Source: Nitrosospira sp. | Lineage (GTDB): Bacteria; Pseudomonadota; Gammaproteobacteria; Burkholderiales; Nitrosomonadaceae | Assembly: GCA_013450215.1 (NCBI GenBank) | Contig: JACDSH010000015.1 | Location: 107,481 to 158,101 of the forward strand | DNA length: 50,621 bases | Direction of reading: 5' to 3' | Part shown: positions 1 through 50,621 of the stretch, piece after piece | How positions within the stretch are numbered: position 1 is the first letter of the stretch | Layout of the letters: each line of letters starts with the position of its first letter | Position numbers and translations under genes: made by a program | Notes under the pieces: model-generated | Databases searched by the model: none | The model's input: the letters and a program-made list of their open reading frames with translations, nothing else | What the model was told of the DNA's origin: nothing

Positions 1-285
1 AGGACGCTCCAATACCGGTCCCGAAGTGTGACGCAAGTTCACGCCCATCTCCCTCGCAATGATATGGGCTAGTGTCGTCTTGCCTAATCCAGGCGGGCCA
101 AATAGCAAGACATGATCGAGCGCTTCCTTCCGCCGCCGAGCCGCCTCGATGAAAATCTGCAATTGCCCGCGAACTTTTTCCTGACCAACATACTCATCCA
201 GAAACTTAGGACGCAGGGCCCTCTCCAGATCCTCTTCCTGGGTAGAGGTCGGCTCAGCAGCAATCAGTCGATCAGTTTCTATCAT
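1..285 (-). CDS. ruvB: Holliday junction branch-migration ATPase RuvB (partial, N-terminal 95 residues)
   Basis: This is the N-terminal part of RuvB, the AAA+ motor that with RuvA drives branch migration of Holliday junctions. The gene runs off the left edge, so only the first 95 codons are present. The visible part holds the family's N-terminal [12 protein letters not shown] segment (about residues 24-35) and the Walker A motif GPPGLGKTT (63-71), followed by the conserved HTSGP stretch. The ATG at 283-285 is the natural start because the reading begins about 20 residues before the conserved block, as usual in RuvB. No clear Shine-Dalgarno sequence precedes it. It lies 73 nt downstream of ruvA on the same strand, the normal ruvC-ruvA-ruvB order. 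Nothing suggests damage; truncation is only the window edge. Confidence 0.96.
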
Positions 286-358
286 TAATCTGGCAAGGAC
301 GGCACGATGAACCGTAGACCGTGCAATCTTTCATTGGGTGCGGAGCAAGTTACCTTCA

Positions 359-952
359 TTATTTTTCTTTTGACAGTAGCTTTAATGCCTGACGGATCCC
401 GTCCGACACAGCAACCCCAGTAGGCAGCTGCTTGATAGCCCAACTTGCTTCGCGGTCATTATAACCTAGCGATAGCAGGGCATTGAGTATGTCATTGCCG
501 CCTCTCGAGGCAAGTGCTGCGACAGCGCCGCTGGCAGCCTCACCCAAGCTCAAATCGAGCTTGTCACGCAACTCTAGTAACAGCCGCTCCGCAGTCTTCT
601 TTCCGATACCGGGCGTCTTGATGAGACGGTCGCTGTCTTGAGTTGCAACCGCCTGCTGCAAATCAACCACGCTCAAGCCGGATAGGACGGCTAATGCAGT
701 TCTTGCCCCCACCCCGGAAATTTTTACAAGCTGGCGAAAGGCCTGCCTCTCAGATTCCGTGCCAAATCCAAATAGAAGATGTATATCCTCACGCACCACC
801 AAATGAGTGTGAAGTATGACCTCCTCACCGATGGCGGGCATCTGATAAAACGTGCTCATAGGCACGTCAATTTCATACCCGACTCCTTGCACGTCCACAA
901 GTACGAGCGGCGGGCGTTTCTCTAGCAATAGCCCCGTTATACGGCCAATCAT
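359..952 (-). CDS. ruvA: Holliday junction DNA-binding protein RuvA
   Basis: RuvA binds the four-way junction and loads RuvB. The 197-residue product has the expected length. It starts [12 protein letters not shown], the typical OB-fold N-terminus, has two helix-hairpin-helix motifs in the middle ([10 protein letters not shown] near 79 and [13 protein letters not shown] near 114), and ends with the RuvB-contacting three-helix domain after a short alanine/glycine-rich linker. The start at 950-952 is chosen over an upstream in-frame codon at 1036 because the upstream extension has no family similarity, and because ATG here overlaps the ruvC stop as ATGA, which implies translational coupling. 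It sits between ruvC and ruvB. Confidence 0.96.
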
Positions 953-1467
953 ACCAACCGCCCCCGCTTCATCCGATAGCCCGCTGTCGAAATCCCTCCC
1001 AAGCCTTGCCCGCCGTGCGCATGACAAATTGCGCAAGCAAGCGCATCTGCCGCGTCTTCGCTAGGGCTGCCATCAAGCTTCAACAGCCGCTTCACCATTT
1101 CTTGTACTTGTTCTTTTCTTGCATGGCCGTTACCAACTACCGCCTGCTTGACTTGGAGTGCGGTATATTCTGCAACGGTAAGACCCTTCAACACCGCGGC
1201 ACAGATTGCAGCTCCTCGTGCCTGTCCCAGCATCAGCGTCGATTTAGGATTAATATTGACGAATACCTGCTCGATCGCGACTTGGTCGGGGTGATGCTCT
1301 GCGATAACCTCATTAAGGCCCTCCAGGATAGATTTCAGGCGCAGCGGCAGCTCTCCGTCCGGAGTCTTGATGCAGCCACTGCTGATGTAAGTCAAGCTGC
1401 TGCCCATTTTGTCTACGACCCCGAAACCGGTAATACGCAAGCCGGGGTCTATTCCAAGGATGCGGAT
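949..1467 (-). CDS. ruvC: Holliday junction resolvase RuvC with an apparent AUC start
   Basis: RuvC is the dimeric endonuclease that cuts Holliday junctions held by RuvAB. The reading frame contains the full family core: the [10 protein letters not shown] strand with the first catalytic Asp, the VAIEQVFVN strand with the catalytic Glu, and the C-terminal [15 protein letters not shown] segment carrying the last acidic and His residues. The first catalytic motif lies upstream of the only canonical start codon in the frame (TTG at 1438-1440); an in-frame TAA lies just before it, and the 15 codons in between contain no ATG, GTG or TTG. I therefore place the start at the AUC codon 1465-1467, giving 172 residues, four bases after the yebC stop. 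A sequence error changing ATG is the alternative. The 3' end overlaps ruvA by four bases. Confidence 0.8.
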
Positions 1468-1471
1468 CTTT

Positions 1472-2203
1472 TCACTCGCTGGAAATTATTACTGCTGTAG
1501 TATAGACTTCTTGCACATCATCAATACTCTCCAGTGCATCCAGTAGCTTTTGCATTTTCACCGCATCGTCACCGGTTAATGTTGCCTCATTCTCAGGTTT
1601 CATCGTTACCTCAGCGTGCTCTGCTTTGAAGCCTGCCTTTTCTAGGATTATTTTGACAGCTGTTAACTCATATGGTGCTGTGATTACTTCGATGCTGCCG
1701 TCATCGTTGCTAATTACATCTTCCGCACCCCCTTCCAAGGCCCCTTCCATGAGCTTATCCTCGTTGGTCCCTGGGGCAAAAATCATCTGACCACAGTGCT
1801 TGAATAGGAACCCAACTGAGCCATCCGTACCAAGGTTCCCCCCGTACTTAGTGAAGGCATGTCGCACATCAGCTACGGTTCGTACTCGGTTATCGGTCAG
1901 ACAGTCAACCAGTACGGCAGCACCCGCAATACCGTATCCTTCATAGCGGACCTCCTCGTAATTTACCCCGTCCAGTTCGCCGCTTCCTCGCTTAACTGCT
2001 CTCTCAACGTTATCCTTAGGCATGTTATGCTCATACGCCTTATCGATGGCGAGTCGCATTCGCGGATTGCTGGCTGGATCCCCACCTCCGAGACGCGAAG
2101 CGACAGTGATTTCCTTGATGAGTCGCGTGAAAATCTTTCCGCGCTTAGCATCTGTCGCGGCCTTCTTGTGCTTGATATTAGCCCACTTACTATGACCAGC
2201 CAT
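1472..2203 (-). CDS. yebC: YebC/PmpR family DNA-binding / translation-associated protein
   Basis: The 243-residue product is a YebC/TACO1-family protein. It has the invariant N-terminus [14 protein letters not shown], the basic [13 protein letters not shown] segment, and later the GYGPGG-like region ([17 protein letters not shown]) and FLFKHCG stretch found throughout the family. Members bind DNA as regulators and some are now known to help ribosomes through proline-rich stretches, so the exact role here is open. It is the first gene of the yebC-ruvC-ruvA-ruvB run, a standard arrangement, and its stop lies four bases before the probable ruvC start. The ATG at 2201-2203 begins the family's own conserved N-terminus. 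Confidence 0.93.
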
Positions 2204-2344
2204 GATGCCTGCACCTAATATTAAATTAGTGCAATATTACCACCACGTACGGTGTGGATAAAGCAGGATAAATATTACGAGCAGGGCAATTAATTGTCGC
2301 CTCAACAGGTCAACAGCAAGCTAAATATAATGAATAACAGAGAG

Positions 2345-3442
2345 ATGGATCAAGATTTTATTGTAATTGGCGCTGGTATCATTGGCCTCGCTACAGCCGA
2401 ACAGCTGCTCTTACAAGGCGCAACCGTAACCTTACTGGAACGAGGCGAAGTGGGGCTTGAATCTTCTTGGGCGGGTGGCGGCATTCTCTCGCCATTGTGC
2501 CCGTGGGATTACCCAAATGAGGTGACCCGGCTGACTAATTATAGTGCCTCTCTATTCGCCAACTGGATGGATGAGTTGCATACCGTAAGCGGGATCGACC
2601 CGGAGTATGAGAGGAGCGGAATGCTGGTGCTTCCCCCCTTTAGCATGTGCGATGCGCAACAGTGGTGCACATCGCACGGGGTTAAGGTGGAGAGGGCTTC
2701 CCAGTATGATGCTCTTTCTATTCCTAGAACGGGAGGGGGGACCGACAGAGAATGTGATGCGCTCCTTCTATCAGATGTTGCACAAGTGAGAAACCCGCGC
2801 CTCTTGCGGGCGCTGCGCAAAAGAGTGGAGTTGCTAGGCGGCCGAATTGTCGAGCAGTGCGCTGTGAGTCACATCGTAGCCGGGAACGGCCAAGTAAATT
2901 CAATTGCTACTGCGTGCGGAACTTTCAGTGCAGGGCAATACGTCGTCGCCGCTGGCGCTTGGAGCAAGCAAGTGCTCGGACAACACGCCCTTGACCTCGA
3001 TATCAAACCTGCGCGCGGACAGATGTTACTGTTCAGGTTTTCTGTGGCACCTCTACGTTTCATCCTATTAAAAGACGATTTGTATTTGATACCTCGTCGC
3101 GATGGTTGCCTGCTGATTGGCAGCACGCTAGAAGATGTTGGTTTTGATAAGGGGGTCACTGCCGCTGCACGCGACAATCTGCTCAAGGGTGCACAAGAAT
3201 TATTACCGGCATTGTCAGGCATGGCGCCAGTACAACAGTGGTCTGGTCTGCGCCCAGCTTCACCACATAATATTCCAACTATCGGGCGTCACCCTCAGCT
3301 CGACAATCTCTACATCAACAGTGGTCACTTCCGTTATGGCGTAACCATGGCCCCAGCTAGCGCCAAGATCCTGTTAAATGAAATGACTGGTGTAGCGCAA
3401 CCATTCGACGTTTCCCCTTACCAGTCTGGCTGGGGAGCCTAG
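2345..3442 (+). CDS. thiO: Glycine oxidase ThiO-type FAD-dependent oxidoreductase
   Basis: ThiO oxidises glycine to iminoacetate (dehydroglycine) for the thiazole half of thiamine. The protein of about 365 residues has an N-terminal dinucleotide-binding motif (VIGAGIIGLATAEQL, about residues 6-20), an acidic residue at the end of the second strand (LLERGEVG), the SSWAGGGILSP segment shared by ThiO proteins, and the C-terminal GLRPASPHNIPTIG block followed by NSGHFRYGVT, where FAD and substrate are bound. Upstream in-frame codons at 2294 (TTG) and 2330 (ATG) would add residues with no family match; none of the candidate starts has a good Shine-Dalgarno site, so the start is uncertain. It stands alone, convergent with ispH, not beside thiS/thiG. 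A different D-amino-acid oxidase specificity is possible. Confidence 0.82.
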   Translation: MDQDFIVIGAGIIGLATAEQLLLQGATVTLLERGEVGLESSWAGGGILSPLCPWDYPNEVTRLTNYSASLFANWMDELHTVSGIDPEYERSGMLVLPPFSMCDAQQWCTSHGVKVERASQYDALSIPRTGGGTDRECDALLLSDVAQVRNPRLLRALRKRVELLGGRIVEQCAVSHIVAGNGQVNSIATACGTFSAGQYVVAAGAWSKQVLGQHALDLDIKPARGQMLLFRFSVAPLRFILLKDDLYLIPRRDGCLLIGSTLEDVGFDKGVTAAARDNLLKGAQELLPALSGMAPVQQWSGLRPASPHNIPTIGRHPQLDNLYINSGHFRYGVTMAPASAKILLNEMTGVAQPFDVSPYQSGWGA

Positions 3443-3469
3443 AAAAGACTTACTCGCTTATCGCCCCAA

Positions 3470-4411
3470 TTAACTCTTTGGTAGCGGAAAGACTACCGCC
3501 TCAATCACCCCGCTCAACTCCTCCACTACCACGCCGCCTTCCTGCTCCGACCCAATTTGTTTCAATCGTGATATCACCTCTTGCACCAACACTTCCGGTG
3601 CGGAAGCTCCGGCGGTGATACCAATTCGGACTTTGCCTGCGAGCCACTCGTCCTGTAATTGTTCGGCACGGTCTATCATATAAGAGTCCACGCCGGCATT
3701 TCGTGCAACCTCACACAAGCGGTTAGAGTTAGAGCTGTTGGGAGAACCGACCACAATCACAAGATCACATTGATTTACCATCAACTTGACCGCATCCTGA
3801 CGATTTTGTGTGGCATAACAAATATCGTCTTTTTTCGGTCCAACGATCTTTGGAAAGCGTTTTCTTAAGGCCGTGATTACCCGAGTGGCATCATCAACTG
3901 AGAGTGTGGTCTGGGTGACATAAGCCAAGTTGTCAGGATTCTTAACTTGTAAGTCGGCGACATCGCTTTCTGTCTCGACCAGGTACATCGCCGGGCCATG
4001 CCCCTCTGCTTGCCCCATAGTGCCCTCTACTTCCGGATGCCCCTGGTGGCCGATCATGATGACCTCCCTCCCCTGATCGCGCATCTTTCCGACTTCCATA
4101 TGAACCTTAGTGACCAGAGGGCAGGTGGCATCGAACACCTTGAATTTTCGTGCATCAGCCTCGCGACGCACCTCATGCGAGACACCATGGGCGCTGAAAA
4201 TTAGAATGCTCCCGCTGGGCACTTCGTCGAGATTCTCGACGAATACCGCCCCCTTTTTTTCAAGATTCTCTACCACGAAACGGTTATGAACCACCTCGTG
4301 GCGTACGTAAATTGGTGCGCCGTGCATGGTCAGGGCCCGCTCGACAATCTCGATCGCCCGATCTACCCCGGCACAGAAGCCTCTAGGGTTTGCAAGTAAT
4401 ACTTTGATCAT
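3470..4411 (-). CDS. ispH: 4-hydroxy-3-methylbut-2-enyl diphosphate reductase (IspH/LytB)
   Basis: IspH performs the last step of the non-mevalonate isoprenoid route, reducing HMBPP to IPP and DMAPP with an iron-sulphur cluster. The 313-residue protein has the usual length and the three cluster cysteines in their motifs: [12 protein letters not shown] near the N-terminus, DATCPLVTK near residue 96, and [11 protein letters not shown] near 195. The catalytic Glu/Thr region (YVTQTTLS) and the [13 protein letters not shown] substrate loop are also intact. A GGAG sits about nine bases upstream of the ATG. Its usual partners lspA and fkpB are not beside it; upstream lies a 236-bp spacer and the BtuF-like gene in the same direction. 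Confidence 0.96.
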
Positions 4412-4647
4412 TGCTCATTCTCCATAATAATCTGACCTCATTCGGCGAATATTCTAAAGCATTCGGGCCCCTCTCCAATTAAATTTTCCTATCTGAGCCC
4501 ACAGTGTCTAGCACTCATTTTGAGAAATACGGCACTCAACTCCCTTAGAATGCCTGCAGTCTAGTGGTCACGCCTCCATGGATCAACTTCTGAACAAGCA
4601 TTTGCACCGCCCCCCCCGAGTGAAAATGTGCATTCCTATTGATGCTC
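4412..4647 (-). other. Spacer between the BtuF-like gene and ispH
   Basis: This stretch of 236 bp shows no coding potential I can defend on either strand. It includes a run of eight C at 4610-4617 and the ribosome-binding site of ispH at its low-coordinate end. An ispH promoter probably lies here, but I cannot point to a convincing -35/-10 pair. Confidence 0.4.
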
Positions 4648-5520
4648 TTACTCCAAGCGGGCTTGATCTAGGTACATACACACCTCTTTGACTGCCTGCA
4701 ACATCCGTGGCGTCTGACGGTGAAGCAAGTCAGGGTGAACAAAAAATAAATGCTTATTCCTCACTGCTCTCATCTGTGGAAACCGCTGCCAGAGCGCTCC
4801 CGCTCCGCTTTCAGGTAATACTCCGCCAATAATGACCTGAGGGTCGGCCTGTAACAAATTTTCAGCCGAAATCACTGGCGCTAGGGTCGACGCTGTGGCA
4901 AATATATTGATCCCTCCACATAGATTAATAATGTCACTGATAATATGGTCGCCATTTACTGTCATTAGTGGTTGACTCCAAATCAGCAGAAACACACTGA
5001 TGCGCTGCCGACCAGCATTGCTCTGCTTGATCATTCGAAGTTCTGTTTCAAAGGAAAGTGCTGAGGACTCCGCCTCGACTGGGGTTGCAGCCACCTGCCC
5101 GATTAATCGTAACAGCCTCGGGATGTCCTCCAGTCTAGCCGCTTCCGTCACAAAAACGGGTAAGCCAAGTTTTTCGAGTCTATCAATATCCACAGCGTTA
5201 CCACTACCCCACGCAATCACCAGATCAGGTCTAAGCATTATCAGCCTCTCCAGATCAAGCCCAGACACCCCCCCAATTTCCGGGATGGATCTTCCAAATG
5301 CCGGATAATCACTCTGAATACTCACTCCCACGAGCTTGTCGCCAGCGCCGGCAGCATATACCAACTCGGTGATGCTAGGAGAGAGTGAGATGATGCGCCT
5401 TGCGGGACGCTCCAAATAAATGCTATGGCCGCGGTCATCGGCCAGCCTTAGCGGGGCCCCTGCCGAGGCGGCTATCCCAATGGGTACATACGAGAATAGT
5501 GAGGACAAAAACAACAACAC
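4648..5520 (-). CDS. BtuF-like periplasmic substrate-binding protein (cobalamin / metal-chelate type)
   Basis: This is a helical-backbone binding protein of the BtuF/FecB class, which delivers vitamin B12 or iron chelates to an ABC importer. After a hydrophobic leader (MLLFLSSLFSYVPIGIAASAGA) come the family features: a strand with RIISLSPSITELVYAAG, the GVSIQSDYP turn, IPEIGGVSGLDLERLIMLRPDLVIAW, then a long linking helix and a second lobe with GDHIISDIINLCGGINIF and a closing DQARLE end. The GTG at 5518-5520 is a formal start only: the open frame continues upstream with hydrophobic residues and a good AGGAAGG element near 5546, followed by an ATA rather than a standard start. No permease or ATPase gene is adjacent, so the ligand is inferred. 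Cobalamin is the best guess. Confidence 0.75.
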   Translation of the reverse strand: MLLFLSSLFSYVPIGIAASAGAPLRLADDRGHSIYLERPARRIISLSPSITELVYAAGAGDKLVGVSIQSDYPAFGRSIPEIGGVSGLDLERLIMLRPDLVIAWGSGNAVDIDRLEKLGLPVFVTEAARLEDIPRLLRLIGQVAATPVEAESSALSFETELRMIKQSNAGRQRISVFLLIWSQPLMTVNGDHIISDIINLCGGINIFATASTLAPVISAENLLQADPQVIIGGVLPESGAGALWQRFPQMRAVRNKHLFFVHPDLLHRQTPRMLQAVKEVCMYLDQARLE

Positions 5521-5623
5521 CAGAAACGCCGGGCTTATGCCAGAGACCCTTCCTAAGAGAGAAGAGACTCTATGAAAGGGTCTTAAAATAAACTGTGCCG
5601 CGGAGGAAATGTTCTAATACCCC

Positions 5624-6742
5624 TTATTCTTGGCAGTACCGTTCAGCGAGTGCTGCGCGCTGCAGATAAGCCTCGCGGGCAATGCGAACATCTTCCAGAA
5701 ACTGTGGCAGCTCTCTGATTAATAATGCCTGAGGCCCGTCGACCAGCGCCTTGCTCGGCACTGGATGAAAATCCACCAACACCATATTGGCACCGGCGAT
5801 GATGCCCTGGGCAGTAACATGCATGATGTCGAGTATCCCGTCCGGGGAACAGGTGCGAGCTCCAACTGAATGCGATGGGTCTATGCATACCGGCATGCGA
5901 GTCAATCGCTTGACCACCGGCACATGAGCGAAATCCACAAAGTTGCGATGAGGGTCTGCCATATTGGTCTTCATTCCTCGTAGGCCAAACACCACCTTGT
6001 GGTTACCTTCAGAGGCCAGGTATTCTGCCGCATTAAGGGACTCATCTAGGGTAATGCCAAAACCCCGCTTGATCAGAACCGGAAAATTCTGCTGGCGGCC
6101 AACGATTTTAAGTAGCTCGAAATTCTGCGTATTACGAGTACCAATCTGCAGCATCACACCGGCCGGGCTGCCGGTCTGATTAAGTGCCTCACGAATTTCA
6201 TCGACATGCGATTCGTGAGTGATTTCCATGGAGATGACCTTGATGCCATACTTTCCAGCCAGGTCGAGTACGTACGGCAGACAATTCTTGCCGTGCCCCT
6301 GAAATGCATAAGGACTGGTGCGAGGCTTGTAGGCTCCCATGCGGGTACAGACCTGGCCATGGTCGCGTAATGCTCTTAGCATCATCTCGACATGCTCGGG
6401 CGTATCTACCGCGCATAACCCAGCAAATAGGTTCAGAGTGTCTTGTCCGAAACGAACGCCGTTATAATCAAAATGCGTAGGCCGGTCATCGCCCTTGTGC
6501 CGCCCCAAAACACGGTACTCCTCCGAGACGCGGACCACCCTCTCTACGCACGGCAGTCCTTGCATATCCTCAAGTGTCAGGGCCGTGGTATTGCCAATCA
6601 GGTATATCTCAGTCAGGGTCTGCCCAATCCCAATCTCGGTATGTATACGGGTAGTAATCCCCGGCATGTTAGACAGTCGCTCCAGTAACTGCTGATACTC
6701 GGCGTTATCTGGATGGGTGCCCGGGGTAAGGATCAGGATCAT
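5624..6742 (-). CDS. 3-deoxy-7-phosphoheptulonate synthase (DAHP synthase), class I-beta type
   Basis: The enzyme condenses phosphoenolpyruvate with erythrose 4-phosphate, the first step of aromatic amino acid synthesis. The 372-residue protein has an N-terminal regulatory-like domain of about 90 residues (MILILTPGTHPDNAEYQQLLE) of the ferredoxin-like/ACT kind, then a TIM barrel. Barrel motifs visible are MGAYKPRTSPYAFQGHG (PEP/sugar-phosphate binding), GTRNTQNFELLKIVG, PVLIKRGFG with the catalytic Lys, and CIDPSHSVGART with a metal-binding His. This architecture matches the Bacillus/Thermotoga-like subclass rather than the E. coli AroFGH subclass, so I do not assign aroF/G/H. It is about 100 bp upstream of the BtuF-like gene on the same strand and divergent from miaA across a 230-bp spacer. 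Confidence 0.88.
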   Translation of the reverse strand: MILILTPGTHPDNAEYQQLLERLSNMPGITTRIHTEIGIGQTLTEIYLIGNTTALTLEDMQGLPCVERVVRVSEEYRVLGRHKGDDRPTHFDYNGVRFGQDTLNLFAGLCAVDTPEHVEMMLRALRDHGQVCTRMGAYKPRTSPYAFQGHGKNCLPYVLDLAGKYGIKVISMEITHESHVDEIREALNQTGSPAGVMLQIGTRNTQNFELLKIVGRQQNFPVLIKRGFGITLDESLNAAEYLASEGNHKVVFGLRGMKTNMADPHRNFVDFAHVPVVKRLTRMPVCIDPSHSVGARTCSPDGILDIMHVTAQGIIAGANMVLVDFHPVPSKALVDGPQALLIRELPQFLEDVRIAREAYLQRAALAERYCQE

Positions 6743-6972
6743 AAAAAGTTACCAAAAAAAGAGTCAAATTTACGCTGTAAATCAGCATGAATTCTAACTG
6801 AAATGATCGCCACCCACCACGACATCGAGTCTGGCTTTTATCATGTTGGGCGGGCTATACTTCGGCCTAGAGAAGTAATTTGGATGCGAGATAGCAACGT
6901 GGCATTCCCTGACTGACCTAAATCTCTCGCGTCGATTCGAGCATCACTTAATAGCTCATCTAGATTAAATAA
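6743..6972. other. Divergent spacer between the DAHP synthase gene and miaA
   Basis: A 230-bp intergenic region between divergent genes. It must carry promoters for both, but no -35/-10 pair stands out and I see no riboswitch-like or strong inverted-repeat structure. Confidence 0.4.
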
Positions 6973-7989
6973 ATGTCGGCGCTGAACCAGATACTCAAAA
7001 CTGATCAAAACTACCCTCCCGCGATCTTTCTGATGGGGCCGACCGCCAGCGGCAAAAGTAGTGTTGCCTTAGAAATCTCCCGCCATCTACCGGTGGAAAT
7101 CGTTAGCGTGGATTCAGCTCAGGTATACCGTCATATGGATATCGGTACCGCCAAACCTAATACCGAAACTCTGGCCGCCATACCTCACCACTTGATCGAC
7201 CTGATCGAGCCATACGAGCGTTATTCCGCAGGACAGTTCCGTGATGACGCGCTGCTCGCGATGGGCGAGATCACCAGGCGCGGAAATATCCCGCTTCTTG
7301 TTGGCGGGACTATGCTTTATTTTCGAGCACTGATGCATGGACTATCTGAATTACCCGCTGCAGATAGTGAGCTCCGCATGACTATCAGTAGCATGGCTGA
7401 AGATCTCGGTTGGCCTGCAATGCACCTTCAGCTTCAGCAGATCGACCCCGTCAGTGCCGCCAGGATTAAGTCGACTGATAGTCAGCGCATCCAGCGCGCA
7501 CTGGAGGTGTGTTACCTCGCCAAAAAACCAATGTCTGAGATCCTGACAAAGCCCAGATCTGTCGACTTACCCTATCAGACTATACATATCGCCCTAATTC
7601 CAAGTGAACGCGTGATGCTGCATCAGCGAATTTCACATCGCTTCGACGAGATGCTTAACCTTGGACTGATTGACGAAGTACGTTCTCTCCTTGATAAATT
7701 TGAATTTGATGCCGATACCCCTGCAATGCGATGTGTCGGTTACCGCCAAGTACGGATGTACCTGAATAAAGAAGTCAGCATGAATGAAATGCGGTCAATG
7801 GGAATAGCCGCCACCCGCCAACTGGCTAAACGCCAACTCACCTGGCTTCGTCCGATGCAAGGACTGCATGGGTTTGACTGCCTGTCTCAGGATCTTGCAC
7901 AACAAGTATCGACGTATCTGCAAGCGATCATTTTGGATAGGGCAGCAAACTTATGTTCGCGACAGCTACCGGGCTCATGTCTTAATTAA
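6973..7989 (+). CDS. miaA: tRNA dimethylallyltransferase MiaA
   Basis: MiaA adds the dimethylallyl group to A37 of tRNAs reading codons that begin with U. The product of 338 residues has the P-loop MGPTASGKSSVA (about 21-32), the substrate loop VSVDSAQVYRHMDIGTAKP, HHLIDLIEPYERYSAGQF, the LLVGGTMLYFRAL block and the C-terminal AMRCVGYRQV and TRQLAKRQLTWLR motifs that contact tRNA. It is slightly longer than the usual 300-320 residues owing to a C-terminal tail of about 25 residues without family signal. The ATG at 6973 lacks a clear Shine-Dalgarno sequence, but no better in-frame start exists. mutL and hfq, frequent neighbours, are absent here; the following gene is a BON-domain lipoprotein. 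Confidence 0.95.
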   Translation: MSALNQILKTDQNYPPAIFLMGPTASGKSSVALEISRHLPVEIVSVDSAQVYRHMDIGTAKPNTETLAAIPHHLIDLIEPYERYSAGQFRDDALLAMGEITRRGNIPLLVGGTMLYFRALMHGLSELPAADSELRMTISSMAEDLGWPAMHLQLQQIDPVSAARIKSTDSQRIQRALEVCYLAKKPMSEILTKPRSVDLPYQTIHIALIPSERVMLHQRISHRFDEMLNLGLIDEVRSLLDKFEFDADTPAMRCVGYRQVRMYLNKEVSMNEMRSMGIAATRQLAKRQLTWLRPMQGLHGFDCLSQDLAQQVSTYLQAIILDRAANLCSRQLPGSCLN

Positions 7990-8025
7990 TTACTACTGGC
8001 TCTCAATCTCATGAAAGGAGGCATC

Positions 8026-8361
8026 ATGAAAAATCACCGCAAGTTACTTCCGCTGGTCATGGTCCTGACCGGCATCCTATCCATCAGCTCATGCCAAAAA
8101 TTTGGTGAGGGCGTGCATGAGACCTGGGTAGAGCCGCCAAAAAAAGCGCTAGCGGATGACAACACCCTGACCTCCACAGTGAAGTCCTCGTTACTAACTG
8201 ACTCGGAACTCAGCGGACTGGACTTGCAGGTCGAAGCCCGCGCTGGCGAGATCATACTGAGTGGGTTGGTTAAAACTCAGAGCCAGATCGATCGCGCCAA
8301 CACCCTCACCTGGATGGTAGAAGGCGTTAAAAAGGTAGATAACCGGATGAGCATGAAATGA
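8026..8361 (+). CDS. BON-domain lipoprotein
   Basis: A small 111-residue exported protein. It has a basic N-terminus (MKNHRK), a hydrophobic segment ending in the lipobox ISSC (Cys about residue 23), and then one BON domain (DDNTLTSTVKSSLLTDSELSGLDLQVEARAGEIILSGLVKTQ and so on) with the typical xVxxGxV strand pair. BON domains bind membranes or other envelope components, and OsmY/DolP proteins carry two of them; with a single copy the role is unassigned. The start at 8026 is preferred over ATG 8011 because a full AAAGGAGG lies four bases upstream of it. It follows miaA after 36 bp on the same strand and may be cotranscribed. Confidence 0.85.
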   Translation: MKNHRKLLPLVMVLTGILSISSCQKFGEGVHETWVEPPKKALADDNTLTSTVKSSLLTDSELSGLDLQVEARAGEIILSGLVKTQSQIDRANTLTWMVEGVKKVDNRMSMK

Positions 8362-8386
8362 TTGTCGTGAACACCGCTGCTCACAT

Positions 8387-8402
8387 ACGAAACCCGTTTC
8401 GT
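8387..8402. repeat. Short perfect inverted repeat after the BON-lipoprotein gene
   Basis: Seven-base arms ACGAAAC and GTTTCGT are separated by two bases. It lies 25 bp after the lipoprotein stop and 70 bp before the acyl-CoA dehydrogenase gene. There is no T-run after it, so it is as likely an operator for the fatty-acid operon as a weak terminator. Confidence 0.35.
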
Positions 8403-8473
8403 GGTTCCCAGTTACAGGTTTAGGTTAATATGCCCTAGTTTCCCTCACCTTCGCAGGAGAACTCATCTCTACC

Positions 8474-10777
8474 ATGACTCTTTTTTCCCTGCTCCTGTTA
8501 CTGCCCGTCATCATCGGCACAGTTCTGCTTGTTCCGTCACTCCGGCGAGCGCTCGTTTCAAACCCTGTGCTCAAAATTTTCCGCAATATCCTACCCCAGG
8601 TCTCGCAGACCGAACAGGAGGCTCTAGATGCGGGTACCGTTTGGTGGGATGGAGACCTATTCAGCGGCAAGCCCGACTGGAATAAGCTCCTAGCCTACCC
8701 CAAGCCTCAACTGACGACCGAGGAGAGGAACTTCCTCGCCGGTCCGGTGGAGCAGTTGTGCGAGATGTTGGACGAGTGGAAGATCACTCGCGAACTTCAT
8801 GATCTGCCACCTGAAGTCTGGCAATTCATTAAGCAAAATGGTTTTTTCGGCATGATCATCCCGAGGCAATACGGCGGGCACGGATTTTCTGCGCTTGCCC
8901 ATTCGGAAGTGGTAATGAAGATCGGCTCTCGCAGCGGCACGGCGGCAGTAACAGTGATGGTGCCAAACTCACTTGGCCCAGCGGAACTCTTGCTGCATTA
9001 CGGTACCGAGGAACAAAAAAACCATTACCTACCCCGCTTAGCGAAGGGATTGGAGGTCCCCTGTTTCGCACTTACCGGCCCAAGTGCCGGGTCGGATGCC
9101 GGCTCAATCCCTGACTCAGGCACTGTCTGTCAGGGCGAATTCAATGGCCGCCAGGATGTCCTAGGAATGCGCGTCACCTGGGAAAAGCGCTACATCACAC
9201 TGGGCCCGGTTGCGACGCTGCTGGGATTGGCATTCAAGCTTTACGACCCGGATGGTCTGCTCGGCACCAAAAAAGATCTCGGCATTACACTAGCACTAAT
9301 CCCCACCAATACCCCGGGGGTCAATATCGGCCGACGCCATTTCCCGCTCGATGCTGCCTTTCAGAATGGCCCTAACTCTGGTCAGGATGTATTCATCCCG
9401 ATGGAATGGGTGATCGGCGGACTCGGTGGAGTCGGTATCGGTTGGCGAATGCTGATGAACTGCCTCGCTGCTGGTCGCTCGATTTCATTGCCCGCGACGG
9501 CTACTGGTGCCGCTAAACTAGCGGCCCTTACCAGCGGGGCGTATGGCCGGGTCAGGACCCAGTTTGGTATGCCCATCGGTCGTTTCGAGGGGGTTGAAGA
9601 GGCTCTCGCTCGTATTGGCGGAAATACGTACATGATGGATGCAGCTCGTGTGATGACAGCGGGCGCAGTCGATCTAGGGGAGAAACCCTCTGTCATCTCT
9701 GCCATCGTCAAGTACCATCTCACTGAGCGCAGCCGGCAGACCATTAATGATGCGATGGATGTGCACGGGGGCAAGGGCATCTGCATGGGTCCCAGCAATT
9801 ATCTCGCACGCACCTACCAGCAAACTCCTGTCAGCATAACGGTGGAGGGTGCAAATATCCTTACTCGCAGTATGATGATATTCGGGCAGGGGGCGATCCG
9901 CTGCCACCCCTATGTACTTAAGGAAATTCATGCGGCCAATGACAGCGATCTCGGCCGCGCTTCTCTGGAGTTTGACCAGACGCTGATGGCGCACCTCTCC
10001 TTCAGTGTTGGTAATAGCCTGAGATCACTATTTCATGGACTAACCGGCTCCTCTCTGGCAGGTGCGCCCCTCAATGTCGCTCCCGAGGTACGACATTACT
10101 ACCAACAACTGAGCCGACTGTCAGCTGCCTTTGCGCTGGCCGCAGATATCTCCATGCTCGCTCTGGGTGGGTCTCTCAAGCGCAAGGAAAAGCTCTCTGC
10201 CCGACTGGGCGATATTCTCAGCCTGCTATACCTGTGCTCAGCGACGCTGAAACGTTTCGAGGATGATGCCCGTCCAGCTTCCGATTTGCCGTTGCTTAAT
10301 TGGTCGATACAGGACGCACTTTATCATTTACAGCAAGCATTCGATGGCTTACTGAATAATTTTCCTAACCGGCTTGCGGCATGGGTGCTGCGGGCGCTGA
10401 TATTTCCACTGGGCAAAACGTACCCCCCTCCTGGCGATGACCTAGGTCACATGGTGGCGATGCTGATGCTGGAACCGAGTGACGCGCGTGACCGCCTAAC
10501 TGCAGGAATCTATATACCAAGCTCCTCAGATGAGCCAATAGGCATTTTGGAAAAGGCCCTTCGGTGCGCGACGCAATGTGAGATCACGGAGTCCAAGGTC
10601 CGTGCTGCAGTCAAGTCTGGCCTTATTTCCACGCAAGGTGATGAGAAGATTACTGAAGCACTGGAACTGGGCATTATCACTGCCATTGAGGCGGAGTCAT
10701 TAACAGAAATGAAGTCGCTACGCCGACATGTCATTATGGTGGATGACTTTCCATCAGACTTCGGTACGCAAAAATAA
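8474..10777 (+). CDS. fadE: Acyl-CoA dehydrogenase, FadE type
   Basis: FadE catalyses the first oxidation of the beta-oxidation cycle, acyl-CoA to trans-2-enoyl-CoA, using FAD. The 767-residue protein has an N-terminal membrane-anchor segment (FSLLLLLPVIIGTVLLVP, residues 4-21), as in E. coli FadE, then the acyl-CoA dehydrogenase fold: the N-terminal helical domain with GMIIPRQYGGHGFSALAHSEV, the beta domain with FALTGPSAGSDAGS, and the C-terminal domain with DAMDVHGGKGICMGPSNYL and TVEGANILTRSMMIFGQG. The extra C-terminal part, about 500-767, is the DUF1974 region specific to FadE. Length is slightly under the usual 800. A GGAG lies 13 bases upstream of ATG, a wide spacing. It is the first gene of a five-gene operon. 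Confidence 0.93.
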   Translation: MTLFSLLLLLPVIIGTVLLVPSLRRALVSNPVLKIFRNILPQVSQTEQEALDAGTVWWDGDLFSGKPDWNKLLAYPKPQLTTEERNFLAGPVEQLCEMLDEWKITRELHDLPPEVWQFIKQNGFFGMIIPRQYGGHGFSALAHSEVVMKIGSRSGTAAVTVMVPNSLGPAELLLHYGTEEQKNHYLPRLAKGLEVPCFALTGPSAGSDAGSIPDSGTVCQGEFNGRQDVLGMRVTWEKRYITLGPVATLLGLAFKLYDPDGLLGTKKDLGITLALIPTNTPGVNIGRRHFPLDAAFQNGPNSGQDVFIPMEWVIGGLGGVGIGWRMLMNCLAAGRSISLPATATGAAKLAALTSGAYGRVRTQFGMPIGRFEGVEEALARIGGNTYMMDAARVMTAGAVDLGEKPSVISAIVKYHLTERSRQTINDAMDVHGGKGICMGPSNYLARTYQQTPVSITVEGANILTRSMMIFGQGAIRCHPYVLKEIHAANDSDLGRASLEFDQTLMAHLSFSVGNSLRSLFHGLTGSSLAGAPLNVAPEVRHYYQQLSRLSAAFALAADISMLALGGSLKRKEKLSARLGDILSLLYLCSATLKRFEDDARPASDLPLLNWSIQDALYHLQQAFDGLLNNFPNRLAAWVLRALIFPLGKTYPPPGDDLGHMVAMLMLEPSDARDRLTAGIYIPSSSDEPIGILEKALRCATQCEITESKVRAAVKSGLISTQGDEKITEALELGIITAIEAESLTEMKSLRRHVIMVDDFPSDFGTQK

Positions 10778-10798
10778 ATTATTGGTGTAAAGGTGGTC

Positions 10799-12631
10799 AT
10801 GCCGCAACAAAAATCGTTGGACATCATCACAGTAGAGGCTGCCGGAACGCTGGCTGGTTTGTTCAATGAGCGCGTCCGTCGCTCGCCGAACGGAGTGGCT
10901 TACCGGGACTATGATCCATCGGATGGCAAGTGGCGCGATCACACTTGGGTGCAAATGTCCCGAGAGGTTGCCCGCTGGCAACTGGCCCTCATGGGAGAGG
11001 GCTTAGTCGCAGGAGACCGCATCGCCGTGATGGCAAGAAATTGCCCTGAATGGGTGATGCTGGACCAGGCTGCGCTGGGCCTGGGTTTAGTGGTGGTCCC
11101 TCTTTATACAGCTGACCGCCCTGAGAACGCATCCTATGTCCTGAACGACTCCGGCGCTAAGATGCTGCTATTAGAGAATATGCCACAGTGGCAGATGTTC
11201 TCTGAAGTACGTGGTCAGCTCGGCGGCTTGTTACGGGTGGTGACAATCAGTCCATTTGCCGAGGATACCAATTGGGCTGATCGTGACTTAGTTCGAGCGC
11301 TGCCTGGTTGGTTACCTCCACCAAGCCCAGCTGGTGAGGTCATGCATCTCTGTGCGTCGGATGACCTTGCCACCATCATTTACACTTCAGGCACTTCTGG
11401 TCGCCCCAAGGGGGTTATGCTCAGTCACTTCAACATTCTCAGCAATGCGTATAGCTGCCTACAAGTTATACGAGTTGAGCAGTGCGATCTACTGCTGTCT
11501 TTTCTGCCGCTATCTCATACTTTTGAGCGCACTGCAGGTTACTACCTGCCGATGATGGCCGGAGCCACTGTCGCTCATGCCCGCTCAATCCAGCAACTGC
11601 AAGAGGATCTGCTAACAATTCGCCCCACCCTGCTAGTTTCGGTTCCGCGCATTTATGAGCGAATTCATACCGGTGTCTGTACTAAGCTTGAGGAAGGCTC
11701 ATCGCTAGGACGGTACGTATTCGACCTGGCGGTAGATGTTGGTTACAGTCGTTTTGAACACCTGCAGGGGCGAACCCCTTGGCATGCTTCACACTTGCTA
11801 TGGCCACTATTGAATAAACTAGTCGCTCGTAAGGTCATGGATAAACTGGGGGGCCGTTTGAGAATGGCGATGAGCGGTGGTGCCGCTTTACCAACAGAGG
11901 TCTCGCGTATGTTCATCGGACTGGGTTTGCCCATTCTGCAAGGATATGGCATGACTGAAAGTAGCCCCGTTGTATGCACCAACACCTTCGAAAATAATTT
12001 TCCGTCCAGTGTCGGCCCACCCATTCCGGGTGTTACCGTAAAACTCGGCGAACACAATGCCCTACTAGTCCACGGCCCCAATGTGATGATGGGCTACTGG
12101 CATAACCCTGAAGCCACAAAAGCAGTACTGACAGACGATGGATGGCTCAATTCTGGAGATATAGCGCACATTGATGAGCAGGGTCGAGTGACCATTACCG
12201 GTCGCCTGAAGGAAATTATAGTCATGTCCAATGGAGAAAAGATTCCTCCAGTAGATATGGAAGCGGCAATTCTACGTGATCATCTGTTTCACCAAATCAT
12301 GCTGCTCGGTGAGGGGCGGCCGTATTTGAGTGCATTAGTGGTGTTAAACCCGCGCAATTGGGGAAGCCTTGCTTTGCAGTACAATCTTGATCCTAATCTT
12401 GAACCTATGCTGAATAACTCACGGGCCAAGGAGGTCGTGCTGGAGAAGATCGCGCATCAAATACGCGATTTTCCAGGTTATGCGAAGATCCGTCGCGTTG
12501 TACTACTTGCCTTACCGTGGACGGTTGAGAATGACATGCTCACGCCCACTCTAAAACTTCGGCGGGGACAGGTGCTAGAGCGCTACAAGATCGAGATTGA
12601 TGAACTCTATGCGGGCCAACCCACCCGTTGA
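10799..12631 (+). CDS. Long-chain acyl-CoA synthetase (AMP-binding)
   Basis: The enzyme activates free fatty acids with ATP and CoA, feeding the adjacent beta-oxidation genes. The 610-residue protein is a member of the ANL adenylate-forming superfamily: P-loop TIIYTSGTSGRPKGV near 190, LSFLPLSHTFER, the QGYGMTESSPVVCTN adenine-binding motif near 385, and DDGWLNSGDIAHIDEQGRVTITGRLKEII near 450 with the hinge Asp/Arg. The length of about 600 and the sequence style (SHTFERTAGYYLPMMAGA) resemble bacterial FadD15-like long-chain synthetases rather than E. coli FadD. ATG 10799 is chosen over GTG 10793 because AAAGGTGG lies just upstream of it. The gap to fadE is 21 bp. Confidence 0.92.
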   Translation: MPQQKSLDIITVEAAGTLAGLFNERVRRSPNGVAYRDYDPSDGKWRDHTWVQMSREVARWQLALMGEGLVAGDRIAVMARNCPEWVMLDQAALGLGLVVVPLYTADRPENASYVLNDSGAKMLLLENMPQWQMFSEVRGQLGGLLRVVTISPFAEDTNWADRDLVRALPGWLPPPSPAGEVMHLCASDDLATIIYTSGTSGRPKGVMLSHFNILSNAYSCLQVIRVEQCDLLLSFLPLSHTFERTAGYYLPMMAGATVAHARSIQQLQEDLLTIRPTLLVSVPRIYERIHTGVCTKLEEGSSLGRYVFDLAVDVGYSRFEHLQGRTPWHASHLLWPLLNKLVARKVMDKLGGRLRMAMSGGAALPTEVSRMFIGLGLPILQGYGMTESSPVVCTNTFENNFPSSVGPPIPGVTVKLGEHNALLVHGPNVMMGYWHNPEATKAVLTDDGWLNSGDIAHIDEQGRVTITGRLKEIIVMSNGEKIPPVDMEAAILRDHLFHQIMLLGEGRPYLSALVVLNPRNWGSLALQYNLDPNLEPMLNNSRAKEVVLEKIAHQIRDFPGYAKIRRVVLLALPWTVENDMLTPTLKLRRGQVLERYKIEIDELYAGQPTR

Positions 12632-12666
12632 AATGACAGCTTGCCAAACATTGAGATCCGACAAAA

Positions 12667-13083
12667 GTGAATGATAATTCTGAAATCCTCACGTCTCTGC
12701 CGACCGGGCGAGACCCTATCCTTCGCATCGTTCCGATGCCGACAGACACTAACTACGCCGGCGACGTTTTTGGGGGATGGATCATGGCGCAAGTGGATAT
12801 TGCAGGCAGTCTGCCCGCCATTCGCCGTGCACGCGGACGGGTGGTGACGGTTGCGGTCAATTCTTTTGTTTTCAAGCAACCGGTCTTTGTTGGCGATCTA
12901 GTGAGTTTCTATGCAGAAATTATCAGGGTAGGGAATACATCAATCGCGGTCAATGTGGAAGTTTATGCCCAACGGGGCCCGCGCGAGGGTGGGGCAGAAG
13001 TATGCAGCAAGGTGACAGAAGCGGTCTTAACTTATGTAGCCGTTGACGAGCAGCGCAAACCACGAGCAGTTCCAAAAGAGTGA
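12667..13083 (+). CDS. Acyl-CoA thioesterase, hotdog fold (YciA type)
   Basis: This 138-residue protein is a hotdog-fold thioesterase that hydrolyses acyl-CoA to free acid and CoA. The diagnostic block is PTDTNYAGDVFGGWIMAQVDIAGSLPA, with the Asn and catalytic Asp of the YciA/BACH group, followed by VVTVAVNSFVFKQPVFVGDLVSFYAEI and the TEAVLTYVAVD strand. The start is GTG at 12667; the nearby ATG at 12671 is out of frame. It is the third gene in the fatty-acid operon, 35 bp after the acyl-CoA synthetase and 30 bp before the HAD/crotonase gene. Its likely role is to release CoA when the cycle stalls. Chain-length specificity cannot be read from sequence. Confidence 0.9.
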   Translation: MNDNSEILTSLPTGRDPILRIVPMPTDTNYAGDVFGGWIMAQVDIAGSLPAIRRARGRVVTVAVNSFVFKQPVFVGDLVSFYAEIIRVGNTSIAVNVEVYAQRGPREGGAEVCSKVTEAVLTYVAVDEQRKPRAVPKE

Positions 13084-13113
13084 GTAGAAGGCCGAATGTG
13101 ACGGGGGGATCAA

Positions 13114-15600
13114 TTGAGAAACAATAATTTCATCGTGCGTAAGGCTGCGGTGCTAGGTGCGGGCGTTATGGGGGCGCAGATTGCAGCGCACTTAGCCAAT
13201 GCTAATATCGAGACACTGCTATTCGAGCTCCCTAGTCAACAAGGGGATCCTAACGATAGCGTAATTAAGGCGGTTGAACGCCTGCGAAAACAAGAGCCCT
13301 CACCGCTGTCCACCACGACCAGAGCGGCCTGTATCCAGCCCGCCAATTACGGTGAGCATCTTGATCTGCTCAAGGATTGCGATATTGTGATCGAGGCCAT
13401 TGCTGAGCGCATGGATTGGAAAGCAGAGTTGTACGCCAAGGTTGCACCATACCTCAGTGAACACACGATCTTTGCCAGTAATACCTCTGGCCTCTCTATT
13501 AACCAGTTAGCCAGAGCGTTCCCCAAAAATCTTCGCCGTCGTTTTTGCGGAGTTCATTTTTTCAACCCACCCCGCTACATGCACCTGGTTGAATTGATTC
13601 CCTACGAAGATAGTGATGCTGCAATGCTAGATGATCTCGAAGCATTCCTCGTCACCTATCTTGGCAAGGGCGTAATCCGCGCCAAGGACACGCCCAACTT
13701 CATCGCGAACCGGGTAGGCATGTTCTCCATGCTCGCCACCATGCACCACGGCCGAAAATTTAATCTCAGCTTTGACCTGATTGATGCCTTGACCGGACCC
13801 CTTATCGGCCGTCCCAAGAGCGCAACCTTCCGTACTGCGGATGTAGTCGGGCTGGATACCCTTGCACATGTGATCAATACCATGCGCGACGGCCTTTCTG
13901 AAGACCCGTGGCACAGATACTTTACACCCCCAGATTGGCTGCAAGGATTAATCAACAATGGTTCGCTGGGACAAAAGAGCAAATGCGGGGTTTACCAGAA
14001 GGTGGGTAAAGAGATACACGTATTCGATCTCAACACGCGGACATATCGTCTTGCTACAGATGCTGTTAACGACGAGATCAAAGTGATTCTAAAGCTTAAA
14101 GACCCTGTCGAAAGATTCGCATTACTGCGCGCCAACGCACATCCTCAGGCTCAATTCCTGTGGGCGATTTATAGAGATTTATTTCATTACTGCGCTTTGC
14201 ATCTGACTGCTATCGCGGATAATGCTCGCGATCTAGATCTTGCTATACGGTGGGGATTTGGCTGGAAACTTGGGCCATTTGAAATATGGCAAGAGGCAGG
14301 TTGGAGCCAGATCGCGGGTTGGGTGAACGCGGATATCACCTCAGGTAACAGTATGAGTGATGCACCCTTGCCCAGCTGGGTGCTCGAACCGGATCGAGTT
14401 GGCGTGCATGATTCGCAGGGTTCATATGCTCCATCTTCCAATACTCTGCGCGCACGCCCAAGCCTCCCGGTCTACCGTCGGCAGCTATTTCCAGATCTAC
14501 TCCTTGGGGAGGGGGTGCAATACGGTACGACCATATTCGAGACTGATGCAATCCGTATGTGGCACACCGGCGATGACATTGCTATCGTTAGCTTCAAGAG
14601 CAAGATGCACACCATTGGAAATGATGTATTGGATGGGCTCCAGCATGCAATACAAGAAGCGGAATCTAATTGCCGCGCTCTGGTCATCTGGCAAACCGAG
14701 CCTCCATTCTCCGCAGGGGCCAACCTACAAAAGGCTACCGACCGCTTGAAAAGCGATAGCCCGCCTTCCACGCTGAGCCTGTTGGCCCGGAAAATTAAAA
14801 AAACAGCACAAGCTGCAGTTCTCAAGGCCGCACACAATCTTAATCTTGCCGATGCACTGATGGCCGGGAAACTCGCAGAGGTCGAATCGATGGTTGCCCA
14901 ATTTCAACAAACCTCACAAGATCTTAGATACTCGATGATCCCCACTGTGGCAGCTGTTGACGGGCTCGCGCTGGGTGGTGGTTGCGAATTTGTAATGCAC
15001 TGCGACCGTGCCGTCGCCACACTTGAGAGCTATATCGGACTGGTAGAAGTGGGCGTTGGCTTATTACCTGCAGGCGGTGGCTGCAAGGAACTCGCCCTGC
15101 GCGCAGCGCGGTCGGCGAATGATGGAGACCCCTTCCCGCTACTAAAAAATTATTTCCAAACAGTGGCCACTGCCCAAATGGCCAAGAGTGCTGAACAAGC
15201 TAAGGAACTTGGCTATCTACGCCCGGCTGATCTGGTGGTAATGAACCGGTTTGAGTTGCTCCATACCGCCAAGGCTCAGGCTATGGCTCTGTCGGAATCT
15301 GGTTATCGCCCTCCCTTGCAATATCGCAATATTCCGGTGGCAGGAAGTACCGGCATTGCTACCATCAAGGGCATGCTGATCAATATGTTAGAGGGTGGTT
15401 TCATCTCCGAACACGATTACCTGATCGGCAGCAAGGTCGCGCATGTTATGTGCGGTGGCGAGTTAACTCCCGGCAGCCTAGTAGACGAAGCCTGGTTCCT
15501 GGAATTGGAACGAACTGCATTTATTGAACTGCTCGCAACTGAAAAGACACAGGCCCGGGTGGAATATACGTTGAAAACGGGCAAACCCTTGCGAAACTAG
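13114..15600 (+). CDS. Bifunctional 3-hydroxyacyl-CoA dehydrogenase / enoyl-CoA hydratase, dehydrogenase domain first
   Basis: The 828-residue protein carries both middle steps of beta-oxidation, but in the reverse domain order to E. coli FadB. Residues 1-310 are the NAD-binding dehydrogenase (VLGAGVMGAQIAAHLANANI; then SNTSGLSINQLA and FCGVHFFNPPRYMHLVELIP with the catalytic His). A C-terminal dehydrogenase domain follows to about 430, and residues 470-800 are a crotonase domain with ALVIWQTEPPFSAGANLQ, ALGGGCEFVMHCDRAVA and GLVEVGVGLLPAGGGCKEL, including the oxyanion-hole glycines and both catalytic Glu candidates. The start is TTG 13114 behind a GGGGGGA ribosome-binding site. It functions with the thiolase 17 bp downstream. 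Confidence 0.92.
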   Translation: MRNNNFIVRKAAVLGAGVMGAQIAAHLANANIETLLFELPSQQGDPNDSVIKAVERLRKQEPSPLSTTTRAACIQPANYGEHLDLLKDCDIVIEAIAERMDWKAELYAKVAPYLSEHTIFASNTSGLSINQLARAFPKNLRRRFCGVHFFNPPRYMHLVELIPYEDSDAAMLDDLEAFLVTYLGKGVIRAKDTPNFIANRVGMFSMLATMHHGRKFNLSFDLIDALTGPLIGRPKSATFRTADVVGLDTLAHVINTMRDGLSEDPWHRYFTPPDWLQGLINNGSLGQKSKCGVYQKVGKEIHVFDLNTRTYRLATDAVNDEIKVILKLKDPVERFALLRANAHPQAQFLWAIYRDLFHYCALHLTAIADNARDLDLAIRWGFGWKLGPFEIWQEAGWSQIAGWVNADITSGNSMSDAPLPSWVLEPDRVGVHDSQGSYAPSSNTLRARPSLPVYRRQLFPDLLLGEGVQYGTTIFETDAIRMWHTGDDIAIVSFKSKMHTIGNDVLDGLQHAIQEAESNCRALVIWQTEPPFSAGANLQKATDRLKSDSPPSTLSLLARKIKKTAQAAVLKAAHNLNLADALMAGKLAEVESMVAQFQQTSQDLRYSMIPTVAAVDGLALGGGCEFVMHCDRAVATLESYIGLVEVGVGLLPAGGGCKELALRAARSANDGDPFPLLKNYFQTVATAQMAKSAEQAKELGYLRPADLVVMNRFELLHTAKAQAMALSESGYRPPLQYRNIPVAGSTGIATIKGMLINMLEGGFISEHDYLIGSKVAHVMCGGELTPGSLVDEAWFLELERTAFIELLATEKTQARVEYTLKTGKPLRN

Positions 15601-15617
15601 TGCTGAGGAGAATCGAG

Positions 15618-16820
15618 ATGGCCCAAAAACAGACTCAAGATGCTTACATCGTCGCCGCCGTACGTACCCCTGTCGGCAAAGCTCCGCGAGGAATGTTCAA
15701 GAATGTCCGACCGGATGATCTGCTGGTGCATGTGCTGAAGAGCGCGTTGGCTCAATGTCCTGGACTAGACCCATCCGCGGTTGATGACGTTATCGCTGGT
15801 TGCGCAATGCCCGAGGCAGAGCAGGGTATCAATGTCGCACGTGTGGCACTTCTCATGGCAGGGCTGCCCAACAATGTGCCTGGCATGACCGTCAACCGTT
15901 TCTGCGCTTCCGGGCTCCAGGCCGTTGCATTGGCCGCTGACCGCATCCGACTGGGTGAGGCCGATGTCATGGTCGGAGCCGGCACGGAGAGTATGAGTAT
16001 GGTTCCTATGATGGGCAACAAAATAGCCATGAATCCTGAAATATTTCTTCATAGTGAGAATGTCAGCATTGCTTATGGTATGGGCATGACTGGAGAAAAG
16101 GTGGCGCAGCGCTGGAAAATAAGCCGAGAATCCCAGGATGAGTTTGCCGTGACCAGCCATACTCGAGCTCTCGAGGCTATTTCGGCTGGCGAGTTTGAGC
16201 AAGAGATCACACCCTACATCATTGAGGAAAGAAGGCCCGATCTTTCCTCGCATGAGGTCCGAATCATGACCGCTATCAGGAATGCTGACGAAGGTCCTCG
16301 CCCCGGAACCAACCTAGAAGCACTCAGCAAACTGAAACCAGTATTTGCCGCCAAAGGCTCGGTCACTGCGGGTAACAGCTCTCAGATGTCTGACGGAGCG
16401 GGTGCTGTGATCGTAGTAAGCGAAGCCGCTTTAAGGCGATTCAACCTCACTCCGATTGGTCGCTTCTTAGGTTTTGCCGTGGCTGGCGTACCTCCCGAAA
16501 TTATGGGTGTTGGCCCGATCAAAGCGATACCTAAGGTTTTACAGCAGGTTGGACTAAGACAGGATGCTATTGACTGGATCGAGCTGAATGAAGCTTTTGC
16601 CGCGCAGAGCCTCGCGGTCATTGGCGATCTTGGCCTTGATCGGGCCAAGGTCAATCCCCTGGGCGGGGCTATCGCGCTAGGTCACCCTCTGGGTGCGACC
16701 GGAGCTATCCGTGTTGCTACCTTGCTTCACGGAATGCGTCGGCATAAACAGAAGTACGGTATGGTGACCATGTGCATTGGCACTGGGATGGGCGCAGCGG
16801 GAGTGTTCGAGGCCCTCTAA
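15618..16820 (+). CDS. fadA: Acetyl-CoA acyltransferase (3-ketoacyl-CoA thiolase)
   Basis: The thiolase ends each beta-oxidation round by cleaving 3-ketoacyl-CoA with CoA. The 400-residue protein has all family signatures: the nucleophilic Cys in VNRFCASGLQAVALAADRI (near residue 94), the NEAFAAQSLAVI motif with GLDRAKVNPLGGAIALGHPLGATGA containing the catalytic His near 352, and the second Cys in TMCIGTGMGAAGVFE near the C-terminus. ATG 15618 is preceded by GAGGAGA at a good distance; the GTG at 15600 overlaps the upstream stop and is less likely. It closes the operon and is convergent with the DUF3460 gene. Confidence 0.94.
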   Translation: MAQKQTQDAYIVAAVRTPVGKAPRGMFKNVRPDDLLVHVLKSALAQCPGLDPSAVDDVIAGCAMPEAEQGINVARVALLMAGLPNNVPGMTVNRFCASGLQAVALAADRIRLGEADVMVGAGTESMSMVPMMGNKIAMNPEIFLHSENVSIAYGMGMTGEKVAQRWKISRESQDEFAVTSHTRALEAISAGEFEQEITPYIIEERRPDLSSHEVRIMTAIRNADEGPRPGTNLEALSKLKPVFAAKGSVTAGNSSQMSDGAGAVIVVSEAALRRFNLTPIGRFLGFAVAGVPPEIMGVGPIKAIPKVLQQVGLRQDAIDWIELNEAFAAQSLAVIGDLGLDRAKVNPLGGAIALGHPLGATGAIRVATLLHGMRRHKQKYGMVTMCIGTGMGAAGVFEAL

Positions 16821-16826
16821 CCGAGG

Positions 16827-16845
16827 CTATTTCTGGGCGAAATAG
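16827..16845. terminator. Possible bidirectional hairpin between fadA and the DUF3460 gene
   Basis: Arms CTATTTC and GAAATAG with a five-base loop lie just after the fadA stop. On the minus strand they form the last codons of the DUF3460 gene. Convergent position favours a terminator, but no clear T-run follows on either strand, so support is weak. Confidence 0.3.
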
Positions 16846-17015
16846 ACATAGCCCGTCTGGGGCACGTTCGCCTCCTCAAATCTTTGGCGTTCAACCTTAT
16901 CCAGTTTCTTATCCCACCAAATGGCTCGAGCTTCTTTCTGCTCTTCAGCCAGTTGAGGATTTTTTGCAAATAGTTCGCGTATGAATTTAGTGTGCTCGGA
17001 TTCGTATAATTCCAT
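16827..17015 (-). CDS. DUF3460 family protein
   Basis: This 62-residue cytoplasmic protein belongs to the DUF3460 family, which I know as a small, charged protein of Betaproteobacteria. Recognisable are the start MELYESEHTKFIRELFAKNP, the central EEQKEARAIWWDKKLD and the end VPQTGYVYFAQK. It is predicted to be mostly helical and has no cysteines or membrane segment. Function is unknown. It lies convergent to the fatty-acid operon and downstream, after a gap of about 100 bp, of the spermidine-synthase-like gene on the same strand. Its value here is mainly taxonomic. Confidence 0.85.
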   Translation of the reverse strand: MELYESEHTKFIRELFAKNPQLAEEQKEARAIWWDKKLDKVERQRFEEANVPQTGYVYFAQK

Positions 17016-17117
17016 GGTCTACTTTACTCGTCTCGTCGATATTAAGGAACTTTACCATAACCAGCTCCTATCTGCATGATGCGGATTGAACAGTTGGCAA
17101 TCTGAGCAAAAAACAGA

Positions 17118-17897
17118 TCAGATCTCTAGATACCCGCCGCCATGTGGATTATATTTACGTAGTCCCAATATGAACTTGGAGAATGGAAGAGCGAATTCAA
17201 TTTCTAGATTTTCTGCACGCCGTCTTAATTCCTCCCACGCTAATTTACCAGGGCTGTGCTTTAGTGCAAAAACAATCTGATTGCCGCGAACTTCCGTCAT
17301 CAGGATTGCCACATGACCGTTGAAACTATGTTCGATTCGTCGCATATACTCATCTCGCCCCTTATCTCTACTGAGCAGATTCACCACGAGAACTCCATTT
17401 CTGTTAAGAGATTCGCGTGCTCGGTTATAGAAATCCTGACTACAAAGCGTCCCCGCCTGACAACCATCGTCAAAACCGTCGATCATTAATACATCTGCAG
17501 TTGCAGGATTCCTCGCAATATATTCACTCCCCTCCGCCATCACCACCTGCAGACGTTCATTATCGTTAGGTAGGGAGAAATAGCTGCGGGCGGTAGAGAT
17601 GACCTGCGGATTGATCTCTACCACAGTGGTTTTTGCTTGTGGCATCCGCTTATGCACAAACTTCGCTAATGAACCGCCACCCAGACCGATCATCACAATA
17701 TGGATTGGGTTAGGATGAAAAAGTAGAAATCCCATCATGCAACGTGTGTAGGCCAACTCCAGTTCATTAGGAGCGGTTAGCCGCATTGCACTTTGAACCA
17801 TGCTACTGCCAAGATGTAGCGCACGCACCCCATCTTTTTCGCTCATCTCGATGCCGGCCTCGTTATTTTTAGTTCGCCACTTAGAAAATTGGGGCAT
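17118..17897 (-). CDS. Spermidine-synthase-like methyltransferase-fold protein
   Basis: The 259-residue protein has the Rossmann fold of spermidine synthases: IVMIGLGGGSLAKFVHKRMP (motif I), TTVVEINPQVISTARSYF (motif II with the ribose-binding Glu), and ADVLMIDGFDDG followed by GVLVVNLLS. True aminopropyltransferases have GGGDG in motif I and an Asp-Tyr pair in the active site; here motif I reads GGGSL, so the general-base Asp pattern is altered, and the N-terminal beta-hairpin domain is short. It is therefore more likely a related protein of unknown activity than SpeE. The start at 17897 is provisional, since an internal ATG at residue 18 is also possible. No speD or speA is adjacent. Confidence 0.75.
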   Translation of the reverse strand: MPQFSKWRTKNNEAGIEMSEKDGVRALHLGSSMVQSAMRLTAPNELELAYTRCMMGFLLFHPNPIHIVMIGLGGGSLAKFVHKRMPQAKTTVVEINPQVISTARSYFSLPNDNERLQVVMAEGSEYIARNPATADVLMIDGFDDGCQAGTLCSQDFYNRARESLNRNGVLVVNLLSRDKGRDEYMRRIEHSFNGHVAILMTEVRGNQIVFALKHSPGKLAWEELRRRAENLEIEFALPFSKFILGLRKYNPHGGGYLEI

Positions 17898-18043
17898 CAG
17901 CCTTGGCTCCGCAGGTTTATATCTGGCATTGCAGTCACCCGAAAATGGGCCGTTTGGTTCTTTACATTGCGATGCGACAGGATCATAGTCGTCATTAATA
18001 TAGCTCCCCAGAATTCCCCTGGATTATTTCGGAGGAGGGCTTC

Positions 18044-18532
18044 ATGAAAAAATCTATTCTGCTCATCGCTATCCTGTTAACAGGCTGCGCAGGTATCAAC
18101 ACTGTCAAAGACAAGCCACAGCTCTATAACGGCAAGTTTGATGGTGTTCATACTCGTCTTTCTCATTGCATTGTTAATAAACTTCGTTCTGATTCCCGAT
18201 GGGTTATTAATAGCCAGCAGTTTAAAATGTGGGAGTACCCTGACATTGCCGCATCAGAAGTTTATGCTTACGGGCTGCATGCTCTACCGGAAATGTTTGC
18301 TCGCATTTCGCCCTTGAACCCAGACGCAGTTTTTGATAACTCGCCCCCGCAGCCGGTAATCCGCACATATGCAGATGGTCCGTATGTGGGTCCTGAATAT
18401 TCATTTACTCTTCTACTAAAGCAGGTCGATAACTCCAGCGTAGCCGCCATCCTTAAAGGAGAGAGGTATGAAGGACGTGTCGCGTGGGAAGGTTTACTGA
18501 AGTGTGCTTTGGACCTTAACATTCATGAATAG
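18044..18532 (+). CDS. Small lipoprotein of unknown function
   Basis: A 162-residue protein with a classic lipoprotein signal: MKKS, hydrophobic LLIAILL, and lipobox LTGC with the modified Cys at residue 15. The mature part has two further cysteines (SHCIVNKL and LLKCALDL), spaced as in a possible disulfide. It has an SDSRWVINSQQF region and no domain I recognise. A strong GGAGGAGGG lies just upstream of the ATG. It is divergent from the spermidine-synthase-like gene and is the last gene before the tRNA-Arg repeat. It is probably an envelope protein of the local core genome rather than part of the element that follows, because it lies outside the repeats. Confidence 0.7.
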   Translation: MKKSILLIAILLTGCAGINTVKDKPQLYNGKFDGVHTRLSHCIVNKLRSDSRWVINSQQFKMWEYPDIAASEVYAYGLHALPEMFARISPLNPDAVFDNSPPQPVIRTYADGPYVGPEYSFTLLLKQVDNSSVAAILKGERYEGRVAWEGLLKCALDLNIHE

Positions 18533-18607
18533 CTCTTTCTGTTAAATGTGATCTGTTTATTTAGACACTAACAAATAGTCAGACAATTGCTTAACCCATT
18601 GATTTTA

Positions 18608-18641
18608 TGGTGCCCTGAACACGAATCGAACGTGTGACCTA
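18608..18641 (-). repeat. Direct repeat: displaced copy of the tRNA-Arg 3' end (att-like)
   Basis: These 34 bases are identical to 19498-19531, the last part of the tRNA-Arg gene including the encoded CCA, T arm and variable region, and are in the same orientation. Such a copy is what site-specific integration into a tRNA 3' end leaves at the distal end of an element. Upstream identity stops at once (A versus T at 18607/19497). Confidence 0.8.
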
Positions 18642-18672
18642 ACCCTTAAGAACGGCAAGCTCTCGCTATAAC
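18608..18672 (-). pseudogene. tRNA-like remnant next to the repeat
   Basis: Beyond the 34 identical bases, similarity to tRNA-Arg(CCU) continues weakly through the anticodon arm and part of the D arm to about 18663, then is lost. No 5' acceptor strand is present and the anticodon stem has mismatches, so this cannot be a functional tRNA. By alignment the anticodon position would read CUU. It is either a decayed tRNA or the tRNA-mimicking arm of the element's own attachment site. Confidence 0.6.
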
Positions 18673-18817
18673 CCTTTGATCAATATATGTATTTTTCAAA
18701 AGCGGCATAGTAACTTGCTCTAATTTCAGCATAAAAGTCCCCTTCAGAACTACCGACTAAGGATGCTTTTTATACCCGTCGAAGTGAAGTTTACATCCAT
18801 CCAAGCAAAGGAACTAG

Positions 18818-19441
18818 ATGACAACCATTACAGTACAAGGTGACCTATATGAAATGAACTTCTTTGAAATCGGTATGGACGAGTTCCTAATATTGACTGG
18901 AAGGATTACTGAAGATGAGGAGGCTGGGCGGGAGGCTTATCGGCGTACCCACCAACTGACCCTTCCACGAAGGTTTGATGATGAAGTTAGAAATACAGAG
19001 TTATGGAGTGAACTAGTAGAGGACAAACTGATAGGGGACTCTCGAATCAACGGATTCTCATATGACGAGAGTGGACCTCGTTTATATATTGAGGTTGATG
19101 GTGAGGATCTTACAGCAAAGGAAGTATTGAATCTTCCAGTCCATAACTTCGAAGCAGCAGCATTGAGTCGTATTGTTACATCTAAATTAAAACCCGAAGA
19201 TGAGACCTACACTCTTTTCTTTGAGAGTTGGAATAAAGGTTCTTACACTCTTGAGATGGACGAGGAGTATGACCCAACCAAACTAGGTTTATCCATTGAA
19301 AATCAGACTTTACCGGATGGTTCTATAAGGTCAGTAGTCAACCCCACTTATGCTGGTGAGGACTTTGAGTTTAATGGTAGTGATAATAAGTGCTACGGGA
19401 TATACATAGAAACACCAGACGGTGAGCGACACAAACTCTAA
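18818..19441 (+). CDS. Acidic protein of unknown function, cargo of the tRNA-Arg element
   Basis: A 207-residue protein I cannot assign to a family. It has 44 Asp/Glu against 20 Lys/Arg, giving a strong negative charge spread through the chain, one Cys near the C-terminus, no signal peptide and no membrane helix. Predicted character is mixed alpha/beta: an N-terminal ITVQGDLYEMNFFEIGMD, a central GPRLYIEVDGEDLTAKEVL, and C-terminal beta-like stretches ending TPDGERHKL. AAGGA five bases before ATG is a good ribosome-binding site. AGA, AGG, ATA and CTA codons are frequent, unlike neighbouring genes, which suggests transfer. Small acidic phage proteins include DNA mimics and anti-restriction factors; that is only a hypothesis here. 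Confidence 0.75.
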   Translation: MTTITVQGDLYEMNFFEIGMDEFLILTGRITEDEEAGREAYRRTHQLTLPRRFDDEVRNTELWSELVEDKLIGDSRINGFSYDESGPRLYIEVDGEDLTAKEVLNLPVHNFEAAALSRIVTSKLKPEDETYTLFFESWNKGSYTLEMDEEYDPTKLGLSIENQTLPDGSIRSVVNPTYAGEDFEFNGSDNKCYGIYIETPDGERHKL

Positions 19442-19497
19442 ACTATACCGCTTTCATTTTCTAATTTATCTATAACTTATTGTTTACAGGATGTATT

Positions 19498-19531
19498 TGG
19501 TGCCCTGAACACGAATCGAACGTGTGACCTA
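19498..19531 (-). repeat. Direct repeat: att-like core within tRNA-Arg(CCU)
   Basis: The right-hand copy of the 34-base repeat, forming the 3' half of the functional tRNA. See the mini element for the interpretation. Confidence 0.8.
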
Positions 19532-19573
19532 CCCCTTAGGAGGGGGTTGCTCTATCCACTGAGCTACCAGGGC
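19498..19573 (-). tRNA. tRNA-Arg (anticodon CCU)
   Basis: The minus strand folds into a complete cloverleaf: acceptor GCCCTGG paired with TCAGGGC (one G-U), a D arm GCTC/GAGC, an anticodon arm ACCCC-CTCCTAA-GGGGT with anticodon CCT, a T arm with the TTCGATT loop, discriminator A and an encoded CCA. It is 76 bases including CCA. tRNA-Arg(CCU) reads AGG. Its 3' end is duplicated at 18608-18641. A TAAAAT at 19583-19588 on the minus strand could be its -10 element. Confidence 0.96.
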
Positions 19574-19841
19574 GGAAGTCGAATTTTACGCTATTATTCC
19601 AGTTAAGCAGGCCTGCATCCGCCGCCAGTAACTATACCCCGCGAGTACGGAATACATTTCATTGGTATTATGTCAATATTGTCATGGCCACTGTTCCGGC
19701 AGGTCTTGATGTTATGCTTTTTACAAATAGGGTTTCTTTTTCACGGCTCTCTGGTGATTGCACCCCCGTCTGATTGGATTAAATACAAGGATTAAGCTAT
19801 GTTTTGTTGTGGCGGCGTAAGATTTACACAGGAGATACAAT

Positions 19842-20375
19842 ATGAAAGCGCTAACCATTGTCACCATACTACTGATGATGACTTTCTCTTTTGGGAGTAC
19901 TACTGTGCGCGCTGAATCGCCCAAAGTGGGGCAACCCGCGCCCAACTTTACTCTTCCCGACCAAAATGGGCAGACTCACACGCTCGCTGATTTTCGGGGC
20001 AAATGGCTAGCTCTGTATTTCTACCCCAAGGACGATACGCCTGGCTGTACCGAACAAGCATGCAAGTTCCGAGATGATTTACACCAACTCACTGAATTAG
20101 GTGCTCAAGTTATCGGCATCAGCGTGGACAATGTTTCTAGCCACGCCGCATTCGCCAAAAAATATAATTTACAATTCCCCCTACTTTCCGACAGCAAGGC
20201 CGAGACTGCGGCGCGTTACGGCTCCCTCCTCAACCTAGGCATCATTAAATTTGCTAAACGCAATACCTTCCTGATCGACCCACAAGGGATCATCGTCAAG
20301 GTCTACCTCTCAGCGAATGCTTCTCGTAACGCCCTGGAGGTTGTGGAGGACTTAAAGAAATTGACTGCTTTATAA
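19842..20375 (+). CDS. Exported PrxQ/Bcp-type peroxiredoxin
   Basis: A thiol peroxidase of the PrxQ (bacterioferritin comigratory protein) class, which reduces hydrogen peroxide and organic peroxides. The 177-residue protein begins with a cleavable signal peptide (MKALTIVTILLMMTFSFGSTTVRA), so it acts in the periplasm, unlike E. coli Bcp. The thioredoxin-fold core has the peroxidatic Cys in YPKDDTPGCTEQACKFRDDL (about Cys69) and the resolving Cys five residues on (Cys74), the two-Cys PrxQ pattern. The ATG has AGGAGA nine bases upstream. It is on the opposite strand to tRNA-Arg and upstream of the DksA-like pseudogene. Confidence 0.92.
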   Translation: MKALTIVTILLMMTFSFGSTTVRAESPKVGQPAPNFTLPDQNGQTHTLADFRGKWLALYFYPKDDTPGCTEQACKFRDDLHQLTELGAQVIGISVDNVSSHAAFAKKYNLQFPLLSDSKAETAARYGSLLNLGIIKFAKRNTFLIDPQGIIVKVYLSANASRNALEVVEDLKKLTAL

Positions 20376-20423
20376 TCCTTTTCAACAAAAGGCCTGCAGC
20401 CATCACAATGGAGACTACTAGTC

Positions 20424-20849
20424 ATGACAAATCTGAGTGATGATCAACTAAGCCAGTTGAAACAGGGGCTACACTAACGCCGCTTAGAGTTGCAAGATGA
20501 AGTGCGTGACGGCCTAGCACGCTCCGGCGAGCAACGTTATATCGACCTTGCTTTTAAGGTCGGGAGTATCGGTGATGATTCTGTGGGCAGTATGCTAGTA
20601 GATATCGATACTGTCATTACTGAGCACACTGTCCATGAACTACGTGAGATAGAAGCCTCTCTTAAATGACTGTCTGAAATGAGTTTTGGTGACTGCCCCG
20701 ACTGGGGCGGCGAGATTGGTTTTGCCCGACTGCTAGCCTATCCTACTACCCAACGCTGTACTCCTTGCCAAGATCGTCACGAAAAAACCTTTCTACGATT
20801 CGACCCCGAGCTTATAGTCTCCGGCAGCGTCATTCTTTGGTGCCCCTAG
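20424..20849 (+). pseudogene. DksA/TraR-family protein, inactivated
   Basis: Reading from ATG 20424 gives a DksA/TraR-like sequence: an N-terminal helical part (LSDDQLSQLKQGL...RRLELQDEVRDGL), a segment ITEHTVHELREIEASL resembling the coiled-coil return helix, and a C-terminal zinc finger with IGFARLLAYPTTQRCTPCQ. Two in-frame stops interrupt it: TAA at codon 18 and TGA at codon 83. Each is one C-to-T change from CAA and CGA, the residues expected there. The finger has also lost one ligand: the C-x2-C pair reads C-P-D-W. The frame otherwise stays open to TAG at 20847-20849 and overlaps the smr stop by 20 bp from the opposite strand. It most likely encoded a small RNA-polymerase-binding stringent-response cofactor. 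Confidence 0.8.
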
Positions 20850-21417
20850 AGGCAGCCCCCCTAAGCAATACCATCACTGCTCCACTCCCACCCTCCTCCG
20901 GCATTGCCTGACAGAAGGCGAGTACATCATCTAGCTGGGCTAACCAACTTCCCACCCTTGTTTTCAGCACCGGCTCATGGCCTTTTGAATTGAGCCCCTT
21001 ACCATGTATTACTTGTACACAGCGATATTCCCGCTCTCTGCTTCTGTTTAGAAACTCTTCCAATTCCCGCCGAGCTTGATCTCGAGTTGACCCGTGAAGA
21101 TCGAGTCTGGCTTGTATACCCCAGTAGCCACGGCGCAACTTCCGTAAAGTCTGGCGAGACACTCCGGGGCGCATGAATGACCATGCATCGCCCGCTTCAA
21201 TTTCTAGCGGAATATAATCCGAGATTGAGTCTATTTTGGTTGATTGTGCTTGTTGCACCTTTTGCTGAGGGATGGGTCGTGGGCGCCTTTGAGAATGATC
21301 AACCTTATCGGGTATGGCCAGCGGCGACACACCCTTCACCGCGTCGCGGAACGCAGCCGTATCTTCGCTGTCTGTCGAAGCGGAGCTAATTGATGGCCTG
21401 TCATCATACCGCTTCAT
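20830..21417 (-). CDS. Smr-domain protein (Smr/MutS2 family)
   Basis: A 195-residue protein with a C-terminal Smr domain, a nuclease or nucleic-acid-binding domain also found at the end of MutS2. The domain starts at LDLHGSTRDQARRELEEFL (the LDLHG motif near 106), continues VQVIHGKGLNSKGHEPVLKTRVGSWL (the HGKG motif) and ends with GSGAVMVLLR. The first 90 residues are low-complexity and probably unfolded, then GDAWSFMRPGVSRQTLRKLRRGYWG, a conserved lead-in for bacterial Smr proteins of the YdaL kind. Biological role is unsettled (DNA repair or mRNA cleavage at stalled ribosomes). It follows trxB by 21 bp on the same strand. Confidence 0.88.
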   Translation of the reverse strand: MKRYDDRPSISSASTDSEDTAAFRDAVKGVSPLAIPDKVDHSQRRPRPIPQQKVQQAQSTKIDSISDYIPLEIEAGDAWSFMRPGVSRQTLRKLRRGYWGIQARLDLHGSTRDQARRELEEFLNRSREREYRCVQVIHGKGLNSKGHEPVLKTRVGSWLAQLDDVLAFCQAMPEEGGSGAVMVLLRGAASRGTKE

Positions 21418-21438
21418 GCAAAATACCCCCGTCTGCGA

Positions 21439-25006
<3,568 letters not shown>

Positions 25007-25037
25007 ATCGGGCTCACTTTACTCAAGGATGCCCTAT

Positions 25038-25481
25038 CTACTCATCGCTCGGCAGCAGCACCTGATGTATCACCTCAGTCGCAAAGCCGCGGCCCCGTAG
25101 AAAACGCATCTGCTTTCCATGATCTTGAGCATCCGCCGGCTGTGTGGCAAATCTCTTTCGCCACACTTCTTGTGCGGCCTCCAGTTCGGTCTTCTTGAGA
25201 TCAGGCACAGCGGCCGAGATCAAGTGCTCGTCAATCCCTTTTTTGCGCAGTTCATACACAATGCGCCCAATACCAAATCTTTTCCTACAGACTCGCGCCA
25301 CCTGTTCGATCACCCTACTCGCTGACAGGAGACCCTGCTGCTCCATCGCATCTAACAAAACAGAAATCTCAGAAGGACCCTGGGCATGTGGCAAGAGCTT
25401 TCTTTCTAACTCCAGTCGGGAGTGTTCCCGGCGAGCTAGGTAACCCAGCGCTCGGTCTTTTAGATTGGCCCTGCCCTTCAT
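25038..25481 (-). CDS. recX: Regulatory protein RecX
   Basis: RecX binds RecA filaments and restrains their extension. The 147-residue protein shows the three-repeat helical layout of the family: LKDRALGYLARREHSRLELERKLLPH in the first repeat, GLLSASRVIEQVARVCRKRFGIGRIVYELRKKGI in the second, and KQMRFLRGRGFATEVIHQVL in the third. It starts six bases after the recA stop, so the two are almost certainly cotranscribed, as usual. Sequence is otherwise variable in this family; recognition rests on the repeats and on position. Confidence 0.92.
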   Translation of the reverse strand: MKGRANLKDRALGYLARREHSRLELERKLLPHAQGPSEISVLLDAMEQQGLLSASRVIEQVARVCRKRFGIGRIVYELRKKGIDEHLISAAVPDLKKTELEAAQEVWRKRFATQPADAQDHGKQMRFLRGRGFATEVIHQVLLPSDE

Positions 25482-25486
25482 GGCAT

Positions 25487-26506
25487 TTATTCCGAGTCAA
25501 CGGCCTCAGCCTGACCAACAACGCCCACTGCAGCACGAATTTTGGCCTCGATCTCCTTTGCTACCTCTGGATGCTCTTTCAGATATTCGCGCGCGTTATC
25601 CTTGCCCTGACCGATCTTTTCACCATTGTAGGCATACCATGCACCCGACTTATCGACAAGTTTATGCGCCACCCCCAACTCAACAATCTCACCCTCGCGA
25701 GATATTCCGACCCCATAGAGAATATCGAATTCTGCTTGCTTAAATGGCGGAGCAACCTTGTTCTTAACTACCTTGACCCGGGTCTCGCTGCCGATCACCT
25801 CGTCGCCCTTCTTGATGGCCCCGGTGCGGCGTATATCAAGACGTACCGATGCGTAAAATTTAAGTGCATTGCCACCGGTAGTAGTCTCAGGATTGCCGAA
25901 CATGACCCCGATCTTCATCCGTATCTGATTAATGAAAATCACCATCGTGTTACTGCGCTTGATATTGGCCGTGAGTTTACGTAACGCTTGAGACATTAAT
26001 CTCGCTTGCAAACCCATTTGCGGCTCGCCCATTTCGCCTTCAATTTCCGCTCTCGGCGTCAATGCCGCCACTGAATCTATTACGACGACATCCACCGAGC
26101 CAGAGCGTACTAACATGTCTGCTATTTCGAGAGCCTGCTCTCCATTATCGGGCTGAGAGATCAATAACTCTTCTACATTAACCCCGATCTTTTGTGCATA
26201 TTGTGGATCCAGCGCATGTTCAGCATCTATGAATGCCGCTGTACCACCCACCTTCTGCATCTCGGCAATTACTTGCAGTGTGAGTGTGGTCTTTCCCGAT
26301 GACTCGGGGCCATAGATTTCTATCACCCTGCCTCTCGGCAGTCCGCCCACACCGAGTGCGATGTCGAGGCCCAGCGAACCGGTGGAGACCACCTCGATAT
26401 CCTTGGCCACATCGCTTGCGCCGAGTCGCATAATCGAGCCCTTGCCAAACTGCTTCTCGATCTGAGAGAGTGCTGCCGCTAATGCCTTACTTCTGTTCTC
26501 GTCCAT
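25487..26506 (-). CDS. recA: Recombinase RecA
   Basis: RecA forms ATP-dependent filaments on single-stranded DNA for homologous pairing and SOS induction. The 339-residue protein has Walker [10 protein letters not shown] (66-74), the EHALDP and [10 protein letters not shown] strands, loop L1 with [15 protein letters not shown], loop L2 with [28 protein letters not shown] and an acidic C-terminus. An AAAGGA sequence precedes the ATG. I looked for a LexA box (CTGT-N8-ACAG) in the 136 bp upstream and found none; a GATAAT at 26534-26539 on the minus strand may be the -10 element. This suggests that recA is not under a classical SOS operator here. Confidence 0.97.
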
Positions 26507-26642
26507 GTCCTTTTCCTTTTAAAAGTCTCTCGAATTATCGCACATGCGACTATGCTCGGGAAGGCGAGGTCGAGACTGATTTGCCGCGAAATAACCTATG
26601 ATTTTCCACAAACCAGTCGATCGTAAAGTACTCTCAGAATGT

Positions 26643-27161
26643 TCATGTGAGGATGGGCGGGGCATCGTGCACTAGATCTATCACCCCCTGAAGGGCGACG
26701 GACACCGCTTGCCTTCTTACAGACTCACGATCACCATCAAAATGATGAGTTGCGCTGCGGGCTAGGCCGTCTTTCATTTTCCAGGCAAAGCAGACCATGC
26801 CAACAGGTTTTCCCTCCGTGCTGCCATCAGGTCCGGCAACCCCGCTAATCGCTACCGACACCTGAGCACGGCTGTGCGTCAGCGCACCCGCCACCATTTC
26901 CTTCACGGTCTGTTCTGATACTGTTCCGTACTGTTTCAGGGTTGTAGTGCTCACCCCCAACATCTCGTGCTTAGACGCGACGCTGTAAGTGATGAATCCT
27001 CGTTCATACCAAGCCGAACTGCCCGCTTTTGCGGTGATCACCTGACCCAGCCATCCACCTGTGCAGGACTCTGCACTGGTGAGCATCAGTCCCCGCTGGA
27101 TCAAGTCGCTACCAATATGGCCAGCAAGCATTACTAGTGCGTGGTCATCGTTGTTGATCAT
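26643..27161 (-). CDS. pncC: Nicotinamide-nucleotide amidohydrolase (CinA C-terminal / PncC)
   Basis: PncC deamidates nicotinamide mononucleotide in pyridine nucleotide salvage. The 172-residue protein is the stand-alone CinA C-terminal domain, with the diagnostic LTSAESCTGGWLGQVIT, the YSVASKHEMLGV segment, and ISGVAGPDGSTEGKPVGMVCFAW. No N-terminal competence-type domain is present, as usual in Beta- and Gammaproteobacteria. It is located between pgpA and recA on the same strand, with 22 bp to pgpA and 136 bp to recA. Confidence 0.93.
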   Translation of the reverse strand: MINNDDHALVMLAGHIGSDLIQRGLMLTSAESCTGGWLGQVITAKAGSSAWYERGFITYSVASKHEMLGVSTTTLKQYGTVSEQTVKEMVAGALTHSRAQVSVAISGVAGPDGSTEGKPVGMVCFAWKMKDGLARSATHHFDGDRESVRRQAVSVALQGVIDLVHDAPPILT

Positions 27162-27183
27162 GGTTCCTCATCGGGTGGTTCGT

Positions 27184-27738
27184 TTAAAATGGCGAGAATG
27201 CCTTCCAAGCCGCCAAGCATAGAAGGGTAAAGGCGGCGGCCAGCAGATCATCGAACATTACCCCGAAACCGCCTTTCAACTTCCTATCATAATAACGAAT
27301 CGGTTGCGGCTTGAAGATATCAAACAGTCGGAACAATAAGAATGCAAAGGCCTGCCATATAAGATTGTTAGGGGTGAATAGCAATACCAACAAAAATGCG
27401 ACAATCTCATCCCAAACCATACCTCCGTGGTCATGGCTACCAAGCGCTTTCCCGGTGACACTACAGGCCCAAATACCTATTAGGAAGAAGAGTCCTATAC
27501 ATAGCAGGAGGCCAATCGGTCCAAGATACTGACTCATCAACCCGAACAATGGAAAAGCGGCGATTGTTCCCATGGTCCCGGGTGCGGCTCGACTCAAGCC
27601 TGCTCCGCCCCCGAATGCGATGAAGTGTGCTGGTCGCCTCGTCACAAACTCCCAGTTAGGGAGCAGATTCACAGGTGCGGCAATCGAAGCAGATTCGCTT
27701 CCGGGAATGGGTTGGTTGTCAGGTCCGGAAGTGGTCAT
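27184..27738 (-). CDS. pgpA: Phosphatidylglycerophosphatase A
   Basis: PgpA dephosphorylates phosphatidylglycerol phosphate to phosphatidylglycerol in the inner membrane. The protein of 184 residues has the family motifs FGGGAGLSRAAPGTMGTIAAFPLF, then a hydrophobic span (GLLLCIGLFFLIGIWAC), DHGGMVWDEIVAFLLVL with the catalytic acidic residues, and FRLFDIFKPQPIRYYDRKLKGGFGVMFDDLLAA near the end. Several membrane segments are predicted. The first 20 bases of the gene overlap the end of thiL, typical for thiL-pgpA, and suggest coupled translation. Confidence 0.94.
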   Translation of the reverse strand: MTTSGPDNQPIPGSESASIAAPVNLLPNWEFVTRRPAHFIAFGGGAGLSRAAPGTMGTIAAFPLFGLMSQYLGPIGLLLCIGLFFLIGIWACSVTGKALGSHDHGGMVWDEIVAFLLVLLFTPNNLIWQAFAFLLFRLFDIFKPQPIRYYDRKLKGGFGVMFDDLLAAAFTLLCLAAWKAFSPF

Positions 27739-28690
27739 AGCCCCTTACTGCCATCTCAACCGACTTACCGGACTCGTCCAGTACTAACAAACCCTCTCCC
27801 TCCTTGATACAACCGATACGAGTTAACGGAATCCCAACTTCACCCGAGAGAGACTCGACGTCTCCGCGCCTTGCGCTAGGTACAGTAAAACAGAGTTCAT
27901 AATCATCCCCGCCTGCCATTAAACAATTAATCGCCGATGGGTGAGGAAGATGCCTCTTCATCACCGCCGAGCACTTAATTGCGCTCATCTCAATGGTGGC
28001 CGAAACTTTGGACCGCTCCAGAATATGACCTAGGTCGGCCATCAGGCCATCAGAAATATCAATTGCACTATGTGCAAGACCGATCAACCGTTTTCCTAGG
28101 TCAACCCGGGCTACGGGCATATTCAATGCTGGCAAACAGTGCAGAAACTCTCCTTGGTCGAGCTCAATCTGTCGGCGGGTGTGAGCAATCACTAGCGCCG
28201 CATCTCCTAGCTGGCCAGATATCCAGATATCATCCCCTACCCTGGCCCCGCTTCGCCTCAAGGCCTTCCCTATTGCAGCCTCACCAATGATTGTCACACA
28301 GATGTTTAGTGGCCCCCGGGTGGTATCTCCCCCGATAAGGTCCACCCGATGCTCGCTCGCCAATCCAAAAAACCCTTCTGCAAACATTTTAAGCCAGCCC
28401 TCACCAGCATTAACTAGGGGCTCAGGAAGCGCCAGCGCCAACGTCGCCCACCGTGGGGTAGCTCCCATCGCAGCCATATCGGACAGGTTCACAGCAAGAG
28501 ATTTATATCCCAACAACCGCGGATCAGCGTCGGCTTCAAAGTGCTGGCCGGATACCAGCATGTCGGTGGAGATTACCAGCTCCATCTCTGCAGATGGCTT
28601 GACTAACGCCGCATCGTCCCCCACACCGAGTTCAGCACCAAGGGAAGTGCGTGTAAAGTAGCGCTGAATGATATCAAATTCGGAGAGCAC
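27719..28690 (-). CDS. thiL: Thiamine-monophosphate kinase ThiL
   Basis: ThiL phosphorylates thiamine monophosphate to the diphosphate cofactor. The 323-residue protein begins LSEFDIIQRYFTR and has GVGDDAALV, the STDMLVSGQHFEAD metal-binding loop, DPRLLGYKSLAVNLSDMAAMGATP, DLIGGDTTRGP and, near the C-terminus, AGGDDYELCFTV. I place the start at GTG 28688-28690 with GGGG about nine bases upstream, rather than TTG at 28697-28699. nusB ends 18 bp before this start. It is the only other thiamine-related gene in the window beside thiO. Confidence 0.93.
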   Translation of the reverse strand: MLSEFDIIQRYFTRTSLGAELGVGDDAALVKPSAEMELVISTDMLVSGQHFEADADPRLLGYKSLAVNLSDMAAMGATPRWATLALALPEPLVNAGEGWLKMFAEGFFGLASEHRVDLIGGDTTRGPLNICVTIIGEAAIGKALRRSGARVGDDIWISGQLGDAALVIAHTRRQIELDQGEFLHCLPALNMPVARVDLGKRLIGLAHSAIDISDGLMADLGHILERSKVSATIEMSAIKCSAVMKRHLPHPSAINCLMAGGDDYELCFTVPSARRGDVESLSGEVGIPLTRIGCIKEGEGLLVLDESGKSVEMAVRGYDHFRT

Positions 28691-28708
28691 TCTTTGCAAC
28701 CCCAGGTG

Positions 28709-29179
28709 TCAGTTAGCCGTGTTTACCTCGGGAGAGCGCATCCTGGCCGCCAACTTATCCAGCACCCCATTCACGTACTTATGCCCATCGCTGCCGCCAT
28801 AAATCTTGGCCAGTTCCACGGCCTCATTAATTACTACTCGGTATGGCGTCTCCGGGTGATCTGAAAGCTCATAGGCCCCTAACAGTAAAATAGCAAACTC
28901 TACTGGGCTAAGCTCTTTAAGGGGGCGGTCGAGACATGTCTGGATCTGTTGTTCCAATTCTGCAGATTTAGCCAGACCACCACGCAGCAGATCTGAAAAA
29001 AAATCTTGGTCGGTCTTGGCAAACTCCTCTCCACCTCGCAGTTGAGCCTCGATTACTTCAACAGCCCCACCCGCAACCCGCCATTGGTAGAAGCCCTGCA
29101 TAGCCAGCTTACGCGAACACCGGCGAGTTGATCGTCTTGGTTTTTTGTTAGCCTTAGTTACTGGATCGTTCTGTGTCAT
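28709..29179 (-). CDS. nusB: Transcription antitermination factor NusB
   Basis: NusB binds NusE (S10) and boxA RNA to prevent premature termination on rRNA operons. The 156-residue all-helical protein includes a basic N-terminal extension ([22 protein letters not shown]) and the C-terminal signature [41 protein letters not shown]. The gene overlaps ribH by four bases (ATGA), the classical ribH-nusB coupling. Confidence 0.95.
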
Positions 29180-29658
29180 TGACTTATTTCGTCGAGCTGC
29201 CTAAGAAGGTTCGCCATTTCAATGGCGGCCTGTGCGGTCTCGATACCTTTTGTCCTCATTCGTGACAGCGCATCATCCTCATTTTGAGTGGTAAGTATGC
29301 CATTCGCGACAGGGATGCCAGTATCAAGCTGAACCGCTGCCAACCCACTAGCCGACTCATTCGCTACCACTTCAAAGTGATAGGTGTCCCCGCGTATGAC
29401 CGTACCCAGGGCTATCAGTGCATCAAACCGATCAGTCAGCGCCATCTTTTGCAGCGTCAGAGGAATTTCCAGCGCGCCCGGAACTGTTACCAACAGCATG
29501 GCTGACTCCTCAACTCCGCATTTAATCAGCTCCGCTGTACAGGCTCCCAGCAGACCCTCGCTCACATCAAGATTAAAACGGCTCATGACGATGCCGATCC
29601 GTAACCCACTTCCACCCAGTTCGGTTTCAAGCTCAAGGATGTTGTTGTACCGCGCCAT
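29176..29658 (-). CDS. ribH: 6,7-dimethyl-8-ribityllumazine synthase RibH
   Basis: RibH condenses the pyrimidine precursor with dihydroxybutanone phosphate to lumazine, forming large capsid-like assemblies. The 160-residue protein has the [24 protein letters not shown] segment, [16 protein letters not shown], and [24 protein letters not shown] with the catalytic His. ATG 29656-29658 is selected because GGGAG sits five bases upstream; the TTG at 29670 is part of that ribosome-binding stretch. It lies between ribBX and nusB. Confidence 0.95.
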
Positions 29659-29719
29659 AGGTGCTCCCAATAAAATTAACTTTAAAAGTGTTTAGTCGAC
29701 CTGAGCTGGCATTGGCTGA

Positions 29720-30829
29720 CTATTTAGATTTCTTATTTTTAGGCGTCAAGTATCCTGCCACTTCAAGTCCAAAACCCGTCATGCTTGGCATTTTCCGAGG
29801 AACAGCGAGCAGCCTCATCCTTCCCACATTGAGGTCTTTCAGTATCTGCGCTCCGATCCCATAACCCCGCAAATCTGTCCTAATAATCACTGGTGGACTA
29901 GACTCTGTTCGTGATGCCCGTTCTAGCAAGTCTTCCGGATTTTCCCGTTTATAAAGCAGCACTATCACGCCGCAACCTGCATCGGCTATGACACTCAAGG
30001 CCTCGTCGATACTCCAAGAGTGAATGTCATCACTTATATCCAACAGATCAATCACGGAAAGCGGTTCATGTACCCGGACCAGCGTTTCTATCTCTGGATT
30101 GATTTGCCCCTTGACCAGAACTAGGTGGGTTGCATTGATCGTCTTATCAAGGTATGCGAATAAACGGAACTCCCCATGAGTCGTCTGAATAGTACGTTCT
30201 GACACGCGAGTTACTAAGCTCTCGGTGCGACTGCGGTGCTGAATTAGGTCGGCGATCGTTCCTATCTTGAGCTGATGCTTTTCGGCAAACTGGATTAAGT
30301 CTGGCAGACGCGCCATATTGCCATCTTCCTTCAGAATTTCACAGATTACGGTCGCGGGTGTGAGGCCTGCCAGTCCGGCCAGATCGCAGCCCGCCTCTGT
30401 ATGACCTGCCCTTGCCAAGACTCCACCATTTTGTGCCATCAGCGGAAAGATGTGTCCGGGCTGGGTGATGTCCTCTGGTTTAGCATCAATCCTTGTCGCC
30501 TCCCGCACGGTACGAGCTCGGTCCCCCGCCGAAATTCCGGTCGTCACCCCGCTTGCGGCCTCTATCGAGAGTGTAAAATTAGTCCCCATTGGGGATCGGT
30601 TGGTGGTCACCATCAGGGGTAGGTTAAGCTGACGACAATGGCCTTCGGTCAATGTTAAGCAGATCAATCCTCGACCATGTGTGGCCATGAAGTTGATTGC
30701 TTCGGCCGTAATGAACTCTGCCGCCATGACGAGATCACCCTCATTCTCTCGGTCCTCTTCATCGACGAGAATAACCATTTTGCCGGCCTTAACGTCCGCA
30801 ACAATATCTAGGATGGGGCTGATAATCAT
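29720..30829 (-). CDS. ribB: 3,4-dihydroxy-2-butanone 4-phosphate synthase with degenerate GTP cyclohydrolase II domain (RibBX type)
   Basis: The N-terminal 205 residues form DHBP synthase, with [33 protein letters not shown] and [26 protein letters not shown], making the four-carbon riboflavin precursor. The C-terminal 165 residues have the GTP cyclohydrolase II fold order but lack its key residues: where the zinc cysteines and their CDCG motif should be, the sequence reads [22 protein letters not shown]. This is the RibBX form, known to have lost cyclohydrolase activity, so a separate RibA must exist elsewhere in the genome. Start ATG 30827-30829 directly follows the ribE stop; an ATG 12 bases upstream, overlapping ribE, is possible. 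Confidence 0.9.
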
Positions 30830-30830
30830 G

Positions 30831-31463
30831 TCAACCCGCATCCGTAGTTAGTTTGCTGCTCAGTATCTGCTCTACATATCGGGCCAGCATATCAATCTCC
30901 AGATTCATCTTGGAACCATCTTCAAGTTCGCACAAGGTCGTAACTGACTGTGTATGGGGGATAAGGTTCACTCCAAACTCCCCGGCACTTACCCAGTTCA
31001 CTGTTAGACTCACCCCGTTCATCGTAACTGAACCCTTTTTGGCTATATATTTTAATAATGCCTCTGGCGCCCTAATCACTATCAGACAGCTCTCCCCCGC
31101 TCGCTCAATCTTTGTCACTACTCCGATACCATCCACATGGCCGCTTACCAGATGCCCACCCAGCCTGTCCGACAGTCGTAAGGCCTTTTCTAGATTGACA
31201 CTCCCCGGACGATCTAGTCCATAGGTACATCTCAACGTCTCGCGAGACAGATCTACTGTAAATCTTCCGTTCGTCAGCGCAGCCACGGTGACACATACAC
31301 CATTCACCGCAATGCTGTCCCCAATCTTAACGTCCGATAAGTCCATCCTCCCCGACTCTATGGTCAGCCGTATACCCCCTGCCATGCCCTCCCCCAATTT
31401 GGCGTCGTTTAGGGGCATGACTTGTTTTATCTCGCCTACAGCTTCAACAATTCCTGTAAACAT
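30831..31463 (-). CDS. ribE: Riboflavin synthase, alpha chain
   Basis: The enzyme dismutates two lumazine molecules to riboflavin. The 210-residue protein has the typical internal duplication: [12 protein letters not shown] at the N-terminus and [19 protein letters not shown] in the first half, mirrored in the second half by [12 protein letters not shown] and [16 protein letters not shown]. The first half carries the active-site Cys, within NGVCVT. It leads the ribE-ribBX-ribH-nusB-thiL-pgpA-pncC run. No FMN riboswitch is visible upstream. Confidence 0.95.
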
Positions 31464-31807
31464 TAGATCCTATTTGTTTTCAAGATGCCGCCATCTCTCG
31501 CTGTATTTAACAATACAGTTGCTGCAAATTTCGATCGCTACAGTGCCAGATAGGAGCTGATTTTAGGTTTTATTCCTGATATAAACTACTAATCAAGATG
31601 AGCTAGACTGCGGGTTTCGCTTGCCGCCATTGTAGCGACTTCACGAAGTAAACATGCAAAGTTTTGAATCCCAGTTAGAATTCATAACGACTTATGCTTA
31701 CCCTGGCGACACCATGTGCGGCAATTTGCCACATGGTCGTAATTTTAAATATCAGATATTGTATGGTTTAAATGCAGATATTAGGCTCTTCTACATGATC
31801 GATTTTG
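31464..31807. other. Divergent regulatory spacer between ribE and regB
   Basis: These 344 bp separate the ribE and regB genes and carry no gene I can support. They hold an 18-base dyad (CTGTATT/AATACAG) at 31501-31518, 38 bp before ribE, and a larger inverted repeat at 31708-31739, about 70 bp before regB. Both promoters must lie here; I cannot fix -10/-35 boxes with confidence. There is no match to the conserved FMN riboswitch core. Confidence 0.5.
31708..31739. promoter_or_regulatory. Imperfect inverted repeat upstream of regB
   Basis: Arms ACCATGT-GC-GGCAA and TTGCC-ACATGGT can pair over 12 bases with a two-base bulge, around a single central T; the flanking CGAC/GTCG extends it. There is no strong T-run after it and no gene ends nearby, so an operator or a leader-RNA hairpin for regBA is more likely than a terminator. 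Confidence 0.45.
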
Positions 31808-33073
31808 ATGCTCGGTAATCTCGGACTATCCCCACTCGGCAAGAATCTGCAGCGACTATTTCTTCTTAGGAATATCGCTCTTGCGGCGCAGTGCCTGACT
31901 TTTGCACTGGCTCATTGGGTTCTTGAAATGCAGTTGCCCTGGTCGGAAATGTTGTCTGTTGTGTTATTTCTCTCCCTAGTTAATCTCGCGACATGGGTTC
32001 GTCTGCACCGTAATTGGCCGGTATCCAGTATAGAATTTTTTGCGCAATTATTGACTGATGTCCTTGCGCTTAGTGCATTGTTGTATTTTAGTGGTGGCTC
32101 AACCAATCCATTTATCTCGCTCTACCTGTTACCACTGACGATTGCGGCCGCGATCTTGCCATGGGCCTATACCTGGATTATGGCGGCTATTACGATCGGT
32201 CTTTATACGTTACTTTTATTTTATTATGTGCCGCTACCGCATGATCATAGCGAACACACCAGTGAATTTAATCTGCATGTTTCAGGGATGTGGTTTGCAT
32301 TTGTTTTAAGCACCGTTTTAATTGCCTGGTTCGTAGTGAAGATGGGGATATCGATCCGTGAGCGTGACAAGGACCTAGCTCTGGCACGTGAGCAGGCCCT
32401 TCGCAACGAGCAGATCATTGCACTTGGAACCCTCGCTGCTGGAGCCGCCCATGAGCTCGGCACACCACTCGCTACGATGGCGATCGTTATTGGTGAGTTA
32501 CAAAAGGATCAGCTTGAAAACGCTGAGTTTCAGCACGATATAAAAATACTTCGAAATCAGATCATCCAGTGCAAGCGAACCCTGACACAATTGTTAGCAG
32601 ATGTTGGTCAAACGCGGCCGGAAGATAGCAGCGGTCAGGCTGTAGATCTTTTTTTACAACAGGTTTTAGATAAATGGCAGCTGATGCGGCCCATGGTTAA
32701 ATTTACTTATCGTTGCAGTGGGGTACAACCCGCTCCTCAAATTATTAGCGCCCAACTGCTCAGTCAGTCTATTTTAAATTTGTTAAATAATGCTGCAGAT
32801 GCTTCTTTAGACCGTATTGAAATTGAGGGCAGTTGGAGTCATCATGAGCTACTCCTAGAAATCCTAGATTATGGCAAGGGTCTGAGCGAGGAGGCCGTAC
32901 AGCGAGCGGGCCAAGCCTTCTTCACCAGCAAACCGGGCCAAGGACTTGGTATTGGTCTATTTCTCGCCAATGCAAATATTGAACGGTTCGGCGGCAGTGT
33001 ACGGCTCACAAACCGTGAGGAGGGTGGCGCTAGCACTCAAGTTAGACTACCTCTGATTAAGACACCTTTATGA
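31808..33073 (+). CDS. regB: Redox-sensing histidine kinase, RegB/PrrB family
   Basis: A membrane sensor kinase of 421 residues. Residues 15-180 form about six membrane helices, including the quinone-sensing motif GGSTNPF (96-102) between helices. The dimerisation domain has the H-box AAGAAHELGTPLATMA with phospho-His about 215 and, further on, Cys255 in QIIQCKRTL, matching the position of the redox-active Cys of Rhodobacter RegB. The ATPase domain follows with NLLNNAADAS and DYGKGLSEEAVQ, GQGLGIGLFLA. ATG 31808 is chosen over the adjacent TTG 31805. The kinase is expected to phosphorylate RegA when the quinone pool is reduced; its stop overlaps the regA start (ATGA). Confidence 0.92.
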   Translation: MLGNLGLSPLGKNLQRLFLLRNIALAAQCLTFALAHWVLEMQLPWSEMLSVVLFLSLVNLATWVRLHRNWPVSSIEFFAQLLTDVLALSALLYFSGGSTNPFISLYLLPLTIAAAILPWAYTWIMAAITIGLYTLLLFYYVPLPHDHSEHTSEFNLHVSGMWFAFVLSTVLIAWFVVKMGISIRERDKDLALAREQALRNEQIIALGTLAAGAAHELGTPLATMAIVIGELQKDQLENAEFQHDIKILRNQIIQCKRTLTQLLADVGQTRPEDSSGQAVDLFLQQVLDKWQLMRPMVKFTYRCSGVQPAPQIISAQLLSQSILNLLNNAADASLDRIEIEGSWSHHELLLEILDYGKGLSEEAVQRAGQAFFTSKPGQGLGIGLFLANANIERFGGSVRLTNREEGGASTQVRLPLIKTPL

Positions 33074-33627
33074 CAAACCTTCCTTTACTAGAGCCCTTTG
33101 ATGATCGTCCAACGCTGCTAATTGTTGACGATGACCTGACCTTTTGTGAGGTTCTGTCACGGGCCATGAGCAGACGGGGTTTCAACGTGCAGTGTGCGCA
33201 TACAGTCGAACAGGCAACCTCCCTTGCCGAAACATGCTCACCCGAGTATGCAACCATTGACCTACGGCTTGTTGGCACCTCTGGACTTGTCCTGGTTGAA
33301 CGGTTGCGGGCTCTAGATTCTGGTACACGCATTGTCATGCTAACCGGGTATGCCAGCATTACCACCGCGGTAGAGGCGATCAAATTAGGTGCAACTCATT
33401 ATCTTGCGAAGCCGGTCGATGCAGACGAAATTATGTCAGCATTTGAGCGCACCGCCGGCAATGCCGAGGTACCGATCAGCACACACCCTCTATCGGTTGG
33501 CCGCCTTGAGTGGGAGTATATCCAGCGAGTGCTTAATGAGAACAATGGCAATATCTCGACCACCGCTCGCATCCTCAATATGCATCGCCGCACACTTCAA
33601 CGTAAACTCACCAAGAGCCCGCGATAA
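33070..33627 (+). CDS. regA: Response regulator, RegA/PrrA family
   Basis: A 185-residue regulator: an N-terminal receiver domain with the acidic pair in LLIVDDDLTF, phospho-acceptor Asp64 in ATIDLRLVGTSGL, conserved Thr in VMLTGYASI and Lys in LAKPVDADEI, a short proline-containing linker, and a C-terminal Fis-type helix-turn-helix (LEWEYIQRVLNENNGNISTTARILNMHRRTLQRKL). This architecture, with the almost invariant DNA-binding end, is that of RegA/PrrA/RoxR redox regulators, which control respiration and carbon or nitrogen fixation genes. It is coupled to regB by a four-base overlap and convergent with ribD. Confidence 0.93.
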   Translation: MTNLPLLEPFDDRPTLLIVDDDLTFCEVLSRAMSRRGFNVQCAHTVEQATSLAETCSPEYATIDLRLVGTSGLVLVERLRALDSGTRIVMLTGYASITTAVEAIKLGATHYLAKPVDADEIMSAFERTAGNAEVPISTHPLSVGRLEWEYIQRVLNENNGNISTTARILNMHRRTLQRKLTKSPR

Positions 33628-33629
33628 CC

Positions 33630-34718
33630 TCATTGCCTTACCCGGGCAATGATACGAATATCCGTCCCGATCATACGCAAGTCTCTTATAGTTAGAGCCT
33701 TCTTATCCGATAAGTTCTCTAGCTCCGGCAGACTCAGCATCCCCTGTGCTGAGTCGCCAATTAAACAGGGCGCAAGATAAATAACCAACTCATCTACCAA
33801 CCCCTCCCTGATGAGAGCGCCGCTCAACTTGCTACCCGCCTCTACTAGAAGTTCGTTGATTTCATAATCAGCAAGTTTGCTCATCATTCTGACAAGATCT
33901 ATCCCACCAATCTCATTTGGCATCATAATCGGTTGAGCACCTACATTCAGTAGCTCGGCGATTTTCCCCTCACTAACATTTGCTGTAAATACCAGCTCCC
34001 CCTCTCCGCGTAGCACTCTGGCATCTGGCTTAATCTCCAGCCGACTGTCCACCACTATCCTCAGCGGCTGCCTCGGCGTCTCTACATGCCGCACCGTAAG
34101 CTGTGAATTATCTTTAAGGATTGTACCGATCCCCGTTAAAACTGCACATGAGCGTGCGCGCCATCGGTGACCGTCGCGTCGCGCCGGTTCAGAGGTAATC
34201 CACTGACTAGCTCCACTTTTAAGTGCGGTCTTGCCATCGATGCTTGCGGCTATTTTCATTCGTACCCATGGGCGATTAAGCGTCATCCGGGTGATAAAGC
34301 CGATATTAAGAATCCTTGCCTCCTCTTCCATCAATCCGGTCTGAACCTTAATCCCGAACCCCTTCAATAACTCACACCCTCTCCCCGCTACTAATGGATT
34401 AGGGTCATTCATCGCTATCACCACCTTATCAACCCCGGCCTTAATTAAGGCCTCGTCGCAAGGTGGGGTCCGTCCATGATGGCTACACGGCTCTAACGTC
34501 AGATATACAGTCGATCCGCGTGCCGCTGCGCCAGCAAGTTTAAGTGCATTTATTTCAGCATGTGGTTTGCCCGCTTTTTCATGCCAGCCGCAACCAACCA
34601 CCCTGCTGCCGTTGACTATTACACAGCCGACCCTAGGATTAGGGCTCGCGCTATAAAGCCCCTTCTCTGCAAGCTGAAGTGCTTGCGCCATATAGATATG
34701 ATCAGATGATGAAAACAT
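33630..34718 (-). CDS. ribD: Bifunctional diaminohydroxyphosphoribosylaminopyrimidine deaminase / reductase RibD
   Basis: RibD performs the second and third steps of riboflavin synthesis. The 362-residue protein has an N-terminal cytidine-deaminase-like zinc domain (residues 1-145) with KPHAEINAL and TVYLTLEPCSHHGRTPPC, giving the His and two Cys ligands, and a C-terminal dihydrofolate-reductase-like domain with RPWVRMKIAASIDGKTAL, WITSEPARRDGHRWRARSCAVLTGIGTI and ELLVEAGSKLSGALI. It lies 69 bp downstream of nrdR. It is separated from the ribE-ribBX-ribH cluster by regBA, so the rib genes are split into two units. Confidence 0.95.
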   Translation of the reverse strand: MFSSSDHIYMAQALQLAEKGLYSASPNPRVGCVIVNGSRVVGCGWHEKAGKPHAEINALKLAGAAARGSTVYLTLEPCSHHGRTPPCDEALIKAGVDKVVIAMNDPNPLVAGRGCELLKGFGIKVQTGLMEEEARILNIGFITRMTLNRPWVRMKIAASIDGKTALKSGASQWITSEPARRDGHRWRARSCAVLTGIGTILKDNSQLTVRHVETPRQPLRIVVDSRLEIKPDARVLRGEGELVFTANVSEGKIAELLNVGAQPIMMPNEIGGIDLVRMMSKLADYEINELLVEAGSKLSGALIREGLVDELVIYLAPCLIGDSAQGMLSLPELENLSDKKALTIRDLRMIGTDIRIIARVRQ

Positions 34719-34787
34719 TAGGGCGTTTCTAAAGAGGAATGGTCCTTCGGGGGACGGAGGGGTCGAAATTAAATTAACTTCTTTTGT

Positions 34788-35267
34788 TCAGGGGGTCTTT
34801 TCTGCCTTTTTCTGATGGGGTTTTTTCGCCTCCTTGATTGCATCATGGAAATCATCCGCATCTTGAAAGCTTTTATATACCGATGAAAACCGGATATACG
34901 CCACCTTATCGAGTTTGTAGAGCTCTTTCATTACCATTTCACCAATTTTACGAGATTCAATCTCGCGCTCACCCAAACTCAGAATTTTTTGTACGATGCG
35001 ATCGATCGCGGCATCCACATATTCAGTCGGAACTGGTCGCTTATGCAGGGCGCGCATGAAACCGGTAAGTAACTTATTGCGGTTAAACTCGGAACGATTG
35101 CCATCCTGTTTTACCACCTGCGGCAATCTCAATTCTACTGTTTCATACGTCGTAAAGCGCTTTTCGCAACTAAGACAGCGGCGGCGGCGGCGTACTCTGC
35201 TACCCTCCTCGCTGACTCGAGAATCGACAACGCTTGTATCTTCGGCATTGCAGAATGGACATTTCAT
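34788..35267 (-). CDS. nrdR: Ribonucleotide reductase transcriptional repressor NrdR
   Basis: NrdR is an ATP/dATP-sensing repressor of ribonucleotide reductase genes. The 159-residue protein has the N-terminal zinc ribbon ([17 protein letters not shown] and [12 protein letters not shown], four Cys), then the ATP-cone domain with [29 protein letters not shown] and [16 protein letters not shown]. The C-terminal 12 residues are a lysine-rich tail. The glyA-nrdR-ribD order is conserved in Betaproteobacteria. No NrdR box pair was noticed within the window. Confidence 0.96.
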
Positions 35268-35353
35268 AGTTCAGCACTCAAGAGGGGTGAGGCGGAATCA
35301 AGCTCTCCTCGCGGCTAACCACAGCAGGCGAGTCCTAACTTGCGCAGGAACTA

Positions 35354-36601
35354 TCAGTTACCGTAGACAGGGAATTTCTCACACATCATCTTTGCCTCCT
35401 GTGCTACGCGTGTTAGCACATTTGAATCGGTGGGCGCATCCAAAACATCCGCAATTAAATTCGCCAATTTTTCGGCCTCAATTTCTTTAAAGCCTCGTGT
35501 CGTCATCGCCGGCGAACCAATACGAATACCGCTGGTAACAAAAGGTTTTTGTGGATCATTAGGTATCGCGTTCTTATTAACTGTGATATGCGCAAGCCCC
35601 AACGACTCCTCAGCCTGTTTACCTGTAATATTCTTTGCTTGAAGATCCAGCAGAAACATATGACAGTCTGTACGTCCGGAGACTATGCGTAAGCCCCGTC
35701 TCTGTAATACTTTTGCCATCACCCGGGCATTGTCGATCACCTGTTCCTGATAATCCTTGAACTCCTTGGTCGCCGCCTCTTTGAATGCCACCGCCTTGGC
35801 GGCTATCACGTGCATCAGAGGCCCCCCTTGAGTTTGTGGGAAAATTGCCGAGTTGAGCGCTTTCTCGTACTCTGGTTTTGCCATGATGATGCCGCCACGC
35901 GGGCCGCGTAGTGTTTTATGCGTTGTACTGGTGACAAAGTCTGCGATCCCAACGGGGTTAGGATAAAATCCTGCCGCTACTAGTCCGGCATAGTGTGCCA
36001 TATCTACAAATAGATAAGCCCCAACGCTATCGGCAATCTTTCTAAAACGGTTCCAATCTATTACTAGCGCATAGGCTGAAGCGCCTGCAACAATCATCTT
36101 TGGTTTATGTTCGTGTGCCAACCTCTCGACCGCATCGTAATCCAGCTCCTCATGGGAATTGAGACCATATGCGATCGAGTTAAAAATTTTACCACTGAAG
36201 TTTACTGACGCCCCGTGAGTCAAGTGCCCCCCGTCCGCAAGGGACATGCCAAGGAGCGTATCACCCGGCTTTAGTGCAGAAAGATAGACCGCTGCATTAG
36301 CTTGTGAGCCTGAGTGTGGCTGGACATTGACATACTCCGCATTGAATAAATTTCTCACCCGGTCTATTGCAAGTTGTTCCACCTGATCCACATACTCGCA
36401 GCCCCCGTAGTATCGTTTTCCAGGGTAGCCCTCGGCGTACTTGTTGGTCAGAACTGAACCCTGAGCCTGCATTACCGCTGGGCTCGCATAATTCTCTGAT
36501 GCAATCAGCTCAATGTGATCTTCTTGACGCTGAATCTCCCCCTTGATTGCTTGCCATAAATCTGGATCCATGTTTTCTATGGTTTTTTTTGCAGACCACA
36601 T
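35354..36601 (-). CDS. glyA: Serine hydroxymethyltransferase GlyA
   Basis: GlyA converts serine and tetrahydrofolate to glycine and methylene-tetrahydrofolate with PLP. The 415-residue enzyme has [38 protein letters not shown], the [13 protein letters not shown] phosphate-binding turn, [14 protein letters not shown], and the PLP Lys in [15 protein letters not shown], with normal C-terminal length. The start used has AAGGA about 12 bases upstream; an ATG ten codons in is possible. It is 95 bp downstream of gyrB in map order but is transcribed in the same direction. Confidence 0.96.
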
Positions 36602-36696
36602 ATTGATTTTAATCCTTCGTTTGTATGAGGTGTTTCTAGAAAAATTTTACCATTATCGGCAGGAATTTACAGCGGAAGCCAACCTCTGAAACGGGT

Positions 36697-39138
<2,442 letters not shown>

Positions 39139-39172
39139 TTAAGCTTGTATAACTTTGTTTTTGTTATTTATT

Positions 39173-40282
39173 TTATATTCTCATCGGCATTACGACATAC
39201 TTAAAGTTATCATTCCCTGGAACTGTTATTAGGGCGCTGCTACTCGCATCTCCAAATGAACACTGTACCGTTTCACAGGTTAAATTATTCAATACATCAA
39301 GCAGGTACGTGATATTAAAGCCGATATCCAGCGCCCCCCCCTCGTATTTAATTTCTAATTCTTCTTGAGCCTCTTCCTGTTCACTATTATTGCAGACTAT
39401 TCGTAAATTACCTGTTGTTAGTATGATTCGAGCTCCGCGGAATTTTTCATTTGAGAGTATCGCTGCTCGTTGTAATGTTTGGAGTAATAGCCCGCGGTTA
39501 ACTTCAAAATGCTTTTGGTATCCACGCGGAATGACGCGGTTGTAATCGGGAAATTTGCCGTCTACAATCTTCGACACTATTACAATGTTTGAAAATGTAA
39601 ACTTGATCTGATTTTGTAAAATTTCTACAATAACCGGGTCGTCGCTATCATTTAATTGTTTTGCTAATTCCAGAACGGCTTTCCTTGGGAGTATAACTTC
39701 CTTTCTTTCTTGATTTGATTCCAGCTCAACCCACGCAAAACCAAGTCTATGCCCATCTGTCGCTACCGCTTTCAGATGATTATCTTCCAGCAGCAATAAA
39801 AGACCATTTAAATAATATCTTATATCCTGCTGTGCCATTGCATATTGGACTAAGAACAACAGGTTTTTTAATTCTTTCTGTTTGAGAGTTATTCTTGCTT
39901 GTTGTTCTGTGCTTTCTGGGAGCTTTGGAAAATCTTCTACAGGTAATGTTTGTAAATTAAATCTACTTTTCCCGGCTTTTACTTGTAAGCGATTCTCTTC
40001 TAAATCAAGTGTTACCAGTGCCTTTTCCGGTAGTGCGCGTAAAATGTCTTGTAATTTTTTGGCGGCCACTGTCACTGCTAATTCATTTTTTGTTGTCTCA
40101 TTGTTGTTGGTTATGGTTGTTATTTGTATTTCTAAATCCGTAGCCATAAACGTCAAATTTTCATTTTTCTTTTCTATTAATACATTTGAAAGTATTGGTA
40201 AGGTATGCCTTCTTTCGACTATCCCTGTTACTGCCTGAAGCGGTCTTAATAAGGCCTCCTTTTCAGTTTGTATTAATTTCAT
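39173..40282 (-). CDS. dnaN: DNA polymerase III sliding clamp, beta subunit
   Basis: DnaN forms the ring that tethers polymerase III to DNA. The 369-residue protein has three clamp domains, with a first domain starting MKLIQTEKEALLRPLQAVTGIVERRHTLPILSNVLI, and ends FKYVVMPMRI, the conserved C-terminus that lines the partner-binding pocket. The ATG follows an extremely AT-rich spacer after dnaA. Codons are AT-richer than in genes farther out, in keeping with the local composition around the origin. Confidence 0.97.
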   Translation of the reverse strand: MKLIQTEKEALLRPLQAVTGIVERRHTLPILSNVLIEKKNENLTFMATDLEIQITTITNNNETTKNELAVTVAAKKLQDILRALPEKALVTLDLEENRLQVKAGKSRFNLQTLPVEDFPKLPESTEQQARITLKQKELKNLLFLVQYAMAQQDIRYYLNGLLLLLEDNHLKAVATDGHRLGFAWVELESNQERKEVILPRKAVLELAKQLNDSDDPVIVEILQNQIKFTFSNIVIVSKIVDGKFPDYNRVIPRGYQKHFEVNRGLLLQTLQRAAILSNEKFRGARIILTTGNLRIVCNNSEQEEAQEELEIKYEGGALDIGFNITYLLDVLNNLTCETVQCSFGDASSSALITVPGNDNFKYVVMPMRI

Positions 40283-40410
40283 TTATTTAAACCTTAATAA
40301 TAGTTAATAGATGTTAGCTAAATCCGGTATTATTTTATTTTTTCTTTCTTAATCAATTGGTTGTTTTGTTTTTTCGCACTGTATTAATCTGGTATCGTTT
40401 TGAGTTTGTT

Positions 40411-40419
40411 TGTGGATAT
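40411..40419 (-). promoter_or_regulatory. DnaA box, 8/9 match
   Basis: TGTGGATAT, which on the minus strand reads ATATCCACA, one base from the consensus TTATCCACA. It is immediately followed by a T tract. Confidence 0.6.
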
Positions 40420-40445
40420 TTTTTTTCATTTGCTAAAGTTTTGAT

Positions 40446-40454
40446 TTATCCACA
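40446..40454 (+). promoter_or_regulatory. DnaA box, perfect match
   Basis: TTATCCACA, the high-affinity consensus, 17 bp after the dnaA stop codon. Confidence 0.75.
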
Positions 40455-40470
40455 AAGTATTCAATTGTTT

Positions 40471-41871
40471 TTAACCCCTCAAAATATGGATTAGTGTATT
40501 AAAGTCTTTGTTTGTATTTGAATCCGATACCCTTAATTCCGCTATTTTTCTATATCCATGCAGTACGGTGGTATGGTCTCTCCCACCAAATGCTTCTCCT
40601 ATATTCGGTAGGCTTAGCGTTGTTAATTCCTTTGCTATCGCCATTGCCATTTGCCGAGGTCTTACAACTGTTCTCGTGCGGCTCTTTGAATACATTTCCG
40701 CGACCTTGATCTTATAGTAATCGGCTACGGTGTTCTGTATATTTTCTATTGAAATTTGGCGGTTTTGAATCGCTAATAAATCCTTCAGTGATTCCCTTGC
40801 GAGCTCCAGTGACAAAGCTAGACCTGTAAATCTTGAGTAAGCGAGAACCCGTTTTAATGCTCCTTCTAGTTCTCGTACGTTTGAGCGTATATGTTTTGCA
40901 ATAAAGAATGCTATATTTTCATCTAGCGTTATTTTTTCTAATAGCGCTTTCTTCAATAGGATCGCTACTCGCATCTCTAGTTCTGGAGGTTCAACGGCAA
41001 CAGTTAACCCCCATCCAAAACGAGAAACTAAACGCTCTTCCATCCCCGTAATTTCTTTTGGGTAAGAGTCACATGTGATGATTATCTGCTTATGTGCTTC
41101 TACGAGAGCATTGAAAGCATAAAAAAATTCTTCTTGGGTTCGATTTTTCCCCCCAATGAACTGGATATCATCTACTAGAAGGAGGTCTAGCGAATGATAG
41201 TAGCGTTTGAATTCATCAAAGGCTTTGTGTCGGTAGGCGCTTACCACATCTGAAACATACTGTTCTGCATGTATATAGCGTACTTTTGCTTTCTTATTTT
41301 GGCTTAATACCAAATTTCCAATAGCTTGGATTAAGTGAGTTTTGCCTAATCCAACTGCCCCATATATAAATAGGGGGTTATATGCGGTTCCTGGGAATTC
41401 GGCAACCTGAATTGCGGCAGCGCGAGCAAGTTGATTCGCTTTTCCTGTTACGAAGCTATCAAAGTTAAATGTAGGATTTAATCGGCTTGTGTTTTGTTGG
41501 CTAGGCCCCTTTTCTTTGAGAACGCTTTCTGACTTTTGTTTCTTTATTATGGGCGGCAATATTTCACTTGTTTCGTTCTCTTTGGGGACTTCTTCGTTTT
41601 CTGTGTTCTTGAGGTTTTCAAGATTTAATTTAAATTTCACGACTTTCGAAAAGTGGCTTTCTGCCAGGTTTTCTATTGTAGCCAGAAAATTCTCTTTTAC
41701 CCATTGCTGAACAAAACGGTTTGGAGCTGTTATTACTATTTGATCTGGGGTGCTATTTGATAAATCAAGCTGCAATGGCTTGATCCAAGTGTTGAATTGT
41801 TGTGAGCTCAGTTCTTTTGTAAAATATCCAAAGCATGAGCTCCAAAAGGTTTCTGCGGTTCTCATGGTCAT
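40471..41871 (-). CDS. dnaA: Chromosomal replication initiator DnaA
   Basis: DnaA binds the origin boxes and opens the duplex. The 466-residue protein has domain I ([27 protein letters not shown], contact with DnaB and DiaA-like factors), a low-complexity Glu/Lys-rich domain II (about 85-130), the AAA+ domain III with Walker [11 protein letters not shown] (171-180), Walker [10 protein letters not shown] and the arginine-finger region, and domain IV with the box-reading signature [12 protein letters not shown] near the end. The start is the first ATG of an ATGACCATG pair. A perfect DnaA box 76 bp upstream suggests autoregulation. Confidence 0.97.
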
Positions 41872-41946
41872 TTCATTAGCGGTGATTCTGTATTTGCGAT
41901 GTTCATTTGCAATTATTTGAATTCATTCTATTCTCTTTTCTCCAAC

Positions 41947-41955
41947 TTATCCACA
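41947..41955 (+). promoter_or_regulatory. DnaA box, perfect match, between dnaA and rpmH
   Basis: TTATCCACA lies in the 161-bp divergent spacer, next to an AT-rich stretch and just before the rpmH promoter. It may serve the origin, dnaA autoregulation, or both. Confidence 0.75.
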
Positions 41956-41971
41956 GGCTCAAAAATATTAG

Positions 41972-42000
41972 TTGACATCCCCCCTTTACAGCGTTGTAAT
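41972..42000 (+). promoter_or_regulatory. rpmH: Sigma-70 promoter of the rpmH operon
   Basis: A consensus -35 TTGACA (41972-41977) and a -10 TGTAAT (41995-42000, five of six) are separated by exactly 17 bp. The expected start point lies about 25 bp before the rpmH ATG. Confidence 0.75.
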
Positions 42001-42032
42001 GCTGAGTTTATCTACTCGCTCTTAGAGGGAAA

Positions 42033-42167
42033 ATGAAGCGTACTTATCAGCCATCTGTTACTCGAAGAAAGCGTACTCACGGTTTTCTGGTTCGCATGAA
42101 AACTCGTGGAGGGGCTTCTGTTATCCGCGCCCGACGCGCTAAGGGGCGCACACGCTTGGGAGTTTAG
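42033..42167 (+). CDS. rpmH: 50S ribosomal protein L34
   Basis: A 44-residue, extremely basic protein: [18 protein letters not shown] at the N-terminus and an end of [11 protein letters not shown]. It is the usual length and needs no other domain. It starts at ATG 42033 behind AGAGGGA and is the first gene of the plus-strand operon rpmH-rnpA-yidD-yidC-mnmE. Most gene callers with a length cutoff would miss it. Confidence 0.97.
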
Positions 42168-42214
42168 GTTTGAGTTAATGTTTTTTGGTTCTTATTATTT
42201 TGTGAGTCTGTATT

Positions 42215-42562
42215 ATTCGTTTTCTTTCGAAATATCACCGGTTGCATAACGCAGAGGATTTTTCTTCTGTTCTCCGGTTCAGATGTTCTAACAACGGCGA
42301 ATTTTTCAGGATTTTTGCCCGACCAAATAACCTTGCTTATTCGCGCCTTGGTTTCATTGTTGCCGTGAAGGTTGAGCGACTTGCGGTTAATCGCAATCGG
42401 GTGAAACGGTTGTTGCGCGAACTATTTCGCGCCAAACATCAGCAACTGTCTGGTTTAGATTTTGTTGTCCGGCTACAGCGGGGCTTCTCCTTTGAAGATT
42501 CTCCGCGGGCCAGGGCAGAGGCAGATATTCTTATAACTCAATTGCTTCGATGTCGCGATTAA
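42215..42562 (+). CDS. rnpA: Ribonuclease P protein component, apparent non-canonical start
   Basis: RnpA is the protein subunit that helps the RNase P RNA mature tRNA 5' ends. The frame has the family signature region AVNRNRVKRLLRELFR, preceded by RLGFIVAVKVERL, and ends with DFVVRLQRGF. The only standard start is TTG at 42242, but the frame upstream continues with IRFLSKYHRLHNAEDF, which looks like the real N-terminus (the RL-x4-DF element is conserved). Between the upstream TGA at 42203 and that TTG there are only two AUU codons as start-like triplets. I use AUU 42215, with GTGAG eight bases upstream, giving 115 residues; TTG 42242 (106 residues) is the conservative alternative. It overlaps yidD by 13 bases. 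Confidence 0.85.
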   Translation: MRFLSKYHRLHNAEDFSSVLRFRCSNNGEFFRIFARPNNLAYSRLGFIVAVKVERLAVNRNRVKRLLRELFRAKHQQLSGLDFVVRLQRGFSFEDSPRARAEADILITQLLRCRD

Positions 42563-42759
42563 TTATCAGTTTTATTCGGGCCTATCAGTATTGTTTGAGT
42601 CCTTTTTTGGGGTCTTCGTGTCGGTTTAGCCCTACATGTTCTCACTATGCGTGCGCAGCCCTGACAAAACACGGGTTTTTTCGAGGCTCGTTGATTAGTG
42701 TTTGGCGAATTCTGCGTTGTAACCCTTGGTGTCAGGGCGGGCACGACCCCGTTCCGTAA
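42550..42759 (+). CDS. yidD: Membrane protein insertion efficiency factor YidD
   Basis: A 69-residue protein with the YidD motif set: FIRAYQYCLSPFLGSSCRFSPTCSHYACAAL, where the three cysteines are conserved, and RCNPWCQGGHDPVP at the end. It has an amphipathic N-terminus and associates with the inner membrane to aid YidC-dependent insertion. Position between rnpA and yidC is the standard one. Confidence 0.95.
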   Translation: MSRLIISFIRAYQYCLSPFLGSSCRFSPTCSHYACAALTKHGFFRGSLISVWRILRCNPWCQGGHDPVP

Positions 42760-42834
42760 TCTTTTTATTGAGACTGAATTATTTGCGTAACGGGCTGTAT
42801 CCGTTTTCGTTAAAACTTACGTTTGCTAAATAAT

Positions 42835-44526
42835 ATGGATACAAAAAAACTCATACTTTTCATGATCTTTTCTACCTCCCTGCTTTTCTTATGGGATGCG
42901 TGGCAGAGACAACAGGCCCCCCCCATTGTACCTGCCTCTGTTTCTAAGCCTTCGGGAAGCACTCAATCTGAGGGTTCAAAAGATGATAGACCGGTCCCCG
43001 GCGAAGGTCTTGTTTCTTCTCAACCGGTTAAAGTGTCGCCCACCGAAGTTGATTTAGGCGGGAAACTTGAGCCCGGTGAGGCCATCGTTGTTAAGACTAA
43101 TATCATTATTGCTGAGATAGACACCGCGGGAGGTGATTTGCGGCGTGTTGAGCTATTGTTTCACCCAGAAAGGGGCGATAAGAATAAGCCTTACGCACTT
43201 ATTGATAATCGGCCTGGACGCATCAATGTTGCTCAATCGGGTTTGATAGGAGAGGGCCTCCCCAGTCATAAGACTCGTTATACTTCGGCTACGACTAACT
43301 ATAATCTAGGCCCTAATCAATCTGAGGTTAAGGTTCGTCTTCTTGCGCCGGAGGTCAACGGTGTTCAGGTCACCAAGATATATACCTTTTATCCTGATAG
43401 TTACATCATTGATGTTGGTTTTGAGATTCTTAATCAGGGTTCTTTGGTTATTCAGCCTTTCTCCTATTTTCAAGTATTACATGACAGCCTTCCGCCGGAT
43501 AGTTCCCTTTTTATGGTGCCTACTTATACGGGCGCTGCTATGTATACCGACCTGGAAAAGTTTAAGAAGATTGAGTTTTCCGCCTTAGATAAGAATAACG
43601 CCACTTATCCTAAAGACTCTGATAATGGCTGGATTGCCATGTTGGAGCATTATTTTGTGACTGCTTGGCTGCCCTCAGATAAAACCCCGCGCGAATATTA
43701 CGCGAAACGACTCAGTGAAAATAGGTATACCGCCGGCGTTATTGTCCCGGCAGGGGTTATCGAGCAAGGAGAGACCAAGGTTGTTGGTGTTCCGCTCTAT
43801 GTAGGCCCTCAGGAGCAGAGTAAGCTTGCCTCTCTTGCTCCCGGTTTAGATCTTACTGTTGATTACGGTTGGCTTACCGTGATCGGCGCACCGTTATTTT
43901 GGCTTCTTTCTGTGTACCACTCCATGACCGGAAACTGGGGTGTTGCAATTGTTCTTTTAACACTCTCGGTAAAGTTGGTTTTCTTTCCCTTATCGGCCGC
44001 GGGATACAGGTCTATGGCCAAGATGCGGGTTGTTGGCCCTAGGCTTCAGAAGTTGCGTGAGCAACACGGCAGTGACCGGCAGCTGATGCACCAAAAGATG
44101 ATGGAGTTTTACAAGGCTGAAAAAATTAACCCACTGGGCGGTTGTTTGCCCATTCTTGTCCAAATCCCGGTATTTATCTCTTTGTTTTGGGTATTGCTTG
44201 CTAGTGTGGAGCTTAGATACGCGCCCTTTATCCTTTGGATTGAGGATATGTCTTCGCCGGACCCTTATTATGTTATGCCCATTATTATGGGGATTTCTAT
44301 GTATTTTCAAGCGAAGTTAAGTCCGGCCCCTACCGATCCGATACAGGCAAAAGTGATGCAAATAATGCCATTCGCTTTCAGTGTGTTCTTCTTCTTTTTC
44401 CCAGCCGGACTGGTGCTGTATTCATTAACAAATAATATTCTTTCAATTGCTCAGCAATGGCAGATTACACGGATGATTGAACGCGCCGCTGCCGCTGCTG
44501 CCACTACCCCGAACATGAAGAAGTAG
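42835..44526 (+). CDS. yidC: Membrane protein insertase YidC
   Basis: YidC inserts inner-membrane proteins, alone or with SecYEG. The 563-residue protein has an N-terminal membrane helix (LILFMIFSTSLLFLWDAW), a large periplasmic domain of about 300 residues preceded by a proline/serine-rich linker, and the conserved C-terminal five-helix core from GNWGVAIVLLTLSVKLVFFPLS onward, including PLGGCLPILVQIPVFISLFWVL and the final FFFFFPAGLVLYSLTNNILSI. ATG 42835 begins the family N-terminus MDTKKLILF; the TTG at 42823 is unlikely. Confidence 0.96.
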   Translation: MDTKKLILFMIFSTSLLFLWDAWQRQQAPPIVPASVSKPSGSTQSEGSKDDRPVPGEGLVSSQPVKVSPTEVDLGGKLEPGEAIVVKTNIIIAEIDTAGGDLRRVELLFHPERGDKNKPYALIDNRPGRINVAQSGLIGEGLPSHKTRYTSATTNYNLGPNQSEVKVRLLAPEVNGVQVTKIYTFYPDSYIIDVGFEILNQGSLVIQPFSYFQVLHDSLPPDSSLFMVPTYTGAAMYTDLEKFKKIEFSALDKNNATYPKDSDNGWIAMLEHYFVTAWLPSDKTPREYYAKRLSENRYTAGVIVPAGVIEQGETKVVGVPLYVGPQEQSKLASLAPGLDLTVDYGWLTVIGAPLFWLLSVYHSMTGNWGVAIVLLTLSVKLVFFPLSAAGYRSMAKMRVVGPRLQKLREQHGSDRQLMHQKMMEFYKAEKINPLGGCLPILVQIPVFISLFWVLLASVELRYAPFILWIEDMSSPDPYYVMPIIMGISMYFQAKLSPAPTDPIQAKVMQIMPFAFSVFFFFFPAGLVLYSLTNNILSIAQQWQITRMIERAAAAAATTPNMKK

Positions 44527-44627
44527 TTATTTTTTGTAGGTTTGTTTTGGTTTTTTAGTGCATTCTTGTGAAACCATCGTCAATCCGTGACTGATGTATT
44601 GTTTCTCGATTCAGTTTACCCCGCCTA

Positions 44628-45983
44628 ATGCCCACTACCGATATTATCGCCGCCATTGCCACCCCGATAGGGCGTGGAGGTATCGGCGTAGTTCGGATTT
44701 CTGGCGCAGATTTGAAGCCCTTGTCTCTAGCTATGCTGGGCCGTATTCCTATACAAAGGCACGCTACCCTATGTGCATTCCAAGACGATGATGGGTTAAC
44801 CATAGACAACGGGATTGCTCTTTATTTCCCAGGGCCACACTCGTATACCGGAGAGGATGTGTTGGAGCTTCAGGGCCATGGCGGCCTGGAGATCATGAAA
44901 CTCTTGCTTTCTCGATGCCTAGCTGTAGGCGCTCGCCTGGCTCGCCCAGGGGAGTTTACTCTGAGAGCATTCCTTAATAATAAGATCGACCTTGCTCAGG
45001 CTGAGTCCGTTTCTGACATTATTGATGCGAGCAGTAGTGCGGCGGCACGCTGCGCTGTTCGTTCGCTGCAAGGCGATTTCTCGGCCGCCATTTTAAAGCT
45101 GGTAGATTCCGTGACCGGTTTGCGCATGATCGTTGAGGCGACACTGGACTTTCCCGAGGAAGAGACGGGTCTGTTGCATCAGAGCGGTTTGTGCGCGAAG
45201 CTCAATGAAATTAAGGCTCAGCTTGAGTGTGTGCTTACGTCGGCTAAGCAGGGTAGTTTGCTCCGAGAGGGTGGGCGTGTCGTGCTAGTAGGCCGGCCCA
45301 ATGTCGGCAAGTCTAGTCTAATGAATCGTTTGGCTGGTGATGTCATTTCGATTGTAACGGAAGTTCCCGGCACTACCCGAGATACTATACGTCAAGAGAT
45401 TAATCTTGAGGGCGTGTCTTTACAGCTTATAGATACTGCCGGTCTACGGGAGACGCATGATCCTGTTGAAAAGATCGGAATTGCGCACACACTCGCGGCC
45501 ATTGAGAATGCCGACCTGGCCTTGTTGTTGATGGATGTAAGTTCTGGCGCAGCCCCCGAGGACCGGGCGATAGTCGATAGCTTTCCATCCGGATTGCCTG
45601 TGATCCAGGTCTTTAATAAGATCGACATTTTCGGCGATGAACCGCACATTAATTCTTCGAAAGGCGAGCCAGAGATTTACCTGTCTGCAAAGACCGGTGC
45701 TGGTGTAGATTTGCTCCGGCAGAGTGTGCTTGAAGCCATTGGGTGGCGGGCTAATCCTGCTGGAGAGGGCCTGTTCATGGCTAGGCGCCGGCACCTACTG
45801 GCCCTCTTAGAATCCCACGGGCATCTAGAGGCCGCCGCTGAAATGGTTGAGAGCGAGACCCAATTGGAATTGCTGGCAGAAGAATTGAGGCTTTCACAGC
45901 GTTCGCTATCATCCATCACGGGCGAGTTCAGCTCCGACGCTTTGCTGGGAGAGATATTTTCTCGGTTTTGTATTGGCAAGTAA
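44628..45983 (+). CDS. mnmE: tRNA modification GTPase MnmE
   Basis: MnmE, with MnmG, installs the cmnm5 group on U34 of certain tRNAs. The 451-residue protein has the N-terminal folate-binding domain (DIIAAIATPIGRGGIGVVRISG, and PHSYTGEDVLELQGHGG), a helical domain with the GTPase inserted (GRPNVGKSS at 222-230, EVPGTTRD, DTAGLRET, NKID) and the C-terminal FCIGK with the catalytic-site Cys. The gene starts about 100 bp after yidC. A parS site lies just after it. Confidence 0.96.
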   Translation: MPTTDIIAAIATPIGRGGIGVVRISGADLKPLSLAMLGRIPIQRHATLCAFQDDDGLTIDNGIALYFPGPHSYTGEDVLELQGHGGLEIMKLLLSRCLAVGARLARPGEFTLRAFLNNKIDLAQAESVSDIIDASSSAAARCAVRSLQGDFSAAILKLVDSVTGLRMIVEATLDFPEEETGLLHQSGLCAKLNEIKAQLECVLTSAKQGSLLREGGRVVLVGRPNVGKSSLMNRLAGDVISIVTEVPGTTRDTIRQEINLEGVSLQLIDTAGLRETHDPVEKIGIAHTLAAIENADLALLLMDVSSGAAPEDRAIVDSFPSGLPVIQVFNKIDIFGDEPHINSSKGEPEIYLSAKTGAGVDLLRQSVLEAIGWRANPAGEGLFMARRRHLLALLESHGHLEAAAEMVESETQLELLAEELRLSQRSLSSITGEFSSDALLGEIFSRFCIGK

Positions 45984-45993
45984 TCTAAAATCT

Positions 45994-46042
45994 GCCCCCT
46001 GTCTTGGGAGTTTCACGTGAAACATCTTCTGCTCTCAGGGGC
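45994..46042 (+). terminator. Possible terminator hairpin after mnmE that encloses parS
   Basis: GCCCCCTG (45994-46001) can pair with CAGGGGC (46036-46042), with one bulged C, and a TTTTT run follows at 46050-46054. The 34-base loop contains the parS palindrome, so the structure is a large-loop stem and not a textbook terminator. Confidence 0.4.
46009..46024. promoter_or_regulatory. parS centromere site
   Basis: AGTTTCACGTGAAACA matches the universal 16-base parS consensus TGTTTCACGTGAAACA at 15 of 16 positions, and its core is a perfect 14-base palindrome (46010-46023). It is the binding and loading site for ParB, encoded 3.5 kb downstream. I saw no second copy in the window. Confidence 0.92.
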
Positions 46043-46138
46043 GTTCTGATTTTTGCCTAAAACCGAAGGGAGCGGTTACGCCCCACTAGTTTTGTCGTAG
46101 AATGCTTACCTTCTAGAAATATAATAACTGTTGAATTG

Positions 46139-48049
46139 ATGTTCTCCTCAGAAAATTTCGATGTGATTGTGGTGGGCGGCGGCCATGCTGGGACTGAAGC
46201 GGCTTTGGCGGCCGCACGGATGGGCCAAAGAACGTTATTGCTATCACATAATATTGAGACATTGGGGCAAATGTCGTGCAACCCCTCAATCGGCGGGATT
46301 GGCAAGGGCCATTTAGTTAAAGAGCTAGATGCGCTAGGGGGGGTTATGGCTGCGGCCGCTGATGAGTCCGGTTTGCAGTTTCGAATACTTAATTCAAGTA
46401 AGGGTCCCGCGGTAAGGGCGACCCGCGTTCAGGCAGATCGGATGCTCTATCGGCAGGCGATCAGACAACGATTGGAGAATCAGCCGAATCTTTGTTTGTT
46501 CCAACAGGCGGTGGATGATTTAACCCTTGAGGGTGGCCGGGTCACGGGAGTCGTCACGCAGATGGGGGTAAGGTTTTCTGCGCGGGCTGTGGTCTTAACC
46601 GCGGGAACTTTTCTTGGTGGATTGGCGCATATTGGACCAAGTAGTTTTCAGGCAGGGAGAGCCGGTGACCCGCCATCTATAAGTCTCGCCCATCGTTTGC
46701 GGGAGATGAGTCTACCCGTAGGGCGTTTGAAGACAGGCACTCCGCCAAGGATAGATGGGCGCAGCATTGACTATTCGGTTATGGAGGAACAGCGTGGGGA
46801 TGAGCCCGCGCCAGTATTTTCATTCATGGGGTCTGTCTCTCAGCATCCACGTCAATTATCTTGTTGGATTACACAAACAAATGGCAGGACGCACGACATT
46901 ATTCGCGCCGGATTAGATCGATCTCCCTTATTTACGGGCACAATTGAGGGAATGGGCCCGCGCTATTGTCCCTCGATCGAGGACAAGGTGGTGAGGTTCT
47001 CTGCCAAGGAGTCGCACCAGATCTTTCTTGAGCCGGAAGGGCTTCACACGCACGAAGTATATCCAAACGGAATCTCGACCAGTTTGCCGTTTGATATGCA
47101 GGTTGATCTGGTGCGGTCTATTAAGGGTCTGGAAAATGCGCATATTACGAGACCTGGGTATGCAATTGAATATGATTACTTTGACCCGCGAGGACTTAAG
47201 AGCTCTCTTGAAACGAAGTCGGTAGAGGGATTGTTCTTTGCGGGACAGATCAATGGAACGACCGGTTATGAAGAGGCTGCCGCGCAGGGTCTTTTAGCCG
47301 GCATCAATGCGAGCCGCAAGCTGCAAGGGGTCGATGCATGGTGTCCGCGACGTGATGAGGCATATTTAGGTGTGCTGGTAGATGATCTCATCACCCGCGG
47401 CGTTACTGAGCCCTACAGAATGTTCACCAGTCGAGCAGAGTATCGACTCCAACTAAGGGAGGATAATGCTGACCTACGTTTGACCGAGATCGGGCATACC
47501 TTGGGTGTGGTGGATGAGGTGCGTTGGGCTGCATTTAATAAAAAGCGTGAAGCAATTACAGAGGAGGAGGCAAGGTTAAAATCGGTTTGGGTCAACCCAA
47601 AGATGAATATGAGCCCCATGTTTGAAGCCGATATTTTCAGAGTGCTGGGTAAACCACTTGAACGGGAATACTCTTTATATGAGTTGCTGCGTCGTCCATC
47701 AGTGACCTATGCGGACCTAGCGGCATTAATGCCTGGCGATTTCCGGGCCATGGATGTCATGGTAGCAGAGCAGATTGAGATCAAAGCGAAGTATTCTGGC
47801 TACATTGAACGACAGAAGGATGAGGTGGCTCGGCATTTGCAACATGAAGAGACTCGCTTGCCCCAAGACCTAGATTATGCTTCTGTTCGGGGTCTCTCGA
47901 GCGAAGTGCAGCAAAAGTTGAATCAGCATAAACCTGAAACAGTAGGTCAAGCATCGCGTATTTCAGGTATGACACCGGCAGCCATTTCTTTATTATTGGT
48001 GCATCTTAAGCGCGGCTTTTCCGTCACGGACAAAAAGAAAACCGCATGA
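46139..48049 (+). CDS. mnmG: tRNA uridine 5-carboxymethylaminomethyl synthase, FAD subunit MnmG
   Basis: MnmG is the FAD partner of MnmE. The 636-residue protein has the N-terminal FAD motif [21 protein letters not shown] (about 8-28), the [22 protein letters not shown] and [13 protein letters not shown] blocks, [49 protein letters not shown], and the C-terminal tRNA-binding helical region. ATG 46139 is selected over the adjacent TTG 46136. The gene overlaps rsmG by four bases. Confidence 0.96.
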
Positions 48050-48678
48050 GTCTAATGCAATTGTTATCGGATGGGCTTGGAGAGATAGGGATCGGGGTTT
48101 CAGATCAAGAGCAGACGCGATTGATGCAATATTTGGACTTGATCAAAAAGTGGAATCAGATATATAACCTGACGGCTGTCCGTGATACTGAGACAATGAT
48201 GACTAGGCATCTATTAGATAGTCTGTCAGTTCTTCCGCATATTGCCGGACCTAGCATTGTTGACATAGGGAGTGGCGCAGGTTTGCCCGGGATTCCACTA
48301 GCCTTAGCCCGTTCAGATTGGCATGTGGTTTTAATAGAGAGCAATCGCAAGAAGGCTGCTTTTTTGCAACAGGCCCGCATTGAACTGCAGCTCGAAAATG
48401 TTGAAGTGATCGCTGAGCGAGTAGAAGATTTTCACCCAAAAGCTAATTTTAATACAGTGATCTCACGCGCTTTCTCTGATTTAACTGATTTTATTCAGGC
48501 GGCAGGGCATCTATGTACAGAGGAGGGGTTCGGCGGCAGACTGGCAGCGATGAAGGGGGTTTATCCGCATGAGGAATTGACCCAGATCCCGATAAATTTC
48601 GTACTTGAAAATATACACTCTATAACGGTCCCCGGGCTTAAGGCGGAGCGGCATTTAGTGATGCTAAGGCGGGCGTGA
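48046..48678 (+). CDS. rsmG: 16S rRNA (guanine527-N7)-methyltransferase RsmG
   Basis: RsmG (GidB) methylates G527 of 16S rRNA; its loss gives low-level streptomycin resistance. The 210-residue protein has the typical [12 protein letters not shown] and [17 protein letters not shown]-terminal segment, the SAM site [31 protein letters not shown] and [13 protein letters not shown]. It begins in the ATGA overlap with mnmG. It ends 66 bp before parA. Confidence 0.95.
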
Positions 48679-48744
48679 TTAATAAAGCGCCCTTTTTGTT
48701 TGGATTGTTAAGTATCCGGTGATGCCGGTTTTGGGGCAAGTGTA

Positions 48745-49527
48745 GTGGCAAAGATTCTGGCAATTACTAATCAAAAGGGAGGTGTCGGAAAGACGACAAC
48801 CAGCGTTAATTTGGCGGCAAGTCTGGTAGCCGCGAAGAGGCGTGTGCTGCTGGTTGATCTGGATCCGCAAGGAAATGCGACCATGGGCAGCGGGGTTGAG
48901 AAGCGCGGCCTGCAACACACTATTTACCACATATTGATTGGTAATCAGAGCATTACGGGCGTTCGCACATCAGCTACCAGCGGCAAGTATGATCTGATTC
49001 CCGCGAATCGCGATCTGGCCGGCGCCGAAGTCGAGATGGTCGATTTGCCCCAGAGAGAAGCCCGACTGAAGGCCGCCTTGCAAGAAGTGGAGAACGAGTA
49101 TGATTTTATCCTCATCGATTGTCCCCCTGCGCTAAACTTACTGACACTAAATGGACTCTGCGCAGCACACGCAGTAATGATCCCGATGCAGTGTGAGTAT
49201 TATGCGCTGGAGGGGTTGAGTGACTTGGTTAATACAATCAAGAAAGTTCGTGCTAATTTTAATCCGGCGCTAGAAATCGAGGGATTGCTACGGACTATGT
49301 TTGATCCGCGCAGCATACTCTCCCAACAGGTGTCCCAACAGCTCCAGCAACACTTTGGTGAAAAAGTCTACCGTACGGTAATTCCGCGGAATGTAAGACT
49401 GGCTGAGGCGCCAAGCTTCGGCATACCAGTGTTATTCCACGACAAGCTATCAAAGGGGGCGCAAGCTTACCTAGCATTAGCAGGAGAAATACTTAAAAAA
49501 TATCCGACGGTCATCGCACAAATTTGA
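48745..49527 (+). CDS. parA: Chromosome partitioning ATPase ParA (Soj)
   Basis: ParA is the ATP-dependent nucleoid-binding protein that moves ParB-parS complexes. The 260-residue protein has the deviant Walker A KGGVGKTTTSVNLAASL (10-26) with its signature Lys, the DLDPQGNATMGSG loop, the Walker B FILIDCPPALNLLTLNGLCAA and the APSFGIPV segment near 215. It is the chromosomal (short, no N-terminal HTH) type. The start is GTG 48745, behind a TTGGGGCAAG element. It is 26 bp from parB. Confidence 0.96.
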   Translation: MAKILAITNQKGGVGKTTTSVNLAASLVAAKRRVLLVDLDPQGNATMGSGVEKRGLQHTIYHILIGNQSITGVRTSATSGKYDLIPANRDLAGAEVEMVDLPQREARLKAALQEVENEYDFILIDCPPALNLLTLNGLCAAHAVMIPMQCEYYALEGLSDLVNTIKKVRANFNPALEIEGLLRTMFDPRSILSQQVSQQLQQHFGEKVYRTVIPRNVRLAEAPSFGIPVLFHDKLSKGAQAYLALAGEILKKYPTVIAQI

Positions 49528-49553
49528 GACAAAATGGAGAATAAGGACAGAAC

Positions 49554-50393
49554 ATGGCAAAACTAAAGGGTTTAGGGCGGGGCCTAGATGCGCTGTTATC
49601 AGGAAACGAGGATAGCAAAGGGTCAGGAGAGCCATTACAAAACCTGAAGACTGCGCACTTACAGCCGGGCAAGTATCAGCCACGGACCCATATGGATAAG
49701 GAGTCCTTATCTGAGTTAGCAGATTCCATTAAATCTCAGGGGGTAATGCAACCGGTGCTGGTGCGGGTGGTTTCTGCCGGTCGGTATGAGATTATAGCGG
49801 GTGAGCGGCGGTGGAGAGCTGCCCAAATGGCTGGTCTCGAGGAGATTCCCGCCCTAGTTCGAGATGTACCGGATGAGGCCGCATTGGCCATGTCCCTGAT
49901 AGAAAATATCCAACGAGAAAACCTAAACCCGCTGGAAGAAGCTCAAGGTATACAGAGACTTATCAATGAATTTAGTATGACACACCAAGCGGCGGGACAG
50001 GTGTTAGGAAGTTCCCGGAGCGCGGTGTCGAATCTTCTGAGGTTGCTTAATTTAGCGGCGCCAGTGCAAGAGATGATGATGCAGGGCAAGATCGACATGG
50101 GCCATGGGCGTGCGCTGCTCGCACTACCCGCCGCCTTACAAATAGAGATTGCACACCAAGTTATACATAAACAGCTTTCCGTACGGGAGACTGAGAAGCT
50201 GGTGAACCGAATTGAGAGCCCAAAGCTAAAAGAGCCCCGGAAACTAGATCGAGACTTATTTAGCCTGCAGGAGAGCGTATCAGCGAAGATTGGAGCTCAG
50301 GTAACCATTAAGGTGAAAGGAGGCGGCTCGGGCAGCGTTGTAATTCAGTACACGAGCCTAGAACAATTAGATGGGATATTGGCTAAGTTCTAA
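49554..50393 (+). CDS. parB: Chromosome partitioning protein ParB (Spo0J)
   Basis: ParB is a CTP-dependent clamp that loads at parS. The 279-residue protein begins KLKGLGRGLDALLSG (the ParA-activating N-terminus), then has the parB/sulfiredoxin-like domain with PGKYQPRTHMDKESLSELADSIKSQGVMQPVLVR, the CTP motif AGERRWRAAQMAGL, NIQRENLNPLEEAQ, the helix-turn-helix region around QAAGQVLGSSRSAVSNLLRLL, and a C-terminal dimerisation domain. AAGGAC precedes the ATG. Its target parS is at 46009-46024. Confidence 0.96.
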   Translation: MAKLKGLGRGLDALLSGNEDSKGSGEPLQNLKTAHLQPGKYQPRTHMDKESLSELADSIKSQGVMQPVLVRVVSAGRYEIIAGERRWRAAQMAGLEEIPALVRDVPDEAALAMSLIENIQRENLNPLEEAQGIQRLINEFSMTHQAAGQVLGSSRSAVSNLLRLLNLAAPVQEMMMQGKIDMGHGRALLALPAALQIEIAHQVIHKQLSVRETEKLVNRIESPKLKEPRKLDRDLFSLQESVSAKIGAQVTIKVKGGGSGSVVIQYTSLEQLDGILAKF

Positions 50394-50621
50394 GGAAGTC
50401 AAAACCTGCTTTTGGTTAAATAGAAAATGGAAAGGAGTTCAGCGCAAAGACATGTAAATTTTCTTCGAATCTAAGGGGGGTCGGCTGTAAGGAATAAAGA
50501 TTTTGGTCAAGCGCACATAGCATCGAACTTCATGAGGCGGCGAGTTATACAACAAAGCTTAAAATGACTGCGACAAATAGCTTGACGAGAATTAGATTTA
50601 TCGGCTAGGCTTCGCTGCAAT
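50394..50621. other. Non-coding stretch after parB to the window edge
   Basis: I see no reading frame of note and no RNA gene. A TTGACG at 50582-50587 with a poor -10 about 17-18 bp later could be a weak promoter for the next gene to the right; in many relatives that would be the atp operon, but nothing of it is visible here. Confidence 0.4.

Follow-up and report, generated by a model that had tools for sequence, protein, structure and literature searches.

An 890-bp unit with one gene and no recombinase is inserted at the 3' end of an intact tRNA-Arg(CCU) gene in the 50,621-nt stretch of Nitrosospira sp. DNA analysed here (the window). We interpret this unit, with good confidence, as a non-autonomous, att-bounded mini-element (a CIME-like 'hitcher') that was integrated site-specifically at the tRNA end. 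Rather than representing a new kind of mobile element, it is probably a known kind in a very small form that depends on a helper. The features of the locus are listed in Table 1.

Table 1. Features of the tRNA-Arg(CCU) locus in the window
Feature	Position	Strand	Basis or remark
Lipoprotein-like chromosomal gene, 162 aa, flanking, outside the element	18044..18532	+	DNA matched in G004, G005 and G002
Inserted unit, 890 bp	18608..19497		Absent from G004
Distal attachment copy, 34 nt exact; similar, non-identical to 18663	18608..18641	+	At the meeting point of flank and tRNA in G004
Non-coding inner arm beside the distal copy, 176 bp	18642..18817		Tested for integrase remnant and RNA fold
Cargo gene, 207 aa, pI 4.3, convergent with the tRNA	18818..19441	+	ORF call; no known family
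Arm from cargo stop to tRNA 3' end, 56 bp, holds TAACTTATTG	19442..19497		Motif recurs outside the tRNA end of relatives
tRNA-Arg(CCU), intact; provides the tRNA-side attachment copy in its 3' half	19498..19573	-	ARAGORN; Rfam RF00005; 76/76 identical to the empty-site tRNA of G004

Boundaries and composition of the 890-bp unit

An earlier note, made from the letters of the window alone, had described a direct repeat of the tRNA 3' end, and the two copies indeed agree at every position (18608-18641 and 19498-19531; 34/34). The chance expectation for an exact 34-nt pair in 50.6 kb is about 6e-12. The copies are spaced 890 bp start to start; the interval 18608-19531 takes in both of them, whereas the inserted unit alone measures 890 bp. 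Similarity between the copies continues past the exact block, to 56 nt at 88%, and all 7 mismatches are confined to the innermost 22 nt (p of about 7e-4 under an even spread). The tRNA gene encodes its CCA end, at 19498 (ARAGORN), and both the tDNA and the displaced 3' fragment are correctly oriented, which fits integration at a tRNA 3' end, as the earlier note had proposed. ARAGORN also called a minus-strand tRNA-Thr(CGT) at 13259-13350, within an 828-aa ORF (13114-15600); this call is probably false.

Between the repeat copies lies a single coding-like ORF, the cargo gene of Table 1, and comparison in all frames with two integrases from the tRNA-Arg(CCU) loci of relatives revealed no integrase fragment in the 890 bp; the description of the unit as carrying one gene and no recombinase thus held. 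Neither a remnant of the two tested integrases nor an unusual RNA fold was found in the inner arm beside the distal copy, and promoter and terminator scans of the whole unit returned nothing clearly exceeding shuffles. The composition of the unit is foreign, with a GC content of 40.8% compared with 49.7% for the window. GC content of the cargo gene by codon position is 0.52/0.36/0.38, and its GC3 (0.375) is set against values of 0.54-0.55 for bcp and alaS.

Empty and occupied sites within the genus

An empty site, which the earlier note had named as the check on its reading, is present in a genome of the same genus, G004. There, the left flank (window 16503-18607) is 94% identical and runs unbroken into the tRNA, and this flank meets the intact tRNA exactly where the repeat starts in the window. 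The empty site therefore shows a precise insertion rather than a local duplication, although, with one such genome, it would fit ancestral absence and precise loss equally. A tandem duplication of the tRNA end followed by gene gain through ordinary recombination, with no site-specific recombinase involved, would accommodate a distal copy that is imperfect past 34 nt. We nevertheless consider it highly improbable: the exact empty site largely refutes it, the repeat has the orientation and extent that integration at a tRNA 3' end would produce, and relatives show the same signature together with integrases.

Within one genus, the interval between the lipoprotein gene and tRNA-Arg thus ranges from empty (G004) to about 16 kb of inserted DNA (G001), with the 890 bp of the window in between. 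In G005, the same interval holds a different single gene (L033, 6835-7365), the 177-aa product of which has a weak PD-(D/E)XK match (E 1e-4, under the curated cut-off); no distal repeat copy was found at this locus and the tRNA does not encode CCA. The larger islands that the note had also asked for occur at this tRNA in relatives, and they bear integrases. A 339-aa tyrosine integrase adjoins the tRNA end in G003, and in G001 a lipoprotein gene like that of the window is followed by a 5.2-kb integrase element and then by another element, about 10 kb long. The converse outcome, with all relatives carrying the cargo gene, did not occur, the gene being absent from the other family genomes searched.

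The about 10-kb element of G001 (L092, C9:14000-33000) encodes an integrase, a TrwC-type relaxase, a cytosine methylase and a NotI-like endonuclease. It interrupts tRNA-Arg(CCU) in the anticodon loop, where the shared core is only about 9 bp, so that the halves lie on the reverse strand of L092 at 6999-7040 and 17763-17801 and the gene is not restored; a group I intron was considered and not found. The element carries its own, different tRNA-Arg(CCU) (L092, 3817-3891, plus strand). It resembles tRNA-dependent lysogeny (PMC10865867), but has a relaxase. On the same contig (L036, G001:C9), two copies of the 5' half of tRNA-Arg(CCU), 100% and 90% identical to the host type, occupy the reverse strand at 8558-8596 and 8763-8801, about 205 bp apart, and the stretches adjoining the two copies resemble each other; they gave no Rfam match.

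Elements at the tRNA-Arg(CCU) end across the family

The tRNA-end pattern was detected in 77 of 125 family genomes, many of which carry two or three copies. Apart from the window, 18 same-contig repeat pairs, compiled by hand from this survey of draft assemblies, are spaced 4.6-42 kb apart, and the 890-bp unit is the smallest among the repeat-bounded pairs of the family. Most of the pairs examined carry tyrosine integrases, of several lineages, which adjoin the tRNA-side or distal end of the islands in G003, G012, G001 and others. At least three integrase groups occur at this tRNA in relatives: the G003-type enzymes are 73-98% identical among six loci, the G012-type enzymes are 46-88% identical among the relatives compared, and the remaining ones share 20-33% identity with these two types. 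In G059, three copies of the tRNA-Arg(CCU) 3' end are found on one contig (C17; L105 69500-77500 and a copy at 35954), apparently a tandem array of elements of about 34.5 and 5.8 kb.

The TAACTTATTG motif in the tRNA-side arm of the unit occurs, with at most 2 mismatches, in 26 of 70 distinct arms of 45 nt that lie just beyond the tRNA end, compared with a mean of 4.5 and a maximum of 11 in shuffled arms. In the window, its distance from the tRNA exceeds the usual one by about ten bases, as it does in L045 and L105, the integrases of which are 84-88% identical; the shared spacing is suggestive only.

We give about an even chance to a deletion remnant, a sub-case of the mini-element reading in which a larger integrase-bearing island would have been reduced to its last gene and both attachment copies, leaving a unit that is inert unless a new integrase arrives. 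Larger islands are common at the same tRNA, decay to CIMEs is a described route (PMC5704250), and the tRNA-side arm holds the recurrent motif of this site. Conversely, the 890 bp show no trace of the two tested integrases and no DNA similarity to the islands of relatives that were compared, and the ORF is intact.

The cargo gene and its distant relative

The ATG of the cargo gene is preceded by a ribosome-binding-like AAAGGA. The protein gave no match up to E 1 in Pfam, PHROGs, PADLOC and NCBIfam, and no relative in two contig collections (genome_contigs and viral_contigs), phages or plasmids. About 1,700 genome scans, covering overlapping sets of relatives and of order, class and phylum genomes, yielded one credible relative, in G186, a member of another family of the same order (E 2.7e-6 in one genome; 25% identity over 148 aa). 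The Smith-Waterman score of the pair is 109, against a mean of 30 and a maximum of 60 for shuffles. As far as these sequence searches reach, the cargo gene is nearly an orphan.

The G186 gene encodes 175 aa and is located downstream of tRNA-Arg(CCU) at a distance of 21 bp, in convergent orientation and beside a cysM-like gene; by a rough estimate, about one gene in a thousand would adjoin this tRNA by chance. A distal repeat copy was not found at this locus. In the family of G186, the same interval is nearly empty in two genomes, while two others have a rhodanese-like gene there and another two a protease-like gene (both named by eye from the sequences); no other genome among the 26 of that family contains a credible match to the G186 gene. 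The position of the G186 gene at the same tRNA end, in the same convergent orientation, suggests that the cargo gene travels with the tRNA-Arg(CCU) site.

Several other leads were discarded. A match in G774 is an OmpH/Skp-like chaperone by sequence and neighbours, and represents a chance coiled-coil similarity; a match in G333 covers 44 residues of a 51-residue frame with no tRNA nearby and was taken as chance. PDB matches all had E > 0.2 and differed between query forms, and the 'immunity protein' lead (4q7o) disappeared with a two-sequence profile. A DNA-mimic reading of the acidic cargo protein (charge -24) was dropped, the G186 relative being near neutral (-3). Structure prediction from the single sequence was poor (pLDDT 40.7). 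The cargo is probably a soluble protein, and elements at tRNA-Arg(CCU) have probably picked it up on more than one occasion; as a low-confidence guess, it would be an accessory protein, soluble and of benefit to a host or competing element.

The other sub-case of the mini-element reading, possible if rather doubtful, is that the 890-bp unit is itself mobile, a dedicated one-gene satellite moved in trans by integrases that tRNA-Arg(CCU) elements, resident or incoming, would supply. It would account for a complete ORF between two attachment copies, for the distant G186 relative, which stands alone at the same tRNA and in the same orientation, and for a TAACTTATTG spacing near that of L045 and L105, two elements with related integrases. 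Set against it are the single known copy of the unit, the lack of a distal repeat in G186, an arm similarity that is modest (z 4.6) and the best of many comparisons, and the absence of either junction from viral contigs. A broader version, in which the window unit and the G186 gene are members of a family of such satellites (an att site and an orphan gene in less than 1 kb, dedicated to tRNA-Arg(CCU), recombinase-free and moved across bacterial families by integrases that belong to unrelated users of the same tRNA), appears unlikely.

Source of the recombinase and proposed mechanism

The genome to which the window belongs (1.6 Mb, 59 contigs, 99.8% complete) encodes five tyrosine recombinases. 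Two of them are 303-304 aa long, a length that would be consistent with XerC/XerD, and the other three, of phage or island type, measure 410-424 aa and are found on contigs C19, C32 and C50. None of these three is close to the integrases of relatives at this tRNA, the best identity being 22-23%. A search across the same genome found no third copy of the tRNA-Arg(CCU) end, and viral contigs contain neither junction of the unit nor the 27-nt tRNA end as an exact match.

For the mini-element reading, we propose that a tyrosine integrase acting at this tRNA recombined the chromosomal tRNA with an attP that bore a copy of its 3' end, which would regenerate the tRNA at one edge and displace the 34-nt copy to the other. 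Since no recombinase is on board, the enzyme would have been lost by deletion or would have come from a different element, perhaps one that was once a tandem neighbour; any present mobility of the unit is hypothetical. Tandem islands like those of G059, with its three copies, and of G001 offer a route by which an integrase-less unit may be left behind.

The distal copies of relatives' islands are identical to the tRNA through the anticodon loop (...TACCCCTTAGGAG), whereas that of the window is not. Because its tRNA identity ends before the anticodon stem, unlike in these islands, the crossover probably took place inside the 34-nt block, on the T-arm/acceptor side. Since the distal copy departs from the tRNA sequence in its inner part, the unit may by now be fixed at this site.

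Comparison with known systems

CIMEs (cis-mobilizable elements) keep attL and attR, are devoid of integration and transfer genes, arise by decay of ICEs or IMEs, and are mobilised by a neighbouring element or along with it (PMC5704250). The window unit likewise appears to retain both attachment copies, judging from the exact 34-nt repeat and the empty site of G004; its single ORF, without a profile match, leaves it free of integration and transfer genes, and it sits in a tRNA 3' end that hosts tandem elements. It differs from a typical CIME in consisting of 890 bp and one gene with no trace of an ancestral ICE or IME.

The nearest described parallel is provided by the integrase-less ssrA islands of Dehalococcoides. 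Islands at this site are bounded by repeats at the end of an RNA gene, some lack an integrase, and the authors regarded them as possible cis-mobilizable elements (PMC3146451). As in the window, repeats of the RNA end enclose DNA without an integration module where other strains have one; in contrast, the target is tmRNA, the helper is a serine recombinase, and the cargo includes reductive dehalogenase genes. The tRNA islands of the Islander catalogue are similar in that the tDNA and a displaced tDNA fragment mark their exact ends, but the catalogue requires an internal integrase and a length of at least 2 kb (PMC4383910), and the window unit has no tyrosine integrase and measures 890 bp. Units of this kind are therefore excluded from it by design.

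Implications

Integrase-less att-bounded elements are already known. Sub-kilobase units are invisible to at least one standard tRNA-island catalogue, through its combined integrase and 2-kb rule. The window unit has clean bounds, an empty sister site and an orphan gene that is seen again at the same tRNA in another family; these features make the minimal size of site-specific elements, and the riding of lone genes on the integrases of others, directly testable.
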